From Cryobacterium glucosi (lineage in GTDB: Bacteria; Actinomycetota; Actinomycetes; Actinomycetales; Microbacteriaceae): 64,000 nucleotides of DNA. Where the stretch lies: the NCBI RefSeq assembly GCF_004402235.1, contig NZ_SOFS01000019.1, positions 1-64,000 on the forward strand. Direction: 5' to 3'. The position numbers and the translations under genes are program-made. This document shows, piece by piece, positions 1 through 64,000 of this stretch; positions within the stretch are counted from its first letter, which is position 1; each line of letters opens with the position of its first letter. Under the pieces are notes generated by a model that ran no database searches, was not told the DNA's origin, and saw only the letters and a program-made list of their open reading frames with translations.

Positions 1-1308
1 GCCGCGGGCGCGGCCGCGGCGCAGAAGGCCTGGGCCGCGACCGCGCACCCGGTGCGCGCCGCCGTGCTGCGCCGGGCCGCCGCGCTCCTGGAGGAACACG
101 CCGGCGAGATCATGGACTGGAACGTGCGGGAAGTCGGCGCGGTTCCCGGGCTTGCCGGCTTCGCCCTCCACGTCGGCGCTCAGGAATGCTATGAGGCGGC
201 GGCGTTGCCGTCGCATCCGCTCGGCCAGGTACTCTCGAGCGAGGAGCCGAGGATCTCCATCGCCCAGCGGGTGCCCGTCGGCGTCGTCGGAGTCGTGTCG
301 CCGTTCAACGTGCCGATCATCCTCGGCATCCGCGCGGTGGCGCCGGCGCTCGCGCTGGGCAATGCGGTCGTGCTCAAGCCGGACCCGCGCACCGCTGTGA
401 CCGGCGGCGTGATGATGGTGCGCATCTTAGAGGAGGCCGGCCTGCCCGCCGGGCTCCTGCAGCTGGTGACCGGCGGCGCCGATGTCGGCGAGGCCATCGT
501 CACCGACCCGAACGTGCGGGTGATCGCGTTCACCGGCTCGACCAGGGCCGGTCGCGCCGTCGGCGAGCTCGCGGGAAAGCATCTCAAGCGTGCCCACCTC
601 GAGCTGGGCGGTAATTCCGCCTTCGTCGTACTCGCCGACGCTGACGTCGACAAGGCCGTCAACCTCGCGGCCTGGGGATCGTTCCTGCACCAGGGCCAGA
701 TCTGCATGACGGTCGGGCGGCACATCGTGCACGAGAGCATCTTCGACGAGTACGTCGAGAAGCTCGCCGCAAAGGCGGACTCCCTTGCCGTTGGCAACCC
801 CGCCACCGAGCACGTGCACCTCGGCCCGATCATCGACGAGAACCAGCGCGACCGCATCCACCGCCTGGTCACGAGCTCGATCGATTCCGGCGCGAAGCTG
901 AGGGCCGGCGGCAGCTACGACGGGCTGTTCTACCGGCCCACCGTGCTCGCGGACTCGCCGCTGGATGCCCCCGCCTTCTGCGAGGAGGTGTTCGGCCCTG
1001 TCGCATCCGTGGTGCGGTTCAGCACCGAGGACGAGGCCGTGGGCATCGCTTCGGCGACCGAATACGGGCTCTCGCTCGGCATCGTGACCGCCGACGCCAT
1101 GCGCGGCCTCGAACTGGCCCAGCGGATCCCGTCCGGCATCGTGCACATCAACGACCAGACGGTCAACGACGAGGCGAACACACCGTTCGGCGGCGTCGGC
1201 TCGTCCGGCACGGGTTCGCGGCAGGGCGGTGCGGAGGCCAACATCGACGCCTTCACGGAGACGCGCTGGATCACCCTGCGCCGCACGCCGGGCAGCTACC
1301 CGTTCTGA
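1..1308 (+). CDS. Aldehyde dehydrogenase (benzaldehyde/vanillin dehydrogenase-like), 5' truncated by window edge
   Basis: NAD(P)-dependent oxidation of an aldehyde, probably aromatic, to the acid in the cytoplasm. The reading frame is open from base 1 and ends at a TGA, so the start lies outside the window; about 435 residues are visible against about 480-490 for the family. Visible family marks are the Rossmann-type FTGSTRAGRAVG stretch, the general-base Glu in LELGGNS, the catalytic Cys in GQICMTVGRHIVH, and the C-terminal FGGVGSSGTGSRQGG. This combination resembles benzaldehyde and vanillin dehydrogenases more than betaine aldehyde dehydrogenases, but the substrate is an inference. It converges on the next gene with a 7-bp gap. 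Confidence 0.88.
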   Translation, partial: AAGAAAAQKAWAATAHPVRAAVLRRAAALLEEHAGEIMDWNVREVGAVPGLAGFALHVGAQECYEAAALPSHPLGQVLSSEEPRISIAQRVPVGVVGVVSPFNVPIILGIRAVAPALALGNAVVLKPDPRTAVTGGVMMVRILEEAGLPAGLLQLVTGGADVGEAIVTDPNVRVIAFTGSTRAGRAVGELAGKHLKRAHLELGGNSAFVVLADADVDKAVNLAAWGSFLHQGQICMTVGRHIVHESIFDEYVEKLAAKADSLAVGNPATEHVHLGPIIDENQRDRIHRLVTSSIDSGAKLRAGGSYDGLFYRPTVLADSPLDAPAFCEEVFGPVASVVRFSTEDEAVGIASATEYGLSLGIVTADAMRGLELAQRIPSGIVHINDQTVNDEANTPFGGVGSSGTGSRQGGAEANIDAFTETRWITLRRTPGSYPF

Positions 1309-1315
1309 GCGGAGC

Positions 1316-2158
<843 letters not shown>

Positions 2159-2197
2159 CTAAACGCCGGAACCGGACGGAACCTGACCTGCGTTGCT

Positions 2198-2521
2198 TCA
2201 GCGGGTGAGCTGGAGCTTCCACGCCTCGGGCTCGCGGGAGAGATAGCTCACCGTGAACCGGCCCGGGTGTCGCTGTTCGAGCTGGGCGAGGAGGGGCAAC
2301 GGGTCGTGGGGAGCGACGAGGACCAGGCCGCCGCCGGGGAGGACAGCGTCCAGCGCGCCGAAGATCGCGGCGTGCCGGATCGCGTGCGGGAGCTGCCGGG
2401 CGTCCAGTTCTGGGTACCCTGCGGCCTCGGCCTCGCCGCAGGTGCAGGTGTGGCCGGCGGGCTCGTCGTGGGCCGCGGGCCGGGGTGCGGATGCGGGAAG
2501 GAGGGGGATCATGTCAACCAT
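2198..2521 (-). CDS. DUF2249 domain protein
   Basis: A 107-residue protein whose C-terminal ~75 residues match the DUF2249 family: ELDARQLPHAIRHAAIFGALD, then VLVAPHDPLPLLAQLEQRHPG, then WKLQLTR. The N-terminus is short and disordered but carries a HTCTCGE Cys pair that could bind metal. DUF2249 proteins often sit with nitric-oxide, hemerythrin or denitrification genes; the biochemical role is not established. It starts 24 bp after the Cys-rich regulator on the same strand, so the two probably form a bicistron. An alternative ATG lies 9 bp downstream at 2512. Confidence 0.8.
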   Translation of the reverse strand: MVDMIPLLPASAPRPAAHDEPAGHTCTCGEAEAAGYPELDARQLPHAIRHAAIFGALDAVLPGGGLVLVAPHDPLPLLAQLEQRHPGRFTVSYLSREPEAWKLQLTR

Positions 2522-2545
2522 GATTTAAACCTAATATATTCCGCT

Positions 2546-3301
2546 TTAATTAGCGAGCGGGTCGACGGGCACCCAGTCGCCGCGGAGGCGCACCTCGCAC
2601 AACTCGGGAAGGACGAAGGGGCGCAGCTCCACGTCGTCCGGGTCGTGCCCGCCGGAACGGGCGATGCCCCGGATCAGACCCAGGTGCAGCGAGCACACCA
2701 CCGCGGGCGTGTGCCTGGCTTCGTCGCGGAAGGGACAGGCCCGGAGCTCGACGACCATACCGTCGCGGGCATCCGTCTCGCTCGGCGACGCCGGCTGACC
2801 GGGCGACGCCTCAAGCGATTGGGCGATCGGGTCGAAGCCGAGGCCGTCGAGGATGTGCACGAGCGGCCCGACGTCGCTCGCTCCTCCGGCCGCCCCTGTG
2901 CCCGGTTCGCTCTCGCGCGCCTCGAGGTCGAAGGCGGACGACCAGCGCTCGCCGGCGCGGATCGCCCGTGCCCGGCCACCGTCGTCGTCCTCGGCGAGGG
3001 CGCCGACGAGGGCGTGGCTGAGCAGCCGCTGCACACCGTCTTCGCGCACCGCGGGATTCACGGTGAAGAGGATGCGCGGACGCCCGCGGATCCCGGTCCG
3101 GTCGACGGCACGGCGGATCAGCCCGGCACCCTCGAGCTGGTCGAGATGGAAGCGCGCGGTTGTCACGTGCAGGCCGATGCTCGCGGCGACGGCGGCGGCG
3201 TCGACGGGCTCGCGGGCACCCGCGATCAACTCGAGCACCCGGCGGCGCGCATCCGAGGCGAGGGCCGCGTGCCGGTCGCCGATTCCCTGTCCGTCTACCA
3301 T
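2546..3301 (-). CDS. Winged-HTH regulator with C-terminal Cys/His metal or Fe-S site
   Basis: A transcription factor of 251 residues from the ATG at 3301 (a GTG 60 bp upstream would add 20 residues of little merit). The N-terminal winged helix (about residues 10-90) contains a typical ArsR-like recognition region, GLHVTTARFHLDQLEGAGLIRR followed by GRPRILFTV. The C-terminal part has C189-P-F, C203-x2-H206 and C235 in the layout ACPFRDEARHTPAVVC ... LRPFVLPELC, as in SufR-like regulators that hold an Fe-S cluster or metal. It likely senses redox, NO or metal and controls itself and the DUF2249 gene. The upstream region faces hrpA. Confidence 0.82.
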   Translation of the reverse strand: MVDGQGIGDRHAALASDARRRVLELIAGAREPVDAAAVAASIGLHVTTARFHLDQLEGAGLIRRAVDRTGIRGRPRILFTVNPAVREDGVQRLLSHALVGALAEDDDGGRARAIRAGERWSSAFDLEARESEPGTGAAGGASDVGPLVHILDGLGFDPIAQSLEASPGQPASPSETDARDGMVVELRACPFRDEARHTPAVVCSLHLGLIRGIARSGGHDPDDVELRPFVLPELCEVRLRGDWVPVDPLAN

Positions 3302-3387
3302 AGTTTGAGCGTAACAGTCTCCGGTTAAAGCGCCAGGCCGGGAGGACCCGCCCGCGCGCACCGGGCACCCGGAAGTCTTACGATGGA

Positions 3388-6300
3388 ATGCTCATGATTC
3401 CCCTTGTCATCACCTTCCCGCCCGAACTCCCCGTCAGCCAACGCCGCGAGGATATCGCGCGCGCCATCCGCGACAACCAGGTCGTCATCATCGCGGGCGC
3501 GACGGGCTCGGGCAAGACCACCCAGATCCCGAAGATCTGCCTCGAACTCGGGCGCACGAGCATCGGCCACACCCAGCCGCGGCGGCTCGCCGCCCGCACG
3601 ATCGCCGAGCGCATCGCCGAGGAACTCGGCCAGGAGGTCGGCCAGGTCGTCGGTTACCAGGTGCGGTTCACCGACCAGGTCGGTCCTGACACCAAGATCA
3701 AGCTCATGACCGACGGCATCCTGCTGAACGAGATGCACCGCGACCGGATGCTGCGCAAATACGACACCATCATCATCGACGAGGCCCACGAGCGCAGCCT
3801 CAACATCGACTTCCTGCTCGGCTACCTGCGCCAGCTGCTGCCGCAGCGCCCCGACCTCAAGGTCATCATCACCTCGGCGACGATCGACCCGCAGAGTTTC
3901 GCCGAGCACTTCGCGGCCGTCGACGGCACCCCTGCGCCGATCATCGAGGTCTCCGGCCGTACCTACCCGGTCGAGATCCGCTACCGCCCGCTCGTGGCCG
4001 AAGCGATGGCGGACGATGACGACGAGGACCAGGCCTCGGCGACGCCGCCGGTGGACCGCGACTACATCGAGGGCATCTCCGCGGCGCTCGACGAACTCGA
4101 GCGCGAGTCGAACGGCGACGTGCTCGTCTTCCTGAGCGGAGAGACCGAGATCCGCGACGCAGCGGATGCCCTGCAGGGCAAGTTCGCGAGTGGCGACCGC
4201 ACGAGCCCGACCGAGGTGCTGCCGCTCTACGGCCGGCTCTCCTCCGCCGATCAGCACAAGGTCTTCCAGCCCTCGACCGTCGCCGGGGTTCGGCGCCGGA
4301 TCGTGCTCGCGACGAACGTCGCCGAGACCAGCCTGACCGTCCCGGGCATCCGTTATGTCATCGACGCCGGAACCGCCAGGATCAGCCGGTACAGCGTGCG
4401 CTCGAAGGTGCAGCGGCTGCCGATCGAGGCGATCAGCCAGGCCTCCGCGAACCAGCGCTCCGGGCGCAGCGGGCGCACGAGCGACGGCATCGCGATCCGG
4501 CTGTATTCGGAGGAGGACTTCGGTCGCCGCCCGGAGTTCACCGAGCCCGAGGTGCTGCGCACCAACCTCGCCGCCGTGATCCTGCAGATGATCTCGCTCG
4601 GCCTCGGCGACATCGCCGCGTTCCCGTTCCTCACCCCGCCGGATTCCCGCGGTATCAAGGACGGCCTCGACCTGCTCGCCGAGCTCGGCGCCGTTGCGCC
4701 GGGCAGTGGGGTGAGCAACGCGAGCGGCGGGGTGTCCAAGCTCACCCGGATCGGGCAGCAGCTCGCGAAGCTGCCGATCGACCCCCGCTTCGGGCGGATG
4801 GTCATCGAGTCCAAGACCCAGGGCACCAGCCGCGAGGTGATGGCGATCGTCGCCGGCCTCACCATCCAGGACCCGCGGGAACGGCCGCTCGAGCGGCGCG
4901 CGCAGGCCGACCAGCAGCACGCGCGGTTCGCGGACCCGACGAGCGACTTCCTCGGCCTGCTGAACCTCTGGAATTACCTCGAGCTCAAGCAGAAGGAACT
5001 CGGCTCGAGCGCCTTCCGCAGGCTCTGCAAGAACGAGTTCCTGAACTACCTGCGGGTGCGCGAGTGGCAGGACGTCTACAAGCAGCTCCGCCAGCTCGCC
5101 AAGCCGCTCGGCCTACACATCGGCGACCCGGCGGTCAACCCCGACGGCATCCACCGCTCCCTCCTCGCCGGGCTGCTCTCGCACATCGGCCTCAAGGATG
5201 TCGCGAAGAAGGACTACATCGGCGCCCGCCAGCAGCGCTTCGTGATCTTCCCCGGCTCGTCGCTCGCGAAGAAGCAGCCCAACGCCGTGATGAGCGCGGA
5301 ACTCGTGGAGACCAGCCGGCTCTTCGCCCGGATGAACGCCGTCGTCGACCCAGCCTGGGCCGAACCGCTCGCCGGGGACCTCTGCAAGCGCAGTTACTCC
5401 GAACCGCACTGGGAGAAGAAGCAGGGCTCCGTCGTCGCCTACGAGCGGGTCACCCTCTACGGGGTTCCGATCGTGCCGCGCCGCCGCATCCAGTTCTCCC
5501 GGGTCGACCCGGCCTACGCCCGCGAGCTCTTCATCCGGCACGCCCTCGTCGACGGCGAATGGGACCTCGACCGCGTCGACCAGCGTGTCACCGCGTTCGA
5601 CCGGGCCAACACGAAGCTGCGCAAGGAACTCGCCGAGCTCGAGGAACGCACCCGGCGCCGCGACATCCTCTTCGACGACGAGGCCGTCTTTGAGTTCTAC
5701 CAGCGCCGCATCCCCGCGGAGGTCTGCTCGACGCGCACCTTTGAGACGTGGTGGCGCAAGGCGCGCGCCGAGACCCCCGACCTGCTCACGATGACCGCGG
5801 AGGCGCTCGTTCCCGACGAGGCCACCCCGGAGATCGACGAGGCCGTCTTCCCGCCGACCTGGCACCAGGGCGACCAGCGTTTCCACCTGAGCTACCGGTT
5901 CGAGCCGGGGGCGGATGACGATGGCGTCGCCGCCCTGATCCCGCTCGCCCTCCTGGCCCGGCTCTCCCCCGCCGGCTTCGACTGGCAGGTGCCGGGCCTC
6001 CGCGCCGACCTCGTGACCGCGCTGATCAAGTCGCTCCCGAAGAGCATCCGTCGCAACGTCGTGCCCGCCGCCGACTGGGCGGCCCGGCTGCTCACCGAGC
6101 TACCGCCTGCGCCCGGCGAGGCCCGCACGGCGAAGGACACGAGCAGCATGGGCGGTACGAGCATCGGCGCCCGGCTCGGCGCGGGCACCGGGGCGGGTTT
6201 CGAGACAGAGGCTGCGCCGTTCACCGAGATCCTCGCGGGCCTGATCCAGCGGCTCACGTACGTCCCGGTGAACGCAAACGACTTCGAGCTCGGGCGCGTA

Positions 6301-7317
6301 CCCGCGCACCTCCGGATGACGTTCCGCGTCGTCGACGACCGCGGGCAGGCGATGGCCTCCGGAAAGGACCTCGGCGAGCTGCAGCGCAGGCTCGGCTCCC
6401 GGGCGCGCGAAAGCGTCGCGGCGGCATCCGCTGCCACGCCCGTCAACGCGATCGAGCGCGGCGGCCTCACGACCTGGGATTTCGCGGAACTCCCCCGATT
6501 CATCGACACCAAACAGGGCGACAACACCATTCGCGGCTACCCGACCCTCGTCGACGAGGGTACGAGCGTCGCGATCCGGATGATGAGCACCGCTGCAGAG
6601 CAGGCGAGTACGCTGCCGGGCGGGGTGCGTCGGCTACTGTTGCTCGCGACGCCGTCTCCGGTCGCCTACGTGCAGCAGCACCTGACCGGGGCGGAGAAGC
6701 TCAGCCTCGCCACGAGCCCGTACCGCACCACGCAGGCCCTCTTCGACGACTGCCTCGCGGCCTGCGTCGATGAGGTGCTGTTCCGGGTGAACCCGAGCGG
6801 CCAGGTCTTCATGAAGGCCGAGTTCGACTCGATCCGGGACCGCGTGTCCGGGGTGCTGATGGACTCGATGTTCGAGGCCGTTGGGCTCGTTGCGCGCATC
6901 CTCACCGCCTCCCGGGCCGCCGACAAGGCGCTCAAGGCCTCGACGAGCATGGCGTTGCTGCCCGCGCTGACGGATGCCCGTGCCCAGCTGGCCGGACTGA
7001 TCTACCCCGGCTTCGTGAGCGCGACGGGCCTCGCCCAGCTGCGCCACCTGCCGCGCTACCTCGGCGGCATCAGTTCACGGATCGTGAAACTCGGCGACAA
7101 TCCCAGCCGCGACCGGGTCTGGATGAATGAAAGCCAGTCGGCCACGGCCCGCTACGAAGCTGCCGGCGGCCGGATTCCGCTGGCCCCCGGCATGGCGGCG
7201 AACCTCGTGCGCGCACGCTGGATGATCGAGGAGCTGCGGATCAGCCTGTTCGCGCAGGAGCTCAAGGCCGCGGAGTCGGTGTCTCTGCAGCGGATCCACA
7301 AGGTCCTGACCAGCTGA
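3388..7317 (+). CDS. hrpA: ATP-dependent RNA helicase HrpA
   Basis: DEAH-box SF2 RNA helicase of 1309 residues, the usual length for actinobacterial HrpA, with a likely role in rRNA/mRNA remodelling. Motif I GATGSGKTTQ is at residues 37-46, motif II DEAH at 131-134, motif III SAT at 163-165, and motif VI QRSGRSGR near 355. The helicase-associated and OB-fold regions follow, and the long C-terminal part corresponds to DUF3418. A TACGAT -10-like hexamer at 3379-3384 lies so close that the second ATG (3394, MIPLVITFPP) may be the real, almost leaderless start. The 3' end runs into a strong hairpin that includes the stop codon. Confidence 0.96.
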   Translation: MLMIPLVITFPPELPVSQRREDIARAIRDNQVVIIAGATGSGKTTQIPKICLELGRTSIGHTQPRRLAARTIAERIAEELGQEVGQVVGYQVRFTDQVGPDTKIKLMTDGILLNEMHRDRMLRKYDTIIIDEAHERSLNIDFLLGYLRQLLPQRPDLKVIITSATIDPQSFAEHFAAVDGTPAPIIEVSGRTYPVEIRYRPLVAEAMADDDDEDQASATPPVDRDYIEGISAALDELERESNGDVLVFLSGETEIRDAADALQGKFASGDRTSPTEVLPLYGRLSSADQHKVFQPSTVAGVRRRIVLATNVAETSLTVPGIRYVIDAGTARISRYSVRSKVQRLPIEAISQASANQRSGRSGRTSDGIAIRLYSEEDFGRRPEFTEPEVLRTNLAAVILQMISLGLGDIAAFPFLTPPDSRGIKDGLDLLAELGAVAPGSGVSNASGGVSKLTRIGQQLAKLPIDPRFGRMVIESKTQGTSREVMAIVAGLTIQDPRERPLERRAQADQQHARFADPTSDFLGLLNLWNYLELKQKELGSSAFRRLCKNEFLNYLRVREWQDVYKQLRQLAKPLGLHIGDPAVNPDGIHRSLLAGLLSHIGLKDVAKKDYIGARQQRFVIFPGSSLAKKQPNAVMSAELVETSRLFARMNAVVDPAWAEPLAGDLCKRSYSEPHWEKKQGSVVAYERVTLYGVPIVPRRRIQFSRVDPAYARELFIRHALVDGEWDLDRVDQRVTAFDRANTKLRKELAELEERTRRRDILFDDEAVFEFYQRRIPAEVCSTRTFETWWRKARAETPDLLTMTAEALVPDEATPEIDEAVFPPTWHQGDQRFHLSYRFEPGADDDGVAALIPLALLARLSPAGFDWQVPGLRADLVTALIKSLPKSIRRNVVPAADWAARLLTELPPAPGEARTAKDTSSMGGTSIGARLGAGTGAGFETEAAPFTEILAGLIQRLTYVPVNANDFELGRVPAHLRMTFRVVDDRGQAMASGKDLGELQRRLGSRARESVAAASAATPVNAIERGGLTTWDFAELPRFIDTKQGDNTIRGYPTLVDEGTSVAIRMMSTAAEQASTLPGGVRRLLLLATPSPVAYVQQHLTGAEKLSLATSPYRTTQALFDDCLAACVDEVLFRVNPSGQVFMKAEFDSIRDRVSGVLMDSMFEAVGLVARILTASRAADKALKASTSMALLPALTDARAQLAGLIYPGFVSATGLAQLRHLPRYLGGISSRIVKLGDNPSRDRVWMNESQSATARYEAAGGRIPLAPGMAANLVRARWMIEELRISLFAQELKAAESVSLQRIHKVLTS

Positions 7318-7344
7318 CCCCGACTGCCGCCGGGGTCAGCTGGT
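7309..7344. terminator. Bidirectional hairpin terminator between hrpA and the amino acid ABC ATPase
   Basis: A perfect 14-bp stem (7309-7322 with 7331-7344) and an 8-nt loop; the arms contain CCAGCTGACCCC and its complement. It overlaps the hrpA stop codon and ends 3 bp before the stop of the opposing gene. There is no U-tract, as is common in high-GC actinobacteria. It probably serves both converging transcripts. Confidence 0.7.
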
Positions 7345-7346
7345 GG

Positions 7347-8153
7347 CTAGAGCACCTTCGAGAGGAACGCCTGCGTGCGGCGGTGTTGCGGGTTGCTCAG
7401 CACGAGCTCGGGGTCGCCGGACTCGACGACGACGCCGCCGTCCATGAACACGAGCGAGTCACCCACCTCGCGGGCGAAGCCCATCTCGTGGGTGACCACG
7501 ATCATCGTCATGCCCTCCTTCGCGAGGCCCTTCATCACGTCGAGCACCTCGCCGACGAGTTCGGGGTCGAGCGCGCTCGTCGGCTCGTCGAAGAGCATCA
7601 GCTTGGGCTCCATCGCGAGCGCGCGGGCGATCGCGACACGCTGCTGCTGGCCGCCGGAGAGGTGCGCGGGGTAGTAGTCCGCGCGTTCGGCGAGTCCCAC
7701 CCGGGCGAGCAGGTCGCGGGCGGTGCGCTCGGCTTGCGCCTTGGGCAGCCCCTTGACCCGCAGCGGCGCCTCCATCACGTTCTGGAGTGCGGTCATGTGC
7801 GGGAACAGGTTGAAGCGCTGGAACACCATGCCGATGTCCCTGCGCTGCTTCGCCGCTTCCTTGGGCGCCATCTCGTAGAGCTTGCCGTTGGTCTCGCGGT
7901 AGCCGATCAGCTCGCCGTCGACGCTCAGCCGTCCGGCGGAGAGCACCTCGAGGTGGTTGATGCAGCGCAGGAACGTGGACTTGCCCGACCCGCTCGGCCC
8001 GACGAGGCACATCACCTCGCCGCGTTTGACCTCGAGGGAGATGCTCTTGAGCACCTCGTGCGAGCCGAAGCTCTTCGAGACCTGCTCTGCGAGCACCATC
8101 GGCACGTAACCGCGGGCAGCGGATGCCGCGTTCGGCGTGGTCAGGTCGCTCAT
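7347..8153 (-). CDS. Polar amino acid ABC transporter ATP-binding protein
   Basis: Cytoplasmic ATPase of a PAAT-family importer, 268 residues. Walker [10 protein letters not shown], the Q-loop in [18 protein letters not shown], signature [15 protein letters not shown], Walker [15 protein letters not shown] and the H-loop [11 protein letters not shown] are all intact. The insertion [20 protein letters not shown] between Walker A and the Q-loop is typical of HisP/GlnQ-like subunits. The ATG overlaps the permease TGA by 4 bp (ATGA), so it is the last gene of a three-gene operon transcribed from the binding-protein gene at 10087. The substrate class (polar or basic amino acid) follows from family only. 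Confidence 0.94.
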
Positions 8154-9187
8154 GACGGGCCTCCCTGGCCGGTTTCGGGTTCTCGGCCGGTGCGGGTCGC
8201 CGGCGCCTGCTCGGAGCCGGGCACGATCGTGACGCCCGTGATCGGGTCGGGGTTGGAGCCGCCGCCCTTCTTGTCCGGCTGACGGTCGCCGATGCCGCGC
8301 GCGAAACGCTTCTCGAGGAAGTACTGGCCCACCATCAGGATCGAGGTGAAGAACAGGTACCAGATCGACGCGACGATGAGCAGCGGGATCGGGTTGAACG
8401 TCTCGGCGGAGATGTCACGGGAGCGGGCGAACAGGTCGAAGCTGAACGGCACCGCCGTGACGAGCGAGGTCGTCTTGAGCATCGAGATGACCTCGTTGCC
8501 GGTCGGCGGGATGATCACCCGCATCGACTGCGGCAGGATGACCCGGGTCATCGTCTGCGACCAGCTCATCCCGAGCGCGGTCGCGGCCTCTTCCTGGCCA
8601 CGATCGACGGCGAGGAGTCCGGCACGGACGATCTCGGCCATATACGCGGCCTCGTTGAGCGAGAGGCCGATCACCGCGAGGGCGAACGTGCTGAGCGCGG
8701 CGTTCGTCTCGAACGACACCCACGGGTGCATGAACGGGATGCCGATGTCGATGCTCGAATAGATCAGCGAGATCAGGCCCCAGATGGTCAGCTGGACGTA
8801 GACCGGTGTGCCGCGGAAGACCCAGAGATAGAACCACGCGAGGCTCTTCACGACCGGGTTGGGCGACAGCCGCATCACCGCGAGGATCACGCCGAGGACG
8901 ATCGCGATCACCATCGAGTAGACGGTGAGTTCGAGGGTCACGAGCGCGGCCTGGGAGATGCGCCGGTCGAACAGGTACTTCGCGACCGTCGGCCAGTCGT
9001 ACGCGGGGCGGAAGGCCGCGTCGACGATAGCCAGGGCGAACACCACGATCAGGATGATCGCGAAGACCATCCGCCAGGGGTGACGCAGCCGGATGGCTTT
9101 GATGGGAACCGACGCGGCCGGGGCGGCCGGATCGGCCGGGGACGAGGCGGGCCCCGCCCCCCGGCCGTTCAGATTCGGCGTGCTCAC
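8150..9187 (-). CDS. Amino acid ABC transporter permease (HisM/GlnP type)
   Basis: Inner-membrane permease of 345 residues with an N-terminal cytoplasmic extension, one early membrane span (residues about 37-57) and then the BPD_transp_1 core. The EAA loop is visible as [20 protein letters not shown] followed by [20 protein letters not shown]. The conserved [11 protein letters not shown] segment is also family-typical. The C-terminus is an unusual hydrophilic Pro/Gly-rich tail. The GTG start lies 3 bp after the stop of the binding-protein gene, and the 3' end overlaps the ATPase gene. It probably works as a homodimer because no second permease is present. Confidence 0.92.
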
Positions 9188-9190
9188 CGG

Positions 9191-10087
9191 TTAGCCGTTC
9201 GCGGCTGCGTTGATCGTGATCTTGTCGATGCCGCCGTCGGCGACACCCCACGTGTCGAGGATGGCCTTGTAGCTGCCGTCGTCGACCATGGACTGCAGTG
9301 CGGCCTGGACGGCCTTGCCGAGGTCAGAGCCCTTGGCGACGACCATGCCGTATGGTGCGACGTCGAAGGTCTTGCCCGCGAGCTGCAGCTTGCCCTTGGT
9401 CTGGGCGATGGCGTAGAGGGTGACGGGAGAGTCGGCGCTGAGCGCGTCGGCCTGGCCGAGTACGACCGCGTTCGTCGCGGCATCCTGGGTGTCGAACTTG
9501 AGCTTGTCGATCGCGGGCTTGCCGGCCGCGACGCAGGCGTCGCTCTTGGCGGGGACCTCGTCGGTGTCTTCGTAGGTGGTCGCCTGCACGGCTACCTTCA
9601 TGCCGCAGGCATTGTCCGGGTCGACGGTCTTGTCCTTGGCCGATGCCCACTGGATACCGGCGGTGTAGTAGTTGACGAAGTCGACCTGCTGCTCGCGCTC
9701 GGCGGTGTCCGTGAACGAGGACTCGCCCATGTCGGCCTTGCCACCGGCGACGGAGGGGATGATGTTGTCGAACTTGGCGACCTGGAATTCGGCCGTGAGC
9801 CCGAGCTTGGTGGCGACCGCGCTCGCGATCTCGATGCCCCAGCCGATGGGCTTGCCTGCTTCGTCCTTGAACTCGTTGGGGGCGTAGGTCGGGTCGCTGC
9901 CGACGATGAGCTTGCCGGAGGACGCGATCTTGGCGGGAACGAGTGCGGCGGCCGCGTCGTCCTTGGTGATCGCTGCGGCCGAGGCGCTGGTGGTCGAGCC
10001 GGTCGAGGGCGTCGAGTTGTCGACGCAGCCGGTGAGCATCAGTGCGGCCGCGGCGGCGACGGCGGGGAGTAGGTATCGAGCGCGCAT
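9191..10087 (-). CDS. Amino acid ABC transporter substrate-binding lipoprotein
   Basis: Extracellular lipid-anchored binding protein, 298 residues. The signal peptide MRARYLLPAVAAAAALMLTGC ends in a lipobox (LTGC, Cys21). The SBP_bac_3 fold is recognised from LIVGSDPTYAPNEFKDEAGKPIGW, then EIASAVATKLGL and the QVDFVNYYTAG stretch. It is first in the operon with the permease and ATPase. An AAGAAGG ribosome-binding site lies 8 nt before the ATG. A palindrome at 10157-10180 overlaps an AT-rich -10-like region and may be the operator for the whole operon. Confidence 0.93.
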   Translation of the reverse strand: MRARYLLPAVAAAAALMLTGCVDNSTPSTGSTTSASAAAITKDDAAAALVPAKIASSGKLIVGSDPTYAPNEFKDEAGKPIGWGIEIASAVATKLGLTAEFQVAKFDNIIPSVAGGKADMGESSFTDTAEREQQVDFVNYYTAGIQWASAKDKTVDPDNACGMKVAVQATTYEDTDEVPAKSDACVAAGKPAIDKLKFDTQDAATNAVVLGQADALSADSPVTLYAIAQTKGKLQLAGKTFDVAPYGMVVAKGSDLGKAVQAALQSMVDDGSYKAILDTWGVADGGIDKITINAAANG

Positions 10088-10156
10088 ATGCGGAACCTTC
10101 TTTGTTTGTCGGTGTCAGGGGTTCGTCATTGAGTCCGTAAACGGTAAGCGACAGAG

Positions 10157-10180
10157 GTGAGCATATAACAGGATGCTCAC
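10157..10180. promoter_or_regulatory. Palindromic operator candidate upstream of the amino acid ABC operon
   Basis: A perfect inverted repeat GTGAGCAT-N8-ATGCTCAC centred about 80 bp before the start of the binding-protein gene. The AT-rich spacer contains a TTATAT-like -10 on the minus strand, so a protein bound here would block transcription. No local regulator gene is obvious. The function is inferred from position and symmetry only. Confidence 0.45.
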
Positions 10181-10329
10181 GCGGATTCTGTGCGCAGGTC
10201 ACGTTTTGGACTAGCTAAAGCGAGCGTGAGGGGGACGTGTCTCGATCAAGTATGGCCGTTAGCGTGTTTCGGGCAGATTTCGCCGGGTGCGACGACAGCA
10301 CACGCACCGCCGCCCCGCCCAGTTGCGCA

Positions 10330-10364
10330 CAAAGCACCCTCATCGCGACGACGAAGGTGCTTTG
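10330..10364 (-). terminator. Hairpin downstream of the siderophore-binding lipoprotein gene
   Basis: A 9-bp perfect stem (CAAAGCACC with GGTGCTTTG) and a 17-nt loop, 27 bp past the stop codon of the gene at 10392. There is no U-tract, so this may be a weak terminator or an mRNA 3'-end stabiliser. Confidence 0.4.
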
Positions 10365-10391
10365 ACCGCAATTCAACCCCGGCGACGGGCG

Positions 10392-11414
10392 TTATTCGGC
10401 GGCCTTGGCCGCGGTCGAGAGCATCGTCACGTAGTCGTCGAGGCCCCAGGTCAGCGAGAGACCCGTCGGCGGGGAGACGGACGAGATGAATGCCGCGCCG
10501 ACCGGGGAGGCGACGGAACCACGCTGCACCTGCGGCATGGCCTGGGCGTACCCGGCGGAGAGGAACGCATCCGATTCCTCCTGCGTCGTCCCGAAGTTCA
10601 CGAGCACGTCACTCGTGAGCTTGTCGAGCTGTTCGTGGCTGAGCGTGTAGTAGAAGCTCGCCTCGTCGGTCGCGAGGGCATCGACGGCGGGTGCGTTCAC
10701 GAAGCCGAGGTCGAGGGTGAATGCGACGCGGGGGTCTTCCTTCTTGTAGACGTAGAACGTTCCTCCGCTGTCGCTCGTGAGGGCGATGGACTTGCCCGCG
10801 AACTCGGGGTGGGCTGCCGCGGCCGCGGCGATCTTCGCGTCGATGCCCGCGAGAAGCGTGGTCGCTTCAGCGGACTTGCCGAGAGCCGTTCCGGTGATCG
10901 TGATGAGGTCGCGCCAATTCGTCGCCCAGGGCTGGTCCGGGTAGCCGACCACGGGGGCGATCTTGCTGAGCAGCGCGTACTGCTCGGCGGTGATGCCCGA
11001 GTATGCGGCAAGGATGACGTCGGGTGCGGCCTTGGCGATGTCCTCGTACGGCGGCTCCGTGGAGTCGGGCAGCACGGTCGGCGTCGGCGTTCCGCTCGTC
11101 GCGAGCGCCTCGGAGATCCAGGGCAGCACGCCCTGGGCGTCACCGGCGTATGCCTGGAACGGCATCGCGACGGGAATGACGCCGAGGGCGATCGCGTCGT
11201 CCGCGCTCCCCCAGCCCCAGGTCACGACCCGGGTCGGCTGCTTCGGGATCACGGTCGACCCGAAGGCGTTCTCGATCGTGACGGGGAACGACGCGGCTGC
11301 GGAGTCGCCCGCCGCAGCATCCGTTGACTGGGGCGCCGGCGCGGAACAGCCGGTCAGCGTCAGGGCGACGAGGGCGGCGACGGCGACAAGCGCGCGAATG
11401 GGGGGACGGTGCAC
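10392..11414 (-). CDS. Iron-siderophore ABC transporter substrate-binding lipoprotein (FecB/FepB-like)
   Basis: Membrane-anchored receptor for ferric siderophores (Peripla_BP_2). The GTG at 11414 is preferred because GGAG lies 6 nt upstream and the protein then begins directly with a lipoprotein signal ending in LTLTGC; an ATG at 11453 would add 13 hydrophilic residues and has no ribosome-binding site. Family marks are TRVVTWGWGSADDAIALGV near the N-terminus, PDVILAAYSGITAEQYALL and a C-terminal LTWGLDDYVTML. It is last in the siderophore operon but has its own iron box at 11466-11484, inside the end of the upstream ATPase gene, so an extra iron-regulated promoter is likely. Confidence 0.9.
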   Translation of the reverse strand: MHRPPIRALVAVAALVALTLTGCSAPAPQSTDAAAGDSAAASFPVTIENAFGSTVIPKQPTRVVTWGWGSADDAIALGVIPVAMPFQAYAGDAQGVLPWISEALATSGTPTPTVLPDSTEPPYEDIAKAAPDVILAAYSGITAEQYALLSKIAPVVGYPDQPWATNWRDLITITGTALGKSAEATTLLAGIDAKIAAAAAAHPEFAGKSIALTSDSGGTFYVYKKEDPRVAFTLDLGFVNAPAVDALATDEASFYYTLSHEQLDKLTSDVLVNFGTTQEESDAFLSAGYAQAMPQVQRGSVASPVGAAFISSVSPPTGLSLTWGLDDYVTMLSTAAKAAE

Positions 11415-11460
11415 GGGAAACTCCGGTTTCTCAGTTGTCTCGGGGAAGGACATGGTTCGA

Positions 11461-12384
11461 CTAGATTAGGTTAGCCTTACCTAATATAGCGGATGCCGCG
11501 GTCGGAGCGGGATGGAACCTCCCGATCGGCACGACGAGCGGTGAGCCGCAGACCGGGTCGGGGATGACGAGGGCGTCGAGCCCGAAGGCGGAGCGGACGA
11601 CGTCGACGGTCAGGGTGTCCGCGGGCGGCCCTGCGGCGATGATCCCGCCTGAGCGCATCACGAGCATTTCGTCGGCGTACCGGGCCGCGAGGTTGAGGTC
11701 GTGCAGGACCATCACGATCGTGGTCCCGCGGGTGCGGTTGAGCTCGAGGAGGAGGTCGAGGACCTCGATCTGGTGGGCGACGTCGAGGAAACTCGTCGGC
11801 TCGTCGAGCAGCAGGATGTCGGTGTCCTGGGCGAGGGCCATCGCGATCCAGACCCGCTGGCGCTGGCCGCCGGAGAGCTCCTCGAGCCGGCGCGCGGCGA
11901 GGTCGAGGGTTCCGGTGCGCACGAGGGCGTCGGCGACGATGGCGTCGTCGGCGGCCGTGGTGCCGCGGAACCAGCCCTGATGCGGATGCCGGCCGCGACC
12001 GACGAGTTCGCCGACGGTGATTCCCTCCGGCGCGAGCGGCTGTTGCGGCAGGAGGCCGAGCACGGTCGCGACCCGCTTGCCCGGAATCGTCGCGATGTCG
12101 GTGCCGTCGAGGAGGACCACGCCGGTCTGCGGGGTGAGCAGGCGGGCAAGTCCGCGGAGGAGGGTCGATTTGCCCGAGGCGTTCGCGCCGACGATGACCG
12201 TGATCCGGCCGACGGCGATCTCGAGGTCGAGGTCTGTGACGATCGGGACGCCGTCGTAGCCGAGGCCGAGGGCGACGGTGCGCAGCTCGTGGTGCGTGCG
12301 GTCGCCCGGTTCGGCGGCTGCTGGACCCACGAAAGCCGGGACCGCTGTCTGCGGGTCGGGAGCGTGCGGTTCGGGCTGGGTCAT
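11461..12384 (-). CDS. Iron-siderophore ABC transporter ATPase (FecE/FepC-like)
   Basis: ATPase of 307 residues powering ferric-siderophore import. Walker A GANASGKST is near residues 67-75, followed by LLPQQPLAPEGITVGELVGRGRHPHQ, which is typical of the FepC class. The signature is LSGGQRQRVWIAMAL, Walker B is LLLDEPTSFLD, and the H-loop is MVLHDLNLAARYAD. The ATG overlaps the stop of the second permease gene (ATGA). The last eight codons (ILGKANLI and stop region) coincide with a near-perfect DtxR-type iron box, so coding and operator functions share the same DNA. The long N-terminal tail of about 35 residues is disordered. Confidence 0.94.
   Translation of the reverse strand: MTQPEPHAPDPQTAVPAFVGPAAAEPGDRTHHELRTVALGLGYDGVPIVTDLDLEIAVGRITVIVGANASGKSTLLRGLARLLTPQTGVVLLDGTDIATIPGKRVATVLGLLPQQPLAPEGITVGELVGRGRHPHQGWFRGTTAADDAIVADALVRTGTLDLAARRLEELSGGQRQRVWIAMALAQDTDILLLDEPTSFLDVAHQIEVLDLLLELNRTRGTTIVMVLHDLNLAARYADEMLVMRSGGIIAAGPPADTLTVDVVRSAFGLDALVIPDPVCGSPLVVPIGRFHPAPTAASAILGKANLI
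11466..11484. promoter_or_regulatory. DtxR/IdeR iron box inside the 3' end of the siderophore ATPase gene
   Basis: TTAGGTTAGCCTTACCTAA matches the 19-bp DtxR/IdeR consensus TTAGGTTAGSCTAACCTAA at nearly all positions. It lies within the last codons of the ATPase gene and 52 bp upstream of the GTG start of the binding-lipoprotein gene. A TATATT hexamer on the minus strand sits just upstream and could be the -10. This predicts repression by an Fe(II)-loaded DtxR-family protein encoded elsewhere. Confidence 0.85.
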
Positions 12385-13499
12385 CGGGTTCCTTCTGTGC
12401 TGTCGCGCGGGATGCCGCGGGTGCTGCCGGCGCCGCTGCCGCCCGCCGCTCCGGTCGCGAGCAGCCAGAGCAGGTAGGGCGCTCCGATGGCGCCGGTGAC
12501 GACCCCGGCGGGGAGCTGGAGTCCGCCCGGGAGCAGGTGCTGGGACGCGAAGTCGGCGGCGCTGACGATCAGGGCGCCGACGAGGGCCGAGGGAACGAGG
12601 CTCAGTCCGCCGGTGCCGACGAGGCGGCGGGCGATCGGCGCGGACACGAACGCGACGAACGCGAGCGGGCCGACCATGGCCGTCCCGAGCGCGGCGAGGG
12701 CGACGGCGACGATGAGGAGTCCGAGCCGGTTGCGCTCGGCACCGACCCCGAGGCTCGTGGCGAGGTCGTCGCCCAGTTGCAGCGCGCGAAGACGCGGAGC
12801 GAGCATCCACACGATCGGCAGGAGCACCGCGAGTCCGACAGCGACGACCGCGATCTCGGGCCAGGCAGCACCGCTCACGCTGCCGACGAGCCAGGTCAGG
12901 GCGTCCTGGGCGTCGCGGAGCTCGGCGCGGCTGAGCAGGTAGCCGAGCAGGCCCTGCACCATGAACGCGATGCCGACGCCGATGAGCACGAAGCGGTAGC
13001 CGGCGACGCCTCCGGTGCCTCCGCCGCGACCGCGCCAGGCCAGCAGGTAGATGACGGTCGCGACGAGGATCGCGCCGCCGAAGGCCGCGAAAGCGGTCGC
13101 GAGGCTGCCGAAGCCGAGCACGAGCATCCCGAGGACCGCTGCGGCGCTCGCCCCGCCGGTGACGCCGACGATGTCGGGGCTCGCGAGCGGATTGCGCAGC
13201 ACGGTCTGGAACAAGGCGCCCGAGAGCGCGAAGGCGACGCCGGTCAGGAGCGCGAGCACGAGCCGGGGCAGGCGCAGGGTCAGCACGATGAAGTTCTCGG
13301 CCCCGGTGCCCTGGCCGGCGAGGGTGCGGAGCAGGTCGGGCACCGCGACGGAATAGGAGCCGACGGAGAGGCTCAGCGCGGCGACGACGAGCACCGCCCC
13401 GGAGAGGACGATCACTGTCCGGCGCTCCCGGCGGCGCCGTGCACCCCGCGCCGCGCCGAGCACAGCCGCGGGCGCAAGGACCGGAGTGCTTGTGCTCAC
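12381..13499 (-). CDS. Iron-siderophore ABC transporter permease (FecCD family, second subunit)
   Basis: Polytopic membrane protein of 372 residues, FepG-like, forming the permease heterodimer with the product of the preceding gene. Family marks are the TLRLPRLVLALLTGVAFALSGA segment, then FQTVLRNPLASPDIVG, QLGDDLATSLG and a C-terminal GAIGAPYLLWLLA. The GTG at 13499 overlaps the TGA of the upstream permease (GTGA), and its own TGA overlaps the ATPase start. The hydrophilic tail after the last span is Gly/Ser-rich. Assignment to ferric siderophores comes from the SIP and iron boxes in the same operon. Confidence 0.93.
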   Translation of the reverse strand: MSTSTPVLAPAAVLGAARGARRRRERRTVIVLSGAVLVVAALSLSVGSYSVAVPDLLRTLAGQGTGAENFIVLTLRLPRLVLALLTGVAFALSGALFQTVLRNPLASPDIVGVTGGASAAAVLGMLVLGFGSLATAFAAFGGAILVATVIYLLAWRGRGGGTGGVAGYRFVLIGVGIAFMVQGLLGYLLSRAELRDAQDALTWLVGSVSGAAWPEIAVVAVGLAVLLPIVWMLAPRLRALQLGDDLATSLGVGAERNRLGLLIVAVALAALGTAMVGPLAFVAFVSAPIARRLVGTGGLSLVPSALVGALIVSAADFASQHLLPGGLQLPAGVVTGAIGAPYLLWLLATGAAGGSGAGSTRGIPRDSTEGTR

Positions 13500-14662
13500 A
13501 GCCCGACCGCCTTGGTGCCTCGCACGAGAGCAATCAGCACGGGGGCGCCGAGGAACGCGACGACGAGGCCGGCCTCGATCTCGCCGGGGCGGGCGATCAC
13601 GCGCCCGATCACGTCGGCGAGCAGGAGCAGGGCGGGGCCGAGCAGCGCCGAGAGGGAGAGGGTCCAGCGGTAGTCCGGGCCGGCGAACCAGCGGGCGAGG
13701 TGCGGAACCGCGAGGCCGACGAAGACGATCGGCCCGGCGAGGGCGGTCGCCGAGCCGCAGAGCAGCACGACGGCCACGAAGCAGACGATCCGTGCGGCCA
13801 CGACGTTCTGGCCGAGACCGCGGGCGAGGTCGTCTCCGAGGGCGAGCGCGTTGAGCATCCGCCCGGCCGTCGCCGCCAGAATCGTGCCGGCGAGGATGAA
13901 CGGCGCGAGCTGCAGCGCGGTGTCGAGGCCGCGGGCGGAGAGGGAGCCCGCAGACCAGAACCGGTAGCGGTCGAAGGTCGACGGGTCGCTGAGCAGCACG
14001 ATGGTGATCAGCGAGGTGAGCGCCGCGGTGAGCGCCGTGCCGGCGAGGGTGAGCTTGACGGGGGTCGCTCCCCCGCGTCCGAGCGACCCGATGACGTACA
14101 CGACGGATGCCGCGACCGCGGCCCCGACGAAGGCGAACCAGACGTAGCCGAGCGCGCTCGTGACTCCGAAGACGGCGATGCCGGCTACGACGAAGAGGGA
14201 GGCGCCCGCGTTGACGCCGAGCAGCCCGGGGTCGGCGAGGGGGTTGCGGGTGACGCCCTGCATGAGCGCACCGGCGAGGCCGAGGGCGAGGCCCGCGAGC
14301 AGGCCGACGACCGTGCGCGGGATACGCAGGTCGAGCACGACCAGCTGGTCGGTCACGGCGGGGTCGGGCCGGAACAGGGCGTCGAGGACGGTGCCGAAGG
14401 GCACGTCCCGCGCGCCGACGACGAGGGAGGCGATGATCACGAGGACGAGGAGCACGGCCGCGCCGAGGAGCCCAGCCACCGGACGTCGACCCGAACCGGT
14501 TCGACGGAGTCTTGCGGTCTTTCGGCCCGAAACGGCACTCTCGGGTGTTTCTTGGGCAGAAAATCCGTCGGATTCGTTCGGGGCCGGAAGGTTCGGGGCC
14601 GGGCGGTTCTGGGCGGGGAGGTTCGCGGCCGGATGCTCGGACGGGTGTGCCAGGCGGCTCAC
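13496..14662 (-). CDS. Iron-siderophore ABC transporter permease (FecCD family, first subunit) with an unusual N-terminal tail
   Basis: FepD-like membrane permease, 388 residues from the GTG at 14662, which overlaps the TGA of the SIP gene (GTGA). Core marks are LDLRIPRTVVGLLAGLALGL, then MQGVTRNPLADPGLLGVNAG, ALGDDLARGLG and LGAPVLIALVRG. Before the first membrane span (from about residue 61) lies a Pro/Asn- then Arg-rich cytoplasmic tail. Residues about 28-58 of it are encoded by a degenerate palindromic element that also occurs between genes at 40012. The tail is not part of the family fold, so the element appears to have been absorbed into the coding sequence. Confidence 0.92.
   Translation of the reverse strand: MSRLAHPSEHPAANLPAQNRPAPNLPAPNESDGFSAQETPESAVSGRKTARLRRTGSGRRPVAGLLGAAVLLVLVIIASLVVGARDVPFGTVLDALFRPDPAVTDQLVVLDLRIPRTVVGLLAGLALGLAGALMQGVTRNPLADPGLLGVNAGASLFVVAGIAVFGVTSALGYVWFAFVGAAVAASVVYVIGSLGRGGATPVKLTLAGTALTAALTSLITIVLLSDPSTFDRYRFWSAGSLSARGLDTALQLAPFILAGTILAATAGRMLNALALGDDLARGLGQNVVAARIVCFVAVVLLCGSATALAGPIVFVGLAVPHLARWFAGPDYRWTLSLSALLGPALLLLADVIGRVIARPGEIEAGLVVAFLGAPVLIALVRGTKAVGL
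14491..14581. repeat. Palindromic repeat element (copy B), translated inside the permease gene
   Basis: About 91 bp bounded by CCGAACCGGTTCGACGGAGT and the imperfect complement ATCCGTCGGATTCGTTCGG; 15 of 20 end positions can pair. Its plus strand aligns over its whole length with the minus strand of the element at 40012-40103, sharing TTCGACGGAGT, the CTTG-GGT stretch, GGGCAG and the closing CGTTCGG/TGGTTCGG. It encodes residues about 28-58 of the FecCD permease without breaking the frame. Confidence 0.65.
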
Positions 14663-15657
14663 TGGGGCTCGGCCTTGCCGAGGCGCCAGTAGCCCATGAA
14701 GGAGACGCGCCGGCGGTCGACACCGGTCTCGCTCACAAGGAACCGGCGGAGGCGCTTGATCGCGCCGGCCTCTCCGGCGAGCCAGGCGTAGAACCCTGCG
14801 CCCGGCGGTGTGTCCGGGGTGTCCCACAGGGTTTCGCGGTCGATGTCGATCTCGAGCTCGGCCGCGTTCACGGCGACGCCGGTCGGGACCTCGGGTCCCT
14901 GGTGGCCGGCGACCCAGGTGCGCACGGCGGCGTCGAGGCATTCGCCGTGCGGGGCGCCTCCGCGTGGAAGCCAGGTGACGGTGCAACCGTCCGGGACCCG
15001 CACGTCGAGCTGGTCCGCGGCATCCGGCACCTCGAGGAAGGCGTGCGCCGTGCGCCCGGGCTGCAGGGTATCGAGGATGCCGCAGATCGCGGGGACCGCG
15101 GTCTCGTCGCCCGCGAGGAGCAGGTAGGTCGCGTCGCCGGGGCGCCAGTCGAGGCCGAGGCCGGCGTCGCGGCTGCGCGAGTCCGGCCCGACGATGACGA
15201 CGTGCTCGCCGACCTGGGCCGCGGCGAGCCAGCGGGATGCGGGGCCGGGGCCGGAACCGGCGGCATCCGCTGCGTCGTGGGAGACGAAGTCGACGTCGAG
15301 TTCGCGGAGGTGCGGGCGCACCCTGCGGACGGTGTAACTGCGGAACGGGTTGCGCTCAGCTTCGGGAAGGGCCCGCCAGCGGTCGTACCAGCCGGTGCCG
15401 GTCGAGGCAGGGTCGTGCTGCTCGTCCACTCCGAAATCGGCGAGGCCGACGCCGGGGATCGGCAGGACGAGCTTGATCCGCTGGTCGAGTCCCGCCGTGC
15501 CGAAGTGCTCGAATTCCGGACCGGTGAAGGTCACCCGCACAAAATGCGGGCTCAGGCGCCGGATGCCCGCGACCGTCGCCCGGTACGGCCGGTAGCCGGG
15601 GCGTGCATCAGGGAGCAGGTCCTCGCCGGTCACCTCGGTGCTGGGTAAGGTAAGCAT
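14659..15657 (-). CDS. Siderophore-interacting protein (flavin ferric-siderophore reductase, ViuB/YqjH-like)
   Basis: Cytoplasmic FAD-dependent reductase that releases iron from imported ferric siderophores; 332 residues. The FAD-binding part has RPYRATVAGIRRLSPHFVRV and RSYTVRRV. The NAD(P)H-binding SIP part has YLLLAGDETAVPAICGIL, then FYAWLAGEAGAIKRLRRFL and MGYWRLGKAEPQ at the end, a strong family signature. The ATG lies inside an iron box, with AATACT 6 nt before it, so translation may start on a leaderless transcript; a GTG at 15633 is the alternative. It is the first gene of the five-gene siderophore uptake operon. Confidence 0.94.
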   Translation of the reverse strand: MLTLPSTEVTGEDLLPDARPGYRPYRATVAGIRRLSPHFVRVTFTGPEFEHFGTAGLDQRIKLVLPIPGVGLADFGVDEQHDPASTGTGWYDRWRALPEAERNPFRSYTVRRVRPHLRELDVDFVSHDAADAAGSGPGPASRWLAAAQVGEHVVIVGPDSRSRDAGLGLDWRPGDATYLLLAGDETAVPAICGILDTLQPGRTAHAFLEVPDAADQLDVRVPDGCTVTWLPRGGAPHGECLDAAVRTWVAGHQGPEVPTGVAVNAAELEIDIDRETLWDTPDTPPGAGFYAWLAGEAGAIKRLRRFLVSETGVDRRRVSFMGYWRLGKAEPQ

Positions 15658-15664
15658 TACCTAA
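15646..15664. promoter_or_regulatory. DtxR/IdeR iron box overlapping the start of the siderophore operon
   Basis: TAAGGTAAGCATTACCTAA fits the DtxR/IdeR 19-bp palindrome consensus with few mismatches. It covers the ATG of the SIP gene and abuts an AATACT -10-like hexamer on the minus strand, the position expected for a repressor that blocks RNA polymerase when iron is plentiful. Confidence 0.85.
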
Positions 15665-15741
15665 GTATTGCATCCCCGGGCTCTGCGTGCCGTGTGAATT
15701 CGGTGTGAGCGCACCGGGCCGCCGCGAGCCGGCCTCGCCAC

Positions 15742-16623
15742 CTACAGCCGGACGCTGGCCCCGTGGAAACCGCTGAACCCGCCGCGCCCGCCGTCCCCGG
15801 TTTCCACGGGGCGGTCCGGGAGATTGGACCACTGCGACCAGGATCCGGGGTAGAGGTAGGGGACGAACCCGGCGATCGTGAGCGCGGCGATCTCGTGGGC
15901 GGCCGTGACCCCCGACCCGCAGTAGACCCCGATCGGGCGCATCGGTTTCACGCCGAGGGACTCGAACTGCGCACGCAGCTGGTCGGCGGGCAGGAAGCGT
16001 CCGTCGTCGGCGAGGGTGTCCGTCGTCGGGGCGCTCACCGCGCCCGGGATGTGACCGGCGCGGGGGTCGACCGGCTCCGTCTCGCCCCGGTACCGGGCGC
16101 CGGCACGCGCGTCGAGGAGGATGCCGGTGTGCGCGATGGCGGCGGCGGTGTCGGCGTCGATCGTGGCGAGCGAGCCGTAGCTGAGGTGCGCGGTGCCGAT
16201 CGACGGGTCGGGCTGCTCCCCGGTGACGAGCGGCAATCCCGCCCTGCGCCAGGCGGCGAGCGCACCGTCGAGCAGGAGCACGTTCCGGTGGCCGGCGTGC
16301 CGCAACAGCCACCACGCCCGCGCCGCCGACATCAGGCTCAGGTCGTCGTAGACCACGACGGTGTCGTCGTCGTGGATTCCCCAGCGCCGCGCCGCCGCCT
16401 GCAGATCGTCGATCGCGGGCAGCGGGTGCCGCCCGTCTTCAGGCGCCCCTGGCCGGGCGAGTTCGGTCTCGAGGTCGACGTAGACCGCGCCCGGCAGGTG
16501 TCCGGCGGCGTATTCGTCGCGTCCGCTCGGCCCGAGGAGCGCCCACCGGACGTCGAGCACACGGATGTCGTCACGCGTCTCGAGCAGGCGGGCCAGGTCC
16601 TCGGCGGAGATCAAAGTGTTCAC
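15742..16623 (-). CDS. Thiosulfate/3-mercaptopyruvate sulfurtransferase (two-domain rhodanese)
   Basis: Transfers sulfane sulfur to cyanide or thiol acceptors; 293 residues from the GTG at 16623. The first rhodanese domain (about 1-135) holds VLDVRWALLGPSGRDEYAAGHLPGAV and lacks a catalytic Cys, as expected. The second (about 160-290) carries the active-site loop VYCGSGVTAAH with its catalytic Cys, and CGSGVTA is the thiosulfate/mercaptopyruvate-type loop. The C-terminal YPGSWSQWSNLPDRPV is conserved. It follows the siderophore operon promoter region on the same strand but is a separate unit. Confidence 0.92.
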   Translation of the reverse strand: MNTLISAEDLARLLETRDDIRVLDVRWALLGPSGRDEYAAGHLPGAVYVDLETELARPGAPEDGRHPLPAIDDLQAAARRWGIHDDDTVVVYDDLSLMSAARAWWLLRHAGHRNVLLLDGALAAWRRAGLPLVTGEQPDPSIGTAHLSYGSLATIDADTAAAIAHTGILLDARAGARYRGETEPVDPRAGHIPGAVSAPTTDTLADDGRFLPADQLRAQFESLGVKPMRPIGVYCGSGVTAAHEIAALTIAGFVPYLYPGSWSQWSNLPDRPVETGDGGRGGFSGFHGASVRL

Positions 16624-16727
16624 GAAACCACGGTACCGGGTGTGCGCGGCGCGGGGACCCGCATCCGCCCATGCCCCGCCCCTTTGATACGGCCCCAGGC
16701 ACGGCCGTCGACACGATCCTCGGCACG

Positions 16728-16782
16728 GAATTGCGTTCGGTACACGTTCGTTGCGAAAACGGGCGCGCACGCGACGCAATTC
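16728..16782. repeat. Inverted repeat in the divergent sulfurtransferase/MFS intergenic region
   Basis: Arms GAATTGCGT (16728-16736) and ACGCAATTC (16774-16782) are perfect 9-bp complements, with a near-repeat TTCGTTGCG in the loop. It lies between two divergent starts, so it may be an operator or a cruciform-forming site rather than a terminator. Confidence 0.4.
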
Positions 16783-16845
16783 GGCGCGGGGCGGCGACGG
16801 ATTGCGTGCCGGGGGCCCGACTCGACCCGTACCGGGCCTCGCCCG

Positions 16846-16851
16846 TAGACT
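16846..16851 (+). promoter_or_regulatory. -10 element placing a leaderless start on the MFS gene
   Basis: TAGACT lies exactly 7 nt before the GTG at 16859, so the expected transcription start coincides with the start codon. A TCGACC hexamer about 18 bp upstream is a plausible -35. There is no ribosome-binding site, consistent with leaderless translation as is common in actinobacteria. Confidence 0.5.
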
Positions 16852-16858
16852 CGAACGA

Positions 16859-18067
16859 GTGAGCAGCTACTGGACCCTACTGAAGACGCCCGGGGTTGCC
16901 CGTCTGATCGCCGCGCAGCTGACCGCCCGCTTTCCGTTCGGGATGCTCTCGCTCGCGTTCCTGATCCACATCGAGCACGTCTACGACTCCTACGGGTCCG
17001 CCGGCCTCGTACTCGGTGCGATGAGCATCGGCCAGGCCATCGCCGGCCCGCTCACGAGCCGCCTGATGGGCCGCTGGGGCATGCGCCCGGTCATCATCGC
17101 CACGATCGCGATCTGCGCGAGCGCCATCGTCGTGATGGCGTTGTTGATCCTGCCGATCTGGGGCCTGATGGTGATCGGCCTCGTCGCGGGGCTGACGACA
17201 CCGCCGATCCAGCCGGCCGTGCGCACGATCTACCCGAAGATCGTCAACTCCCGTCAGCTCACCCCGCTGTTCTCGCTCGACGCATCCGCCCAGGAGATCA
17301 TCTGGGTGCTCGGACCGGTCATCGCCACATTCGTCGCGATCCAGATCAGCTCGGTCGCGGGCATCCTCCTCGCCGCTGCATTCCTGGTCGGCGGCGGCAT
17401 CTGGTTCGTCGTGCTGCCCGAGGTCGGCCGGGTACGGATCCCGCGCAGCCGCCGCAAGCTCGGCGCCGTGCTCAAGCGCCCTGCCGTGCTCCTCAGCACC
17501 GTTGTCGGCTTCATGCTCGTCGCGGCCTGCTCGGCCGTCGAGGCCGGCGTCGTCGCGGCATTCGGTCACGGCAGCTCGGACTCCGGCTGGGTGCTCGGCA
17601 TCTTCGCGATCGGCTCGCTCGTCGGTGGCCTCGCGCTCGGTCACGCGCCGATCGGCCCGTGGGCCCTCGCCGGGCGGATGCTGATCGTCACGATCGGCCT
17701 CTCCCTCGCGACTCTCGGCCTCAGCTTCTGGTGGCTCGCCGCAACGCTGCTCCTCGCGGGTATCGGCATCGCGCCGGCCTTCGCTGTGCTGTTCGGGATC
17801 GTCTCCGCGAGCGTCAAGTTCAGCGACACCGCCGAGGCGTACGGCTGGGTCGGCACCGGCCAGCTGATGGGAGCGGCGCTCGGGTCCGCGACGGCCGGCT
17901 TCATGATCGACCATAACGGCGCCGGGTCCGCGATCCTCGTCGCCGCCGGTTTCGCCGCGCTCGGGACCCTGATCCCCGCGCTCGGTCGCCGCTGGCACCC
18001 GGACCTGCGCGGCCGCGACGCCGGCCCGATCCCCGACACCGCCCCCATCCAGATCCAGGTCTCCTAA
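16859..18067 (+). CDS. MFS transporter, probable exporter
   Basis: Integral membrane protein of 402 residues with about 12 predicted spans in two six-helix halves. The loop between helices 2 and 3 reads GPLTSRLMGRWGMRPVI, the MFS motif A region, and GLTTPPIQPAVRTIYPKIV resembles bacterial MFS members annotated as exporters. The mid-protein loop RVRIPRSRRKLGAVLKRPAV marks the cytoplasmic linker. The start is the GTG at 16859, chosen from the TAGACT -10 7 nt upstream. The gene ends 37 bp before a 28-bp perfect hairpin. The substrate is unknown. Confidence 0.85.
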   Translation: MSSYWTLLKTPGVARLIAAQLTARFPFGMLSLAFLIHIEHVYDSYGSAGLVLGAMSIGQAIAGPLTSRLMGRWGMRPVIIATIAICASAIVVMALLILPIWGLMVIGLVAGLTTPPIQPAVRTIYPKIVNSRQLTPLFSLDASAQEIIWVLGPVIATFVAIQISSVAGILLAAAFLVGGGIWFVVLPEVGRVRIPRSRRKLGAVLKRPAVLLSTVVGFMLVAACSAVEAGVVAAFGHGSSDSGWVLGIFAIGSLVGGLALGHAPIGPWALAGRMLIVTIGLSLATLGLSFWWLAATLLLAGIGIAPAFAVLFGIVSASVKFSDTAEAYGWVGTGQLMGAALGSATAGFMIDHNGAGSAILVAAGFAALGTLIPALGRRWHPDLRGRDAGPIPDTAPIQIQVS

Positions 18068-18103
18068 CCCCACCGCCCCGGCCGCGCCTCGCCCGCTTAC
18101 AGT

Positions 18104-18166
18104 CCGCGAGAGTACACTTTTGGCCCTTAAACCAGTGCTTTAGGGGCCAAAAGTGTACTCTCGCGG
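18104..18166. terminator. Very long hairpin terminator between converging MFS and glycerol dehydrogenase genes
   Basis: A 28-bp stem (18104-18131 with 18139-18166, one G-U pair) around a 7-nt loop. The arms include CGCGAGAGTACACTTTTGGC and its complement. It lies between converging genes, so bidirectional termination is the simplest role. The stem is much longer than ordinary terminators require. Confidence 0.7.
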
Positions 18167-18188
18167 GCGTCGCGCAGCCGCGGGTCGG

Positions 18189-18216
18189 GGCAGCGGATGC
18201 CGCGGCATCCGCTGCC
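18189..18216. repeat. Perfect 28-bp palindrome built from the GCGGATGC octamer
   Basis: GGCAGCGGATGCC followed by GC and then GGCATCCGCTGCC; both halves contain the octamer GCGGATGC/GCATCCGC that recurs throughout this window. It lies 12 bp past the stop of the glycerol dehydrogenase gene and may add to termination on the minus strand. Confidence 0.6.
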
Positions 18217-18228
18217 GGAGACCTGCGG

Positions 18229-19392
18229 CTAGTGCGTGTCGACCTGGTGGGCCACGTACTGCACGGGAGCGGGCAGGTGCGCCTCGCTCCGCACGGTGCG
18301 GGAGAACCGCTCGATCGACTTAAGCGCGCTGACCAGCTCGTCGGGGGTGATCGGGAACGGCATGTTGTGGATGGTCTCCCCCTGCACCGTCGCCGCCTCG
18401 GCGACGCGGCGCAGGTCGTCCTCGTCGTCGACGCTGAGGCCGACCTCCGTCAGCGTGTTCGGCAGCCCGACCCGGGTCGTGAACTCGATGAAGTCGCGGA
18501 TCTCCTGGGTCGGGGCGCCCTCGAGCACGAGCTGCGTGACCGAGCCGATGTTGACCTTCTGCCCGTGCGCGAGCCCGTGGGTCTGGTGCGCCGCGGTCAG
18601 GCCGTTGTGGATCGCGTGCGCCGCGGCGAGCCCGCCGGACTCGAATCCGAGCCCCGACAGCAGCGTGTTCGCCTCGACGAGCTTCTCGACGGCCGGGGTG
18701 ACCTGGTGGTCGCGCACGGCGTCGAGGGCGGGGAGCGCGTTGTCCCAGATCACGCCCCAGGACAGTTCGGCGAGCGCGGTGCCCGCGAGGGTCGGCAGGC
18801 CGCCGGCCATCGTGTTCGCGTGCGCCTGCCTCGTCGCCCGGGCCTCGAGCCACGTCGCGAGCGCATCGCCGACGCCCGCCGCCAGGAACGCGGCAGGGGC
18901 ATCCGCAACGAGCTGGGTGTCCATCAGCACGAGGTCAGGGTTCTTCGGGAAGAAGCGGTACTCCTCGAACGCGCCATCTGCGGTGTAGATCACGGAGAGG
19001 GCCGATGTGGGGGCATCCGTTGATGCGACGGAGGGCACCGTGACCCAGCGGATCCCGGCGAGGAACCCGGCCGCCTTCACGGCGTCCATGGTGCTGCCGC
19101 CGCCGAGGGCGACGATGACGTCGGCGCCGGTCCTGTCGATCACGCCGACGAGGCGGGTGACCTCCGCGGCCGTGGGGATGCCGCCGAAACGTTCCCGGGT
19201 GACGGGCAGCTGGGCGGCGCGCAGCGAGTCCGTGGCGCGCTGCCCGAGGATCCCCCAGACGACGTCGTCGGAGACGAGGAGCGGGGTCTTCCCGAGCGGC
19301 GCGAGGAATTCGCCGAGCCGGGACAGCGCCCCTTTCCCCTGGACGTAGCGGCCGGGGCTGATGATGGTGCGAATGGCGCTGGAGGCGGCCAT
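18229..19392 (-). CDS. gldA: Iron-type glycerol dehydrogenase
   Basis: NAD-dependent oxidation of glycerol (or a related polyol) to dihydroxyacetone; 387 residues, Fe/Zn-dependent group III alcohol dehydrogenase. Family marks are RTIISPGRYVQGKGAL at the N-terminus, the nucleotide-binding VIVALGGGSTMDAVKA, TVPSVASTDAPTSALSVIY, and metal ligands in AGVGDALATWLEA (Asp), HAIHNGL (His) and THGLAHGQKVNIG (His). The ATG at 19392 has a strong AAGGAG site. It is divergent from an IclR regulator, and the 169-bp spacer carries a palindromic motif shared with the alcohol dehydrogenase promoter region at 24419. Confidence 0.92.
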   Translation of the reverse strand: MAASSAIRTIISPGRYVQGKGALSRLGEFLAPLGKTPLLVSDDVVWGILGQRATDSLRAAQLPVTRERFGGIPTAAEVTRLVGVIDRTGADVIVALGGGSTMDAVKAAGFLAGIRWVTVPSVASTDAPTSALSVIYTADGAFEEYRFFPKNPDLVLMDTQLVADAPAAFLAAGVGDALATWLEARATRQAHANTMAGGLPTLAGTALAELSWGVIWDNALPALDAVRDHQVTPAVEKLVEANTLLSGLGFESGGLAAAHAIHNGLTAAHQTHGLAHGQKVNIGSVTQLVLEGAPTQEIRDFIEFTTRVGLPNTLTEVGLSVDDEDDLRRVAEAATVQGETIHNMPFPITPDELVSALKSIERFSRTVRSEAHLPAPVQYVAHQVDTH

Positions 19393-19466
19393 GACGATCT
19401 CCTTCTTCAAGCGATGCGGATGCCGCCAGCCTAAATTCGCCGGTGCCGGCCCGGTCAGGGGCCCTG

Positions 19467-19482
19467 TCACCATGTGAGAAGC
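19467..19482. promoter_or_regulatory. IclR operator candidate, copy 1
   Basis: TCACCATGTGAGAAGC, with the core TCAC-CAT-GTGA an inverted repeat, lies between the divergent gldA and IclR genes (75 and 79 bp from the two starts). A 15-of-16 identical copy lies at 24419-24434 upstream of the Zn alcohol dehydrogenase. Symmetry, position and repetition suggest a regulator site; IclR binding is inferred. Confidence 0.5.
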
Positions 19483-19560
19483 TGCCTCACGCGCCGAACC
19501 CGGGATCTTCTCAGGAGCCGGACGATTGTGCCCGGGCCGGGCCCGACCGACAATGGCCGC

Positions 19561-20430
19561 ATGAAGACCACGGATGCTCTTCCCCTGTCCCAGCCGCCGT
19601 CGCCCCGGACGCTCGCCCAGCCGCCACTGACGTCCAACGTCACGGCACTGCCGGCACCGCCCGCCCCGAGCGGGGTCGCCTCGATCCTGAAGACGCTCGC
19701 GATCCTCGAGATCGTCGCCGAACGTGGCGGGGCCACGGCGAAGGAGGTCTCCGCGAGCCTCGGCTATCCGCTGCCGACCGTGTACCGGCTCATGCAGACG
19801 CTCGTGCAGAGCGACTACCTCGTGCACATCCGCCGGGAGCGCAAGTTCGAACTCGGCTACAAGCTGCATCAGCTCGGCGTCTCGCTGCATCGCCAGATCG
19901 GCGTGCCCGCCGAGGTGCGCACCGAGATCGCCCGCCTGCACCGCAACGCCCAGGCGGCCGCGTACTTCGCCGTCTACCGGGGGGCCGATGTCGTCGTCAC
20001 GTACATCGTGGATTCCCCGGCAGCCCCGCGCCTCACCCCGTTGAGCTTCGGGTTCCACGAGGCCGCGCACGCGACCGCCTTCGGCAAGATCATGTTGAGC
20101 GGCATGACCGGCGAACAGCGCGACCAGTACCTCGACGCTCATGGGCTGCCGCAGCTGACCCCGGCGACGATCACGGATCGCGGGGAACTCGAACGCCAGC
20201 TCGAGTCGATCTCCCGGTCGCACGTCGCCTGGGAGCACGAGGAATTCGTGCCGGGTATGACGTGCGCCGCGGTCGGCGTGCGCAACTCCGCAGGCCTGCT
20301 CGTCGGCTCCGTGGCGATCTCGGCCCGCGCGGACTCCATCGCGATCCGCGAACGCGACCACGAGCGGATGCTGCGCGAGACCGCTGCCGGACTCTCGCGG
20401 TACTTCCGCTCCGGCAGCGTCAGGCGCTGA
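19561..20430 (+). CDS. IclR-family transcriptional regulator
   Basis: DNA-binding regulator of 289 residues. A disordered Pro-rich N-terminus (about 40 residues) precedes the winged helix with GVASILKTLAILEIVAERGGATA and the recognition stretch YPLPTVYRLMQTLVQSDYLV. The C-terminal IclR effector domain has HEAAHATAFGKIMLSGM and GMTCAAVGVRNSAGLLVGSVAIS. It probably regulates the divergent glycerol dehydrogenase, and perhaps the alcohol dehydrogenase/GMC operon that shares its candidate operator. The ATG is followed by MKTTDALPL; no better start lies nearby. Confidence 0.9.
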   Translation: MKTTDALPLSQPPSPRTLAQPPLTSNVTALPAPPAPSGVASILKTLAILEIVAERGGATAKEVSASLGYPLPTVYRLMQTLVQSDYLVHIRRERKFELGYKLHQLGVSLHRQIGVPAEVRTEIARLHRNAQAAAYFAVYRGADVVVTYIVDSPAAPRLTPLSFGFHEAAHATAFGKIMLSGMTGEQRDQYLDAHGLPQLTPATITDRGELERQLESISRSHVAWEHEEFVPGMTCAAVGVRNSAGLLVGSVAISARADSIAIRERDHERMLRETAAGLSRYFRSGSVRR

Positions 20431-20448
20431 GCATCCGCTCCGCGACGG

Positions 20449-20994
20449 TTAGCGGGCCTCCCACCAGGGCGTGATCACGGCGCGCGCGAGGGTGTGCGCG
20501 CCGAGGTTGAAGGTGAGGAACGCGGGCGTCGAAGTCTCGGGGATCCCGATCGTGTCGACGTCGAGGGCGTGCACGGCGATGTAGTAGTTGTGCCGCCCGT
20601 GGCCGGCCGGCGGGGCCGCACCGAGGTAGCGGCGGAGGCTCGCGTCGTTGGTCAGCTGCCAGGCGCCGGGCGGGAGCAGGGTGCTGTCCTCCTCCCCCGC
20701 ACCGGTCGGCAGGCTCGTCGTCGAAACGGGGATGTCGGCGACGGCCCAGTGCCAGAATCCGCTCGCCGTCGGGGCGAGCGGGTCGTACATCGTGACCGCG
20801 AAGCTTCGGGTTCCCGCCGGGAAACCGCTCCAGTGCAGTTCCGGGGACGTGTCGCTGCCGCCGGCGCCGAAGATCCCGCTGCGCTGGGGCGGGTCGAGTT
20901 CCCGGCCGTTCTCGACATCGTTCGATTCGAGGGTGAAGGTCGGCACGTCGCCGATCTGGTCGTACGGGGTTCTCATCATCTGGTCGTGGGTCAT
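20449..20994 (-). CDS. YbhB/YbcL family (PEBP-like) protein
   Basis: Phosphatidylethanolamine-binding-protein fold, 181 residues, cytoplasmic. The ligand-site motifs are MYDPLAPTASGFWHWAVADIP (the DPDAP-x-GxxxHW region) and GHGRHNYYIAVHALD, with GPAPPxGHG-like AAPPAGHGRHNY. The bacterial role is poorly defined. It is separated by 84 bp from the GMC gene on the same strand, so it may be the distal gene of the dehydrogenase operon. Confidence 0.9.
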   Translation of the reverse strand: MTHDQMMRTPYDQIGDVPTFTLESNDVENGRELDPPQRSGIFGAGGSDTSPELHWSGFPAGTRSFAVTMYDPLAPTASGFWHWAVADIPVSTTSLPTGAGEEDSTLLPPGAWQLTNDASLRRYLGAAPPAGHGRHNYYIAVHALDVDTIGIPETSTPAFLTFNLGAHTLARAVITPWWEAR

Positions 20995-21078
20995 GGGTGC
21001 GTCATCTCCTTGTCGGGCGTGGTTCGGGACGGTGTCAGGGTGCCGGAGGGGTCCCGGATCCCGGAGCCGGTAGCCCGG

Positions 21079-22644
21079 TCACAGGGACCGGTTGGCGAGC
21101 TGTTCGGCGATATGGTCGGCCTGCCGGATGGCGAGGGCCACGATCGTGAGCGTCGGGTTGGCCGCGGCGCCGGTCGTGAAGACCGACCCGTCGCTCACGA
21201 ACAGGTTCGGCACATCGTGGGCACGCCCGAACTTGTTCACCACGCCGTCCTCCGGTCGTGCGCTCATCCGGCTTGTGCCGAGGTTGTGCGTCGAGGGATA
21301 CGGCGGGGTGCGGTGCGCCGAGATCGACCCGACCGCGTCGTAGAGCAGTTCGGCCTGGCGGTAGCCGTGGTCGCGCATGGCGACGTCGTTCGGGTGGTCG
21401 TCGAAGTTCACGTTCGCGACCGGCAGGCCGGCAGCATCCGTGACCGAACCGTTGAGGGTGATCCGGTTGGTCTCCTGAGGCATGTCCTCGCCGACGATCC
21501 AGAGCCCCGCGGTGTGCGCGTAGCCGTCGAGGATCGACGTGAAGTCGCGCCCCCACGAACCCGGGTCCGCGAAGGCCGCGAGGAACGCCGGCCCGAGCGA
21601 AAGGGTCTCGAGGTAATAGCCGCCCGCGAAGCCGCGGCGCTCGTCGTGGCGCGCCTCGTCCGCGATGATCCCGGCCATGGTCTCGCCGCGGTAGGAGTGC
21701 ACCGGGTCGGGGAACTGGGCGTAGACGGAGCCGGTGGTGTGCCGCATGTAGTTGCGGCCGACCTGGCCGGAGGAGTTCGCGAGTCCGTCCGGGAACAGTG
21801 AGCTCGCGCTGAGCAGCAGCAGTCGAGGCGTCTCGATCGAATTCCCGGCGACACAGACGATGCGTGCCCGCTGCCGGTGCATGCCGCCGGCGGCATCGAG
21901 GTACAGCACGGCATCGGCGCGCCCGGTCCGGTCGTGCGTGATCTGCACGGCCTGGCTGAGCGGCCGCAGGTCGAGGTGACCGGTCGCCTCCGCACGGGGA
22001 ATCTCGCGCACGAGGGTGCTCCACTTCGCGCCGGACTTGTCGCCCTGGAAGTTGAAGCCGTCCTGCACGGATGCCGGGCGCCCGTCGTACGGCTCGGCGT
22101 TCGTCGCGTACGGACCGGTCGCGTAGAAGTTGTAGCCGACCCGGGCGGCACCGTTGGCGAACACCTTGTAGTTGTTGTTGGCGGGCAGGGCGGCGCGACC
22201 GTGCCGGTGCGTCGAGCCCATCGCGATCTCGGCGCGGTCGTAGTACGGCGCGAGTTCGGCGAGGGTGATCGGCCAGTCGAGCAGGTTCGCGCCGTCGATA
22301 CCGCCGTAGGTGCTGCGAGCCTGGAATTCGTGGGCGAGGAAGCGCGGCGTGGCGCCGGACCAGTGCGTGGTGCTGCCGCCGACGGCCTTGACGATCCACG
22401 CCGGCAGGTTCGGGAAGTCACGGGCGATGCGCCAGGAGCCACTCGTCGTGCGCGGGTCGAGCCAGGCCATCTGCGAGAACGCCGCCCACTCGTCGTTGAC
22501 GTATTCCGCATTGGTGATGTGGGGCCCTGCCTCGAGCACGACGACCGGGATGCCCCGGGCAGTGAGCTCGTAGGCGAGGGTGCCGCCTCCCGCTCCGGAC
22601 CCGATGATGACGACGGCCTCCTCGTCGTGGTCGATGGCGCTCAC
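21079..22644 (-). CDS. GMC-family FAD oxidoreductase (large subunit)
   Basis: Flavin alcohol/sugar dehydrogenase, 521 residues. The ADP-binding motif VVIIGSGAGGGTLAYELTARG is at residues about 10-30, followed by VLEAG. The C-terminal active site has THNLGTSRM with the catalytic His, and NPTLTIVALAIRQADHI with the conserved Asn. The sequence resembles gluconate 2-dehydrogenase/GMC large subunits, and the next gene upstream encodes the matching small subunit, overlapping by 4 bp. No signal peptide or cytochrome c subunit is present, so the complex is probably cytoplasmic and its electron acceptor is unknown. Confidence 0.92.
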   Translation of the reverse strand: MSAIDHDEEAVVIIGSGAGGGTLAYELTARGIPVVVLEAGPHITNAEYVNDEWAAFSQMAWLDPRTTSGSWRIARDFPNLPAWIVKAVGGSTTHWSGATPRFLAHEFQARSTYGGIDGANLLDWPITLAELAPYYDRAEIAMGSTHRHGRAALPANNNYKVFANGAARVGYNFYATGPYATNAEPYDGRPASVQDGFNFQGDKSGAKWSTLVREIPRAEATGHLDLRPLSQAVQITHDRTGRADAVLYLDAAGGMHRQRARIVCVAGNSIETPRLLLLSASSLFPDGLANSSGQVGRNYMRHTTGSVYAQFPDPVHSYRGETMAGIIADEARHDERRGFAGGYYLETLSLGPAFLAAFADPGSWGRDFTSILDGYAHTAGLWIVGEDMPQETNRITLNGSVTDAAGLPVANVNFDDHPNDVAMRDHGYRQAELLYDAVGSISAHRTPPYPSTHNLGTSRMSARPEDGVVNKFGRAHDVPNLFVSDGSVFTTGAAANPTLTIVALAIRQADHIAEQLANRSL

Positions 22645-23219
22645 TTCGTCACCTCGTCCCTGCCCGAAGCGGATTCCGGGGCTGCGGATGCCGCAGCCGG
22701 GGTCGCGGGGGTCGCGGCACCGACCTGCCGGGTGAGCGGACCGATCTCGACGTAGCGCAGTTCGCCGGTGTATTCCTCGATCCGCGGCTCGGGGAGCCAG
22801 TCGAGGTCGTTGAAACCGCGGTGCAGATAGCCGCCCTTGTCGAAGGATGCGCCCTCGTAGCCGAGCGCTTGCCAGACCTCCGGGAGGTTGTAGAGGGTCA
22901 GCACGGTGTTCGCACGAACGAAGCCGAAGAATTCGGTCTGTTCGATCGCGCGGAGGCGGGCCGTGGCATCCATCGCATTGAGGTCGAGGAACGCTCCGGC
23001 CGGGAGGGTGTCGAGGCTCGCGAGGCCGGACGACAGGGCGAGGAAGTGCCGTGGCGTCTTCTCGGCGAGCGCAATCAGGGCGTCTGCGGTCTTCTCGTAT
23101 GCGGTGTCCGGCAGTTGCGCGTGCGGGAATGCCACCCGGATGACGCGCACGAGCAGGGCCCGCGCCTGCGGGGAGTCGAGGAAGCCGCTCGGGGCTTCCG
23201 AGGTTTCGAGGAACGTCAC
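22641..23219 (-). CDS. Gluconate 2-dehydrogenase subunit 3 family protein
   Basis: Small subunit of the GMC dehydrogenase, 192 residues. The central part, LLVRVIRVAFPHAQLPDTAY to EQTEFFGFVRANTVLTLYN and GYEGASFDKGGYLHRGFNDLDWLPEP, matches subunit-3 proteins that partner GMC oxidoreductases. Typical homologues have a Tat signal that carries the large subunit out; here the N-terminus (MTFLETSEAPSGFLDSPQAR) has no twin-Arg or hydrophobic segment. It overlaps the GMC start by 4 bp and begins 37 bp after the Zn alcohol dehydrogenase. The C-terminal tail is Ala-rich and disordered. Confidence 0.85.
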   Translation of the reverse strand: MTFLETSEAPSGFLDSPQARALLVRVIRVAFPHAQLPDTAYEKTADALIALAEKTPRHFLALSSGLASLDTLPAGAFLDLNAMDATARLRAIEQTEFFGFVRANTVLTLYNLPEVWQALGYEGASFDKGGYLHRGFNDLDWLPEPRIEEYTGELRYVEIGPLTRQVGAATPATPAAASAAPESASGRDEVTK

Positions 23220-23256
23220 TGTTGGTCTCCTTCGGATGGATCGGGGTGGATCTGGC

Positions 23257-24297
23257 TCAGGCGGCGTGACCGGGTACGAGGATGCCGCGGCCGACCAGGC
23301 GACCGCTCTCGAGGTCGGCGATCGCGTCGTTGGCGGCCTCGAGCGGGTAGACGGCGGTGTGCAGGGTGACCTTGCCCTGGGCGGTGAGGGTCATCAGTTC
23401 GACAAGGTCGGTGTATGTGCCGACGAGGTTGCCGATCACATTGATCTCGCGGGAGATGATCTCGATCGTCGGCAGGCTGACCGTACCGCCGTAGCCGATC
23501 ACATAGTGCGAGCCACGGTTCCGGAGCAACTTCGGGGCGAGCAGTTCTGCGCCGCGTTCGCCGACGAAGTCGAAGACGATGTGCGCGCCGCCACCGGTGA
23601 TCTCGGCGACGGCCTTCTCGACCGCCGCGTCGCTCGTCGCGAGCACGGTGTGGTGTGCGCCGATCTGCCCGGCGAGCTCGAGCGCCGCTTCGGAGCGGTC
23701 GACGACCGTGATTTCCGCGCTCGTGATCGCCGCGAGGCTCTGCACGCCGATGTGCCCGAGGCCGCCGGATCCGATCACGACGGCGTGGCTGCCGGGGAAG
23801 AGCACCGGGGCGGCCTTCCGCACGGCGTGGTACGCGGTGAGTCCGGCATCCGCCAGAGCGGCCACGTCCCGGGGCTGGAGCGCGGGGTCGAGCTTCACCA
23901 CGGCGCGCGCGTTCGTGCGCAGCACCTCGGCCATGCCGCCGTCGACATTGATGCCGGGGAAGGTGGCGTTCTCGCAGTGCGAATCCTGGCCCTCCCGGCA
24001 GGCGGGGCAGAGCCCGCAGCTGGTGAGCGGATGCATGATGACGGTGTCCCCGACCGCGACGTTGTGCACGGCCGAGCCGCACGCCCGTACCCAGCCGGCG
24101 TTCTCGTGGCCGAGGGTATAGGGCAGGTGCGGGTGCTGGATCGGATCCCACTGGCCTTCGATGATGTGCAGGTCGGTACGGCAGAGCCCGGCGGCGCCGA
24201 CGTCGACGAGCACGTCCCACGGGCCGAGGATCTCGGGCTCCGGCACGTCGTCGAGGGTCGGCTGTGCGCCATAGGAATGGATCCGGACAGCCTTCAC
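23257..24297 (-). CDS. Zinc-dependent alcohol dehydrogenase (MDR family)
   Basis: NAD(P)-dependent medium-chain alcohol dehydrogenase, 346 residues. The GTG at 24297 (VKAVRIHSYG) is chosen because AGGAGG lies 5 nt upstream; a longer ATG start at 24312 would contain that site. Catalytic zinc ligands are Cys in GLCRTDLH and the GHENAGWV His-Glu pair. Structural zinc ligands are the four Cys of CGLCPACREGQDSHC. The Rossmann motif is VVIGSGGLGHIGVQ. It heads the operon with the GMC pair. A candidate IclR site lies at 24419 and a 25-bp hairpin at 24457. Confidence 0.93.
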   Translation of the reverse strand: MKAVRIHSYGAQPTLDDVPEPEILGPWDVLVDVGAAGLCRTDLHIIEGQWDPIQHPHLPYTLGHENAGWVRACGSAVHNVAVGDTVIMHPLTSCGLCPACREGQDSHCENATFPGINVDGGMAEVLRTNARAVVKLDPALQPRDVAALADAGLTAYHAVRKAAPVLFPGSHAVVIGSGGLGHIGVQSLAAITSAEITVVDRSEAALELAGQIGAHHTVLATSDAAVEKAVAEITGGGAHIVFDFVGERGAELLAPKLLRNRGSHYVIGYGGTVSLPTIEIISREINVIGNLVGTYTDLVELMTLTAQGKVTLHTAVYPLEAANDAIADLESGRLVGRGILVPGHAA

Positions 24298-24418
24298 CGT
24301 GACCTCCTGCATCCCGGGTTCTCGCCGGGCGACGTTGCCCGGCCTGCCGCACCCCCGAGGGGTCGGCACGAGATCCTCATACTCTCGGTGCTGGGCCGCC
24401 GACTCGAAAGCGCGCCTC

Positions 24419-24434
24419 TCACCACGTGAGAAGC
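24419..24434. promoter_or_regulatory. IclR operator candidate, copy 2
   Basis: TCACCACGTGAGAAGC differs at one base from the motif between gldA and the IclR gene (19467-19482). Including the preceding TC, it forms TCTCAC-CAC-GTGAGA, a perfect 6-bp inverted repeat. It lies about 120 bp upstream of the Zn alcohol dehydrogenase start. Confidence 0.5.
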
Positions 24435-24456
24435 GCGCACCTCGCCGGGCCACCCC

Positions 24457-24523
24457 TTCCGCGAAAGCGGGTGAATCGTCGTTCAGGCCGTGTCCAACCG
24501 ACGATTCACCCGCTTTCGCGGAA
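24457..24523. repeat. Perfect 25-bp stem hairpin in a divergent promoter region
   Basis: Arms 24457-24481 and 24499-24523 are perfectly complementary over 25 bp (they include GCGAAAGCGGGTGAATCGTC) with a 17-nt loop. It lies between divergent genes, ending 26 bp before the AKR start, so it is not placed as a convergent terminator. Confidence 0.75.
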
Positions 24524-24549
24524 AGCCGCATGGCCGGTTTAATGGAGCT

Positions 24550-25374
24550 ATGACCTCTTCACCCGTTCTGCAGTTCCACGACGGCCACTCCATCCCGCAG
24601 CTGGGGCTCGGGGTCTACAAGATTCCGGATGCCGACGCGGCCGACGCCGTGCAGGTCGCGCTCGAGTCCGGGTACCGGCACGTCGACACCGCAGCGCTCT
24701 ACGCCAATGAGGCCGGCGTCGGCCAGGGCATCGCCCGGGCCGGCCTCCCCCGCGGCGACGTCTTCGTGACGACCAAGGTGTGGAACGCCGACCACGGCTA
24801 CGACAGCACCCTGCGTGCCTTCGACGAGAGCCTCGGCAAGCTCGGGCTCGACTACGTCGACCTGTACCTGATCCACTGGCCGGCCCCGCGCCAGGACAAG
24901 TACGTCGACACCTGGCGGGCCCTCGAGGCGATCCGCGCCGACGGGCGGGCCCGCTCGATCGGCGTCTCCAACTTCCACCCGCATCACGTCGACCGGCTTC
25001 TCGCCGAAACCGACGTGGTTCCCGTGGTCAACCAGATCGAGCTGCACCCCTGGCTGCAGCAAGCGGATGCCCGTGCCTACGACGCCGCCCACGGCATCCT
25101 CACCGAAGACTGGTCACCCCTCGCCCGCGGCAGGGCGATCGGCAACCCGACACTCGACGCCATCGGCGCCCGCTACGGCAAGTCAGCAGCGCAGGTCGTG
25201 ATCCGCTGGCACCTCGACCTCGGGAACATCGTGATCCCGAAGTCGGTGACACCGTCCCGCATCCGCGAAAATCTCGACGTCTTCGACTTCAGCCTGGACG
25301 CGGCCGACCTCGCCGCGATCGCGACCCTCGACTCCGGCGAGCGCACCGGCCGGGACCCCGACGACCTCGGCTGA
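24550..25374 (+). CDS. Aldo/keto reductase (AKR5-like), paralogue of the 1316-2149 gene
   Basis: NADPH-dependent carbonyl reductase, 274 residues. The tetrad residues are visible in YRHVDTAALYANE (Asp, Tyr), FVTTKVWN (Lys) and LYLIHWP (His); the cofactor loop is [21 protein letters not shown]. It shares long identical stretches with the AKR at 1316, for example [15 protein letters not shown] and LLAETDVV. The ATG at 24550 follows a GGAGCT site. A 25-bp-stem hairpin immediately upstream would lie in its promoter or 5' leader. It converges with another AKR 33 bp downstream. Confidence 0.92.
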   Translation: MTSSPVLQFHDGHSIPQLGLGVYKIPDADAADAVQVALESGYRHVDTAALYANEAGVGQGIARAGLPRGDVFVTTKVWNADHGYDSTLRAFDESLGKLGLDYVDLYLIHWPAPRQDKYVDTWRALEAIRADGRARSIGVSNFHPHHVDRLLAETDVVPVVNQIELHPWLQQADARAYDAAHGILTEDWSPLARGRAIGNPTLDAIGARYGKSAAQVVIRWHLDLGNIVIPKSVTPSRIRENLDVFDFSLDAADLAAIATLDSGERTGRDPDDLG

Positions 25375-25407
25375 TCGCCCCCGCACGCACCAGTATCCGC
25401 GAGAGTG

Positions 25408-26394
25408 CTACCAGCGCGGGTGGATCTGGGCGCGGAGGAGCCGGTCGTAGATGTCGCGAACGCCGGCGAGGAACTCGGCGCTGAGCGGGGGAACCGACCC
25501 GGCCGCGGCGTTGCCCTGCGCCTGCGCGATCGAGCGCGCGCCGGGGATGACGGCGCTCACGCCGTCCTGCTGGGCGACCCAGGCGAGCGCGGCCTGTGCG
25601 GGCGTGAGCCCGGCGGGAACGAGCGCGGCGAACTCGGCGACCGCCGTGAGCCCGGTCTCGTAGTCGACGCCCGAGAAGGTCTCGCCGACGTCGAAGTGGC
25701 TGCCGTCGCGGTTGTAGTTGCGGTGGTCGTTCTCGGCGAAGGTCGTGGCGCGGGTGTACTTGCCGGTGAGCAGACCGCTCGCGAGCGGCACCCGGGCGAT
25801 GATGCCGACCCCGGCGGCGCGGGCCGCGGGAAGCACGGTGTCGAGCGGCTTGAGCCGGAACGCATTCAGGATGATCTGCACCGTCGCGGTGGCCGGGCGG
25901 GAGATCGCCGCGAGGGCCTGGTCGCAGGTTTCGACGCTGAAGCCGTACGCGGCGATCGTGCCGTCGGCGACGAGGGTGTCGAGCGCGTCGTAGACCTCGC
26001 CCGATTCGACGACCGCGCTCGGCGGGCAGTGCAGCTGCACGAGGTCGAGGGTGTCGACACCGAGGTTGCGGCGGGAGCGTTCGGTCCAGGCCCGGAAGTT
26101 GGCGAGCACGTAGTTCTCGGCGAGCTGGTCGACGCGGCGGCCCATCTTGGTCGCGACCGTGATCCCGGCGTCCTTGCCGTCCCCGGCGAGGTAGCGCCCG
26201 ATGATCTGCTCGCTGCGTCCGTCGCCGTAGACGTCCGCGGTATCGAAGAAGGTGACGCCGGCGTCGACGGATGCTGCGAGAACGGCGGTCGCGTCGGCCT
26301 CGCTGACGTCCCCCCAGTCCGCTCCCAGTTGCCAGGTTCCGAGCCCGATCACGGAGACGGTTCGGTCGGTTCTTCCCAGGGTGCGTGTGTCCAT
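25408..26394 (-). CDS. Aldo/keto reductase (YajO/Tas-like class)
   Basis: A larger AKR of 328 residues from a different subfamily than the two AKR5-like proteins. It starts MDTRTLGRTDRTVSVIGLGTWQ, has the catalytic FFDTADVYGDGRSE (Asp, Tyr) and TVATKMGRR (Lys), and has VQLHCPP (His). The C-terminal cofactor region includes SAVIPGARSIAQAQGN. Such enzymes reduce aldehydes or sugars in the cytoplasm, and the substrate cannot be assigned. It is the downstream neighbour of the alpha/beta hydrolase gene but is transcribed towards the AKR at 24550. Confidence 0.92.
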   Translation of the reverse strand: MDTRTLGRTDRTVSVIGLGTWQLGADWGDVSEADATAVLAASVDAGVTFFDTADVYGDGRSEQIIGRYLAGDGKDAGITVATKMGRRVDQLAENYVLANFRAWTERSRRNLGVDTLDLVQLHCPPSAVVESGEVYDALDTLVADGTIAAYGFSVETCDQALAAISRPATATVQIILNAFRLKPLDTVLPAARAAGVGIIARVPLASGLLTGKYTRATTFAENDHRNYNRDGSHFDVGETFSGVDYETGLTAVAEFAALVPAGLTPAQAALAWVAQQDGVSAVIPGARSIAQAQGNAAAGSVPPLSAEFLAGVRDIYDRLLRAQIHPRW

Positions 26395-26428
26395 GTCCCC
26401 AGCCTAATCACCCGGCCGGCCGCCCTGG

Positions 26429-27313
26429 TCAGCGTGCGACAGCGGATGCCGGTGCGCGCGGCCCCTCCGGGTCCACCGGTCGGTCGTCGACCCCTGTCGC
26501 AGTCTCGATGACCGCGAGCAGCTCCCGGGCCAGGCGCGGCCGGATCAGGTGGTCGTTCGCCTCCACGCGGTGCATCGAGACGTGGCGCATCCGCTCGATC
26601 ACGGTCAGGCTGCCCGACTGGATGAACGCGTCGAGGCTGCCGTAGACGACGTCGACGGGCACGCGCAGGATCGCGATGTCGCTCACGAGGGTCTGCGATT
26701 CGATGCAGTGCTCGAGGGACTTCACGAAGGGGGTCCAGTTGCGTTCGGTGATCTCGAAGATGCCCTTCGGCAGCATCCGCGAGATGATCGCCGCGTTCGT
26801 GATGGTGCGATCCTTGTTCTCCCGCAGGAACGCATAAACGCGCAGGTACACATTGACCCGGGCACGCACCCAGCGGTCCCCGATCTCGGACGGCGAGAGA
26901 TAGACGGGCGGGCCCACGAGAACAACGCGCGAGATTCGGGTGCGGCGATCGAACCGGGTCAGCTGCGACGCCGCGAGCCGGGCGACGATGAGGCTGCCGA
27001 GGGAATGGCCGACGAGCACGAACGGCTCGCGCAGCCGGAGCGAACGGATCGTGGCTGCGAGCGCCTCGACGTGGTCCTCGAGCCGGTACTCGCAGCCCTC
27101 AGGAGCCGGCGATTCGCCGAAGCCGAGGATGTCGACCGCGATGACCCGGTGCCGCGGGGTGAGCAGCGGCACCAGTTCCCGGAACGTCACGGACGAACTG
27201 GCGATGCCGTGCACGAGGATGACGACCGGCCCCGTGCCTTCATCGGTCGCGATGTGCAGGAGGGGCGGGCGGCGTCGACGGAACCGATCCCTCATCGCCG
27301 CCCACCATCCCAT
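26429..27313 (-). CDS. Alpha/beta hydrolase
   Basis: Serine hydrolase of 294 residues. The oxyanion region HGIASSSVTFRELVPLL is at about residues 35-51, the nucleophile elbow is GHSLGS (Ser about 104), the acid is in VVYGSLDAFI and the catalytic His in EANDHLI. An N-terminal basic stretch (MRDRFRRRRPP) could touch the membrane. Its gene begins 3 bp after the stop of a small coiled-coil protein gene on the same strand, so the two are co-transcribed. No substrate is evident; resemblance to epoxide hydrolase/haloalkane dehalogenase-type folds is generic. Confidence 0.88.
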   Translation of the reverse strand: MGWWAAMRDRFRRRRPPLLHIATDEGTGPVVILVHGIASSSVTFRELVPLLTPRHRVIAVDILGFGESPAPEGCEYRLEDHVEALAATIRSLRLREPFVLVGHSLGSLIVARLAASQLTRFDRRTRISRVVLVGPPVYLSPSEIGDRWVRARVNVYLRVYAFLRENKDRTITNAAIISRMLPKGIFEITERNWTPFVKSLEHCIESQTLVSDIAILRVPVDVVYGSLDAFIQSGSLTVIERMRHVSMHRVEANDHLIRPRLARELLAVIETATGVDDRPVDPEGPRAPASAVAR

Positions 27314-27316
27314 GAC

Positions 27317-27538
27317 TCAAGTATCGTCGCGCAGGCCTTCCTTGAACTCCTTGGTGGCCTTCGTCGCGTCGCGCTCGGCCTCGGCGTGCTTGACGCCGGC
27401 CTCCGCGCGCTTGACCTCGGCATCCGCCTTGATCTCGTCGACCTTGTCTTCGATCCGGTCCTTGGTGTCCTCGAACGTCCGGCTGATCTTCTGCCCGGTC
27501 GCGTCGAGGGCGTCCTTGGCGTTCTCTGCGAATCCCAT
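27317..27538 (-). CDS. Small charged coiled-coil protein
   Basis: 73 residues, almost entirely Ala/Lys/Glu/Asp with a continuous heptad-like pattern (MGFAENAKDALDATGQKI, then EDTKDRIEDKVDEIKADAEV). It resembles small stress-related helical proteins of the CsbD/YtxH-like type in composition, but no family can be assigned. A GGAGG site precedes the ATG. It lies 3 bp upstream of the hydrolase start, and the lipoprotein gene at 27748 is divergent. Confidence 0.65.
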   Translation of the reverse strand: MGFAENAKDALDATGQKISRTFEDTKDRIEDKVDEIKADAEVKRAEAGVKHAEAERDATKATKEFKEGLRDDT

Positions 27539-27747
27539 GTTTCCTCCGTCGTGTGTCGAATGTGTCTCATGGAGCGTGCGTGTCAGGGAGAGCGCGTCTC
27601 GTGGAACGTGTGTCCCGTGGCACTCGGCCGGCGTTGCCTGGCCGATGAATCGACCCTAACAACTGCGCCCGCACCGAGACGGGATTGTGATTCGACTCCC
27701 AGACGGCGTCCAGACAGTGGCCTCAGGGCGCGCCATACAGTTGCCCC

Positions 27748-28659
27748 ATGAAACGTTTTCCCGCCGCCGCAGCGCTCCTCGCCGCCGTGCTCCTGCTGGC
27801 CGGATGCTCCGCCTCCGGCTCGTCGAACGATGCCGGCTCCTCCGTGACGAACCCCGGAACCGGCGCCGCAACGGGCGACGGAACGACCAAGGATTCCGGG
27901 ATCCTCGGGGCCCCGCAAGCCGGAGACGCCGCCGGGAGCGCCACCTCGGGCACCGTCGCCGGCAGCACGAGCGAAGTCGCGTCGGGCCAACGCGACGTGA
28001 TCATGACGGGATCGATGTCGGTCACGGCAAAAGACCCGATCAAGGCGACGCAGGACGCCGTGACGATCACCGAGCAGGCCGGCGGCCGCATCGACAGCCG
28101 CACCGAGAACCCCGCGACCGACAACCAGCCGGCCAGCGCAACCCTCACCCTGCGCATCCCGGCCGCCGCCCTCGACCGCACGGTGACCGACCTGAAGAAG
28201 CTCGGTACCCTCAACTACGTGTCGCTCAACGCCTCGGACATCACCCAGCAGACCCAGGACCTCGACGCCCGCATCACCGCCCTGAAGACCTCCGTCGACC
28301 GGCTGCTCTCACTGATGCAGCAGGCGACGACGACGACAGACCTGATCGCGATCGAGGGCACGCTCTCCCAGAGGCAGGCGGACCTCGAAAGCCTGCAGTC
28401 GCAGCGCAATTTCCTGTCCGATCAGGTCGACTTCTCGACGATCACCCTCTCCCTCTACTCAACGGGCACCGTCGCGCCCGGCGCCCCCGGCGACTTCTGG
28501 ACCGCGATCGGGGCCGGCTGGGCGGCCATGGTCGGCGCGCTCGGCGCCGCGCTCGTCGGCATCGGCTACGCGCTGCCGTGGATCGCACTCCTCGGCGTGA
28601 CCGCGCTCATCGTGATCCTCATCGTGCGGATGTCCCGGCGCAAGGGAAAGGCTGCTTAG
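27748..28659 (+). CDS. DUF4349 domain lipoprotein
   Basis: 303-residue exported lipoprotein. The signal MKRFPAAAALLAAVLLLAGC ends in a lipobox at Cys20. A Ser/Gly/Thr-rich linker follows, then the DUF4349 domain (about 85-245) with MTGSMSVTAKDPIKATQDAV, the LTLRIPAAALDRTV stretch and a coiled segment DLDARITALKTSVDRLLSLM. One C-terminal membrane span (about 270-293) is followed by a basic tail. The function of DUF4349 is unknown; envelope sensing or scaffolding is a guess. It lies 67 bp before the ThrE-like gene and may be co-transcribed. Confidence 0.88.
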   Translation: MKRFPAAAALLAAVLLLAGCSASGSSNDAGSSVTNPGTGAATGDGTTKDSGILGAPQAGDAAGSATSGTVAGSTSEVASGQRDVIMTGSMSVTAKDPIKATQDAVTITEQAGGRIDSRTENPATDNQPASATLTLRIPAAALDRTVTDLKKLGTLNYVSLNASDITQQTQDLDARITALKTSVDRLLSLMQQATTTTDLIAIEGTLSQRQADLESLQSQRNFLSDQVDFSTITLSLYSTGTVAPGAPGDFWTAIGAGWAAMVGALGAALVGIGYALPWIALLGVTALIVILIVRMSRRKGKAA

Positions 28660-28726
28660 GCTTGGGGGGTGACCCACTCCACCCCCCACCGCTCCCCGCC
28701 GGGCCCCACAAAGGTCCGTCGAACGG

Positions 28727-30073
28727 ATGTCTGACGCCACCGTCAGCATCGGGGTCTTCGACAACGCGGGCTACACCCGCGCGGTCCTCGACCTGACCAT
28801 GCGCCTCGCCGAGGTCATCTTCGCCGCCGGTGCCGGCGCCGAGGATGCCACCGCCGCGATGGAAGCGATCACCCGCGCGTACGGGCTCAAGGGTACCGAG
28901 GCGAACGTGACGCACACGATCATCGCCCTCACCCACGAAGACCCGGGCACGCACGAGTCGATCACGCGCAGCCGCAACGTCAAGTACCGCTCGCTCAACT
29001 ACGGGAAGCTCACCGCCACGAGTGAGCTGATCGCCGAACTCATCGAGAATCCCATCGATGTCGCCGACGCGCGCAAGGCCCTCGCGACCATCGTGAGCGC
29101 CCGCCCCCAGGTCACCGCGCTCTGGCGTCGGCTCGGCTGGAGCCTCGTCGGCGCCGGCGCCGCCGTACTGATCGGTGGCGGGCTCACCGTGCTCGTCGCC
29201 GCGTTCATCGCGACCTTCTTCATCGACCTGATCACGACGGCGCTCGACCGGCGACAGGTGCCGGTCTTCTACCAGAACGTCGTCGGCGGGGCCATCGGCC
29301 CGATGACGGCAGCTGTCGTCGCGCTCGTCGACCCGTCCGCGAATCCCTCCCTCGTCGTGATCGCGACGATCATCATGCTCCTCGCCGGGGTCACGACCTT
29401 CGGCGCGGTCCACGACACCCTGTCCGGCTTCTACCTCACCGGAACCGCCCGCATGATGGAGGCGCTCCTCATCACCGGCGGCCTGGTGACCGGCGTCGCC
29501 GGGGCGTCGCTCCTCCTCGCCCGGTTCGGCCTGGTGCTGCGGGTGAACGGCAACGTCGCGTTGACGTTCGCCGACGTGGCCGCGCTCCTCGCGGCATCCG
29601 TCGTCATCGTCGTGGGCTTCGCGCTCGCGGTGCAGGTGCCGTGGCGCGCGTACTGGGTCGTGTGCCTGCTCGGGGCGCTCGCCGAAATCCTGTACCTGGG
29701 TGGCACGAGCGCGGGCTTCGGGCTGGTCTGGTCGTCGGCGGCCGCGGCCGTCGGAGTGGGGCTCGCCGCCGCGCTCACGTCACGGGTCGTGCGCACGCCG
29801 CCGCTCGTGATCGTCGTGACGGCACTCGTGCCGCTCGTGCCCGGGCTGACCCTGTTCAGCGGCCTGCTGCAGCTCTCCGACGGCAACATCGACGGCGTGC
29901 TCAGCATGCTGACCGCCGGTGCGGTCGCCGTGGCGCTGGCGGCGGGGGCGATCCTCGCCCAGTACCTCGTGCAGTTCGTCTGGGGCCCGGCACGCAGGCT
30001 GCAGCGCCGCTTCGTCGGTCCGCTGATGGCGCTTCCGGTGCGGCTCAGCCGCAGCCCGGGCAAGCGCATCTAG
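28727..30073 (+). CDS. ThrE-like threonine/serine exporter
   Basis: Membrane protein of 448 residues joining the two halves of the ThrE family. The N-terminal cytoplasmic part (about 1-130) contains LAEVIFAAGAGAEDATAAME and the conserved ITRSRNVKYRSLNYGKL. About ten membrane spans follow, with TALVPLVPGLTLFSGLLQLS marking the C-terminal ThrE_2 half. The family exports threonine and serine by proton antiport. The ATG follows CGAACGG without a strong ribosome-binding site. It ends 14 bp before an 18-bp-stem hairpin. Confidence 0.9.
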   Translation: MSDATVSIGVFDNAGYTRAVLDLTMRLAEVIFAAGAGAEDATAAMEAITRAYGLKGTEANVTHTIIALTHEDPGTHESITRSRNVKYRSLNYGKLTATSELIAELIENPIDVADARKALATIVSARPQVTALWRRLGWSLVGAGAAVLIGGGLTVLVAAFIATFFIDLITTALDRRQVPVFYQNVVGGAIGPMTAAVVALVDPSANPSLVVIATIIMLLAGVTTFGAVHDTLSGFYLTGTARMMEALLITGGLVTGVAGASLLLARFGLVLRVNGNVALTFADVAALLAASVVIVVGFALAVQVPWRAYWVVCLLGALAEILYLGGTSAGFGLVWSSAAAAVGVGLAAALTSRVVRTPPLVIVVTALVPLVPGLTLFSGLLQLSDGNIDGVLSMLTAGAVAVALAAGAILAQYLVQFVWGPARRLQRRFVGPLMALPVRLSRSPGKRI

Positions 30074-30087
30074 CCACGCCACGTGCA

Positions 30088-30137
30088 CCGTTCCGGTCGA
30101 GAGTGCCCGTTCCGCGCGTCACTCTCGACCGGAACGG
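30088..30137. terminator. Hairpin terminator between ThrE-like gene and a small minus-strand gene
   Basis: A perfect 18-bp stem (30088-30105 with 30120-30137) with arms CCGTTCCGGTCGAGAGTG and its complement, 14-nt loop; weaker pairing continues outwards (ACGTG with CACGT). It lies between converging genes and has no U-tract. Confidence 0.65.
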
Positions 30138-30167
30138 AACACGTCCTGTCCGTCCGGCAGCCCGGGG

Positions 30168-30410
30168 TCAGTTCGGGACGTCGGCCTCTCCGGTTTCGTC
30201 GTGGAGGTCCTCGACGTAGCGGTACGAGATCGGTTCCTCGGTGACGTGCCCGAGCTTGAAGACGCGCCGCACGATCTGCCCGTCCTCCTCGACTTCGAGG
30301 GTGACCTCCTGGGCGTATCTGCCGTTGACGTATTCCAGTACTCGTTCGGTTCCCGCGGCGATCGGGTTGGCGCCGTAGAAGATCGCCCGGTACGTGTCGT
30401 TCTCGCTCAT
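30168..30410 (-). CDS. Conserved-looking hypothetical protein, 80 residues
   Basis: Not recognised. An acidic, soluble 80-residue protein with predicted beta-strand content (NDTYRAIFYGANPIAAGTER, then TLEVEEDGQIVRRVFKLGHV) and an acidic tail. It has no membrane segment, signal or Cys. It is bounded by the hairpin at 30088 and by a divergent small basic protein gene. Codon use resembles that of its neighbours, which supports a real gene. Confidence 0.6.
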   Translation of the reverse strand: MSENDTYRAIFYGANPIAAGTERVLEYVNGRYAQEVTLEVEEDGQIVRRVFKLGHVTEEPISYRYVEDLHDETGEADVPN

Positions 30411-30560
30411 ATTCCCTCAATCCCTCAGGTGGCTGGTCGCACACAGCCTACGACCGGCGCGCCCGGGCACAAGGGCCGGGCCGAGCGGATGCCGTTCCCA
30501 GCGATTCCGCGTAGGGTCGAGGAAGACGATGCCGCTGGGGCTCGGGTCGAAGGAGTGCAC

Positions 30561-30683
30561 ATGGCTGACAAATCACCCAAGAAGGACGCGACCAAGAAGG
30601 TCGCCGGAAAATCTCTCAAGGAGAAGCGTGCCGACAAGCACGCCAAGTCCAACGAGACGGCCGAGAAGGCACGGAAGGCGTAG
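30561..30683 (+). CDS. Small Lys/Ala-rich basic protein (40 residues)
   Basis: A 40-residue peptide, MADKSPKKDATKKVAGKSLK then EKRADKHAKSNETAEKARKA, highly basic and probably disordered or helical. An AAGGAG site sits 6 nt before the ATG, and a strong terminator follows 39 bp after the stop, together supporting a genuine monocistronic gene. The composition suggests nucleic-acid or ribosome association, but no function is known. Confidence 0.65.
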   Translation: MADKSPKKDATKKVAGKSLKEKRADKHAKSNETAEKARKA

Positions 30684-30721
30684 CCTCCGCCCGATTAGTT
30701 TCACGCAGTTCCACTGCAGAC

Positions 30722-30760
30722 AGGGTGCTGTCCCGCTTCGGCGGGGCGGCACCCTTCTTC
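30722..30760 (+). terminator. Strong intrinsic terminator after the small basic protein gene
   Basis: A continuous 15-bp stem (AGGGTGCTGTCCCGC with GCGGGGCGGCACCCT, two G-U pairs) capped by a TTCG tetraloop and followed by TCTTCC. It ends just before the stop codon of the converging nuclease-like gene and may serve both. Confidence 0.85.
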
Positions 30761-30762
30761 CG

Positions 30763-31560
30763 TTAGGCCAGGTCCCGCCGAATGCCGGAGACGGCCTCGG
30801 AACCCCGGATCTCGACGAGGAGCTCCAGGATCCGGTCGACGACCGCCGTCGTCACCGCCCGGCAGACGATGCTGTGGCGGCCCAATTCCGTGAGGCCGCC
30901 GGCCCGCACCCGGATCACCTCCCAGCCGACCTCGTTCAGGGCCGCGTCCTTCTCCCGGTCTGAGGCCTCCTTGAGGCCGCGATGCGCCAGGCCGTCGCGC
31001 CCAGGGTCGTCGTATTCGATCGCGATCCGGAGCGCCGGAATGATGATGTCCGGCCAGACCTCGGGCTTGCCGTAGAAGGTGCGGCTGATGCGTACGGCAT
31101 TCACTCGGTGCGGCAGGCGGATGCGCTCCCCGAGCGCCACCCGCAGCCGTTGCTCGGTCGCGGAGGTGCCGAGCCGCAGGCCGGGCTTCATGAACGGCAC
31201 GCCGCCCTCGAACCGGGCGGCCGGGGCGGCGGCATTGGCCTGGCACCGGGGGCACCCGGGGCCGGTGAGGGCTTCGCGGACCGTCGCGGTGTACCGGGAG
31301 TGGCCGCGGGTGCAGATCCAGTCGTAGACGGCGCCGATGCGGGTCTCCTGCGCGAGGGCGCCGCGCGCGCCCGCCGCGACCGTGCCGACCAGCTGGGCCC
31401 TGGTGCGCCGGGTCTCACGCAGGAGCACGCAGAGCGGGCAGTCCCTGTTCAGGGTGATGCGCGCATCCGCTGCCGGGGCGCCGTGGCCGCAGCGGAACCG
31501 CACCGCAGTGCCGCCGCTCGCTGTGCCGCCGCCTCCTGCCGGGATGTCCGTGCCGCTCAT
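30763..31560 (-). CDS. Zinc-ribbon protein with C-terminal endonuclease-like (PD-(D/E)XK, DUF559/Vsr-type) domain
   Basis: 265 residues. The N-terminal half holds two Cys/His zinc sites: CGHG with CPLC (about residues 24-44) and CTRGH with CPRC (about 83-107). The C-terminal half (about 130-255) looks like the Vsr/DUF559 nuclease fold: SATEQRLRVALGERI, then PDIIIPALRIAIEYDDPGRD supplying the Asp and Glu, and a Lys/Asp helix SDREKDAALNEVGWEVIRVRAG. Zn ribbons suggest DNA binding. The neighbours are not defence or repair genes, so the role (repair, restriction-like or other) is open. Nuclease activity is inferred from motifs only. Confidence 0.7.
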   Translation of the reverse strand: MSGTDIPAGGGGTASGGTAVRFRCGHGAPAADARITLNRDCPLCVLLRETRRTRAQLVGTVAAGARGALAQETRIGAVYDWICTRGHSRYTATVREALTGPGCPRCQANAAAPAARFEGGVPFMKPGLRLGTSATEQRLRVALGERIRLPHRVNAVRISRTFYGKPEVWPDIIIPALRIAIEYDDPGRDGLAHRGLKEASDREKDAALNEVGWEVIRVRAGGLTELGRHSIVCRAVTTAVVDRILELLVEIRGSEAVSGIRRDLA

Positions 31561-31626
31561 GCCCCGCTCCCTCGTTCGTGGCCGAGGCTACCGGGCACCC
31601 CCGACACCGGTGCTGCGGATGCCGCG

Positions 31627-32820
31627 TCAGACGGCCTCGAGCACGCTCACGTAGTTCGCGACGCCGACTCCACCCATGTTCTGCACGAGCGCACGGCGCG
31701 GGGCATCGAGCTGCATGTCGCCGGCGGTGCCGGTGAGCTGCATCGCGGAGACGACGTGCTGCGACACTCCGGTCGCCCCGACCGGGTGGCCCTTCGCCTT
31801 GAGTCCGCCGGAGATGTTGACCGGGAGCCTGCCGCCGCGGTACACCCAGCCCTCCTCGACGGCCCGGCGGCCCTCGCCGGGCGGGGTGAGCCCCATCGCC
31901 TCGTACATGATCAGCTCGGCGATCGTGAAGCAGTCGTGCACCTCGGCGAAGTCGAGCTCGTCCAGGCCCACCCCCGCCATCCGCAGGGCGCGTTCGAACG
32001 AGATCCGGGTCGCCGCGAAGGCGGTGGGGTCGCGGCGGGCGGCGGGCAGGAAGTCGTTGGCCTGACCGAAGCCGGTGAGCCGCACGGGATCGGTCGCGGC
32101 TCCGGAGCGGCGGGGCGCCCCTGCCGTGAGTACGATCGCGGCGGCCCCGTCGGAGACCGGGGAGCAGTCGGTGCGCCGGAGCGGCCCGGCCACGATCGGA
32201 TTCTTCTCGGAGACGGTGCGGCAGAAGTCCTCGCCGAGGTCCTTGCGCAGCTGGGCGAAGGGGTTGTCGACGCCATTGCGGTGGTTCTTGGCGGCGATGG
32301 AGCCGAGCACGTCGCCGACGTCGCCGTAGCGGTCGGCGTATGCCTCGGCGACGACGGCGAAGAGGCCGGCGAAACCGGATGTCGACGGCTGGCCGGCCAG
32401 GTCGTAGTCGGCGCCGAGCAGCGCGGATCCCACCCGCTCGGATGAGGCATCCGTCATTTTCTCCGCCCCGATCACGAGCACGGTGCGGGCGGTGCCGGCA
32501 AGCAGGGACTTGACGCCCTGCTGGAACGCGGCCGAGCCGGAGGCGCAGGCGTTCTCGACCCGGGTGGCCGGAACGTACGCGAGCGCCGGGTCGGTCTGCA
32601 ACGCGAGCGAGGACGCGAAGGCGAGCGGAACGAGCCCGGAGTTGAACTGGCCGAGGTAGATCTCGTCGATCTCGCCGGCGTCGACGCCGGAGTTCGCGAT
32701 CGCCTCGGTGGCGACCTGCACGATCAGGGTCTCGAGGGTGTCGTCGCTGAGCTTGCCGAAGCGGCTGTGCCCCCAGCCGGCGAGGAGGACGTCGGTGCCG
32801 AATTGTTCCTGGAGGCTCAC
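31627..32820 (-). CDS. Thiolase family protein (acetyl-CoA acetyltransferase, SCP2-thiolase-like)
   Basis: Thiolytic cleavage or condensation of acyl-CoA; 397 residues. The nucleophile is in [15 protein letters not shown], the His pair in [18 protein letters not shown], and the C-terminal motif [17 protein letters not shown] is complete. The overall spacing matches SCP-x/lipid-transfer-type thiolases rather than PhaA. The GTG start overlaps the stop of the CoA-transferase beta gene (GTGA), so this is the last gene of a three-gene operon for beta-ketoacyl breakdown, such as ketone bodies or 3-oxoadipate. Confidence 0.92.
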
Positions 32821-33530
32821 AGTCGCACAGCTTTCTGGTCGGTTGCGGTGTTGGTTGCGGTGTCGGTTGCGGTGTCGGTTGCGGTGTCGGTTTCCGTCTC
32901 CGAGACCGTGAAGTCCGGTTCCGTGCAGGCGCGGAGATCCTCGAGGGTGACCCCGGGGGCGCGGCGACGCAGCACGAGCCCGGTCTCTGTCACGTCGAAG
33001 ACAGCGAGGTCGGAGATGATCCGGTTGACGACCCCGACGCCGGTCAGCGGCAGGCTGCACTCGGTCACGATCTTGGGGGCGCCGTCCCGTGCCACGTGTT
33101 CGGTCAGCACGACCACCCGCGGGGTGCCCGCGACGAGGTCCATAGCGCCGCCCATTCCCTTGATCATCTTGCCGGGGATCGTCCAGTTGGCGAGGTCCCC
33201 GCTGCCGGACACCTGCATCGCACCGAGGATCGCGACCTTGACGTGACCGCCGCGGATCATGCCGAACGAGATCGCCGAGTCGAAGACGGATCCGCCCGGC
33301 AGGATCGTCACGGTCTGCTTGCCCGCGTTGATCAGGTCGGCGTCCTCCTCGCCCGTCCAGGGGAATTGCCCCATGCCGAGCAGCCCGTTCTCGCTCTGCA
33401 GCGTGACCGAGACCCCCTCAGGCAGGTTGTTGGCGACGAGCGTCGGGATACCGATGCCGAGGTTGACGTAGTCGCCGTCGTGCAGTTCGCCGGCCGCGAT
33501 CGCGGCCATCTCGTCTCTGGTCCACGTCAT
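32817..33530 (-). CDS. 3-oxoacid/3-oxoadipate CoA-transferase subunit B, with a repeat-encoded C-terminal tail
   Basis: Beta subunit of a SCOT-type transferase, 237 residues. The catalytic Glu lies in [29 protein letters not shown] and [21 protein letters not shown] are family blocks. The last ~25 residues, after [11 protein letters not shown], are a [18 protein letters not shown] repeat encoded by four 12-bp units, which is not part of the fold and probably varies in length between strains. It is preceded by subunit A (59 bp gap) and overlaps the thiolase by 4 bp. The natural acceptor (acetoacetate or 3-oxoadipate) cannot be fixed from sequence. Confidence 0.92.
32841..32888. repeat. 12-bp minisatellite, four tandem units, in coding sequence
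   Basis: Four consecutive copies of GGTTGCGGTGTC (the first with a final T instead of C). In the CoA-transferase frame each unit encodes four residues (DTAT). The unit length is a multiple of three, so slippage would change tail length without a frameshift. Confidence 0.95.
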
Positions 33531-33589
33531 GGGGTACTCCCTGGGTGTCGATCGGATGGGGGGTCTCTGGTGGGTGGGTCGCGGGCGGC

Positions 33590-34306
33590 TCAGGCCGGCA
33601 CCACGACCGCGCGCTCGCGCACGGTGCGCTGCTCGATCGGCTTGGCCCGGGCATCCGCCTGCACGAGGCGTTGCACGTAGACGCCCTGCGTCACGACGTC
33701 GTGCGGGTCGATCGTGCCGCGCGGCACGATCTGTTCGGCCTCGGCGATCGTGACGATGCCGGCGGTCGCGACGAGCGGGTTGAAGTTGCGGGCGGTGTAC
33801 CGGTAGACGAGGTTGCCCTCCGTGTCGGCGCGCCAGGCGTGCACGAGGGCGACGTCGGCGACGATGCCGCGTTCCTGCACGTAGCGGATGCCGTCGAACA
33901 CCGCGTGGGGCTTGCCCGCTGCCACGAGGGTGCCGACCCCGGTCTTCGTGTAGAAGGCGGGGATTCCTGCTCCCCCGGCCCTGAGGCGCTCGGCGAGGGT
34001 GCCCTGGGGGCTGAATTCGACCTCGAGCTCGCCCGCGAGAAGCTGCTCGGCGAAGAGCCGGTTCTCGCCGACGTACGACGCGATCACCTTCCGCACCTGC
34101 CCGGTCTCGAGCAGCCGGCCGAGACCGATCCCGTCGACGCCCATGTTGTTCGAGACGACCGTGAGATCACGAACACCGGATGCCCGCACCGCGTCGATCA
34201 GGTCGGCGGGAATCCCACAGAGGCCGAAGCCGCCCACCGCGAGCACGATCCCGTCGTGGAGGACGTCACCGAGTGCGTCGGCCGCGCTGGTCAGTACCGT
34301 GGACAT
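33590..34306 (-). CDS. 3-oxoacid/3-oxoadipate CoA-transferase subunit A
   Basis: Alpha subunit of the SCOT-type transferase, 238 residues. The CoA-binding glycine loop [20 protein letters not shown] and the [15 protein letters not shown] stretch are family-typical, as is the C-terminal [21 protein letters not shown]. The ATG at 34306 follows an AGGAGA site; an upstream ATG at 34327 would read through it. This is the first gene of the operon A-B-thiolase. Its promoter region is shared with a divergent IclR regulator and carries two copies of a GTGTCCA-type palindrome. Confidence 0.93.
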
Positions 34307-34332
34307 GGTCGTCTCCTCATTGAGCATTCACT

Positions 34333-34351
34333 GTGTCCACCCTGTGGACAC
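34333..34351. promoter_or_regulatory. IclR-type operator 1, CoA-transferase promoter side
   Basis: GTGTCCACCCTGTGGACAC, a perfect 8-bp inverted repeat around a 3-bp centre, 27 bp upstream of the CoA-transferase A start. A second related site lies at 34452-34470 next to the divergent IclR gene. Position and pairing suggest autoregulation and operon control by that IclR protein. Confidence 0.7.
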
Positions 34352-34451
34352 GCTGTCTGACGGCCATGCTAACCGGGCGGCGAAGACCCTGTCAATCGCG
34401 GAAATCCGTGCGTTTGATTGCGCATCCACCCCGTGAACACTAGGCTCACCA

Positions 34452-34470
34452 TCATCCACATTATGGACAC
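34452..34470. promoter_or_regulatory. IclR-type operator 2, regulator promoter side
   Basis: The reverse complement reads GTGTCCATAATGTGGATGA, matching operator 1 at the conserved GTGTCCA and TGTGGA half-sites. It lies 12 bp before the IclR start codon, where binding would block transcription of the regulator gene. Confidence 0.65.
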
Positions 34471-34482
34471 ATAGGAGTCGAG

Positions 34483-35286
34483 ATGACCACGGTTGACGCA
34501 AAGGGACCGAGCGGCACCGTGCAGGGCGCCCAGGTGACGGCCCGGATCGCCCTGCTTCTCCGGCTCGTGGGCCGCGCGCCGGGCGGGGCTGCGCTCTCCG
34601 ACATCGTGCGGGACTCCGGCCTGACCCGGCCGACCGTGCACCGCCTGCTCACCTCGCTCGCCGCAGAGGGGCTGCTCGACCACGATCCCGTGCGGCACAC
34701 CTGGCACTACGGGCCCGAGATCTTCGTGATGGGGGTCGTCGCCGCCGACCGATACCCGATCGAGGAGCTCGCCCGGCCGAGCCTGCGCCGGCTCGCCGAG
34801 GAGACCGGCGAGAGCGCCTTCCTCTCCATCCGCCGAGGCGCGGAGACCGTCTGCCTGCTGCGGGAAGAGGGCAGCTTCCCGATCCGGTCGTTCGTTCTGC
34901 ACGAGGGCGTGCGGTTCCCGCTCGGCGTCGCCTCCGCCGGGCTCGCGATCCTCGCGTACCTGCCGGAGGACGAGGTGACGGCATTGCTGGGCGGCGAGCT
35001 CGCAGCGACGTGGGGTCCGGCGCACACGGCGGCGGGCATCCGCTCGAACCTCGAGCTCACCCGCACCACGGGGTATGCGGTCAACCCCGGGCTGATCCTG
35101 GAGGGCAGCTGGGGCATGGGAGCGGCGATCTTCGATCGGTCCGGCCGGCCGGCGTGGGCGCTGTCCCTGACCGGGATCGAGCCCCGGTTCCGGCCGGAGC
35201 GACAGGAGTTCCTCGGTCGCCTGCTCCTCGAGGAGGCGAACCGGATCACCCAGGAGTTGCAGAAGCCCGGCCCGCTCGCGCACTGA
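34483..35286 (+). CDS. IclR-family regulator of the CoA-transferase/thiolase operon
   Basis: 267-residue regulator. The winged helix (about 15-75) has TARIALLLRLVGRAPGGAAL and recognition helix LTRPTVHRLLTSLAAEGLLD. The effector domain has EETGESAFLSIRRGAETVCLL and GVASAGLAILAYLPEDEV, then SNLELTRTTGYAVNPGL. Divergent placement next to a ketoacid CoA-transferase operon fits PcaR/PobR-like IclR proteins that sense aromatic-degradation intermediates. AGGAG precedes the ATG. Two candidate operators lie in the 176-bp divergent region. Confidence 0.9.
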   Translation: MTTVDAKGPSGTVQGAQVTARIALLLRLVGRAPGGAALSDIVRDSGLTRPTVHRLLTSLAAEGLLDHDPVRHTWHYGPEIFVMGVVAADRYPIEELARPSLRRLAEETGESAFLSIRRGAETVCLLREEGSFPIRSFVLHEGVRFPLGVASAGLAILAYLPEDEVTALLGGELAATWGPAHTAAGIRSNLELTRTTGYAVNPGLILEGSWGMGAAIFDRSGRPAWALSLTGIEPRFRPERQEFLGRLLLEEANRITQELQKPGPLAH

Positions 35287-35344
35287 TCCGCGCAACCCTC
35301 ACGTGTCGCCGAGTATCGTCGTGGCTGGAATTCACCCCGGAAAC

Positions 35345-35379
35345 GACAAAAGGACCGGGGCCGCTGGGCCACGATCCTT
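35345..35379 (-). terminator. Intrinsic terminator of the tRNA-Ala gene
   Basis: On the minus strand: a stem of about 13 bp with three mismatches (AAGGATCGTGGCC with GGCCCCGGTCCTT), a 4-nt loop, and a TTTT tail. It starts 12 bp past the tRNA 3' end. The opposite strand faces the end of the IclR gene. Confidence 0.7.
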
Positions 35380-35391
35380 CTGTCTTGCCGG

Positions 35392-35464
35392 TGGAGCTAA
35401 GGAGATTCGAACTCCTGACCTTCTCATTGCGAACGAGACGCGCTACCAACTGCGCCATAGCCCC
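35392..35464 (-). tRNA. tRNA-Ala (anticodon CGC)
   Basis: A 73-nt cloverleaf. The acceptor stem GGGGCTA pairs with TAGCTCC and includes the G3-U70 wobble, the identity element of alanine tRNA. The D stem is GCGC/GCGC, the anticodon stem TCTCG/TGAGA with loop TTCGCAA (anticodon CGC, reads GCG), the variable loop AGGTC, and the T arm AGGAG-TTCGAAT-CTCCT. The discriminator base is A. CCA is not encoded, since the DNA continues CCG. Confidence 0.95.
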
Positions 35465-35560
35465 CAACCGCTTATGAAGAATATCACGCGTTGGGCCTCG
35501 TTCTGAGCACACCCCGTGCGCGGCGACCTCCTGGCGGAACGGGGGTGCTCGTCCGAGTGC

Positions 35561-36658
35561 CTACCCGGCGGCGCGGCGGCGGCGCAGAACGGCGTCGAGG
35601 TCGGTCATTCCCGGCTCGGTCTCGCCGACGATGCCCATCGACGCGAAGCGGCTGACCGGTGCGGCGACCGTTGCCTTGCCCGCGACGGCGACCGGCCCTG
35701 TCTTCGTGACCGGCCTTGTGCCCACGTTCGTGCCCACGTTGCTGCCCAGGCTGCTGCCCTGGGCGAAGATCGTTCCGGTGTGCCGGAGCGGCGTGACCGC
35801 GACCTGCAGCTGGTCGGCTCGGCGGGCCACCTCGGCCTCCGCGGCTGCCCGGCGGAGCTGCGCGGCGGCATCCGCTGAAGCCATGGCGACCTGGGCGACC
35901 GTGCCGGGGGCGAGGTGCAGCGGGCGGGGCAGCGGGTGCGGCGTCCAGGTCTGCACGGGAACGGGGGTCTCCTCGAACTGCACCGGTTCGAAGTCCTGCC
36001 CGACGAGCGGCCGGGAGCGGGCTTCGGCGACGGCGGGGCCCGCGGCGACGGACCGGGCCCTGGCGTGCGCGCTGGTGCGGGCGAGGCGGTTGAGGGTGCC
36101 GAATGCGAGGACGCCGGAGGCGGCGCCGACGGCGAGGAGGACGGCCGAGCCGCCGGAGACCAGGGCGACGAGGCCGAGTGTGACGGCCAGGAGGCCGCCG
36201 AGGAGCACGAGGGTCGCGAGGGCACGCACGCGGCGCACGCGCCGGCTCCTGGCCGCTGCATGCCCGATGACAGTGGACTGGGCGACGCGTTGGGCGGCGG
36301 CCTGCACCGCGGCGACCTGCGCGGCGGCGGCGCGTTCTGCTGCGGCCTGGGCGGCGACCGCGCGGCGGGCGGAACTCGCGGCGGCCATCACGGCCTTGGC
36401 CTCGACGCGAGCGTCCTCCTCGGCCTGCGCGAGCAGCTTCTGCTGGGTCACGACCGTGCGGGCATTCGCCTCGAGTCGTACCTCCTGCGGAATCTCCGAC
36501 GTCTCCGCGAGGATACGCATGGTCTGCTGCAACCGAACCGCATTGCGTTCGATCGTGAGATATTGGCGTCGTCGGGTCCAGGTCGGCATCAAATAGGCCA
36601 CCCAGAGCACGGCGGCGACCCCCACCATGACTCCGCCACCCAGGACCTCGCTACTCAT
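35561..36658 (-). CDS. Conserved actinobacterial transmembrane protein (Rv0996-position homologue)
   Basis: 365-residue protein with one N-terminal span (about 8-26), a long Ala-rich coiled-coil cytoplasmic region, then two spans (about 148-190) and a disordered Pro/Ala-rich tail. Basic clusters (RSRRVRRVRA) precede the paired spans. It sits in the order TM protein - GNAT - galU - cyclo-ligase, as Mycobacterium tuberculosis Rv0996 does relative to rimJ, galU and the cyclo-ligase. In corynebacteria a membrane receptor (GlpR) for the MoeA-like protein Glp comes from this kind of neighbourhood, but homology here is inferred from position and architecture. No glp/moeA-like gene is present in this cluster. 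Confidence 0.75.
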   Translation of the reverse strand: MSSEVLGGGVMVGVAAVLWVAYLMPTWTRRRQYLTIERNAVRLQQTMRILAETSEIPQEVRLEANARTVVTQQKLLAQAEEDARVEAKAVMAAASSARRAVAAQAAAERAAAAQVAAVQAAAQRVAQSTVIGHAAARSRRVRRVRALATLVLLGGLLAVTLGLVALVSGGSAVLLAVGAASGVLAFGTLNRLARTSAHARARSVAAGPAVAEARSRPLVGQDFEPVQFEETPVPVQTWTPHPLPRPLHLAPGTVAQVAMASADAAAQLRRAAAEAEVARRADQLQVAVTPLRHTGTIFAQGSSLGSNVGTNVGTRPVTKTGPVAVAGKATVAAPVSRFASMGIVGETEPGMTDLDAVLRRRRAAG

Positions 36659-36739
36659 GCTCCCTACGGTATGAGTCAGGGGCCGTTCCGGCGCTGATTA
36701 GACGGGGTGTGTCCGCCGACTCGCCGGTGAATCGACGAT

Positions 36740-36773
36740 TCTTTTTGCGCGGCGTGTCTTTTTGCGCGGCGTC
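36740..36773. repeat. 17-bp tandem duplication
   Basis: TCTTTTTGCGCGGCGTG is followed directly by TCTTTTTGCGCGGCGTC (16 of 17 identical) in the gap between the GNAT and membrane protein genes. Just upstream is the small palindrome GAATCG-A-CGATTC. It may affect expression of the downstream membrane protein gene. Confidence 0.9.
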
Positions 36774-36801
36774 TCTTGTGCGCGGGATTGTGGTTCGATG
36801 C

Positions 36802-37461
36802 TCAGTACTCGGCCACACCGAGCGGATGCGCCGCCGCGGCCCTGTCCGCGGGGGTCACCGCCGCAGCATCGGCGGGGGCTGCCCCGTCGCGCCAGCGGCG
36901 CAGCACGCCCTGGCGCACTTCCTCGGCCACGAGGGCGAAGCAGAAGTGGTCGCGCCAGTCGCCGTTGATGTGGATGTAGCGGCGGCGGAGGCCCTCGTAG
37001 CGGAAGCCGAGCTTCTCGACGACGCGCAGGGAGGGGCCGTTCTCCGGCCGGATGCAGATCTCCATCCGGTGCAGCCCGAGCTGCCCGAAGCAGTAGTCGG
37101 TCGCGAGGGCCACGGCGATCGGGGTGATCGAACGACCGGCGAACTCCTCGGCGACCCAGTACCCGATCGTCGCGCTCGACAGCGAGCCCCAACTGATCGA
37201 GGAGACGTTGAGCTGCCCGGCCAGCCGGCCCTGGAATTCGATCACGAACGGCAGGCCGTTCCCGGTGCGCGAGTGCGCGAGCAGGCTGCGGATGCTCGCG
37301 CGGGTGTCGAAGGACATCGGCGCATATGGGCTGGTCGCCTCCCAGGCGCGCAGCCAGCCTCGGTTCTCCATCAGGGAGCGTTCGAGGTTTTTGTCATCGC
37401 GCAGCCGGATGGGACGCAACGTCACATCACCGTCGAAGAGCGTCGGAATCGCGATCGCCAC
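36802..37461 (-). CDS. GNAT N-acetyltransferase (RimJ/RimL-like)
   Basis: Acetyl-CoA-dependent N-acetyltransferase, 219 residues, of the type that acetylates ribosomal protein N-termini or other amino groups. The N-terminal VTLRPIRLRDDKNLERSLMENR is RimJ-like, with WVAEEFAGRSITPIAVALATDY in place of the acetyl-CoA loop, then ICIRPENGPSLRVVEKLGFRYEG, a hallmark of the group, and INGDWRDHFCFALVAEE. It lies between galU and the membrane protein gene in a conserved actinobacterial order. The C-terminal ~35 residues are Ala-rich and disordered. Confidence 0.9.
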   Translation of the reverse strand: MAIAIPTLFDGDVTLRPIRLRDDKNLERSLMENRGWLRAWEATSPYAPMSFDTRASIRSLLAHSRTGNGLPFVIEFQGRLAGQLNVSSISWGSLSSATIGYWVAEEFAGRSITPIAVALATDYCFGQLGLHRMEICIRPENGPSLRVVEKLGFRYEGLRRRYIHINGDWRDHFCFALVAEEVRQGVLRRWRDGAAPADAAAVTPADRAAAAHPLGVAEY

Positions 37462-37536
37462 AACCTGCCTGTCTACTCGGATTCAACTGGTGTTCCCCCA
37501 CTGTAGTCACCCGGATCAGTCCCCGAGTCACCCCGA

Positions 37537-38430
37537 TCAGTCGAGGGTGGCGGCGAATCCCTTGAGCCATGGGCGCAAGTCGGGACCGAGGTCTTCGCGG
37601 TCGACGGCGAGCTGCACGATGGCCTTGATGTAGTCGAGCCGGTCGCCGGTGTCGTAGCGGCGACCGCGGAAGATGACGCCGTAGACGCCGCCCGTGGTCT
37701 CGGGGTTCACCGCCATCTCCTGCAGGGCGTCGGTCAGCTGGATCTCGTTGCCCTTGCCCGGCTCGGTGTGCTCGAGCACGCCGAAGACCGAGGGGCGGAG
37801 CACGTACCGGCCGATGATGGCGAGGCTCGACGGGGCATCCGCTTCAGCGGGCTTCTCGACGAGGCCGGTGATGCGCACGACGTCGGGGTCGTCGGTGGCC
37901 TCGATCGCGGCGCAACCGTAGAGGTGGATCTGCGAGGGCTCGACCTCCATGAGCGCGATGACGCTCGTGTTGCGTTCGACCTGCTCGGTGAGCATCTTCT
38001 CGAGCAGCGGGTCGCGGGCATCGATGATGTCGTCGCCGAGGAGCACGGCGAAGGCCTCGTTTCCGACGTGCATCTTCGCGCGGAGGACGGCGTGGCCGAG
38101 GCCGAGCGGGTCGCCCTGGCGAACGTAGTGGATGTCGGCGAGGTCTGTCGCGAACTGAACCTTGGCGAGGCGGTCCTTGTCGCCCTTCTGGATCAGGACG
38201 TCCTCGAGCTCGGTCATCCGGTCGAAGTGGTTCTCCAGGGCGTTCTTGTTGCGCCCGGTGATCATCAGGACGTCGTTCAGGCCGGCCGCGACGGCCTCTT
38301 CGACGACGTACTGGATCGCCGGTTTGTCGACGACGGGGAGCATCTCCTTCGGCATTGCTTTCGTGGCCGGGAGGAAGCGAGTTCCCAGACCAGCAACGGG
38401 AATGACGGCTTTCGTGATGCGTGTACCCAT
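37537..38430 (-). CDS. galU: UTP-glucose-1-phosphate uridylyltransferase
   Basis: Makes UDP-glucose from UTP and glucose-1-phosphate for cell-envelope and glycan synthesis; 297 residues, the usual length. The nucleotide-binding signature AVIPVAGLGTRFLPATKAMP is at residues 8-27, followed by KEMLPVVDKPAIQYVVEEAV. VRQGDPLGLGHAVLRAK, VLLGDDIID and GLVEKPAEADAPSSLAIIGR are conserved, and FRGRRYDTGDRLDYIKA carries the C-terminal active-site residues. It is divergent from the 5-formyl-THF cyclo-ligase gene with only 34 bp between starts. Confidence 0.97.
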   Translation of the reverse strand: MGTRITKAVIPVAGLGTRFLPATKAMPKEMLPVVDKPAIQYVVEEAVAAGLNDVLMITGRNKNALENHFDRMTELEDVLIQKGDKDRLAKVQFATDLADIHYVRQGDPLGLGHAVLRAKMHVGNEAFAVLLGDDIIDARDPLLEKMLTEQVERNTSVIALMEVEPSQIHLYGCAAIEATDDPDVVRITGLVEKPAEADAPSSLAIIGRYVLRPSVFGVLEHTEPGKGNEIQLTDALQEMAVNPETTGGVYGVIFRGRRYDTGDRLDYIKAIVQLAVDREDLGPDLRPWLKGFAATLD

Positions 38431-38451
38431 GGCCCCTACGCTATCGGCATC

Positions 38452-38457
38452 TAGGAT
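38452..38457 (+). promoter_or_regulatory. -10 element for a leaderless cyclo-ligase transcript
   Basis: TAGGAT ends 7 nt before the ATG at 38465, so transcription should begin at or next to the start codon. There is no ribosome-binding site. It lies within the 34-bp divergent gap with galU. Confidence 0.45.
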
Positions 38458-38464
38458 GACTTAT

Positions 38465-39043
38465 ATGGACTCCGAGACCGTTCACCGAAAGCGGGCGCTC
38501 CGCGCCGAACTGCGTGAGCGCCGGCAGAACATGACCTCGGTCGAGACGGATGCCGCGACGGCGGGCTTCACCGCGAACCTGCAGAGCATCGTCGTCGACC
38601 TCAGCGCTCGCTCCATTTCCTGCTACCTGTCCGCCAGGAACGAACCCAATACCCGGCCGTTCGTGAACTGGGCCGAGGCCCAGGGCATCCGGGTGCTCTT
38701 CCCGGTCTCCCGGGACGACGGCCTGCTCGACTGGACCGTCGGCGAGGACCAGACCGAATTCCCCGGTGTCTCCGGGATGCCAGAACCCGCGGGCAGCCTG
38801 CTCGGGCCGATCGCGATCAATGACGTCGACCTGATCATCGTCCCCGCGGCCGCCGTCGACACGACCGGGCTGCGGATGGGCTGGGGCCGCGGCTACTACG
38901 ACAAGACCCTCGGGTCGATGGAGAAATGTCCCCCGGTCTACGCCGTCGTCTTCGACAACGAATACGTCGACTCCGTGCCGCGTGAAGTGCACGACCAGCC
39001 CGTCGACGGCCTGGTCACGCCCACGCGCATCATCACCTTCTAA
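38465..39043 (+). CDS. 5-formyltetrahydrofolate cyclo-ligase
   Basis: Converts 5-formyl-THF to 5,10-methenyl-THF with ATP in folate metabolism; 192 residues. The N-terminal basic helix KRALRAELRERRQNM is typical. The substrate and ATP loops are GPIAINDVDLIIVPAAAVD and the hallmark GLRMGWGRGYYDKTL. The C-terminal HDQPVDGLVTPTRII is conserved. The start at 38465 is supported by the TAGGAT hexamer; an in-frame ATG 9 nt upstream is the alternative. It is followed by FmdB and MscL genes, a frequent actinobacterial order. Confidence 0.95.
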   Translation: MDSETVHRKRALRAELRERRQNMTSVETDAATAGFTANLQSIVVDLSARSISCYLSARNEPNTRPFVNWAEAQGIRVLFPVSRDDGLLDWTVGEDQTEFPGVSGMPEPAGSLLGPIAINDVDLIIVPAAAVDTTGLRMGWGRGYYDKTLGSMEKCPPVYAVVFDNEYVDSVPREVHDQPVDGLVTPTRIITF

Positions 39044-39081
39044 CTCATCCACCCTCACGTTCATCTATTTCAATCAGGGTT

Positions 39082-39097
39082 CCCGGCGCGCGCCGGG
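39082..39097. terminator. GC palindrome between cyclo-ligase and FmdB genes
   Basis: CCCGGCGCGCGCCGGG is a perfect 16-bp palindrome flanked by TT on both sides (GGTTCCCGG...CCGGGTTCC). It lies 20 bp before the FmdB ribosome-binding site, so it may attenuate or terminate the upstream transcript. Confidence 0.45.
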
Positions 39098-39117
39098 TTC
39101 CTACAGCCGGAGTTTCA

Positions 39118-39549
39118 GTGCCTACCTATTCCTACCGTTGCACCGAGTGCGACACCGCGTTCGATATCCAGCAAGCCTTCACCGACGACACGCTGACCGT
39201 CTGCCCGACCTGCGGCGGCAAGCTGCGCAAGGTGTTCTCCTCGATCGGCGTGAGCTTCACCGGTTCGGGCTTCTACCAGAACGACTCCCGCTCGGACGCG
39301 AAAGCGGCCCTGCAGGCGCACCCGAAGAAGCACGCCAAGTCGCACGCGGACACCGCGTCGCACGGCGAGAAGGGTTCGCACTCCGACAAGGGTTCTGACA
39401 AGCCCAAGAAGGCCGAGAAGTCGGAGAAGAAGTCGGGCGCGTCGTCCGAGAAGTCGGGCGGGGCATCCGCCGGCCCGTCGTCGTCATCGGTATCATCAGC
39501 ATCACGTTCGACCCCCACTTCGAGTGCGGCCCCGTCCGCAAAACCCTAA
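39118..39549 (+). CDS. FmdB-family zinc-ribbon protein with Lys/Ser-rich tail
   Basis: 143 residues. The N-terminal zinc ribbon (about 1-50) has MPTYSYRCTECDTAFDI and VCPTCGGKLRKVFSSIGVSF, giving two CxxC pairs. The rest is a low-complexity tail of Lys, Ser, His, Asp and Ala. FmdB-like proteins are thought to be regulatory, but their mechanism is not defined. The GTG start is preceded by GGAG at 5 nt. It is followed 10 bp later by mscL, probably in the same transcript. Confidence 0.88.
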   Translation: MPTYSYRCTECDTAFDIQQAFTDDTLTVCPTCGGKLRKVFSSIGVSFTGSGFYQNDSRSDAKAALQAHPKKHAKSHADTASHGEKGSHSDKGSDKPKKAEKSEKKSGASSEKSGGASAGPSSSSVSSASRSTPTSSAAPSAKP

Positions 39550-39559
39550 GGAGGGCCCC

Positions 39560-39994
39560 ATGATCCAGGGCTTTAAAGAATTCATCATGCGCGGCAACGT
39601 GATCGACCTCGCGGTCGCGGTCGTCATCGGCGCGGCGTTCACGTCCGTCGTCACCGCCATCGTCACCGGGATCTTCAACCCGTTGATCGCGGCGATCTTC
39701 AACGCGGAAGACATCTCCAAATCGATGAATGTCCCGTTGCCCGGCGGCGGCAGCCTGTCCTTCGGGCTCGTGCTCGCGGCGATCATCAACTTCCTGCTCA
39801 TCGCAGCCGTCGTGTATTTCGTGTTCGTGATGCCGATCAACAAGCTCAAGGAGGCGCAGGAGCGCCGCCGTGCGGCAGGCCTGCCGCCGAAGGACGCGAC
39901 CGTCCCCGCGACCGAGCTCGACCTGCTCACCCAGATCCGCGACCTCCTCGCCGCGGACGCCGCCAAGCCCGACACCGGCCCGTCCCCGAGGTAG
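39560..39994 (+). CDS. mscL: Large-conductance mechanosensitive channel MscL
   Basis: Tension-gated channel protecting against osmotic downshock; 144 residues, homopentameric. The signature MIQGFKEFIMRGNVIDLAVA is followed by VVIGAAFTSVVTAIVTGIFNPLIAAI (first span). The second span FGLVLAAIINFLLIAAVVYFVFV runs into MPINKLKE and the C-terminal helix TELDLLTQIRDLLA. The ATG has a strong AAGGAGG site. A palindromic repeat element begins 18 bp after the stop. Confidence 0.97.
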   Translation: MIQGFKEFIMRGNVIDLAVAVVIGAAFTSVVTAIVTGIFNPLIAAIFNAEDISKSMNVPLPGGGSLSFGLVLAAIINFLLIAAVVYFVFVMPINKLKEAQERRRAAGLPPKDATVPATELDLLTQIRDLLAADAAKPDTGPSPR

Positions 39995-40011
39995 CTCTCC
40001 AGCGGTCTCCC

Positions 40012-40103
40012 CCGAACCAATTCGACGGAGTTGCTGCCCGGAAAGCGCTTAGATCGCGCTCTCACGCGCCGCAAACCCCAAGAACTCCGTCGAATTCGTT
40101 AGG
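40012..40103. repeat. Palindromic repeat element (copy A), intergenic
   Basis: A 92-bp element with near-perfect 21-bp terminal arms (CCGAACCAATTCGACGGAGTT with AACTCCGTCGAATTCGTTAGG, 19 of 21 pairing). The interior differs from copy B at 14491, but the elements align along their full length in opposite orientation. It lies between the converging mscL and small hypothetical genes, where it could act as a terminator. Confidence 0.75.
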
Positions 40104-40147
40104 GCGCGGGGCTGGCAGGTGCGGCGACGACGGATGCCGGGCGCAGG

Positions 40148-40429
40148 CTACCAGTGCGGCGGGCGGTCCTGACGCAACTGGGCCTCGTTCGCGCTCCGTG
40201 ACGGCTCGGTTCCGGCGACGTGCGGTGCGACGCCGCCCTCCTCGCGCAGGACCGGCGGGTGCGGGTTCGGATCCGTGTCCGGCGCCGGCGTCAGTCGCGC
40301 CCGGCGGGCTCCGCCGCGGGCTTTCACGACGGACTGGCGCGGCGCTGACGCGGGATCCTCCGGGTCGAGTCCGTGCGACCGGTCGGCGGCACTCTCCGGG
40401 GTCTCGACCCAGTCGTCGGTGTCTTTCAT
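40148..40429 (-). CDS. Small hypothetical protein with conserved-looking C-terminus
   Basis: 93 residues, hydrophilic and mostly disordered (MKDTDDWVETPESAADRSHG at the N-terminus), ending in NEAQLRQDRPPHW. From memory, similar short actinobacterial proteins end in a comparable PPHW motif; this needs a database check. A GGGGAAAG site precedes the ATG. It begins 46 bp after the helicase-like gene on the same strand and is likely co-transcribed with it. The function is unknown. Confidence 0.6.
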   Translation of the reverse strand: MKDTDDWVETPESAADRSHGLDPEDPASAPRQSVVKARGGARRARLTPAPDTDPNPHPPVLREEGGVAPHVAGTEPSRSANEAQLRQDRPPHW

Positions 40430-40475
40430 AAAGCGTCTTTCCCCGGGAACACAGCCGTCTCGAAGGCGCGGCGGC

Positions 40476-43400
40476 TCACGCGTGCGGGTACTGCGCTGCC
40501 GGCGGCGTGGGGGGTGTGACGCCGACGAGGCCGGCGACGCGGGTGGCGACGGCGTCCGGGTTGCTGAACAGTTCGAAGGAGTGCACCCGCAGGTAGTGCC
40601 AGCCGAGTCGCCGCAGCACCTCTGGACGGAGCCTCAGCGACTCGCGCAGGCTCGCCCGGTCGACGACGGCATCCGTTTCGACGACGACGGCTCGACCGGC
40701 GTGCGAGCCCGCGAGGGCGAGCTTGCCGCGATGGCCGAGCGTCACGGTGACGCCGAGGCGTTCGAGGCGCTGGGCGAGGTCGACGAGCATCGGCTCGGTG
40801 GCATCGGGAACCTGCGCCTCGTTGTGCCTGGCTTCGGTCTCGGTGAGCACCTGGGCGAGGGCGAGGATGCCGTGGCGCTGGCGGTCCTCGTCGATGTCGG
40901 CGGGGCGGAAGCAGGAGACGATGTCCATGGCGCGACGGGCCCGGGTCATGCCGATCGCGAGCAGGCGGTCGCCGCCGGGTTCGCCGAGCGAGCCGAAGTT
41001 GGTCAGCAGGCGTCCGTGCGGGGTGCGGCCGTAGCCGATCGAGAAGATCACCCGGTCGCGGCTCTGGGCGACGGCCTGTTCGAGGGTGAGCACGGTGAAC
41101 GGTTCGGCCCGGTCCTTGAGGATGAAGTCGGCCAGGTCGGTGCGCTTGGAGAAGGCGGAAAGCACCGCCTGGTGCACGCGAACGGCGTGGCGTGCGCTCG
41201 CGGTGATCACCATGAGCGATTCGCGCGGGCGCTTGACGGCGTGGTCGAGCACGAGGTCGACGACCTTCGTGACCTCGGCGTCGACGCTCTCGACGGCTCC
41301 GCTGTCGGCGTCGGGCATGCCATGGCCGCCCGCGACGTAGTTCAGGGTGAGGCTGCCGTGACCGAGGTAGCTGCCTGCCCACGGGAGGGAGTCGATGCGG
41401 CCACCGTAGAAGCGGTGGTTGACGAGTTCGGTGAGGTCTTCGCCGCCGGCCCGGTAACTGCGGGTCAGGGTGAGGGTGGGCAGCAGTTCGCCGAGGCGGG
41501 CGAGGGCGGAGTCCGCGTGCAGGGCGTCGACGTTGGTTTCGCGCTCTGCGCGGTCTGCGAGGCTGACGCGGCTGACGCGCGCGTTGGCGTTCGTGCCGCC
41601 GCCGGCATCCGTGATGCCGGTCTCGAACGGCGACGGCGTCTGGGTGACGGGGTCGCCGAAGGCCACGATCTGCTTGCCGCGACGGATGGCGCCGACGTTC
41701 TCGGCGAGGGTCGTCGCGCCGGCGTCGACGAGGAGCACGGCGTCGAAGTGCTGGTCGTCGAGCTTGGAGACCTCGTACGGCGAGGCGAGCCAGACCGGGG
41801 CGAGCACGCGGCCGAGGTGCGGGGCCGCCTTGTTCAGGCGGGACGGGGTCGCGCGGTCGGCGCGCAGCAGGCGGCGAAGGCGGTCGGCCTCCTCGGGCCA
41901 GTCGACGATGCCGATCTTCCAGGTTTCGGCGAGGAGCCAGCCGAGGCGCTGCCCGGTCGTCGACGCGTGGGCCTCGTCGACGAGACGGAAGTCGGCCTCG
42001 AGCCGGTCGAGCACCTGGGTGTTCGCGTTCAGGAGCGCCTTGTCGGCACCGAGCATGGTCTCGAGCACGGACTGCCACCAGGCGAGCTCGAGTTCGTTGG
42101 CGACGTTCTCCTCTGAGACGTGCCGCTTCGCGAGGTCGGTCATCAGGGGGTCGAGGTTGTGTTCGCGCAGCGTTGCGAGCAGCGCGGTGCGCTCGTGCAG
42201 GTTGGCGAGCACCTCGCTCTCGGCGGCGAGGCCGGAGATCGTGTAGATCAGTTCCTTGACCGGGCGCATCGCGAGCTGCCGGTTCGTGCCGGTGTTGCGC
42301 AGTGGAATGTCGAGGGCCGCGAGGTCCTCGGAGACGCGCTGGAAGGCGACGTGGACGTCGGAGATCCCGACGGGCACCTCCGGCATGACGCCGGCGACGA
42401 CGTAACGCTGCCAGAGGGTGCGCTGCTGCTGGATCCGGCGGAGGCTGTCGTTCAGGTCGGTGACGTGCACGCCCGGCCGCAGGTATTCCTCGGCGAGGCG
42501 GCGCAGGCGCCGGCGGCTGGTGCCGGTCATGTCCGGAGAGTCGCGGCGGGCGGAGGTCGCCGAGATGAGCTCGGTGAGCGAACGGTCGAACACGGCCGGC
42601 TGGAACTTGTCGAGGGTGTCGCGGATGTCGAGCAGCAGCCGCAGGTACACGCCGAGCTCTGCGATGGTTTCGAAGGGCCGCAGCCGGGTCTGGCCGACGA
42701 GGCCGGCGGCACGCTCGAGCAAGCGCGGCAGCTCGACCTGGTTGACCCGCTTGGCGAGCTGGTGGGCAGCGGATGCCTCGGCCGGCACCGCGAAGGACGC
42801 CCCGTACCAGGGCGAGTCGCCTGGCCCGTAACGGAACTGGCCGAGCGCGGCCGCCTTGATCAGCGTCTGCGCCGCGGTCGCCCGGTTCTGGGCGAGGCGC
42901 TCGAGCGCGTGCCGCTCGAGCCGGGCGGTCGTCGACGGCGGGGAGGACAGCTGGGCGAGCCTTGCGAGTTCGCCGAGGGCGTCGAGTACGGAGACGCCGA
43001 GGGCAGGGTCGCGCCGGGTGAGGGCGCCGCGGTAGTCGAGCAGCACCTTGCGGAGCCGCACGAGGGCGTCGTCGACGTCGCCGACCATCGGCTGGACGGC
43101 CTTCTCGTTGCGGGTGATCGAGGCGATCAGGTCGCGGCGCAGCAGCCGTGGGGTGACGGCGACGCCGGGGAGGCCGACCTGGGTGAGGCGCTGGTTGATG
43201 CCGTCGAGGCTCGAGCGGCGGGCGCTCACGACGAGGACACGCTTGTGCTGGGAGATCAGGGAGCCGATCGCGTTGACGATCGTCTGGGTGCCTCCGGTGC
43301 CGGGCAGGGTCTTGACGACGAGGGAGTTCCCTGCCGCGATCTGCGCGACGACGTTCTCCTGTTCGGGGTCTGCGTCGAGCAGCAGCACGTCGGTCGCGGG

Positions 43401-44264
43401 CGGCCGGGAGTCCTGGCCGATCGGCACGACGGGGTTGTATGCGCCCTCGATGGCCTGTCGGGCGCTCGGGTTCCCCGCGATCGCGTCGAGCAGCGGATGC
43501 TCGAGGTGCGCGGCATCCGCCTTCATGGCCCGGCCGACGTCGGCGAAGGAGGATGCGACGAGGCGCGGGGTGACGTTGAACCAGGGCAGGTGCGAGGTGA
43601 GGCCGCGGAGGCGGTCGATGACGGGCTGCGGTTTGAAGGCGCCGTTGGTCACGGCGAGCGCGACGAAGGCGTCGGCGTCGAGGGTGATCTGGAACTGCTC
43701 GTGCAGCGCGCGGCCGAGTTCGGGATTCAGGAACGGCTGGCCCTTGAGCTTGAGCTCGAAGTCGCGGCCGTAGCGGCGGATCGCGAGCGGGCGAAGCAGC
43801 ACCGGGCCGAGGAAGTCGACGTCACCGAAGCGCCATTCGGCGAGGCCGATGCCCAGGTGCACCGATTCGATGCCGCGCATGGAGCGCAGTTCGATGCCCT
43901 TCTGGGTGATCTCGCCGGCCGCGAGGCGGGCGTTGCGCAGCGCGAGTTCGTCGCGGATGAGGTTGGAGAGCAGGGTGGACTTGCCGGTGATGAACTGCGG
44001 GAGTCCGCCGGGGTGGGCCTGGCTCAGTTCGATGCGGGTGCGCGGCTCGTCGGCGAAGTGCAACAGAGGCGAGCGCCCGCCGATCTCGGCGAGTTCGGTG
44101 CGCCAGCGGTTCCAGACCGGCTCGGCGATGTTTCCCGCGACGACCGAGGGATCCCCGAGGCTCACGGTCTGCGGGGAGACCGCATTCCGCGGCTCACCAG
44201 ACGGAGCATCCGGGTTGGTCGACAGGATGTCGTCGTCATCTTGTTTTCTATCGAGGCGCCACAC
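40476..44264 (-). CDS. SF1 (Upf1-like) helicase-family protein with degenerate ATPase motifs and REase-fold C-terminus
   Basis: 1262 residues. The layout follows large SF1 proteins fused to an REase-fold domain (the Pfam REase_MTES_1575 type, named from a Microbacterium protein). Where Walker A (GxxGTGKT) is expected, the sequence reads VVKTLPGTGGTQTIVNAIGS, lacking the catalytic Lys. The Walker B position reads FDAVLLVDAGATTLAENV instead of DEAS. Later motifs survive, such as LTRSYRAGGEDL, FTVLTLEQAVAQSRDRVIFS and LLAIGMTRARRAMDIV. The C-terminal domain has VVVETDAV and RPEVLRRLGWHYLRVHSFEL, but its first acidic residue looks replaced (KLALAG). It may be a non-catalytic, structural or DNA-sensing protein. 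The ATG start is at 44264. Confidence 0.8.
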   Translation of the reverse strand: MWRLDRKQDDDDILSTNPDAPSGEPRNAVSPQTVSLGDPSVVAGNIAEPVWNRWRTELAEIGGRSPLLHFADEPRTRIELSQAHPGGLPQFITGKSTLLSNLIRDELALRNARLAAGEITQKGIELRSMRGIESVHLGIGLAEWRFGDVDFLGPVLLRPLAIRRYGRDFELKLKGQPFLNPELGRALHEQFQITLDADAFVALAVTNGAFKPQPVIDRLRGLTSHLPWFNVTPRLVASSFADVGRAMKADAAHLEHPLLDAIAGNPSARQAIEGAYNPVVPIGQDSRPPATDVLLLDADPEQENVVAQIAAGNSLVVKTLPGTGGTQTIVNAIGSLISQHKRVLVVSARRSSLDGINQRLTQVGLPGVAVTPRLLRRDLIASITRNEKAVQPMVGDVDDALVRLRKVLLDYRGALTRRDPALGVSVLDALGELARLAQLSSPPSTTARLERHALERLAQNRATAAQTLIKAAALGQFRYGPGDSPWYGASFAVPAEASAAHQLAKRVNQVELPRLLERAAGLVGQTRLRPFETIAELGVYLRLLLDIRDTLDKFQPAVFDRSLTELISATSARRDSPDMTGTSRRRLRRLAEEYLRPGVHVTDLNDSLRRIQQQRTLWQRYVVAGVMPEVPVGISDVHVAFQRVSEDLAALDIPLRNTGTNRQLAMRPVKELIYTISGLAAESEVLANLHERTALLATLREHNLDPLMTDLAKRHVSEENVANELELAWWQSVLETMLGADKALLNANTQVLDRLEADFRLVDEAHASTTGQRLGWLLAETWKIGIVDWPEEADRLRRLLRADRATPSRLNKAAPHLGRVLAPVWLASPYEVSKLDDQHFDAVLLVDAGATTLAENVGAIRRGKQIVAFGDPVTQTPSPFETGITDAGGGTNANARVSRVSLADRAERETNVDALHADSALARLGELLPTLTLTRSYRAGGEDLTELVNHRFYGGRIDSLPWAGSYLGHGSLTLNYVAGGHGMPDADSGAVESVDAEVTKVVDLVLDHAVKRPRESLMVITASARHAVRVHQAVLSAFSKRTDLADFILKDRAEPFTVLTLEQAVAQSRDRVIFSIGYGRTPHGRLLTNFGSLGEPGGDRLLAIGMTRARRAMDIVSCFRPADIDEDRQRHGILALAQVLTETEARHNEAQVPDATEPMLVDLAQRLERLGVTVTLGHRGKLALAGSHAGRAVVVETDAVVDRASLRESLRLRPEVLRRLGWHYLRVHSFELFSNPDAVATRVAGLVGVTPPTPPAAQYPHA

Positions 44265-44280
44265 ACCGACACCCTAAGTC

Positions 44281-44360
44281 CGGAAAACACCGTTCGGCCG
44301 CAGGCTCCCCGGGTTTCGTGGGGATTCGCGGGAAAACCCGCGGATTTGTCGTGTTTGCCG
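44281..44360. repeat. Nested hairpin element in a divergent intergenic region
   Basis: Outer arms CGGAAAACAC and GTGTTTGCCG pair at 9 of 10 positions; inside is a compact hairpin CGCGGG-AAAA-CCCGCG (44327-44342). It lies between the divergent helicase-like and adenine deaminase genes. The rest of the ~100-bp gap before 44462 shows a GAGAAT hexamer 6 nt before the deaminase ATG. Confidence 0.6.
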
Positions 44361-44461
44361 ACCGTCGTGCTGGACCGTGCGCTGGCGGGCGCTGCCGCCG
44401 GTGCGCTGAAGGAGGACACCACTGGTGATTCGGAGCCGACCGGGCTTGCGAGAATGGGGAA

Positions 44462-45454
44462 ATGAAACTCCCCCTGGTCGAACTCCACCTGCACATCGAG
44501 GGCACTCTCGAACCGGAGCTCATCTTCGAGCTGGCCGAACGCAATGCCGTCGTCCTGCCTTTCGCGACCCTGGCGGAGTTGCGGGCGCAATACGAGTTCA
44601 CCGATCTGCAATCCTTCCTCAATCTGTACTACCACAACCTCGACGTCCTCCGCCAAGCCGCCGACTTCACGGACCTGACCCGGGCCTACCTCAGCCGGGC
44701 CGCTGACGCGGGGGTGCGGCACGCCGAGATCTTCTTCGACCCGCAGGCGCACACGAGCCGCGGCATCCCGTTGCTGACCGCGCTCGGCGGGGTGGCGGAT
44801 GCCCTCGGCACCTCGGTCCCGGACTTCGGCATCTCGACGAAACTGATCGTGACGTTCCTGCGCGACCGGCCCGCGAACGAGGCCCTGCAGATCCTCCGCG
44901 AGATTCTCGCGAGCGGGTACACGATCGACGGTGTCGGACTCGACTCCGCGGAGGTCGGCTACCCTCCGGAACTGTTCGAGGAGGTCTTCGCGCTCGCCGC
45001 GGCGAACGGGCTGCGCCGGGTCGCGCACGCCGGCGAGGAGGGCCCGCCCGAGTACGTCTGGAGCGCGCTCGACCGGCTCGGGGTGGAGCGGATCGACCAC
45101 GGCATCCGCAGCCTCGAGGATCCCGCGCTCGTCGAACGGCTCGTGCGCGATCGGGTGCCGCTCACGGTCTGCCCGTTCTCGAACGTGCGGCTGCGTGCGA
45201 TCGACACGCTCGCCGACCACCCCATCGTGCGGATGCTCGACCTCGGCCTGCTCGCGACGGTCAACTCGGACGACCCCGCGTACTTCGGCGGGTACATCGA
45301 CGACAACCTCGCGGCGCTCGACGCCGAGTTCGGACTCGGGCCTGACCGGCTCGCCCTCCTCGCCCGGAACGGGATCGAAGCTTCGTTCCTCGATCCGGCG
45401 GAGAAGGCCGCGCTCGGCGCGGACGTCGACGCCTGGCGCGCTGCCCAGGCGTGA
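44462..45454 (+). CDS. Adenine/adenosine deaminase family protein
   Basis: Zn-dependent hydrolytic deaminase, 330 residues, purine salvage. Zinc ligands are visible in VELHLHIEGT (His9, His11), HAGEEG (His plus catalytic Glu) and NSDDPAYFGGYIDDN (Asp pair); RIDHGIRSLED supplies the second His. The DDPAYFGGY signature and the 330-residue length fit adenine deaminases of the Aah1 type better than adenosine deaminases, so adenine to hypoxanthine is the likely reaction. It probably starts on a leaderless message (GAGAAT 6 nt upstream). An N-acetyltransferase remnant follows in the same frame. Confidence 0.88.
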   Translation: MKLPLVELHLHIEGTLEPELIFELAERNAVVLPFATLAELRAQYEFTDLQSFLNLYYHNLDVLRQAADFTDLTRAYLSRAADAGVRHAEIFFDPQAHTSRGIPLLTALGGVADALGTSVPDFGISTKLIVTFLRDRPANEALQILREILASGYTIDGVGLDSAEVGYPPELFEEVFALAAANGLRRVAHAGEEGPPEYVWSALDRLGVERIDHGIRSLEDPALVERLVRDRVPLTVCPFSNVRLRAIDTLADHPIVRMLDLGLLATVNSDDPAYFGGYIDDNLAALDAEFGLGPDRLALLARNGIEASFLDPAEKAALGADVDAWRAAQA

Positions 45455-45469
45455 CCGGCACCGCGAACG

Positions 45470-45679
45470 AGGGCTAGGGCCCCTGAGGTGCAGGGCGCCG
45501 GGACCGGTGAGGCCCTCGTCCGTGCCGCGATCGACGAGGCCCGCGCCTGGGGCGTCTCCGCCGTCGTGCTCGACACCGGATCCCTCAACGAGCGCGCCCA
45601 GCGGCTCTACCTCCGTGCCGGTTTTCACCGCCTGCAGGACCGTGCGATCCCGACAGCAGCGGGATCAAGCGCGAGGTGA
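45470..45679 (+). pseudogene. Remnant of a GNAT acetyltransferase (C-terminal half only)
   Basis: The frame directly after the deaminase stop encodes APEVQGAGTGEALVRAAIDE, then ARAWGVSAVVLDTGSLNERA and QRLYLRAGFHRL. This is the acetyl-CoA-binding loop (QGAGTGEAL in place of Q/RxxGxG/A) and the last beta strand of a GNAT domain. The N-terminal ~70 residues of such a domain are missing, and the first possible start (GTG at 45488) falls within the acetyl-CoA loop. It is most simply a decayed gene. The rest of the 410-bp gap to 45865 holds only short repeats. Confidence 0.65.
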
Positions 45680-45770
45680 GAGGACAGCGAGACGAACAAC
45701 TGGATGTCCGAGCCGGCTGGCTCGTGCTCGGCACGGTGGTTGTCCGGGTCCCCGAGCGCGGTGCTCGCGG

Positions 45771-45809
45771 GTCACGCACCGTCACGCACCGTCACGCACC
45801 GTCACGACC
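45771..45809. repeat. 10-bp tandem repeat
   Basis: Three exact copies of GTCACGCACC followed by a partial copy (GTCACGACC), in the non-coding stretch between the GNAT remnant and the ATP-grasp gene. No coding or spacer structure is associated. Confidence 0.95.
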
Positions 45810-45864
45810 TGCCGCGGAGACGACCCTGGTCGCGCGGCCTCTGCCGTGTTCGTACGCTGGAGTG

Positions 45865-46806
45865 ATGACTGAGCTGCCGCGCGTGTACATCCTCCACGAG
45901 AACCCCGACTGGCTGCCGCCGTTCACCGCGGCCTTCGCCGCAGAAGGCGTCCCTGCGGAGGAGGTCCTGCTGACCCGCGGCTCCATCGATCTCGACGCCG
46001 AACCCGCACCGGGCGTGTACTGGTCGCGGATGAGCGCCTCGGCGCACAGCCGCGGAAACGTGCACTCGAAGAACTACACCCGGGCCTATCTCCGCTGGCT
46101 CGAAGACTCCGGACGCCGCGTCGTCAACGGCGGGGACACGATCAACTTCGAGGTGAGCAAGGTGCAGCAACACCGCGCCCTGCGCGCGGCGGGCTTTGAC
46201 GTTCCGAAGACCGTTGCCGTGTTCGGTCGTGACGACCTGCGTGAGCGCTCCCGCGAATTCGCGACGCCGTTTATCACGAAGCACAACCAGGGCGGCAAAG
46301 GACTCGGCGTGCGGCGCTTCGACTCGTTCGAGGAGTTCGACGCCTACCTGGCCTCGCCGCTCTTCGAGGAGCCGGCCGACGGCATCACCCTGCTCCAGGA
46401 ATACCTGCCCGCGGAACGGCTCTTCATCACCCGGGTCGAGTTCGTCGGCGGGCGTTACGTCTACGCGGTCCGGGTCGACATCTCGGCGGGTAGTTTCGAG
46501 CTGTGTCCGGCAGACGCGTGTGTCATCGACCCGGGAAACGACGCGGCAGCGGTCGAGCCGTTCGCCCTGCGCAAGGGCTTCGACAGCGACCCACTGATCG
46601 CCCGGTACGAGGCCTTCCTCGCCGACCACGGCATCGAGATCGCCGGCATCGAGTTCATCGAGACCGCCGACGGCCGCCGGGTCACCTACGACGTCAACAC
46701 GAACACGAACTACAACCCCGCCGTCGAGGCCAGCGCCCCGCTGCCGGCTGCCCGGGCGATCGCCCGGTTCCTCGGCGGGTTGCTGACGGCGAGCGTCCCG
46801 GCCTGA
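45865..46806 (+). CDS. RimK-like ATP-grasp ligase
   Basis: 313-residue protein of the ATP-grasp superfamily, which joins a carboxylate to an amine with ATP. The central region reads VVNGGDTINFEVSKVQQHRAL, then FITKHNQGGKGLGVRRFDSF (the ATP-binding glycine loop), LLQEYLPAERLFITRVEFVGG and a metal-binding end IEFIETADGRRVTYDVNTNTNYN with the usual E-x-N pattern. Such proteins are often annotated alpha-L-glutamate ligase, and the true substrate is unknown. TACGCT lies 6 nt from the ATG, so a leaderless start is likely. It is separate from the converging corA gene. Confidence 0.85.
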   Translation: MTELPRVYILHENPDWLPPFTAAFAAEGVPAEEVLLTRGSIDLDAEPAPGVYWSRMSASAHSRGNVHSKNYTRAYLRWLEDSGRRVVNGGDTINFEVSKVQQHRALRAAGFDVPKTVAVFGRDDLRERSREFATPFITKHNQGGKGLGVRRFDSFEEFDAYLASPLFEEPADGITLLQEYLPAERLFITRVEFVGGRYVYAVRVDISAGSFELCPADACVIDPGNDAAAVEPFALRKGFDSDPLIARYEAFLADHGIEIAGIEFIETADGRRVTYDVNTNTNYNPAVEASAPLPAARAIARFLGGLLTASVPA

Positions 46807-46865
46807 CCCTGCGCTTCAGGCCTCAGGCGATCGGTTCTGATCTGCGCGGCGGGCGCCCGAAGCGG

Positions 46866-47882
46866 CTACAGCCAGTTGTTCTTCTTGAAGACGCGCCAGA
46901 GCACGAAGCCGCCCGCGACCATCAGCCCGAGGGCATAGGGGTAGCCGTACTCCCAGTGCAGCTCCGGCATGTTCTCGAAGTTCATCCCGTACACGGTTCC
47001 GACGAGGGTCGGAGCGAACAGGATCGCCGCCCAGCTCGAGATCTTCTTGACCTCTTCACTCTGGGCCAGGCCCGTCTCCGAGAGGCGCCGGGTCTCGTCG
47101 TTCTGGCGCTGGGTGACGAGGGTCGAGTGCACGATCAGGGCGTTGTCGAGGATCTGCCGGAAGGCCGAGCCGCGCTCGTTGATCCGCAGCACGTGGTCGA
47201 GCACGTCGTCGAGGTGGTGGTGCAGCTCGACCTCGACGTTGTACTTCGCGAAGCCGCGCTTGAGGGCCTCGAGCATGCCGATCAGCGGCTGGGTCGCCCG
47301 CTGGAACTCGATCACCTCGCGGGACAGGTCGTAGATGCGCCGGGCGACCTCGGGGTCGCCGTCGAAGATCTCGTCCTCGATCTCGTCGATGTCGTTCTCG
47401 AGGCCGGCGATCACGGGCGCGTATTCGTCGACGAGCTGGTCGAAGATCGCGTAGAGCACCGCCTCAGGGCCGAGGGCCAGGAGCCTCGGCGTCGACTCCA
47501 TCCGTGCGCGCACCTTCGCGAGGTCCGGGGATTCGGCGTGGCGGATGGTCACGACGAAATCGGGCCCGACGAAAACGTGCAGTTCGCCGAATTCGACCCG
47601 CTCCTCGGCGTCGATGTACCGGGCCGGGCGGAGCACCACGAAGAGGATGTCGTCGAACCGTTCGAGCTTGGAACGCTGGTGTCCCTTGAGCGCGTCCTCG
47701 ACCGACAGGTGGTGCAGGTTGAACTCCGCGGCGATGGAGCGCAGCTCAGCCTCTTCTGGCCGGTACATCCCGATCCAGGCGAAGCCGCCGCATTCGGTCA
47801 GAGTCGCATAGGTCTCATCGAGGGAGGCGGGCGTCGCGAGGCGTCGACCGTCCACGTAGACCGCGTTGTCAATCAGTGTCAT
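46866..47882 (-). CDS. corA: CorA-family magnesium/cobalt transporter
   Basis: Pentameric Mg2+/Co2+ channel, 338 residues from the ATG at 47882, which has GAGGAG 6 nt upstream; an ATG 54 bp further up would add a weakly supported extension. The cytoplasmic part contains FAWIGMYRPEEAELRSIAAEF and the long helical segment EVARRIYDLSREVIEFQRAT. The C-terminal pair of spans holds the selectivity signature YGMNFENMPELHWEYGYP (GMN) and ends in a basic KKNNWL tail. No leader with a Mg riboswitch is visible (63 bp to the divergent phosphopantetheinyl transferase gene). Confidence 0.95.
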   Translation of the reverse strand: MTLIDNAVYVDGRRLATPASLDETYATLTECGGFAWIGMYRPEEAELRSIAAEFNLHHLSVEDALKGHQRSKLERFDDILFVVLRPARYIDAEERVEFGELHVFVGPDFVVTIRHAESPDLAKVRARMESTPRLLALGPEAVLYAIFDQLVDEYAPVIAGLENDIDEIEDEIFDGDPEVARRIYDLSREVIEFQRATQPLIGMLEALKRGFAKYNVEVELHHHLDDVLDHVLRINERGSAFRQILDNALIVHSTLVTQRQNDETRRLSETGLAQSEEVKKISSWAAILFAPTLVGTVYGMNFENMPELHWEYGYPYALGLMVAGGFVLWRVFKKNNWL

Positions 47883-47945
47883 GTCGTGCTCCTCGAGTGC
47901 AGCTACCAGTGTGCCACCGGCCGTGGGTTCGGCCACACTTGGTGC

Positions 47946-48641
47946 ATGGAATCCATCGGCGAGGTGATCGTCATGGTCGCGCCGCGTTCACCAACGGATG
48001 CCGCCGACCGAGCCCTGCTGGCGGCGGCCGCCGCGTGGGCGCTCGGCCTCGATCCCGCGAGCGTGCGGGTCTGTCGCCGCTGCCCGCACTGCGGGAGCGC
48101 CGAGCACGGGGTGCCCTCCCTCGCGGACGTGACATCCGGGTCTGCGCCGCACCCGACCGTTCACCTCAGCCTCAGCCGGGCGTCCGGCCACGTCGCCGTC
48201 GCGGTGAGCTTCGCCGGGCCCGTCGGCGTCGACGTCGAAAGCGTGGACGCCGTCGCCCGCTCCCCCCTCGCCGACGTCGCCCTGTCTCCTCGCGAGCGGG
48301 CGGCGAACGCCGCAGACCTCGCCGGGATCTGGTGTGCGAAGGAGGCGATCCTGAAGTCGACCGGCGACGGCCTCCGCGTCGATCCGCGCGACCTCACCCT
48401 CGCCCCCGCCCCAACGGCCGGGTTCGGCCCGGCGCTCGCCTCCTGGCCCGGCGCCGGCGTCGCCCTGGCCGACATCCTCCTCGCGAGCTTCGACCCCGGC
48501 GCGGGCCTCGGGCTCGTCGGCCGGGTCGCCGTGCTCGCCCGTCCCGGAACCGGCCCCGCGTCTCAGCCGGCCCTCCGACTGCTCGCCTCCCCCGACGTCA
48601 GAGCTTGGGGAGGGCGGTCCGGTAGATCCAGCGGTCGATGA
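47946..48641 (+). CDS. 4'-phosphopantetheinyl transferase (Sfp-like)
   Basis: Transfers phosphopantetheine from CoA to a Ser on carrier domains; 231 residues. The ACPS/Sfp motifs are GPVGVDVESVD (Mg-binding Asp/Glu) and GIWCAKEAILKSTGDGL (W-x-K-E-A-x-x-K). An N-terminal CRRCPHCGSAEHGVPSL Cys/His cluster is shared by a group of actinobacterial members. Its 3' end overlaps the convergent M1 peptidase gene by 44 bp. The adjacent Pls/PosA-type synthetase has a carrier domain and needs this modification, so it is the likely substrate. Confidence 0.9.
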   Translation: MESIGEVIVMVAPRSPTDAADRALLAAAAAWALGLDPASVRVCRRCPHCGSAEHGVPSLADVTSGSAPHPTVHLSLSRASGHVAVAVSFAGPVGVDVESVDAVARSPLADVALSPRERAANAADLAGIWCAKEAILKSTGDGLRVDPRDLTLAPAPTAGFGPALASWPGAGVALADILLASFDPGAGLGLVGRVAVLARPGTGPASQPALRLLASPDVRAWGGRSGRSSGR

Positions 48642-50007
48642 TGCGGCGGATTTCCTCGCTCCCGGTGTGGATGGAGACGAACTCGACAAAGGCATCCGTC
48701 GAGACGAGGCCGTGCCGGTTCGCGCGGGTCCAGGCGCGCAGGGTGTCGAAGAACACCGCGTCGCCGAGGGAGCGCCGCACGGCGTGCAGGGCGAGCGCAC
48801 CGCGCTTGTAGACCCGGTCGTCGAACATGTTGTGCGGGCCGGGATCGCCGACGAGGAGGTCCTGCGGTTGCGCCTCGAGCCTGCCGCGGTGGAACACCGC
48901 GCTCTGCTCCGCGGTGCGTCCGCCGGCGTGTTCGCCCCAGATCCATTCCGCGTAGCAGGCGAAACCCTCCTGCAGCCAGATGTCGCGCCACGCGGCGGCG
49001 GTGAGGCTGTTGCCGAACCACTGGTGCGCGAGCTCGTGGGCGATCAGGCGGTCGCTGCCATGGTTGCCGTCGACGTGATTGCGGCCGAACACGGCGAGGC
49101 CGTGCGCCTCGAGCGGGATCTCGAGCACGTCATCCGTCACGACGACCGAGTACCCCGGGAACGGGTAGGGGCCGAAGGTCGTGCTGAACACCGAGACCAT
49201 CTCGCCGAGCCTGCCGAAGTCGACGCCGACGTTGTGCGCGAGGTTCGACGGGAAGTGCAGCATGATCGGCACCGGGGCCGGGCCGCCCGCCGCAACCGGC
49301 GGCAGCACGCTCGAACGGTACCGGCCGATCATCACGGAGGCGAGGTAGGTCGCCATCGGTTCGACGACCTCGAAGGTCCACCTGGTGTGGCCGGAACGGG
49401 TCGACTTCGCGGTGAGCGTGCCGTTCGAGACCACGGTGTACGGCGCCTCGCAGCTCACCGCGATCCGGTACGTCGCCTTGTTGCTCGGGTGGTCGTTGCA
49501 GGGGAACCACGAAGCGGCCCCGCACGGCTGGCCCGCGACGAGGACTCCGTCGAGCAGTTCCTCCCAGCCGACCTCTCCCCAGATACTCCGCAGCGGATGC
49601 GGCGCCCCGCGATACCGCACGGCGATCTCGAACCGTTCCCCGGCTTCCATCGTCGTCAGCGGGGTCACCACGAGCTTGCGTCCGGTGTGCACGAACTTGC
49701 GCGGCCGGGCGCCGTTGACCGTGACCCGGTCGACGCTCAGCCCGTCGAAGTCGAGGCTGAACCGGTCCAGGCGCATCGTCGCCACGAGGGTGATCGTCGC
49801 GGTCGCGCGCAACTGGTTGGTCGCGACCCGGTAGTCCAGGTCGAGGTCGTAGTGCAGCGCCCGGTAGCCGCCGTTGCCCGCGCCGATCAGGTAGGGATCG
49901 CCGGCCGTGCCGGCGCCGATCGTCGTCGGGAGGTTGAGGGCGACCTTGCCGGACGAACCGGCAGAGCCCTTGCCTGCGCCGTTCTTCCCGCCGGTCTGCG
50001 GGCTCAC
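48598..50007 (-). CDS. M1-family zinc metallopeptidase coupled to the Pls/PosA-type synthetase
   Basis: Gluzincin aminopeptidase, 469 residues from the GTG at 50007, which overlaps the synthetase TGA (GTGA) and indicates translational coupling. The N-terminal beta domain leads to SFSDR-region substitutes such as PCGAASWFPCNDHPSNKATY (an M1 hallmark). The zinc site is HELAHQWFGN plus the downstream Glu in WLQEGFACYAEW. The length is typical of compact M1 peptidases without the C-terminal HEAT domain. No signal peptide is seen, so it acts in the cytoplasm unless exported another way. Processing or degrading the synthetase product is inferred from the coupling. Confidence 0.9.
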   Translation of the reverse strand: MSPQTGGKNGAGKGSAGSSGKVALNLPTTIGAGTAGDPYLIGAGNGGYRALHYDLDLDYRVATNQLRATATITLVATMRLDRFSLDFDGLSVDRVTVNGARPRKFVHTGRKLVVTPLTTMEAGERFEIAVRYRGAPHPLRSIWGEVGWEELLDGVLVAGQPCGAASWFPCNDHPSNKATYRIAVSCEAPYTVVSNGTLTAKSTRSGHTRWTFEVVEPMATYLASVMIGRYRSSVLPPVAAGGPAPVPIMLHFPSNLAHNVGVDFGRLGEMVSVFSTTFGPYPFPGYSVVVTDDVLEIPLEAHGLAVFGRNHVDGNHGSDRLIAHELAHQWFGNSLTAAAWRDIWLQEGFACYAEWIWGEHAGGRTAEQSAVFHRGRLEAQPQDLLVGDPGPHNMFDDRVYKRGALALHAVRRSLGDAVFFDTLRAWTRANRHGLVSTDAFVEFVSIHTGSEEIRRIIDRWIYRTALPKL

Positions 50008-53000
50008 GGTGTCCACGGCAGTCTGTGCCACGGCGAGATCGGGTTTCCTGACCAGACCGACCCGGCAGGCACCCGCTCGCCGCGCATCACGAGGGACGCG
50101 GGGCCGACCGTCGCTCCGGCATCCACCGATGCGGCGGGCAGGATCACGCTGTGCGGTCCGAGGGTGGCCCCCTCGGCGAGCGCGACCCGGTCCAGCTGCA
50201 TGATCCGGTCGTGGAACAGGTGAGTCTGCACGACGCAGCCCCGGTTCACGGTGACCCCGTCGCCGAGGGCCACGAGGTCCGCTTCCGGCAGCCAGTATGT
50301 CTCGCACCAGACGCCGCGGCCCACCCGGGCCCCGATCGTGCGCAGGAACATCGACAGGGCGGGGGTCCCGGCGGCCTTCGCCGCGAACCACGGCCGGGCG
50401 ACCATCTCGACGAAGGTGTCCGAGACCTCGTTGCGCCAGATGAACGATGACCAGAGCGGATGCTCGCTCACGGAGATCCGCCCGACGAGCGCCCACTTGG
50501 CGAGGCTCGTCACGACCGCGGCGACGGCACCGGCCGCGAGGATCACGATCCCGCCGAGCAGGATCGCCCAGCCGAGACCGAGGCCGAGCCAGAGGGCGTC
50601 GAGCGCGGCGAGCACGCCGAGGGCGATCAGCCCGGTCACGACAACCGGCACGATCCGCAGCACCTCCCAGAAGGCACGGGCCGTGCGGAGACGGGCGGAC
50701 GGCTGGAACGTGCGCGCCTCGTCGACATCCGTCACGAGCCGCCGCAGCCGCTCTGGCGGGTTGCCGAGCCACGAGGACCCGCGCTTGGCCTTGCGCGGCG
50801 TGGACGAGAGCACGGCGACGAGTCCGTTGCGCGGCACCGTGCGGCCGGCGCCGGCCATGCCGCTGTTGCCGAGGAAGGCGCGGCGGCCCACCTTGGCGGG
50901 CCCGATGTGCATCCAGCCGCCGCCGAGTTCGTAACAGGCGACCATCGTGTCGTCGGCGAGGAACGCTGCGGGCGCGATCGTGGTGAGCGCGGGGATGAGC
51001 AGCACGGTCGACGCCTCGACGCCCGCGCCGACCTTCGCGCCGAGCAGGCGCAACCACACCGGGGTGAGCAGGCTCGCGTAGACGGGGAAGAGCAGAGTGC
51101 GCGCGCCGTCGAGGATGCGCTCGGTCATCCAGACCTGCCAGCCGAACCGACTGCGCACAGGGTAGTAGCCCTCGCGGAGCCCGACGCCGAGCACCCGTAC
51201 GGCGAGCACGACGAGCAGCGCGTACACGAGCCCGGCGACCACCACGGCGAGCGGCATCATCAGCGCGGCCCGGCCGAGCGCGAGGCCCAGGGTGCCGGCG
51301 TCGCCGATCGCGGCGCCGACGAGGAGGGCGGCGAGAATCACCGCGACCGCGGGCATCGCGGTCATGCCGAGCGCGCCGAGGGCGTATGCCGCAAGCCAGC
51401 GCCGGCCGCGTGGCGGGTGTTCGGCCGGCCAGGCGCCGCGGGCGGCCCCGACCCGGGTGGCAGGCGAGCCGGCCCAGCGTTCGCCCTCCGGCACGTGGCC
51501 GGACACGGCGGCGCCGGGTTCGATCACGGCGCCCTCGCCGATCACCGCTCCGCCGAGGAGGGTGCTGCGCGCGCCGATCGTGGCGCCGGCGCCGATCTTC
51601 ACCCGTCCGATGCGCAGCACGTCGCCGTCGATCCAGTAGCCGGACAGGTCGCTCTCTGGTTCGATCGCGGCGCGCTCGCCGATGGACAGCATCCCCGTCA
51701 CGGGCGGGAGCGCGTGCAGGTCGACGCCCGGTTCGATGCGGGCGCCGAGCGCCCTGGCGTAGTAGCTGATCCAGGGCGCTCCGGCGAGGCTCACGGCGTC
51801 GACGAGCAGGGACACCTGCTCGGCGAGCCAGAGCCGCAGGTGCACGGACCCCGCCCGCGGGTAGGCGCCCGGCTTCACCCCGCGGAGGAGGAGCCGGGAC
51901 GCGAGAACGGAGAGCGCCATCTTGCCGGGCGGGGTGACGAAGACGAGGAATCCGGCGAGGATCCACCACCAGGACAGCGTCGGCGCGAACGTGGCGCCGC
52001 CCGCGGCGAGCAGGTTGTTCGCCGCCGCGAGGTAGACGAGCCAGCGGGCGCCGACGAGCGCGTGCAGCGGGATGCCGAGCAGGGTCTGCAGGAGCTGGCT
52101 GCGGAACGGGACCGGAAGCACGGTGCGCGCCGCGGCCACCACGGCGGGGGTGCGGGAGTCGAGTTCGTCGGCGAGAGCGCCGATGCGGGGGTGGTCGTAG
52201 ATGTCGTTGACCCGGGTGTCCGGGTAGCGTTCGCGGAGCGCGGAGACGAACTGGGCGGCCGTGAGCGAGCCACCGCCGTGTGCGAAGAAGTCGGCGTCCG
52301 GACCCTCGACGGTGGACCCGAGGATGGCAGCCCACTTCTCGGCGAGCCAGGCCGCCGTCGGAGACAGCAGGCCGGCATCCGTGTCGTCGCCCGTCGCCGG
52401 GAGCGGCCAGGGCAGGGCGGCCTTGTCGACCTTGCCGGAGACCCGCGTGGGCAGCTCGTCGACGACGGCGAGCAACGGCACGAGAGCGGCGGGTAATTCC
52501 TCCCGCAGGCGCACGGTCGCCTGGCCGCGGTCGAAGGCGGATGCCGCGTCGACGAGTGCGAGGTAGCCCACGAGCACCTGGTTCCCGGCCGGGGTGCGCT
52601 GCACGACAGCGGCGGCACCGGCGACGCCCGGCAGGGTGCGCAGCGCTGCCTCGATCTCGCCGAGCTCGATGCGACGTCCGCCGAGCTTGACCTGGTCGTC
52701 GGCGCGGCCGGCGAAGACGAGGCCGGACGCCTCGAAGCGCACGAGGTCGCCGCTCCGGTAGGCGCGCGGCCAGCCGAGGCCGGCGTGCGGGGCGTACTTC
52801 TCGGCGTCCTTGGCCGGGTCGAGGTAGCGGGCGAGGCCCACTCCCCCGATGATGAGTTCCCCGGTCTCGCCTTCGGCGACGCGGGCGCCCGCGGAATCGA
52901 CGACGGCGAGGTCCCAGCCGTCGAGGGGCAGGCCGATCCGGATCGGCGCGCTGCCGTCGAGCAGCGCGGCGCACGCGACGACGGTCGCCTCGGTCGGCCC

Positions 53001-53969
53001 GTAGGTGTTCCAGACCTCACGGCCCCTGGCCTGCAACCGGTCGGCGAGTTCGGGCGGGCAGGCTTCTCCGCCGAAAATGAGCAGGCGCACCCGTTCGAGG
53101 GCTTCCTCCGGCCAGAGGGCGGCGAGGGTCGGCACCGTCGACACGATGGTGATCCCGTGCGCGATCAGCCACGGGCCGAGGTCGACGCCGCTGCGCACCA
53201 GCGAACGGGGAGCGGAGACGAGGCAGGCGCCATTCCGCCAGGCCAGCCACATCTCCTCGCAGGAGGCGTCGAAAGCGACCGAAAGGCCCGCGAGCACCCG
53301 GTCGGCGGGGCCGATCGGGTCGGCCCGGAGGAACAGTCCGGCCTCGGCGTCGACGAACGCGGCCGCGGAGCGGTGCGAGACGGCGACACCCTTCGGCACC
53401 CCCGTCGAACCGGAGGTGAAGATGACCCAGGCGTCGTCGCTGCCGCGGGGCAGGGTGCGGTGGGTGTGCGCGAGGGTCAGGTCCTCCTCGGGCGGCAGCA
53501 TCCGCTGCCTGAGCATGACGTCGTCCACCGCCGGCCGGAACTCGAAGACGCCGCCGCGGCCGATTACGCCGACGACGCGGGCCTCGCTGAAGACCAGGTG
53601 AGCGCGTTCCTCTGGGTCGTCGGCGTCGACCGGGACATAGGCGGCGCCGACCCGCAGGGTCGCGAGAATGGACACGTAGAGTTCGCGGGTTCCGGAGGGG
53701 ATGCGGATGCCGACGGTGTCCCCGCGGCGCACGCCGGCCTGGCTGAGGGCGAGGGCCTGCTCGTCGACGAGGTGCCGGAGCTGGCGGTAGCTGACGGTGC
53801 CGGACTGGTCTTCGAGCGCGAGGGCGTTGGGGTGCCTGGCTTCGGTGGCGAAGAGGATGTCGATGAGGGTGCGCGCCTCCGCCGTGCGCGATCCGGCCTC
53901 GAGCACGGCCTGGGCGGCGGACTGCGCTGCGGCCTGGGTTGCGCCCTGCGGAACGGGGGTCTCGGTCAC
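50004..53969 (-). CDS. Pls/PosA-family non-ribosomal peptide synthetase (A-T-membrane-terminal domains)
   Basis: Single-module membrane NRPS, 1321 residues from the GTG at 53969 (GAGGAG 5 nt upstream). The adenylation domain (about 35-530) has FTSGSTGVPKG, FDASCEEMWLAW, NTYGPTEATV, YRSGDLVRF, GRADDQVKLGGRRIELGEIE and SGKVDK. The carrier domain (about 540-610) has HGGGSLTA with the phosphopantetheine Ser near 568. The remaining ~700 residues alternate membrane spans with left-handed-helix hexapeptide-like blocks (for example GAGATIGARSTLLGGAVIGE), as in epsilon-poly-lysine synthetase relatives. Asp234 and Glu238 in the pocket would suit a basic amino acid. The product is unknown. Confidence 0.88.
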   Translation of the reverse strand: MTETPVPQGATQAAAQSAAQAVLEAGSRTAEARTLIDILFATEARHPNALALEDQSGTVSYRQLRHLVDEQALALSQAGVRRGDTVGIRIPSGTRELYVSILATLRVGAAYVPVDADDPEERAHLVFSEARVVGVIGRGGVFEFRPAVDDVMLRQRMLPPEEDLTLAHTHRTLPRGSDDAWVIFTSGSTGVPKGVAVSHRSAAAFVDAEAGLFLRADPIGPADRVLAGLSVAFDASCEEMWLAWRNGACLVSAPRSLVRSGVDLGPWLIAHGITIVSTVPTLAALWPEEALERVRLLIFGGEACPPELADRLQARGREVWNTYGPTEATVVACAALLDGSAPIRIGLPLDGWDLAVVDSAGARVAEGETGELIIGGVGLARYLDPAKDAEKYAPHAGLGWPRAYRSGDLVRFEASGLVFAGRADDQVKLGGRRIELGEIEAALRTLPGVAGAAAVVQRTPAGNQVLVGYLALVDAASAFDRGQATVRLREELPAALVPLLAVVDELPTRVSGKVDKAALPWPLPATGDDTDAGLLSPTAAWLAEKWAAILGSTVEGPDADFFAHGGGSLTAAQFVSALRERYPDTRVNDIYDHPRIGALADELDSRTPAVVAAARTVLPVPFRSQLLQTLLGIPLHALVGARWLVYLAAANNLLAAGGATFAPTLSWWWILAGFLVFVTPPGKMALSVLASRLLLRGVKPGAYPRAGSVHLRLWLAEQVSLLVDAVSLAGAPWISYYARALGARIEPGVDLHALPPVTGMLSIGERAAIEPESDLSGYWIDGDVLRIGRVKIGAGATIGARSTLLGGAVIGEGAVIEPGAAVSGHVPEGERWAGSPATRVGAARGAWPAEHPPRGRRWLAAYALGALGMTAMPAVAVILAALLVGAAIGDAGTLGLALGRAALMMPLAVVVAGLVYALLVVLAVRVLGVGLREGYYPVRSRFGWQVWMTERILDGARTLLFPVYASLLTPVWLRLLGAKVGAGVEASTVLLIPALTTIAPAAFLADDTMVACYELGGGWMHIGPAKVGRRAFLGNSGMAGAGRTVPRNGLVAVLSSTPRKAKRGSSWLGNPPERLRRLVTDVDEARTFQPSARLRTARAFWEVLRIVPVVVTGLIALGVLAALDALWLGLGLGWAILLGGIVILAAGAVAAVVTSLAKWALVGRISVSEHPLWSSFIWRNEVSDTFVEMVARPWFAAKAAGTPALSMFLRTIGARVGRGVWCETYWLPEADLVALGDGVTVNRGCVVQTHLFHDRIMQLDRVALAEGATLGPHSVILPAASVDAGATVGPASLVMRGERVPAGSVWSGNPISPWHRLPWTP

Positions 53970-54020
53970 GCTCGCTCCTCGGATCGGGACGCGGTGCTGC
54001 ACACCGCACGACGATTCCCC

Positions 54021-54026
54021 AGTGTA
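54021..54026 (-). promoter_or_regulatory. Candidate -10 for the synthetase/peptidase operon
   Basis: TACACT on the minus strand, 52 bp before the synthetase GTG. No convincing -35 is visible at 17 bp, so this is tentative. Confidence 0.3.
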
Positions 54027-54066
54027 GAACAGGCGTGTGACGCCGGGGTGTCGGCCCGCACCTCGG

Positions 54067-54918
54067 TCAGCGGGCGTCCCCAGCGGATGCCGGCCGGCCG
54101 AGCACAGGACCGAGCGCGTCGAGCTCCTCGCCGCCGGCCATCAGCCTCGTGAGCTCGTCGACCGTGATCCCGTCGCGCGCGAACTCGCCGAGGCTCGTGC
54201 CGCGGTTGAGCACGAGGAACCGATCCCCGACGGCCCAGGCATGGTGCGGGTTGTGCGTGATGAACACGATGCCGAGGCCGCTGTCCCTGGCCCGCGCGAT
54301 GTACCGCAGCACGAGGCCGGCCTGGGTGACGCCGAGCGCGGACGTCGGTTCGTCGAGGATGACGAGTTTCGCGCCGAAGTGCACGGCGCGGGCGATCGCG
54401 ACGGCCTGGCGTTCCCCGCCGGAGAGGGTGCCGATCGGCTGGTCGACGTCGCGGAGGGTGATGCCCAGGGTCGCAAGGCTGTCCCGGGTGGTCACCCGCA
54501 TCCTGGCGACGGCGAGGCGGCGGAACGGCCCGCGGCCGACCGTCTCCTCCGCTCCGAGGAAGAAGTTGCGCCAGACCGGGAGCAGCGGCACGAGGGCCAG
54601 GTCCTGGTAGACCGTCGCGATGCCGAGGGAGAGCGCGTCACGGGGGCTCCCGAAGTGTTGTTCGACGCCGTGGGCGAGGAGGGTGCCTTCGGTGTGCCCG
54701 TGTGCCCCGGCGAGGACCTTGATCAGTGTGGACTTGCCCGCGCCGTTGTCGCCGAGCACGCAGAGCACCTCGCCGGCTCCGATCGAGGCCGTCACCCCGC
54801 TCAGCGCACGCACCGAACCGTAGCTCTTGCCGAGACCGCGGACCTCGAGAAGAGGCGCCCGGGCATCCGCCGCCGCGCCCAGGGGCTCCGCCGTGCCCAG
54901 GGGCTCCGCCGCGGTCAT
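54067..54918 (-). CDS. Sugar ABC transporter ATP-binding protein (CUT2, single-domain)
   Basis: ATPase of 283 residues related to RbsA/XylG but with one nucleotide-binding domain. Walker A is [13 protein letters not shown], the Q-loop [20 protein letters not shown], signature [14 protein letters not shown], Walker [13 protein letters not shown] and the H-loop [15 protein letters not shown]. Single-domain CUT2-type ATPases (FrcA-like) fit this layout. The ATG overlaps the permease TGA by 4 bp. It is the last gene of the three-gene importer operon; the C-terminal Asp/Gly-rich tail is short. Confidence 0.92.
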
Positions 54919-55901
54919 GAGCGCTCACCGGCCTGGCGGCGCACCCAGAGGTTGACGAGTACCGCGAGCAGCAGCATGCCGCCGAGGAAGGCCTTGAGCC
55001 AGTTGCTGTCCCACTGGGCGAAGACGATGCCCTGGAGCGCCATGCCGTAGATGAGGGCGCCGAGGGACGCGCCGATCGCGGAGCCGAACCCGCCGGTGAG
55101 CAGGCAGCCGCCGACGACGGCGCAGATGATGTAGACGAATTCCTGGCCGATGCCCGTCGTCGCCTGCACGGTCGACACGTCGAAGAGCTGGAGCATTCCG
55201 ACGAGCCAGGCGGCGCCTGCGGTCGTGAGGAAGAGCCCGAACTTCACCCGGCGCACGGGCACGCCGACCTGGCGGGCGCTTGCGGCCTGGCCGCCGACCG
55301 CGAAGACCCAGTTGCCGAAGCGGGTGCGCAGCAGCACCCAGGTCGCGAGCGCGGTCAGCAGGATCCACCAGACGATCGAGATCTTGACGTCCATGCCGAA
55401 CAGCGGGAACGAGGAGCCGAAGAGCACCCGGGCCTGGTCGAAGCCCGTGACGGCCCCGAGGCCCTGGATCGCGACGGTCCCGGTGAGCAGTTTGGTGACG
55501 GCGAGGTTCAGGCCCTGCAGGATGAAGAAGGTCGCGAGGGTCACGATGAAACTCGGCAGGCCGGTCGAGGTGACGAGCCACGCGTTGAAGGCCCCGACGA
55601 GGAGGGCCGCGGCGAGCGCGAGCACGAGGGCGAGCCACACGTTCAGGCCCCACTGCGTCGTCGCAATACCGACGATCAGGCCGGTCGTTCCCGTCATCGC
55701 GCCCGCGGAGAGGTCGAACTCTCCGCCGATCATCAGGAGCGCCACGGCGACGGCCATGATCCCGAACAGCGACGACGAATACAGCCAGGTTGCGACGCCG
55801 GCCGGGGTCAGAAAAGCGGATGTCGAGATCGAGAAATACAGGAAGATCCCGAACGCGGCGACGAAGGCCCCGACCTCGGGGCGGCGGAGCAGCCCGGTCA
55901 T
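54915..55901 (-). CDS. Sugar ABC transporter permease (RbsC/XylH-like)
   Basis: Membrane permease of 328 residues, BPD_transp_2 family, about 9-10 spans. Family marks are [20 protein letters not shown], then [40 protein letters not shown] (the EAA-like coupling loop) and [20 protein letters not shown]. It is co-translated with its neighbours (4-bp overlaps at both ends). It probably homodimerises with the single-domain ATPase. The transported sugar is undetermined; homologues import fructose, ribose, xylose or inositol. Confidence 0.93.
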
Positions 55902-56875
55902 CGGGTTCCGTGTGCCGCGTAGGTGGCGACCTGCGCCGCGTTCTCCTTCGTGACGAACCCGGGGCCGGAGAACACCGGCTGGCCGCCGCCGACGACATCG
56001 CCGTTGCGCTTCTGCAGGGTGAGGAAGACCACCGGAAGGTAGCCCTGGGAATAAGGCTGCTGGTCGACCGCGAACAGGATCGAGCCGGCCTCGATGAGCG
56101 TCGTCACGTCTTTGGACACGTCGAAGGTCGCGAGCTGCGCGTGGCTGCCCGCGTCGGTGATGGCCTGGCTCGCGGCGACGGCGATGCCCGGGTTCAGGCT
56201 GAGCACACCGTCGATCGTCGGGTCGGCCAGGAGCGTGCTCTTGATCGTGTTCTGGGCGTCCGCGAGGTTGGCGATGTCGACCTGTACGTTCATGACCGGG
56301 CTGCCGAGCCCGGCGGCGGCTCCCCGGCAGCGGTCCTCGAGGCCCGTGTTGCCTGCCTCGTGGATGACGCAGATCACCTTCGTGGCTCCCGCCTTGGCGA
56401 GGCGCTCCCCCGCGGACTGTCCGGCGGCGTACTCGCTCTGGCCGACGTGGGTCTGGGCGCCGAAGGCGAGGGACTCCTCGAGTCCCGAGTTGATCGTGAT
56501 CACCGGGATGCCGGCCGCCACGGCCTTCTCGACGGACGCCTTGACCCCGTCGGGGTTCGCCATCGAGACGATCAGTCCGTCCGGATGCGTCGCGACGGCC
56601 GAATCGATCAGCTGGCTCTGACGCACGGGGTCACCGTCGCCCTGGTATGTCACGGTCGCGCCGAGGTCGGTGCCTGCCTGCTCTGCGCCACTCTTGACCA
56701 CGTCCCAGAACGCGTCGCCCGGGTTTCCGTGGGTGACCACCGCGATGGTCGTCTTCCCGGCGGATGCCGCGTCCGATCCGGTCGCGGTGCTCCCGTTCGT
56801 CGAGCATCCGGTGAGGGCGAGCGGAAGCAGGACCAGGGCGGTGAGCCCGGCGAGCAGGCTGGTTTTGTGCAACAT
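55898..56875 (-). CDS. Sugar ABC transporter substrate-binding lipoprotein (RbsB-like)
   Basis: Exported lipid-anchored binding protein, 325 residues. The signal MLHKTSLLAGLTALVLLPLALTGC ends in a lipobox. The periplasmic-binding fold is recognised from TIAVVTHGNPGDAFWDVVKSG, GLIVSMANPDGVKASVEKAV, GIPVITINSG and the hinge region AVDQQPYSQGYLPVVFL. It is the first gene of the importer operon. A TAAGAT hexamer at 56962-56967 (minus strand) is a possible -10. Ligand class is inferred from family only. Confidence 0.92.
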   Translation of the reverse strand: MLHKTSLLAGLTALVLLPLALTGCSTNGSTATGSDAASAGKTTIAVVTHGNPGDAFWDVVKSGAEQAGTDLGATVTYQGDGDPVRQSQLIDSAVATHPDGLIVSMANPDGVKASVEKAVAAGIPVITINSGLEESLAFGAQTHVGQSEYAAGQSAGERLAKAGATKVICVIHEAGNTGLEDRCRGAAAGLGSPVMNVQVDIANLADAQNTIKSTLLADPTIDGVLSLNPGIAVAASQAITDAGSHAQLATFDVSKDVTTLIEAGSILFAVDQQPYSQGYLPVVFLTLQKRNGDVVGGGQPVFSGPGFVTKENAAQVATYAAHGTR

Positions 56876-57004
56876 CGGTGGGTCGTCCTTCGAGGCCAGT
56901 CGTCAGCCAGCTGCCGGAGCTCGGCAGGCGAGCGGGACGCCGCTGAGGATGACCCTCCTGAATCTTAGGCTGCAGCGCTGCGCGGCTGGTTCGGAAAGGA
57001 CCTC

Positions 57005-58474
57005 CTACAGGCCGGCGATAGACGGCAGCCGTCCGGAACGGACGGCCTCGGCGAAGGCCTCATAGTCGCGGTCGTTCTGGTCCGCATAGCGCAGCGAGAA
57101 ATCAGTGATCGCCGTGTCGAATTCAGCTCCCTTCCCGAGGTAGGCGGCGATGGCGACGGGGTCACCCGAGCGTGCGTGCGCGCGAGCGAGCGTCCAGCCG
57201 CAGAGCCCGGCATAGAGGGTCATGCCGAACGGCACCATGTTCTCCACGACGACGGACCCCTTCATGTCGCGTAGCTGGCGCCAGTAGAGGAACCGGTTCT
57301 CCTGCACCCCTTTCGTCCAACCGAGGTAGATGTCGCTCGCGGCCTGCATCATCCGCTGTCCCTGCACGACGCGCTCACCGGGTTGTTCGTAGCGGCTCCT
57401 GTCGAGGTGGTCCTCGAGCACCGAGGCCCTGGCCTCCTTGACCTGGAGGAAGAGTGGATCATGTTGGTCACGCCCCTGGAGCAGCGCTATGTAGGCGCGC
57501 GTGCCGACGCTCCCGACGCCCACGACTTTACGGGCAACGTCGACGAGTTCGAAACGTTCGAGCAGCCGGCGGCGGTCATCCTGGAGATTGGCGCGGTAGG
57601 AGCGGAACGCCGTCCGGACCGATTCCTCGATCTCGTCGGGCGACAGTCCCGTCGTCGTCGTCAGCTCCCGGACAGGGATGACGATCGGCGGCTGGCTGAT
57701 GATCCGGTAGTCCCCGTCAACGAACTCTGCGAGCTTCGACAGCGCCTGCAGGCTGTCACGGGTGCGGGCCTTGTCGGCGAGCGCCCTGGTCCTCTTCTCG
57801 GCGTTCACCGCAGCCTTGCGCTCCGTCCGGTCTCCTTTCTTTTTGCCCGCGGCCACCTGGAGGGTCGCCATGACGGTCTCCTCGGTCATGCGGGCGTACC
57901 AGACGTCCATCGTGCCCATCTTCGCGAATTCCGCCATCGCCTCGCGATACGCCCGCACCGAGGCGAGCGTCACGTCGTGGACCTGGGAGTTCGTGAACCT
58001 GTTGTTGCGCGCCGCGATCGTGAAACTCGCGCACATCCGCTGGACGTCGTATTCGAACGGGCCGGGCAGGGTTTCGTCGAAGTCGTTCAGGTCGAAGAGC
58101 AGGGCACGCTCCGGCGAGGCGAACAGGCCGAAATTGGACAGGTGGGCGTCACCGCAGAGCTGGACGATCAGCCCGGACCTCGGGGTGTCCTTGAGGTCGG
58201 CGGCCATGATCCTGGCCGCGCCGCGGTAGAACGTGAACGGCGATACCAGCATGCGGCCGTGCCGGACCGGCACGAGGTCCTGCTCCCTGGTGAGGTTCTG
58301 TTCCTCGAGCAGCGCCACCGGGTCCGGTCTGTCCGCGGCCGGCGACCAACCCGAGTGACTGGCGCGGGGAGTCTGCTCCCTGGCCCGCTTGCCCCTGGCC
58401 TTGCGCTCCCCCACGGTCGCGTGCTCGACGACATTGTCGAGCGCGGCCCTGTCCTCATACATGGTGGACGACAT
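57005..58474 (-). CDS. DUF2252 domain protein
   Basis: 489 residues from the ATG at 58474, the start before MSSTMYEDRAAL. DUF2252 marks are RHGRMLVSPFTFYRGAA, IVQLCGDAHLSNFGLFASPE and LFDLNDFDETLPGPFEYDVQR, which resemble aminoglycoside-phosphotransferase-like (protein-kinase-fold) catalytic loops (GDAHLSNFG, DLNDFDE), and a C-terminal YADQNDRDYEAFAEAVRSG. The family is thought to be kinase-like but is uncharacterised. It precedes a sugar importer operon on the same strand with a 129-bp gap, so it is probably separate. Confidence 0.9.
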   Translation of the reverse strand: MSSTMYEDRAALDNVVEHATVGERKARGKRAREQTPRASHSGWSPAADRPDPVALLEEQNLTREQDLVPVRHGRMLVSPFTFYRGAARIMAADLKDTPRSGLIVQLCGDAHLSNFGLFASPERALLFDLNDFDETLPGPFEYDVQRMCASFTIAARNNRFTNSQVHDVTLASVRAYREAMAEFAKMGTMDVWYARMTEETVMATLQVAAGKKKGDRTERKAAVNAEKRTRALADKARTRDSLQALSKLAEFVDGDYRIISQPPIVIPVRELTTTTGLSPDEIEESVRTAFRSYRANLQDDRRRLLERFELVDVARKVVGVGSVGTRAYIALLQGRDQHDPLFLQVKEARASVLEDHLDRSRYEQPGERVVQGQRMMQAASDIYLGWTKGVQENRFLYWRQLRDMKGSVVVENMVPFGMTLYAGLCGWTLARAHARSGDPVAIAAYLGKGAEFDTAITDFSLRYADQNDRDYEAFAEAVRSGRLPSIAGL

Positions 58475-58529
58475 CCATGCTTGACGACCTCTCTGTCGTT
58501 TTCTTCTGTCGTTTTCTCCCCGGGCAGGA

Positions 58530-58907
58530 CTAGCCCAGCGCGCGGGCCTTGAGCCGCTCGTATTCGGCCTGGGTGATGATGCCGGAGTCGAGCAGCTTCT
58601 TCGCGTCCGCGATTTCCGTGGACGGCGACGAACCCGCAACGGTCTTGATGTACTGATCCGTCTGGCCCCGGTACTGGTTCCTGCGCTGCTCCTGGCGCTC
58701 GGACATCCCGGAACCCCGCGCGATCAGGTAGACGAGGGCGGTGAGGAAGGGCAGGAAGACTAGGAAAACCATCCAGATGGCCTTGACCCCGCCGCTGACC
58801 TGATGGTCGCTGAACAGGTCCCCGATGACGGTCACGAGCACCATCAGGTAAGCGAGGAAGACGAAGGACCAGAAGAAGAACCCGACAAAGTTCCAGAAAC
58901 TATCCAT
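58530..58907 (-). CDS. PLDc_N/SHOCT domain membrane protein
   Basis: 125-residue membrane protein: two spans (about 5-29 and 41-64) of the cardiolipin-synthase N-terminal (PLDc_N) type, a hydrophilic linker, and a C-terminal SHOCT motif EIADAKKLLDSGIITQAEYERLKARAL. The catalytic PLD domain is absent, as usual for these small proteins. The function is unknown; SHOCT often mediates oligomerisation. It starts 122 bp downstream of the end of the DHA2 exporter gene and 56 bp before DUF2252 on the same strand. Confidence 0.88.
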   Translation of the reverse strand: MDSFWNFVGFFFWSFVFLAYLMVLVTVIGDLFSDHQVSGGVKAIWMVFLVFLPFLTALVYLIARGSGMSERQEQRRNQYRGQTDQYIKTVAGSSPSTEIADAKKLLDSGIITQAEYERLKARALG

Positions 58908-59029
58908 GAGCCGTCTTCCCTCGGATACCGGGACACCCGTGTGATGCCCTCGTCGCTGACAAAATACTGTCGTTCGGCCGTTTCTGGAATGGGCACTGCC
59001 TGGAATGGCACCGCCGGGAATGGGCCCGG

Positions 59030-60655
59030 TCACGGCGATTGCCGCGCCTCCCGGGTCTTCCCCTGACGCCTCTCGACGGCCTGGTTCGGAATGTTCCTGG
59101 AGAACAACAGGGATCCGAGGGCGAAGAGGACCAGCGCGAAGAAGGACACCCGCAGGGAGGACACCTGTGATTCGCTGTAGATCCTGGTCAACTCGGCACT
59201 GTCGGAGCTCGACAGTCCCGCGTCCGTCGCGATGCCGGCCACACTCGAGACGGGAACGATGGCGACACCGGCCTCTGTCTGCGTGCTGACCGCGGATTTC
59301 ACGGAGTCGGGAAGGCTGCTGCTCTCTACGGAGCTCAGGAACGAGGACGAGAGCGACGCGATCAGCACCGATCCGATCAAAGCGGTACCGAGCGACGAGC
59401 CGAGGTTCTGGAAGACGCCCTGAAGCCCGCCGACCTCGCTCGTCCTCTCCTCGCCGACACTGGACATGTTCACGTTTCCGAGTTGCGAGGCGAGAAGCCC
59501 GAGTGCAGCTCCCGCGGTGAACATCCCGACGCCGAACACGACGCTCTTCAGGTCCAGGGAGACGGAACCGAGCAGGCATACGGCGCTTCCCACCAGGACG
59601 AGCTGACCGACGCGCACGATCCGGCGCGGTGACCACAATGTCGACAACCGGGTGCCCACCACGGAAAAGAGGATGAGCGCGATCGACAGCGGGAAGATCT
59701 TCAGCCCGGTTTCCAGCGCGTTGAGCCCCAGGGTCATCTGCAGGTAGATCGGGATCATGAAGAACACCCCGGCCGTGAACGCGTACTGCGCACCGAGCAC
59801 GGAGAGCCCGGACCGGAGCTGCGTGATCGAGAACATCCCGACGTCGAGGAGCGGGGCGCGGCCCGTCTCGGCCAGTCGCCGTTGGCGACCGGTGAACAGC
59901 CAGAGGAGGAAGACGCCCAGCAGGATCAGGTAGGGCACGAGGGACAGGCCCAGGGGCTCGATCGGGGTCCCGTTGATCTCGGGAGCCTGTTTCGGGAGGA
60001 TCCACCCCCAGGTCTTGCTCTGCAGCATCCCGTAGACGACGAGGACGAGGCCCGCCGCCGAGAGCAGGACGCTCGGGACGTCGATTCGGGTGCTGCTCGG
60101 CCTGCTGCTGTCGGAGATGAGGCGCGCCGTGAGGACGACGCCGATCATGATCACGACCTCGGACACGAAGACGTAGCGCCAGTTCAGGTAGGTCGTGACG
60201 TAGCCTCCGATCAGGGGGCCGGCCGCGACCGCGGCCCCGGACACGGCACCGATGATCGCGTACGCGGTCACGCGGTCCCTGTCCCGGTAGTTCTCCGCGA
60301 CGAGAGCTGCGATGGCCGGGATCACCAGCACGGCGCCGAGTCCTTCGATGACCGACCAGCCGAGGAAGAGCACCGCGAAATTCGGGCTCAGTGCCGTCAA
60401 CAGGGAACCGCACGAGTAGACGACCGCACCGATCACGAACGCGCGCCGCCGGCCCCAGATGTCGCCGAGCTTTGCGCCGAGCAGCATGACCGCCGCCATC
60501 GTGAGGGTGTAGAACGTGATCGCGCTCTGCATCGCTGCGACCGTGGTGTCCAGGTCTGTGACAACCGTCGAGATCGACACGTTCATGACGGTGCTGTCGA
60601 GCACCATGACGAACTGCGCACTGCCGAGGACCGCGATTGCCGTCCACTTACTCAT
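59030..60655 (-). CDS. MFS transporter, DHA2 family (EmrB/QacA-type drug exporter)
   Basis: 541-residue proton-coupled exporter with about 14 spans. The first helix region reads AVLGSAQFVMVLDSTVMNVSIS, typical of DHA2 members with the D-x-T-x-V motif. Motif A is in LGAKLGDIWGRRRAFVIGAV, and motif C is in VSGAAVAAGPLIGGYVTTYLNWRYVF (GP-x3-G). A large extracellular loop is present near 440-500. Multidrug or antiseptic efflux is the usual role, and no regulator of the TetR type is adjacent. The basic C-terminal tail is short. Confidence 0.93.
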   Translation of the reverse strand: MSKWTAIAVLGSAQFVMVLDSTVMNVSISTVVTDLDTTVAAMQSAITFYTLTMAAVMLLGAKLGDIWGRRRAFVIGAVVYSCGSLLTALSPNFAVLFLGWSVIEGLGAVLVIPAIAALVAENYRDRDRVTAYAIIGAVSGAAVAAGPLIGGYVTTYLNWRYVFVSEVVIMIGVVLTARLISDSSRPSSTRIDVPSVLLSAAGLVLVVYGMLQSKTWGWILPKQAPEINGTPIEPLGLSLVPYLILLGVFLLWLFTGRQRRLAETGRAPLLDVGMFSITQLRSGLSVLGAQYAFTAGVFFMIPIYLQMTLGLNALETGLKIFPLSIALILFSVVGTRLSTLWSPRRIVRVGQLVLVGSAVCLLGSVSLDLKSVVFGVGMFTAGAALGLLASQLGNVNMSSVGEERTSEVGGLQGVFQNLGSSLGTALIGSVLIASLSSSFLSSVESSSLPDSVKSAVSTQTEAGVAIVPVSSVAGIATDAGLSSSDSAELTRIYSESQVSSLRVSFFALVLFALGSLLFSRNIPNQAVERRQGKTREARQSP

Positions 60656-60804
60656 CGAGCCACCCGCAATCCGACGCGAACGCCGCTGGCCCCCTCATTC
60701 GACCGGTTTCCGGCACCCCCGTTCGAGGCGAGTATGACATCGCTCCGAACCACGCGAAAGAGGATCGATCGGCCGCCGCGTCGACCCGCGACGGGCGAGA
60801 CTAC

Positions 60805-61947
60805 TCAGCGCGGCAGGTGGATGACGGTGAGGACCTCGGCGAGGAGGCGGATGCGCTCCCAGAGCGACTCGACGATGATGTGCTCGCTGCGGGCGTGCGC
60901 ACCGCCGCCGCGGGGTCCGAAACCGTCGACGATACCGAGAGCGGATGCGCCGAGCAGGTTGGTGTCCGCGGCGCCGGCCGCTGGACGAGCGCCGAGCGGA
61001 GCCCTGTCGGAACCACCGTCGCCGAACCCCGCGTCGCAGCCCGAGATGACGGCGGCCAGGGCCCGGTCGGCGGCGCGTGGCTGCCAGGCCGGGCGGTAGG
61101 ACAGCCGGGTGACGGCCACCTGCGCACGCGGGCGGACGGGAGTCAGCGCCTCGATCTCGTCGAGGACTTCGCCTTCGATGTCCGGATCGGAGAAGCGGAA
61201 GCCGAGCACGGCCACGGCGTCGTCCGCGACGACGTTGGCCAGGCCAGGTGCTGTGATGGAACCGAGGTTGTAGAGCACCTTGGCGGCCGGGCGTTCTTCG
61301 GCGCGGATCGTGGCCCTGGCCGCGATGTCGCGCACCTGCAGCAACTGGTCGATGATCTCCTCCGTCGCGGAGACTCCCTTCTCGGGGTCGAGGGCGGCGT
61401 GGGCGGGAACACCGGAGACGGCGAGAGCGAGGCGGGTGCTGCCGAGACGCCCGACCTTGAGGTCGCCGTCGGGGTGCGGCGACTCGAAGCCGATCGCCGC
61501 AGAACAGCCGTCGGCCGTGGCCAGGAGCAGCGCGCCAGAGGTCGGGGAGCCGATTTCCTCGTCTGCCGTGACGATGATCCGCACCGGCACGTGGTCCACG
61601 GCGTCGGCATCGCCCAGGGCGCGGAGCATCTCGAGGGCCTCTTCCATGACCACCAGGCCGGATTTCATGTCGTAGACCCCTGGGCCGGTGATGCGGATTC
61701 CATCGCTCGTCCACGGCACGTCGCCGGCGAGGGTGCCGACCGGCCACACCGTGTCGGAGTGCCCGATCAGGAGAACGGGAGCGGCGCCGACGCCACTGCC
61801 CCGCCCGGGGAAGTCAGCGACTACGTGGGGGCCTCCCGGTGTCGGGTGCAGCACCACCGCGCCGCCGAGTCCGGAATAGCGGGCGGCGAGCGCATCCGCG
61901 AGCGCCGTGATGGCCGTGCCCGCCCCGGTCGGCGTTTCGCGCAGCAC
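60805..61947 (-). CDS. M20-family deacylase (CPG2/ArgE-like), probable N-acyl-L-amino acid hydrolase
   Basis: Zinc di-metal hydrolase, 380 residues from the GTG at 61947. Metal ligands are in IGHSDTVWP (His), GVYDMKSGL (Asp), TADEEIGS (catalytic Glu plus ligand Glu), GFESPH and the C-terminal GGGAHARSEHI (His). Continuous M20-like coding potential extends upstream (the frame reads ARALATLEDY before VLRETPTGAG) to about 62019, where GAGGAG would suit an ATC or GTC codon but no ATG/GTG/TTG exists. It is divergent from a GNAT-SIS-racemase set; removing an N-acyl group from an L-amino acid is the likely role. Confidence 0.85.
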   Translation of the reverse strand: MLRETPTGAGTAITALADALAARYSGLGGAVVLHPTPGGPHVVADFPGRGSGVGAAPVLLIGHSDTVWPVGTLAGDVPWTSDGIRITGPGVYDMKSGLVVMEEALEMLRALGDADAVDHVPVRIIVTADEEIGSPTSGALLLATADGCSAAIGFESPHPDGDLKVGRLGSTRLALAVSGVPAHAALDPEKGVSATEEIIDQLLQVRDIAARATIRAEERPAAKVLYNLGSITAPGLANVVADDAVAVLGFRFSDPDIEGEVLDEIEALTPVRPRAQVAVTRLSYRPAWQPRAADRALAAVISGCDAGFGDGGSDRAPLGARPAAGAADTNLLGASALGIVDGFGPRGGGAHARSEHIIVESLWERIRLLAEVLTVIHLPR

Positions 61948-62137
61948 GTAGTCCTCGAGGGTCGCCAGCGCACGAGCCCGCGCGGAGGCGTCCGGAATGA
62001 CGGGTCCAGTGGATGTGATGACGGCATCTCCTCAGGCGGTGGCAGGCTCGGAACAGGTAGAAGATATGTTACCTATCCTTCGACAAGTTCGCGGATTTGC
62101 TTGAGAGTTACGAAACGAATACGACACATAAGTTGTT

Positions 62138-62143
62138 TATGAT
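62138..62143 (+). promoter_or_regulatory. Candidate -10 of the GNAT-SIS-racemase operon
   Basis: TATGAT matches the -10 consensus and lies 61 bp before the GNAT ATG and 16 bp before the GGAACA palindrome. No clear -35 at 17 bp is visible. Confidence 0.4.
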
Positions 62144-62158
62144 TGTCAGATTGGTTCT

Positions 62159-62173
62159 GGAACATCGTGTTCC
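62159..62173. promoter_or_regulatory. Palindromic operator candidate GGAACATCGTGTTCC
   Basis: A perfect 6-bp inverted repeat around 3 bp, just downstream of the TATGAT -10 in the GNAT 5' leader, where a bound repressor would block transcription. A matching GGAACA half-site occurs near 62050 towards the divergent M20 gene. Confidence 0.5.
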
Positions 62174-62203
62174 GAAAAGACGAGGACAGGGAAACGACAC
62201 AAC

Positions 62204-63043
62204 ATGGGTGACCTGAAACTCACGGTGAAATCCACCCGGTCACGCGCCGTGTTCAGCCACGCCAGCGAGCTGTATACCCGGGTGTTCGGTTATACCGCGG
62301 CCGATCACAGCCTGAACCCGAAGCTGCTCTCGGCAATCGTGGGCAACGGCGGTGCGGCCGTTGCCGCGCGGGACGGCGCCGGCGAGCTCGTCGGTTTCGC
62401 CTACGGCTTCGTGGGTTTCGAATCCGGGGCGCCCTACCTGTACTCGCAGGCCGCGTTCATCGACCCCGCCTGGCAGGGCAAGGGAGTGGGCCGCCTGCTC
62501 AAGCAGGAACAGGCAATCATCGCGAGATCAGAGGGACTCACCTCGATGCGCTGGGCGTTCGACCCGACCCTTGCCCGCAATGCCCACTTCAACCTCGACG
62601 TGCTCGGCGCCCGCGGAGTGCGCTTCGCCGCGAACTACTACGACGAGCCGTTCTCCGACCGCCTGATCGTCGACTGGGCGCTCTCGGGCGCCACCGGTAC
62701 CGAGTCGGCCACGCCGCCCCGCGCCGCGGCGCCGATCCCCCCGAGTTTCCCCGTCGTGGACCCCACAGCACTGGGAACGACGCTGCCCCGGCACTGGGGT
62801 CGGCCGGTGGGCGACGGCGACGTCATCCACGTGCCGATCCCGTCCGACAGTCCCGCGAAGACGCTCGCCCCCGTCATCGTCCAGGCATTGAGAGCCGCCG
62901 TGGCCGAAACCTTCACCGCGTTGTTCGAGCGCGGCTACGTCGCCGAATCCTGCGTCCGGGTCGACGGCACGAGCGCCGCATACGTCTTCGTCGCGGCCAG
63001 CACCCAGGAGGCCGCGCCGCGCATCCGCCAGGCAGCCCGTTGA
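62204..63043 (+). CDS. GNAT acyltransferase (COG3375-type), probable D-amino acid N-succinyltransferase
   Basis: 279-residue acyl-CoA N-acyltransferase. The acyl-CoA loop is IDPAWQGKGVGRLLKQEQ, and the downstream TSMRWAFDPTLARNAHFNLDVLGARGVRFAANYY is the characteristic COG3375 block. In Geobacillus, a protein of this group succinylates D-amino acids beside an N-succinylamino acid racemase and an M20 desuccinylase; the same three families surround this gene, so that role is inferred. The C-terminal ~110 residues form a second, less conserved region. The TGA overlaps the next start by 4 bp. Confidence 0.85.
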   Translation: MGDLKLTVKSTRSRAVFSHASELYTRVFGYTAADHSLNPKLLSAIVGNGGAAVAARDGAGELVGFAYGFVGFESGAPYLYSQAAFIDPAWQGKGVGRLLKQEQAIIARSEGLTSMRWAFDPTLARNAHFNLDVLGARGVRFAANYYDEPFSDRLIVDWALSGATGTESATPPRAAAPIPPSFPVVDPTALGTTLPRHWGRPVGDGDVIHVPIPSDSPAKTLAPVIVQALRAAVAETFTALFERGYVAESCVRVDGTSAAYVFVAASTQEAAPRIRQAAR

Positions 63044-63681
63044 CAGAGGCGAACGAGGCCCTCACAAGCCCGGAGGACCGGTACGCCGCACGACTGCAGA
63101 AGCGGTCGTCGTCGTCGGTCTTGCGCGCGCGCATCGTGGAGAGCGAAAAGAAGAACCTTGCCGAGACCTTCGCACACCTCGGGGAAGACGATGCCCTCGT
63201 TCGCGCGCCGGCCCGGATCGTGGCCGCCCGCAGGCGGTATGTGCTCGGCGCGGGCAAGTCATTCGCATACGCGACCCTGTTCGCCTGGGACCTCTCGGCA
63301 GGACTCTCTCAGGTGCTCCTCATCGACGAAGCCGCCGTCCGCTCGATCGACGTCCTCAGCGACGTCCGCCCGACCGATGTGCTCGTTGTGTTCTCGTTCC
63401 GCCGGTACCAGCGGCAGAGCGTGCTCGTCGCCGAACGGTTCGCCGCGGCCGGCGGAACCGTGATCGCCGTCACGGACTCCCCCGATGCTCCGGTCGCAGC
63501 CTTCGCCACCGAAACCGTGACCGTGCCGACCAGCAGCGCCTCGTACGCCGACTCCCCCACGGCGGTCGCCGCCGTCATCCACCTGGTGAGTACCTTGAGT
63601 ATTGCCAGTGCCAAAGGAGCCCGGCGCAGGTTCGCCGAGCGGGAGCAGCTGAACCAGATCCTGAACAGTTACGTGGAGTGA
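63040..63681 (+). CDS. SIS-domain protein, MurR/RpiR-like without a HTH domain
   Basis: 213 residues. The SIS core (about 50-200) has ARRRYVLGAGKSFAYATLFA, then RPTDVLVVFSFRRYQRQSVLV and GTVIAVTDSPDAPVAAFATE, typical of RpiR-type sugar-phosphate-binding modules. The ~50 N-terminal residues match only the linker that follows the HTH in full-length regulators (VLRARIVESEKKNLAETFAHL); the ~75-residue HTH is absent. It may act as an effector-binding partner or an enzyme-like SIS protein. It overlaps the GNAT gene by 4 bp, so it is co-translated with it. Confidence 0.82.
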   Translation: MTEANEALTSPEDRYAARLQKRSSSSVLRARIVESEKKNLAETFAHLGEDDALVRAPARIVAARRRYVLGAGKSFAYATLFAWDLSAGLSQVLLIDEAAVRSIDVLSDVRPTDVLVVFSFRRYQRQSVLVAERFAAAGGTVIAVTDSPDAPVAAFATETVTVPTSSASYADSPTAVAAVIHLVSTLSIASAKGARRRFAEREQLNQILNSYVE

Positions 63682-63684
63682 ACC

Positions 63685-63729
63685 ATGGACGAACGCAGCA
63701 CCCAACGCAGCATCGAAGGAGCACGATGA
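63685..63729 (+). CDS. Possible leader mini-ORF coupled to the racemase gene
   Basis: ATG at 63685 with GGAG 6 nt upstream encodes 14 residues (MDERSTQRSIEGAR) and stops at a TGA that overlaps the racemase ATG (ATGA). The racemase also has its own GAAGGAG site inside this frame. It could be a translational-coupling peptide or chance; no conservation can be checked here. Confidence 0.3.
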   Translation: MDERSTQRSIEGAR

Positions 63730-64000
63730 AGGTAGTGGGCGTTTCCCTGTTTGTCACCCGGTTGCCGCTTGTGCACGGTTTCGAGACGAGTTCTCACCGC
63801 AAGAGCCACCTCGACCACATCGTGGTGCGCCTCACCGACGAATCCGGCGCGGTCGGCTGGGGCGAGATCGCCTCGGCGAGCGACCCCTTCTATTCCTCGG
63901 AGACCGTGGACACGGCGCTCCTCGTCGCGAAGAAATACATCGTCCCCGCGATCATCGGGCACGAGTGGGAGACGCCGGCCGAGCTGGCGACGACGTGGGC
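63726..64000 (+). CDS. N-acylamino acid racemase / o-succinylbenzoate synthase family (enolase superfamily), 3' truncated by window edge
   Basis: The first 91 residues of an enolase-superfamily enzyme: MKVVGVSLFVTRLPLVHGF, then HLDHIVVRLTDESGAVGWGE and SDPFYSSETVDTALLVAKKY. The capping-domain stretch PFYSSETVDTA is typical of the MenC/N-succinylamino acid racemase group. With the GNAT and M20 genes beside it and no menaquinone genes, racemisation of N-acyl amino acids is more likely than MenC activity. The catalytic lysines lie beyond the window. The ATG has GAAGGAG 4 nt upstream. Confidence 0.85.
   Translation, partial: MKVVGVSLFVTRLPLVHGFETSSHRKSHLDHIVVRLTDESGAVGWGEIASASDPFYSSETVDTALLVAKKYIVPAIIGHEWETPAELATTW

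Follow-up and report, generated by a model that had tools for sequence, protein, structure and literature searches.

The locus described here is a common bacterial gene set, very probably for the synthesis and cleavage of the antimicrobial polymer epsilon-poly-L-lysine (epsilon-PL). It lies in a 64,000-nucleotide stretch of the Cryobacterium glucosi genome (the window), in which three adjoining genes encode a membrane NRPS-like homopolymer synthetase (Pls), an M1 metallopeptidase and an Sfp-like 4'-phosphopantetheinyl transferase (PPTase). With a probability of about 0.88, the locus makes epsilon-PL and cleaves it with the coupled M1 enzyme, Pls being primed by the adjacent PPTase. The original prediction had read the genes as maker, activator and likely trimmer, a reading that survives at the sequence level; its verdict that the product is unknown had to be rejected, since the adenylation code of the synthetase, DAESIGTVVK, is exactly the one found in 7WEW, the structure of an epsilon-PL synthase.

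Layout of the locus

The pls gene occupies positions 50004 to 53969 of the minus strand, starts with GTG and encodes 1321 aa in a frame free of internal stops. The M1 gene (48598..50007, minus strand; 469 aa from the overlap start) begins inside it: GTGA, read on the minus strand at 50004-50007, joins the GTG start of the peptidase gene to the TGA stop of the synthetase gene. The PPTase gene (47946..48641, plus strand) converges on this pair and has 48598-48641 (44 nt) in common with the 3' end of the M1 gene.

Could such a layout have arisen by accident? The M1 gene directly follows the synthetase gene in 48 of 48 other loci from the window's family, and in 39 of 49 family loci (window included) the PPTase gene lies next to the pair in convergent orientation, so the three-gene layout is not a matter of chance. 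The in-frame 4-nt overlap between pls and the M1 gene is found in 30 of the 49, again with the window counted, in line with the predicted translational coupling of synthetase and peptidase; the GTGA, the 44-bp convergent overlap and the gene coordinates had likewise been read correctly, and the peptidase and PPTase genes proved to be kept beside pls in related genomes. The unit of three genes is found repeatedly within the family as well as in several further genera of Micrococcales; one of the genomes that carry it, L087, measures 1.7 Mb.

Synthetase and adenylation code

Pls scores 710 bits against TIGR02353, the Pls/PosA C-terminal model (cut-off 423), the only match above that cut-off anywhere in the genome, and also matches the AMP-binding, PP-binding and hexapeptide-repeat models of Pfam. 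One protein combines an adenylation (A) domain (approximately residues 42-521; 52407..53846), a carrier (thiolation) domain (52164..52349) and a C-terminal polymerisation region (50037..52091, all on the minus strand) in which membrane segments alternate with hexapeptide-repeat blocks, as expected of the single-module membrane NRPS of the Pls/PosA type that had been predicted. In the carrier, Ser568 of the HGGGSLT motif is the expected 4'-phosphopantetheine site; this serine is invariant in all 49 family loci, the window included.

The best structure match is 7WEW, the A domain of epsilon-poly-L-lysine synthase (E 1.1e-185). The two A domains are 63.7% identical over 490 positions, and their ten-residue codes (D234 A235 E238 S277 I298 G300 T322 V330 V331 K513 in the window) are the same. 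Extraction of the code bears out both the FDASCEE pocket with Asp234 and Glu238 and the basic substrate proposed from it. DAESIGTVVK is shared by all 48 other family loci, by 34 of 40 loci from the class and by every one of the 80 named loci, which are the 80 best among 592 matches. Because the window shares its code with 7WEW and with all 48 family loci, epsilon-PL is the expected product, and we infer that the window strain produces it. Phylogeny agrees: 163 synthetases with this code, the window's among them, cluster in a single clade (support 0.99), and five with other codes fall outside it; those five did not come out as one clade under the rooting used. The tree left out cls_L116, in which no A domain was matched, and a duplicate copy of the window. 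When 7WEW is added, it falls inside the DAESIGTVVK clade (0.997), with its exact place supported only at 0.549; the window synthetase shares its group with the epsilon-PL enzyme and stands apart from the synthetases with other codes.

Homologues of pls may be silent, because in Corynebacterium variabile itself the Pls protein went undetected and no product was obtained when it was expressed in C. glutamicum (PMC8117764, as excerpted).

Peptidase, transferase and alternative readings

The M1 protein matches Peptidase_M1 (91 bits) and Peptidase_M1_N (63 bits) of Pfam and, over nearly its full length, the 474-aa chain of PDB 6a8z (E 1.5e-54). The HExxH-18-E motif is found in the linked M1 enzymes of all 49 family loci (window included). 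Among the best 80 of 592 matches, the named loci, the M1 gene is directly adjacent to pls in 75 and no more than 3.5 kb away in the other five. Two of 18 matched plasmid records with pls were examined: the Kitasatospora record has an M1 gene beside it, and none was found next to pls in the record of the Rhodococcus opacus B4 plasmid. In a crude hydropathy test (15-residue stretches, cut-off 1.6), the window protein has no hydrophobic N-terminal segment that would serve as an export signal, nor was an export signal seen in the linked family peptidases; a secreted-looking M1 of the same genome, the control, reaches 1.89. In an earlier measure, with 17-mers taken from the overlap start, one of 49 family peptidases came out slightly above 1.6, at 1.62; a stricter threshold of 1.8, again with 17 residues, was given up because the secreted-looking positive control peaks at 1.75.

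The PPTase carries an ACPS superfamily domain (PF01648, 42 bits, cut-off 25), and an alignment reveals GVDVE and WCAKEAILK motifs and a CxxCG...HG region. The first two fit GVDxE and WxxKExxxK, which we take to be the motifs of the Sfp-type PPTase family. The protein does not reach the curated cut-offs set for the PPTase models of NCBIfam; it matches the canonical W..KEA..K, which 29 of 45 family-locus PPTases do not. A tblastn search with P0003 alone located the enzyme in 35 of 48 family loci and an iterated profile in 44; it was not found in the remaining four, in a stretch extending about 4.6 kb beyond the end of the peptidase gene. Of 165 family genomes that encode the synthetase, 163 also encode the PPTase, compared with 20 of the 233 that have no synthetase gene; these counts ignore shared ancestry.

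Does the PPTase serve Pls, or is it a general secondary-metabolism enzyme whose place beside pls is inherited chance? The general role is unlikely, even though 45 of the 80 named loci (the 80 best among 592 matches) showed no PPTase close to pls, including all 11 Nocardia, 9 Rhodococcus and 8 Mycobacterium/Mycolicibacterium loci; because so many loci are without a nearby PPTase, the linkage is not required for function. A general role would also suit the 20 family genomes with the PPTase but without pls; at least two carriers are present in 16 of these and a single one in four. Against it, the window genome has just two carrier domains, that of Pls and one stand-alone ACP, and two PPTases (ACPS-family enzymes), which leaves Pls as the only evident client; exactly two carriers are likewise found in 30 of 44 synthetase-bearing genomes (40 genera), and one in 15 of the 20 genomes checked among 213 that have neither gene. 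Dedication of the PPTase to Pls, the "own" transferase of the original prediction, appears well supported by this counting together with the co-occurrence of the two genes.

The peptidase, in turn, might be an ordinary aminopeptidase that shares the operon and leaves the polymer alone. M1 enzymes are generalists, and the window genome has two more of them, but such a bystander would hardly be kept beside the synthetase across genera, with the 4-nt overlap so often retained; moreover, of the 34 class loci that have DAESIGTVVK, 30 have an M1 gene near pls (29 within 1.7 kb; not found in four), versus one of six without that code, and published work describes an active PldII from this gene arrangement (PMC9223678, PMC4361855, as excerpted). 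An uninvolved peptidase is therefore quite improbable. It is harder still to credit that the synthetase makes another cationic homopolymer, be it delta-poly-ornithine, poly-diaminobutyrate, poly-diaminopropionate or poly-beta-lysine. The enzymes for these products do have the same architecture, and an adenylation code is only a predictor, but the window code is identical to that of 7WEW, while the beta-lysine enzyme has DGESISVVNK and the PosA ornithine pocket has Met218, His260, Asn280 and Ser313 (PosA numbering) where the window has Ala235, Ser277, Ile298 and Val331, the PosA residues being taken from published text and paired by code order rather than by alignment. A Pfam scan of nine flanking ORFs, three of which gave no match, showed neither an aminomutase nor a diaminobutyrate gene, and the excerpted text of PMC8117764 gives the other three synthetases gene contexts unlike the pls-peptidase operon.

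Proposed pathway and known systems

In the epsilon-PL pathway favoured here, the PPTase would place 4'-phosphopantetheine on Ser568 of the Pls carrier, a step suggested by client counting. The A domain would adenylate L-lysine, Asp234 contacting the alpha-amine and Glu238 the side-chain amine, before thioester loading; the C-terminal membrane/beta-helix region would then add one lysine after another, linking alpha-carboxyl to epsilon-amine, and the chain would exit the cell. The coupled M1, a putative PldII orthologue by position and sequence, would hydrolyse epsilon-PL for self-protection or length control; because it has no visible export signal, it would presumably work within the cell, on cytoplasmic chains, whether retained or released there. 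Architecture, code, coupling, conservation and client counting were established here; lysine activation, the epsilon-PL product and PldII hydrolysis come from published work on relatives.

The synthetase-peptidase coupling is already known, so the value of the locus is comparative: it offers a compact source of the synthetase of an approved food preservative together with its probable activating enzyme, and a cassette in which an in-cell peptidase role can be tested. More tentatively, maker, editor and activator might together form a self-contained epsilon-PL cassette in many Micrococcales, one that includes a dedicated PPTase and an in-cell peptidase and is kept even in genomes of 1.6-1.7 Mb; if so, epsilon-PL would be a managed cell component whose turnover enzyme is made in step, and not only a secreted antibiotic.

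How does the window compare with characterized systems? The two-domain M1 of 6a8z is listed as a putative zinc metalloprotease, and its listing states no link to a synthetase. PosA of Acinetobacter baumannii, a delta-poly-L-ornithine synthetase (PMC10522769), has the domain order and C-terminal family of the window protein but differs in pocket and substrate; the window sides with 7WEW. The coupled peptidase has published precedents, here cited from excerpts. PMC8117764 describes a pls-peptidase operon in C. variabile with the same synthetase family and a lysine-type pocket, reports that this Pls, driven by the S. albulus pls promoter, yields epsilon-PL of 26-35 residues in S. coelicolor M145, and names Pls homologues in Microbacterium and Arthrobacter; the word phosphopantetheinyl occurs in it 0 times, whereas the window locus has a PPTase. 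In Streptomyces albulus, pldII overlaps pls by 4 nt (PMC4361855), so that synthetase kind, coupled peptidase gene and overlap are all as in the window. Epsilon-PL is a substrate that PldII hydrolyses, and repressing this enzyme gives longer polymers (PMC9223678), while inactivation of Pld and PldII altered neither yield nor length according to a review (PMC8506220). PldII is placed outside the membrane (PMC9223678), a location that does not fit the linked M1 enzymes here because they have no visible export signal. Literature searches found no published account pairing a PPTase with Pls; unlike the S. albulus pair, the window locus has the PPTase adjacent, and this linkage makes a modestly new three-gene context around an already known synthetase-peptidase pair.

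Locus anatomy and predicted product

The synthetase gene pls (50004-53969, minus strand) encodes a 1321-aa protein that combines an adenylation domain, a carrier domain and a Pls/PosA C-terminal region; it scores 710 bits against TIGR02353 (cut-off 423) and is the sole above-cut-off match to this family in the window's genome. A GTGA at 50004-50007 (minus strand), read directly from the sequence, joins its stop to the start of the gene for a PldII-like M1 peptidase, which ends on the same strand at 48598. A phosphopantetheinyl transferase (PPTase) gene of the ACPS superfamily (47946-48641, plus strand; 42 bits, cut-off 25) overlaps this 3' end by 44 nt. Every coordinate of the original prediction that was checked holds. 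Beyond the PPTase lies a CorA-type magnesium transporter gene (46866-47936, minus strand), with a relative downstream in 7/7 same-genus loci and in locus L077, inverted there, and on the opposite side of pls in L049. The upstream flank of pls (54067-58639, minus strand) holds an ABC transporter set (ATPase, BPD_transp_2 permease and periplasmic-binding protein) and a DUF2252 gene.

What does the synthetase make? The best-matching solved structure is 7WEW, that of an epsilon-poly-L-lysine (epsilon-PL) synthase adenylation domain (E 1.1e-185; 63.7% identity over 490 positions). Scripted extraction of the adenylation code, as proposed in the original prediction, returned D234, A235, E238, S277, I298, G300, T322, V330, V331 and K513, and 7WEW is identical at all ten positions; the product, which that prediction had called unknown, is predictable from this match. 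The same lysine code (DAESIGTVVK) occurs in all 48 other Microbacteriaceae loci (chosen from 165 synthetase-bearing family genomes: seven same-genus, the others one per genus, with one genus giving two), in 34 of 40 class loci (drawn from a class sample with 105 synthetase-bearing genomes), and in 80/80 named loci, a biased sample because the window protein had 592 matches and these are the best 80. A phylogeny of 168 synthetases groups all 163 lysine-code members, window included, in one clade (support 0.99) separate from the five with other codes; an adenylation-domain tree places 7WEW within the lysine-code clade (0.997), its precise position there being poorly supported (0.549). The pocket residues reported for PosA, an ornithine enzyme (Met218, His260, Asn280 and Ser313; PMC10522769), do not match the window code. 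According to PMC8117764, coryneform Pls homologs have the lysine pocket, and C. variabile Pls made epsilon-PL of 26-35 residues in S. coelicolor; C. variabile itself and pls-carrying C. glutamicum gave no product. Together, the identity with 7WEW, the code survey, the trees, the PosA mismatch and the C. variabile result predict epsilon-PL as the product; the prediction does not extend to the gene being switched on.

Pairing of synthetase and peptidase genes

The original prediction considered the side-by-side arrangement noteworthy; for synthetase and peptidase, the coupling is already in print. The pldII and pls genes of S. albulus overlap by 4 nt in a single operon (PMC4361855), pldII is translationally coupled (PMC9223678), and a pls-peptidase operon is described in Corynebacterium (PMC8117764). 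The role of PldII in polymer length is disputed: repression of pldII is reported to lengthen the polymer (PMC9223678), whereas a review states that inactivation of Pld and PldII left production and length unchanged (PMC8506220).

The M1 gene follows pls in 48/48 family loci and is near it in 30 of the 34 lysine-code class loci (29 within 1.7 kb) and in one of the six without the lysine code. Of the named loci (best 80 of 592 matches), 75 have it directly beside pls, 40 of these with an in-frame 4-nt overlap (ATG, GTG or TTG), and the remaining five have it at most 3.5 kb away; such an overlap occurs in 30/49 family loci, window included, and HExxH-18-E is present in 49/49. The M1s beside pls in a class-sample family with large genomes (L115, L117, L118, L119 and L121) and on a Kitasatospora plasmid (L216) share 44-46% identity with that of the window. 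This plasmid, on which the M1 gene adjoins pls, is one of two plasmid records examined; the other, the mobilizable linear plasmid pROB01 of Rhodococcus opacus B4 (L217), carries a Pls/PosA synthetase gene with no M1 gene beside it.

A convergent PPTase and its probable client

The locus is of a known kind, and a conserved third gene, that of the PPTase, tightens the story. Searches of open-licence papers that combined the PPTase with the polymer synthetase turned up no description of a PPTase beside pls: none was seen in passages of PMC8949500 and PMC4361855, and the word "phosphopantetheinyl" has zero occurrences in PMC8117764. The search for the three-gene order in related genomes, also proposed originally, recovers it: the peptidase follows pls in all 48, and in 39 of the 49 family loci, window included, a convergent PPTase gene is adjacent, no more than 300 nt away. 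Four others have it convergent at 1.1-1.5 kb, two have it on the opposite flank of pls, and from four stretches it is absent; a PPTase-M1 3' overlap occurs in 23/49. Across 398 family genomes, pls is found in 165 and the PPTase in 183 (both 163, pls alone 2, PPTase alone 20, neither 213; uncorrected for relatedness).

Because the search profile was built from family sequences, distant PPTases may escape detection in the wider sets. There, 8 of the 34 lysine-code class loci have the gene in convergent orientation; among the named loci (best 80 of 592), it lies convergent beside pls in 33, is placed otherwise in two and was not found in 45. The genera of these 33 are, we take it, all Micrococcales; five Micrococcales named loci show no PPTase (Leifsonia 2; Arthrobacter, Lacisediminihabitans and Planctomonas 1 each), as do 11/11 Nocardia, 9/9 Rhodococcus and 8/8 Mycobacterium or Mycolicibacterium named loci, a few of these stretches being short downstream (e.g., L147). 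W..KEA..K is matched by 16/45 family PPTases; among 28 aligned family sequences, 15 have the lysine of this motif replaced (e.g., WTRVEAVLK), which suggests that their CoA contacts may be altered.

Which carrier would this enzyme serve? Besides the Pls domain, the window's genome encodes one other PP-binding carrier, a stand-alone 102-aa frame; its ACPS-family enzymes also number two, the pls-linked PPTase and a 118-aa protein taken for AcpS; Pls is the only carrier beyond the fatty-acid one. Exactly two carriers are found in 30 of 44 synthetase-bearing genomes (40 genera) and in 5/10 genomes of the window's genus. Twenty of the 213 genomes with neither gene have one carrier (15), two (4) or none (1), and the 20 PPTase-only genomes have at least two (16) or one (4); by these counts, the PPTase tends to accompany a carrier additional to the fatty-acid one. 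We infer that the pls-linked PPTase primes Pls.

Synthetase and PPTase genes lie close together in four 1.6-1.7 Mb genomes (G181, G270, G306 and G336), and the full three-gene unit, GTGA overlap included, was confirmed in G336 (L087). That the unit persists in genomes so small suggests more than a luxury antibiotic.

Site of peptidase action

PldII is reported to lie outside the membrane (PMC9223678), whereas a crude hydropathy test revealed no hydrophobic N-terminal segment before the M1 domain in 49/49 family loci, 30/31 M1-bearing class loci and 80/80 named loci (best 80 of 592). In a previous variant of this test, one of the 49 family proteins came out barely above the line (1.62 vs 1.6); the positive control, a second M1 of the window's genome (L091), has the segment. 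The sole exception among the class loci, L114 (genome G553), adjoins an other-code synthetase (DFEYLGTVTK); its M1 gene lies 0.8 kb downstream and the product looks exported. Either the pls-linked M1 enzymes act inside the cell, or they reach the outside, where PldII is placed, via a route invisible to this test. The gene of the control (3856-5523 in L091; genome contig C23) encodes a two-domain, secreted-looking M1 that is 33% identical to the coupled enzyme, and the presence of both in one genome recalls the Pld and PldII pair of Streptomyces albulus.
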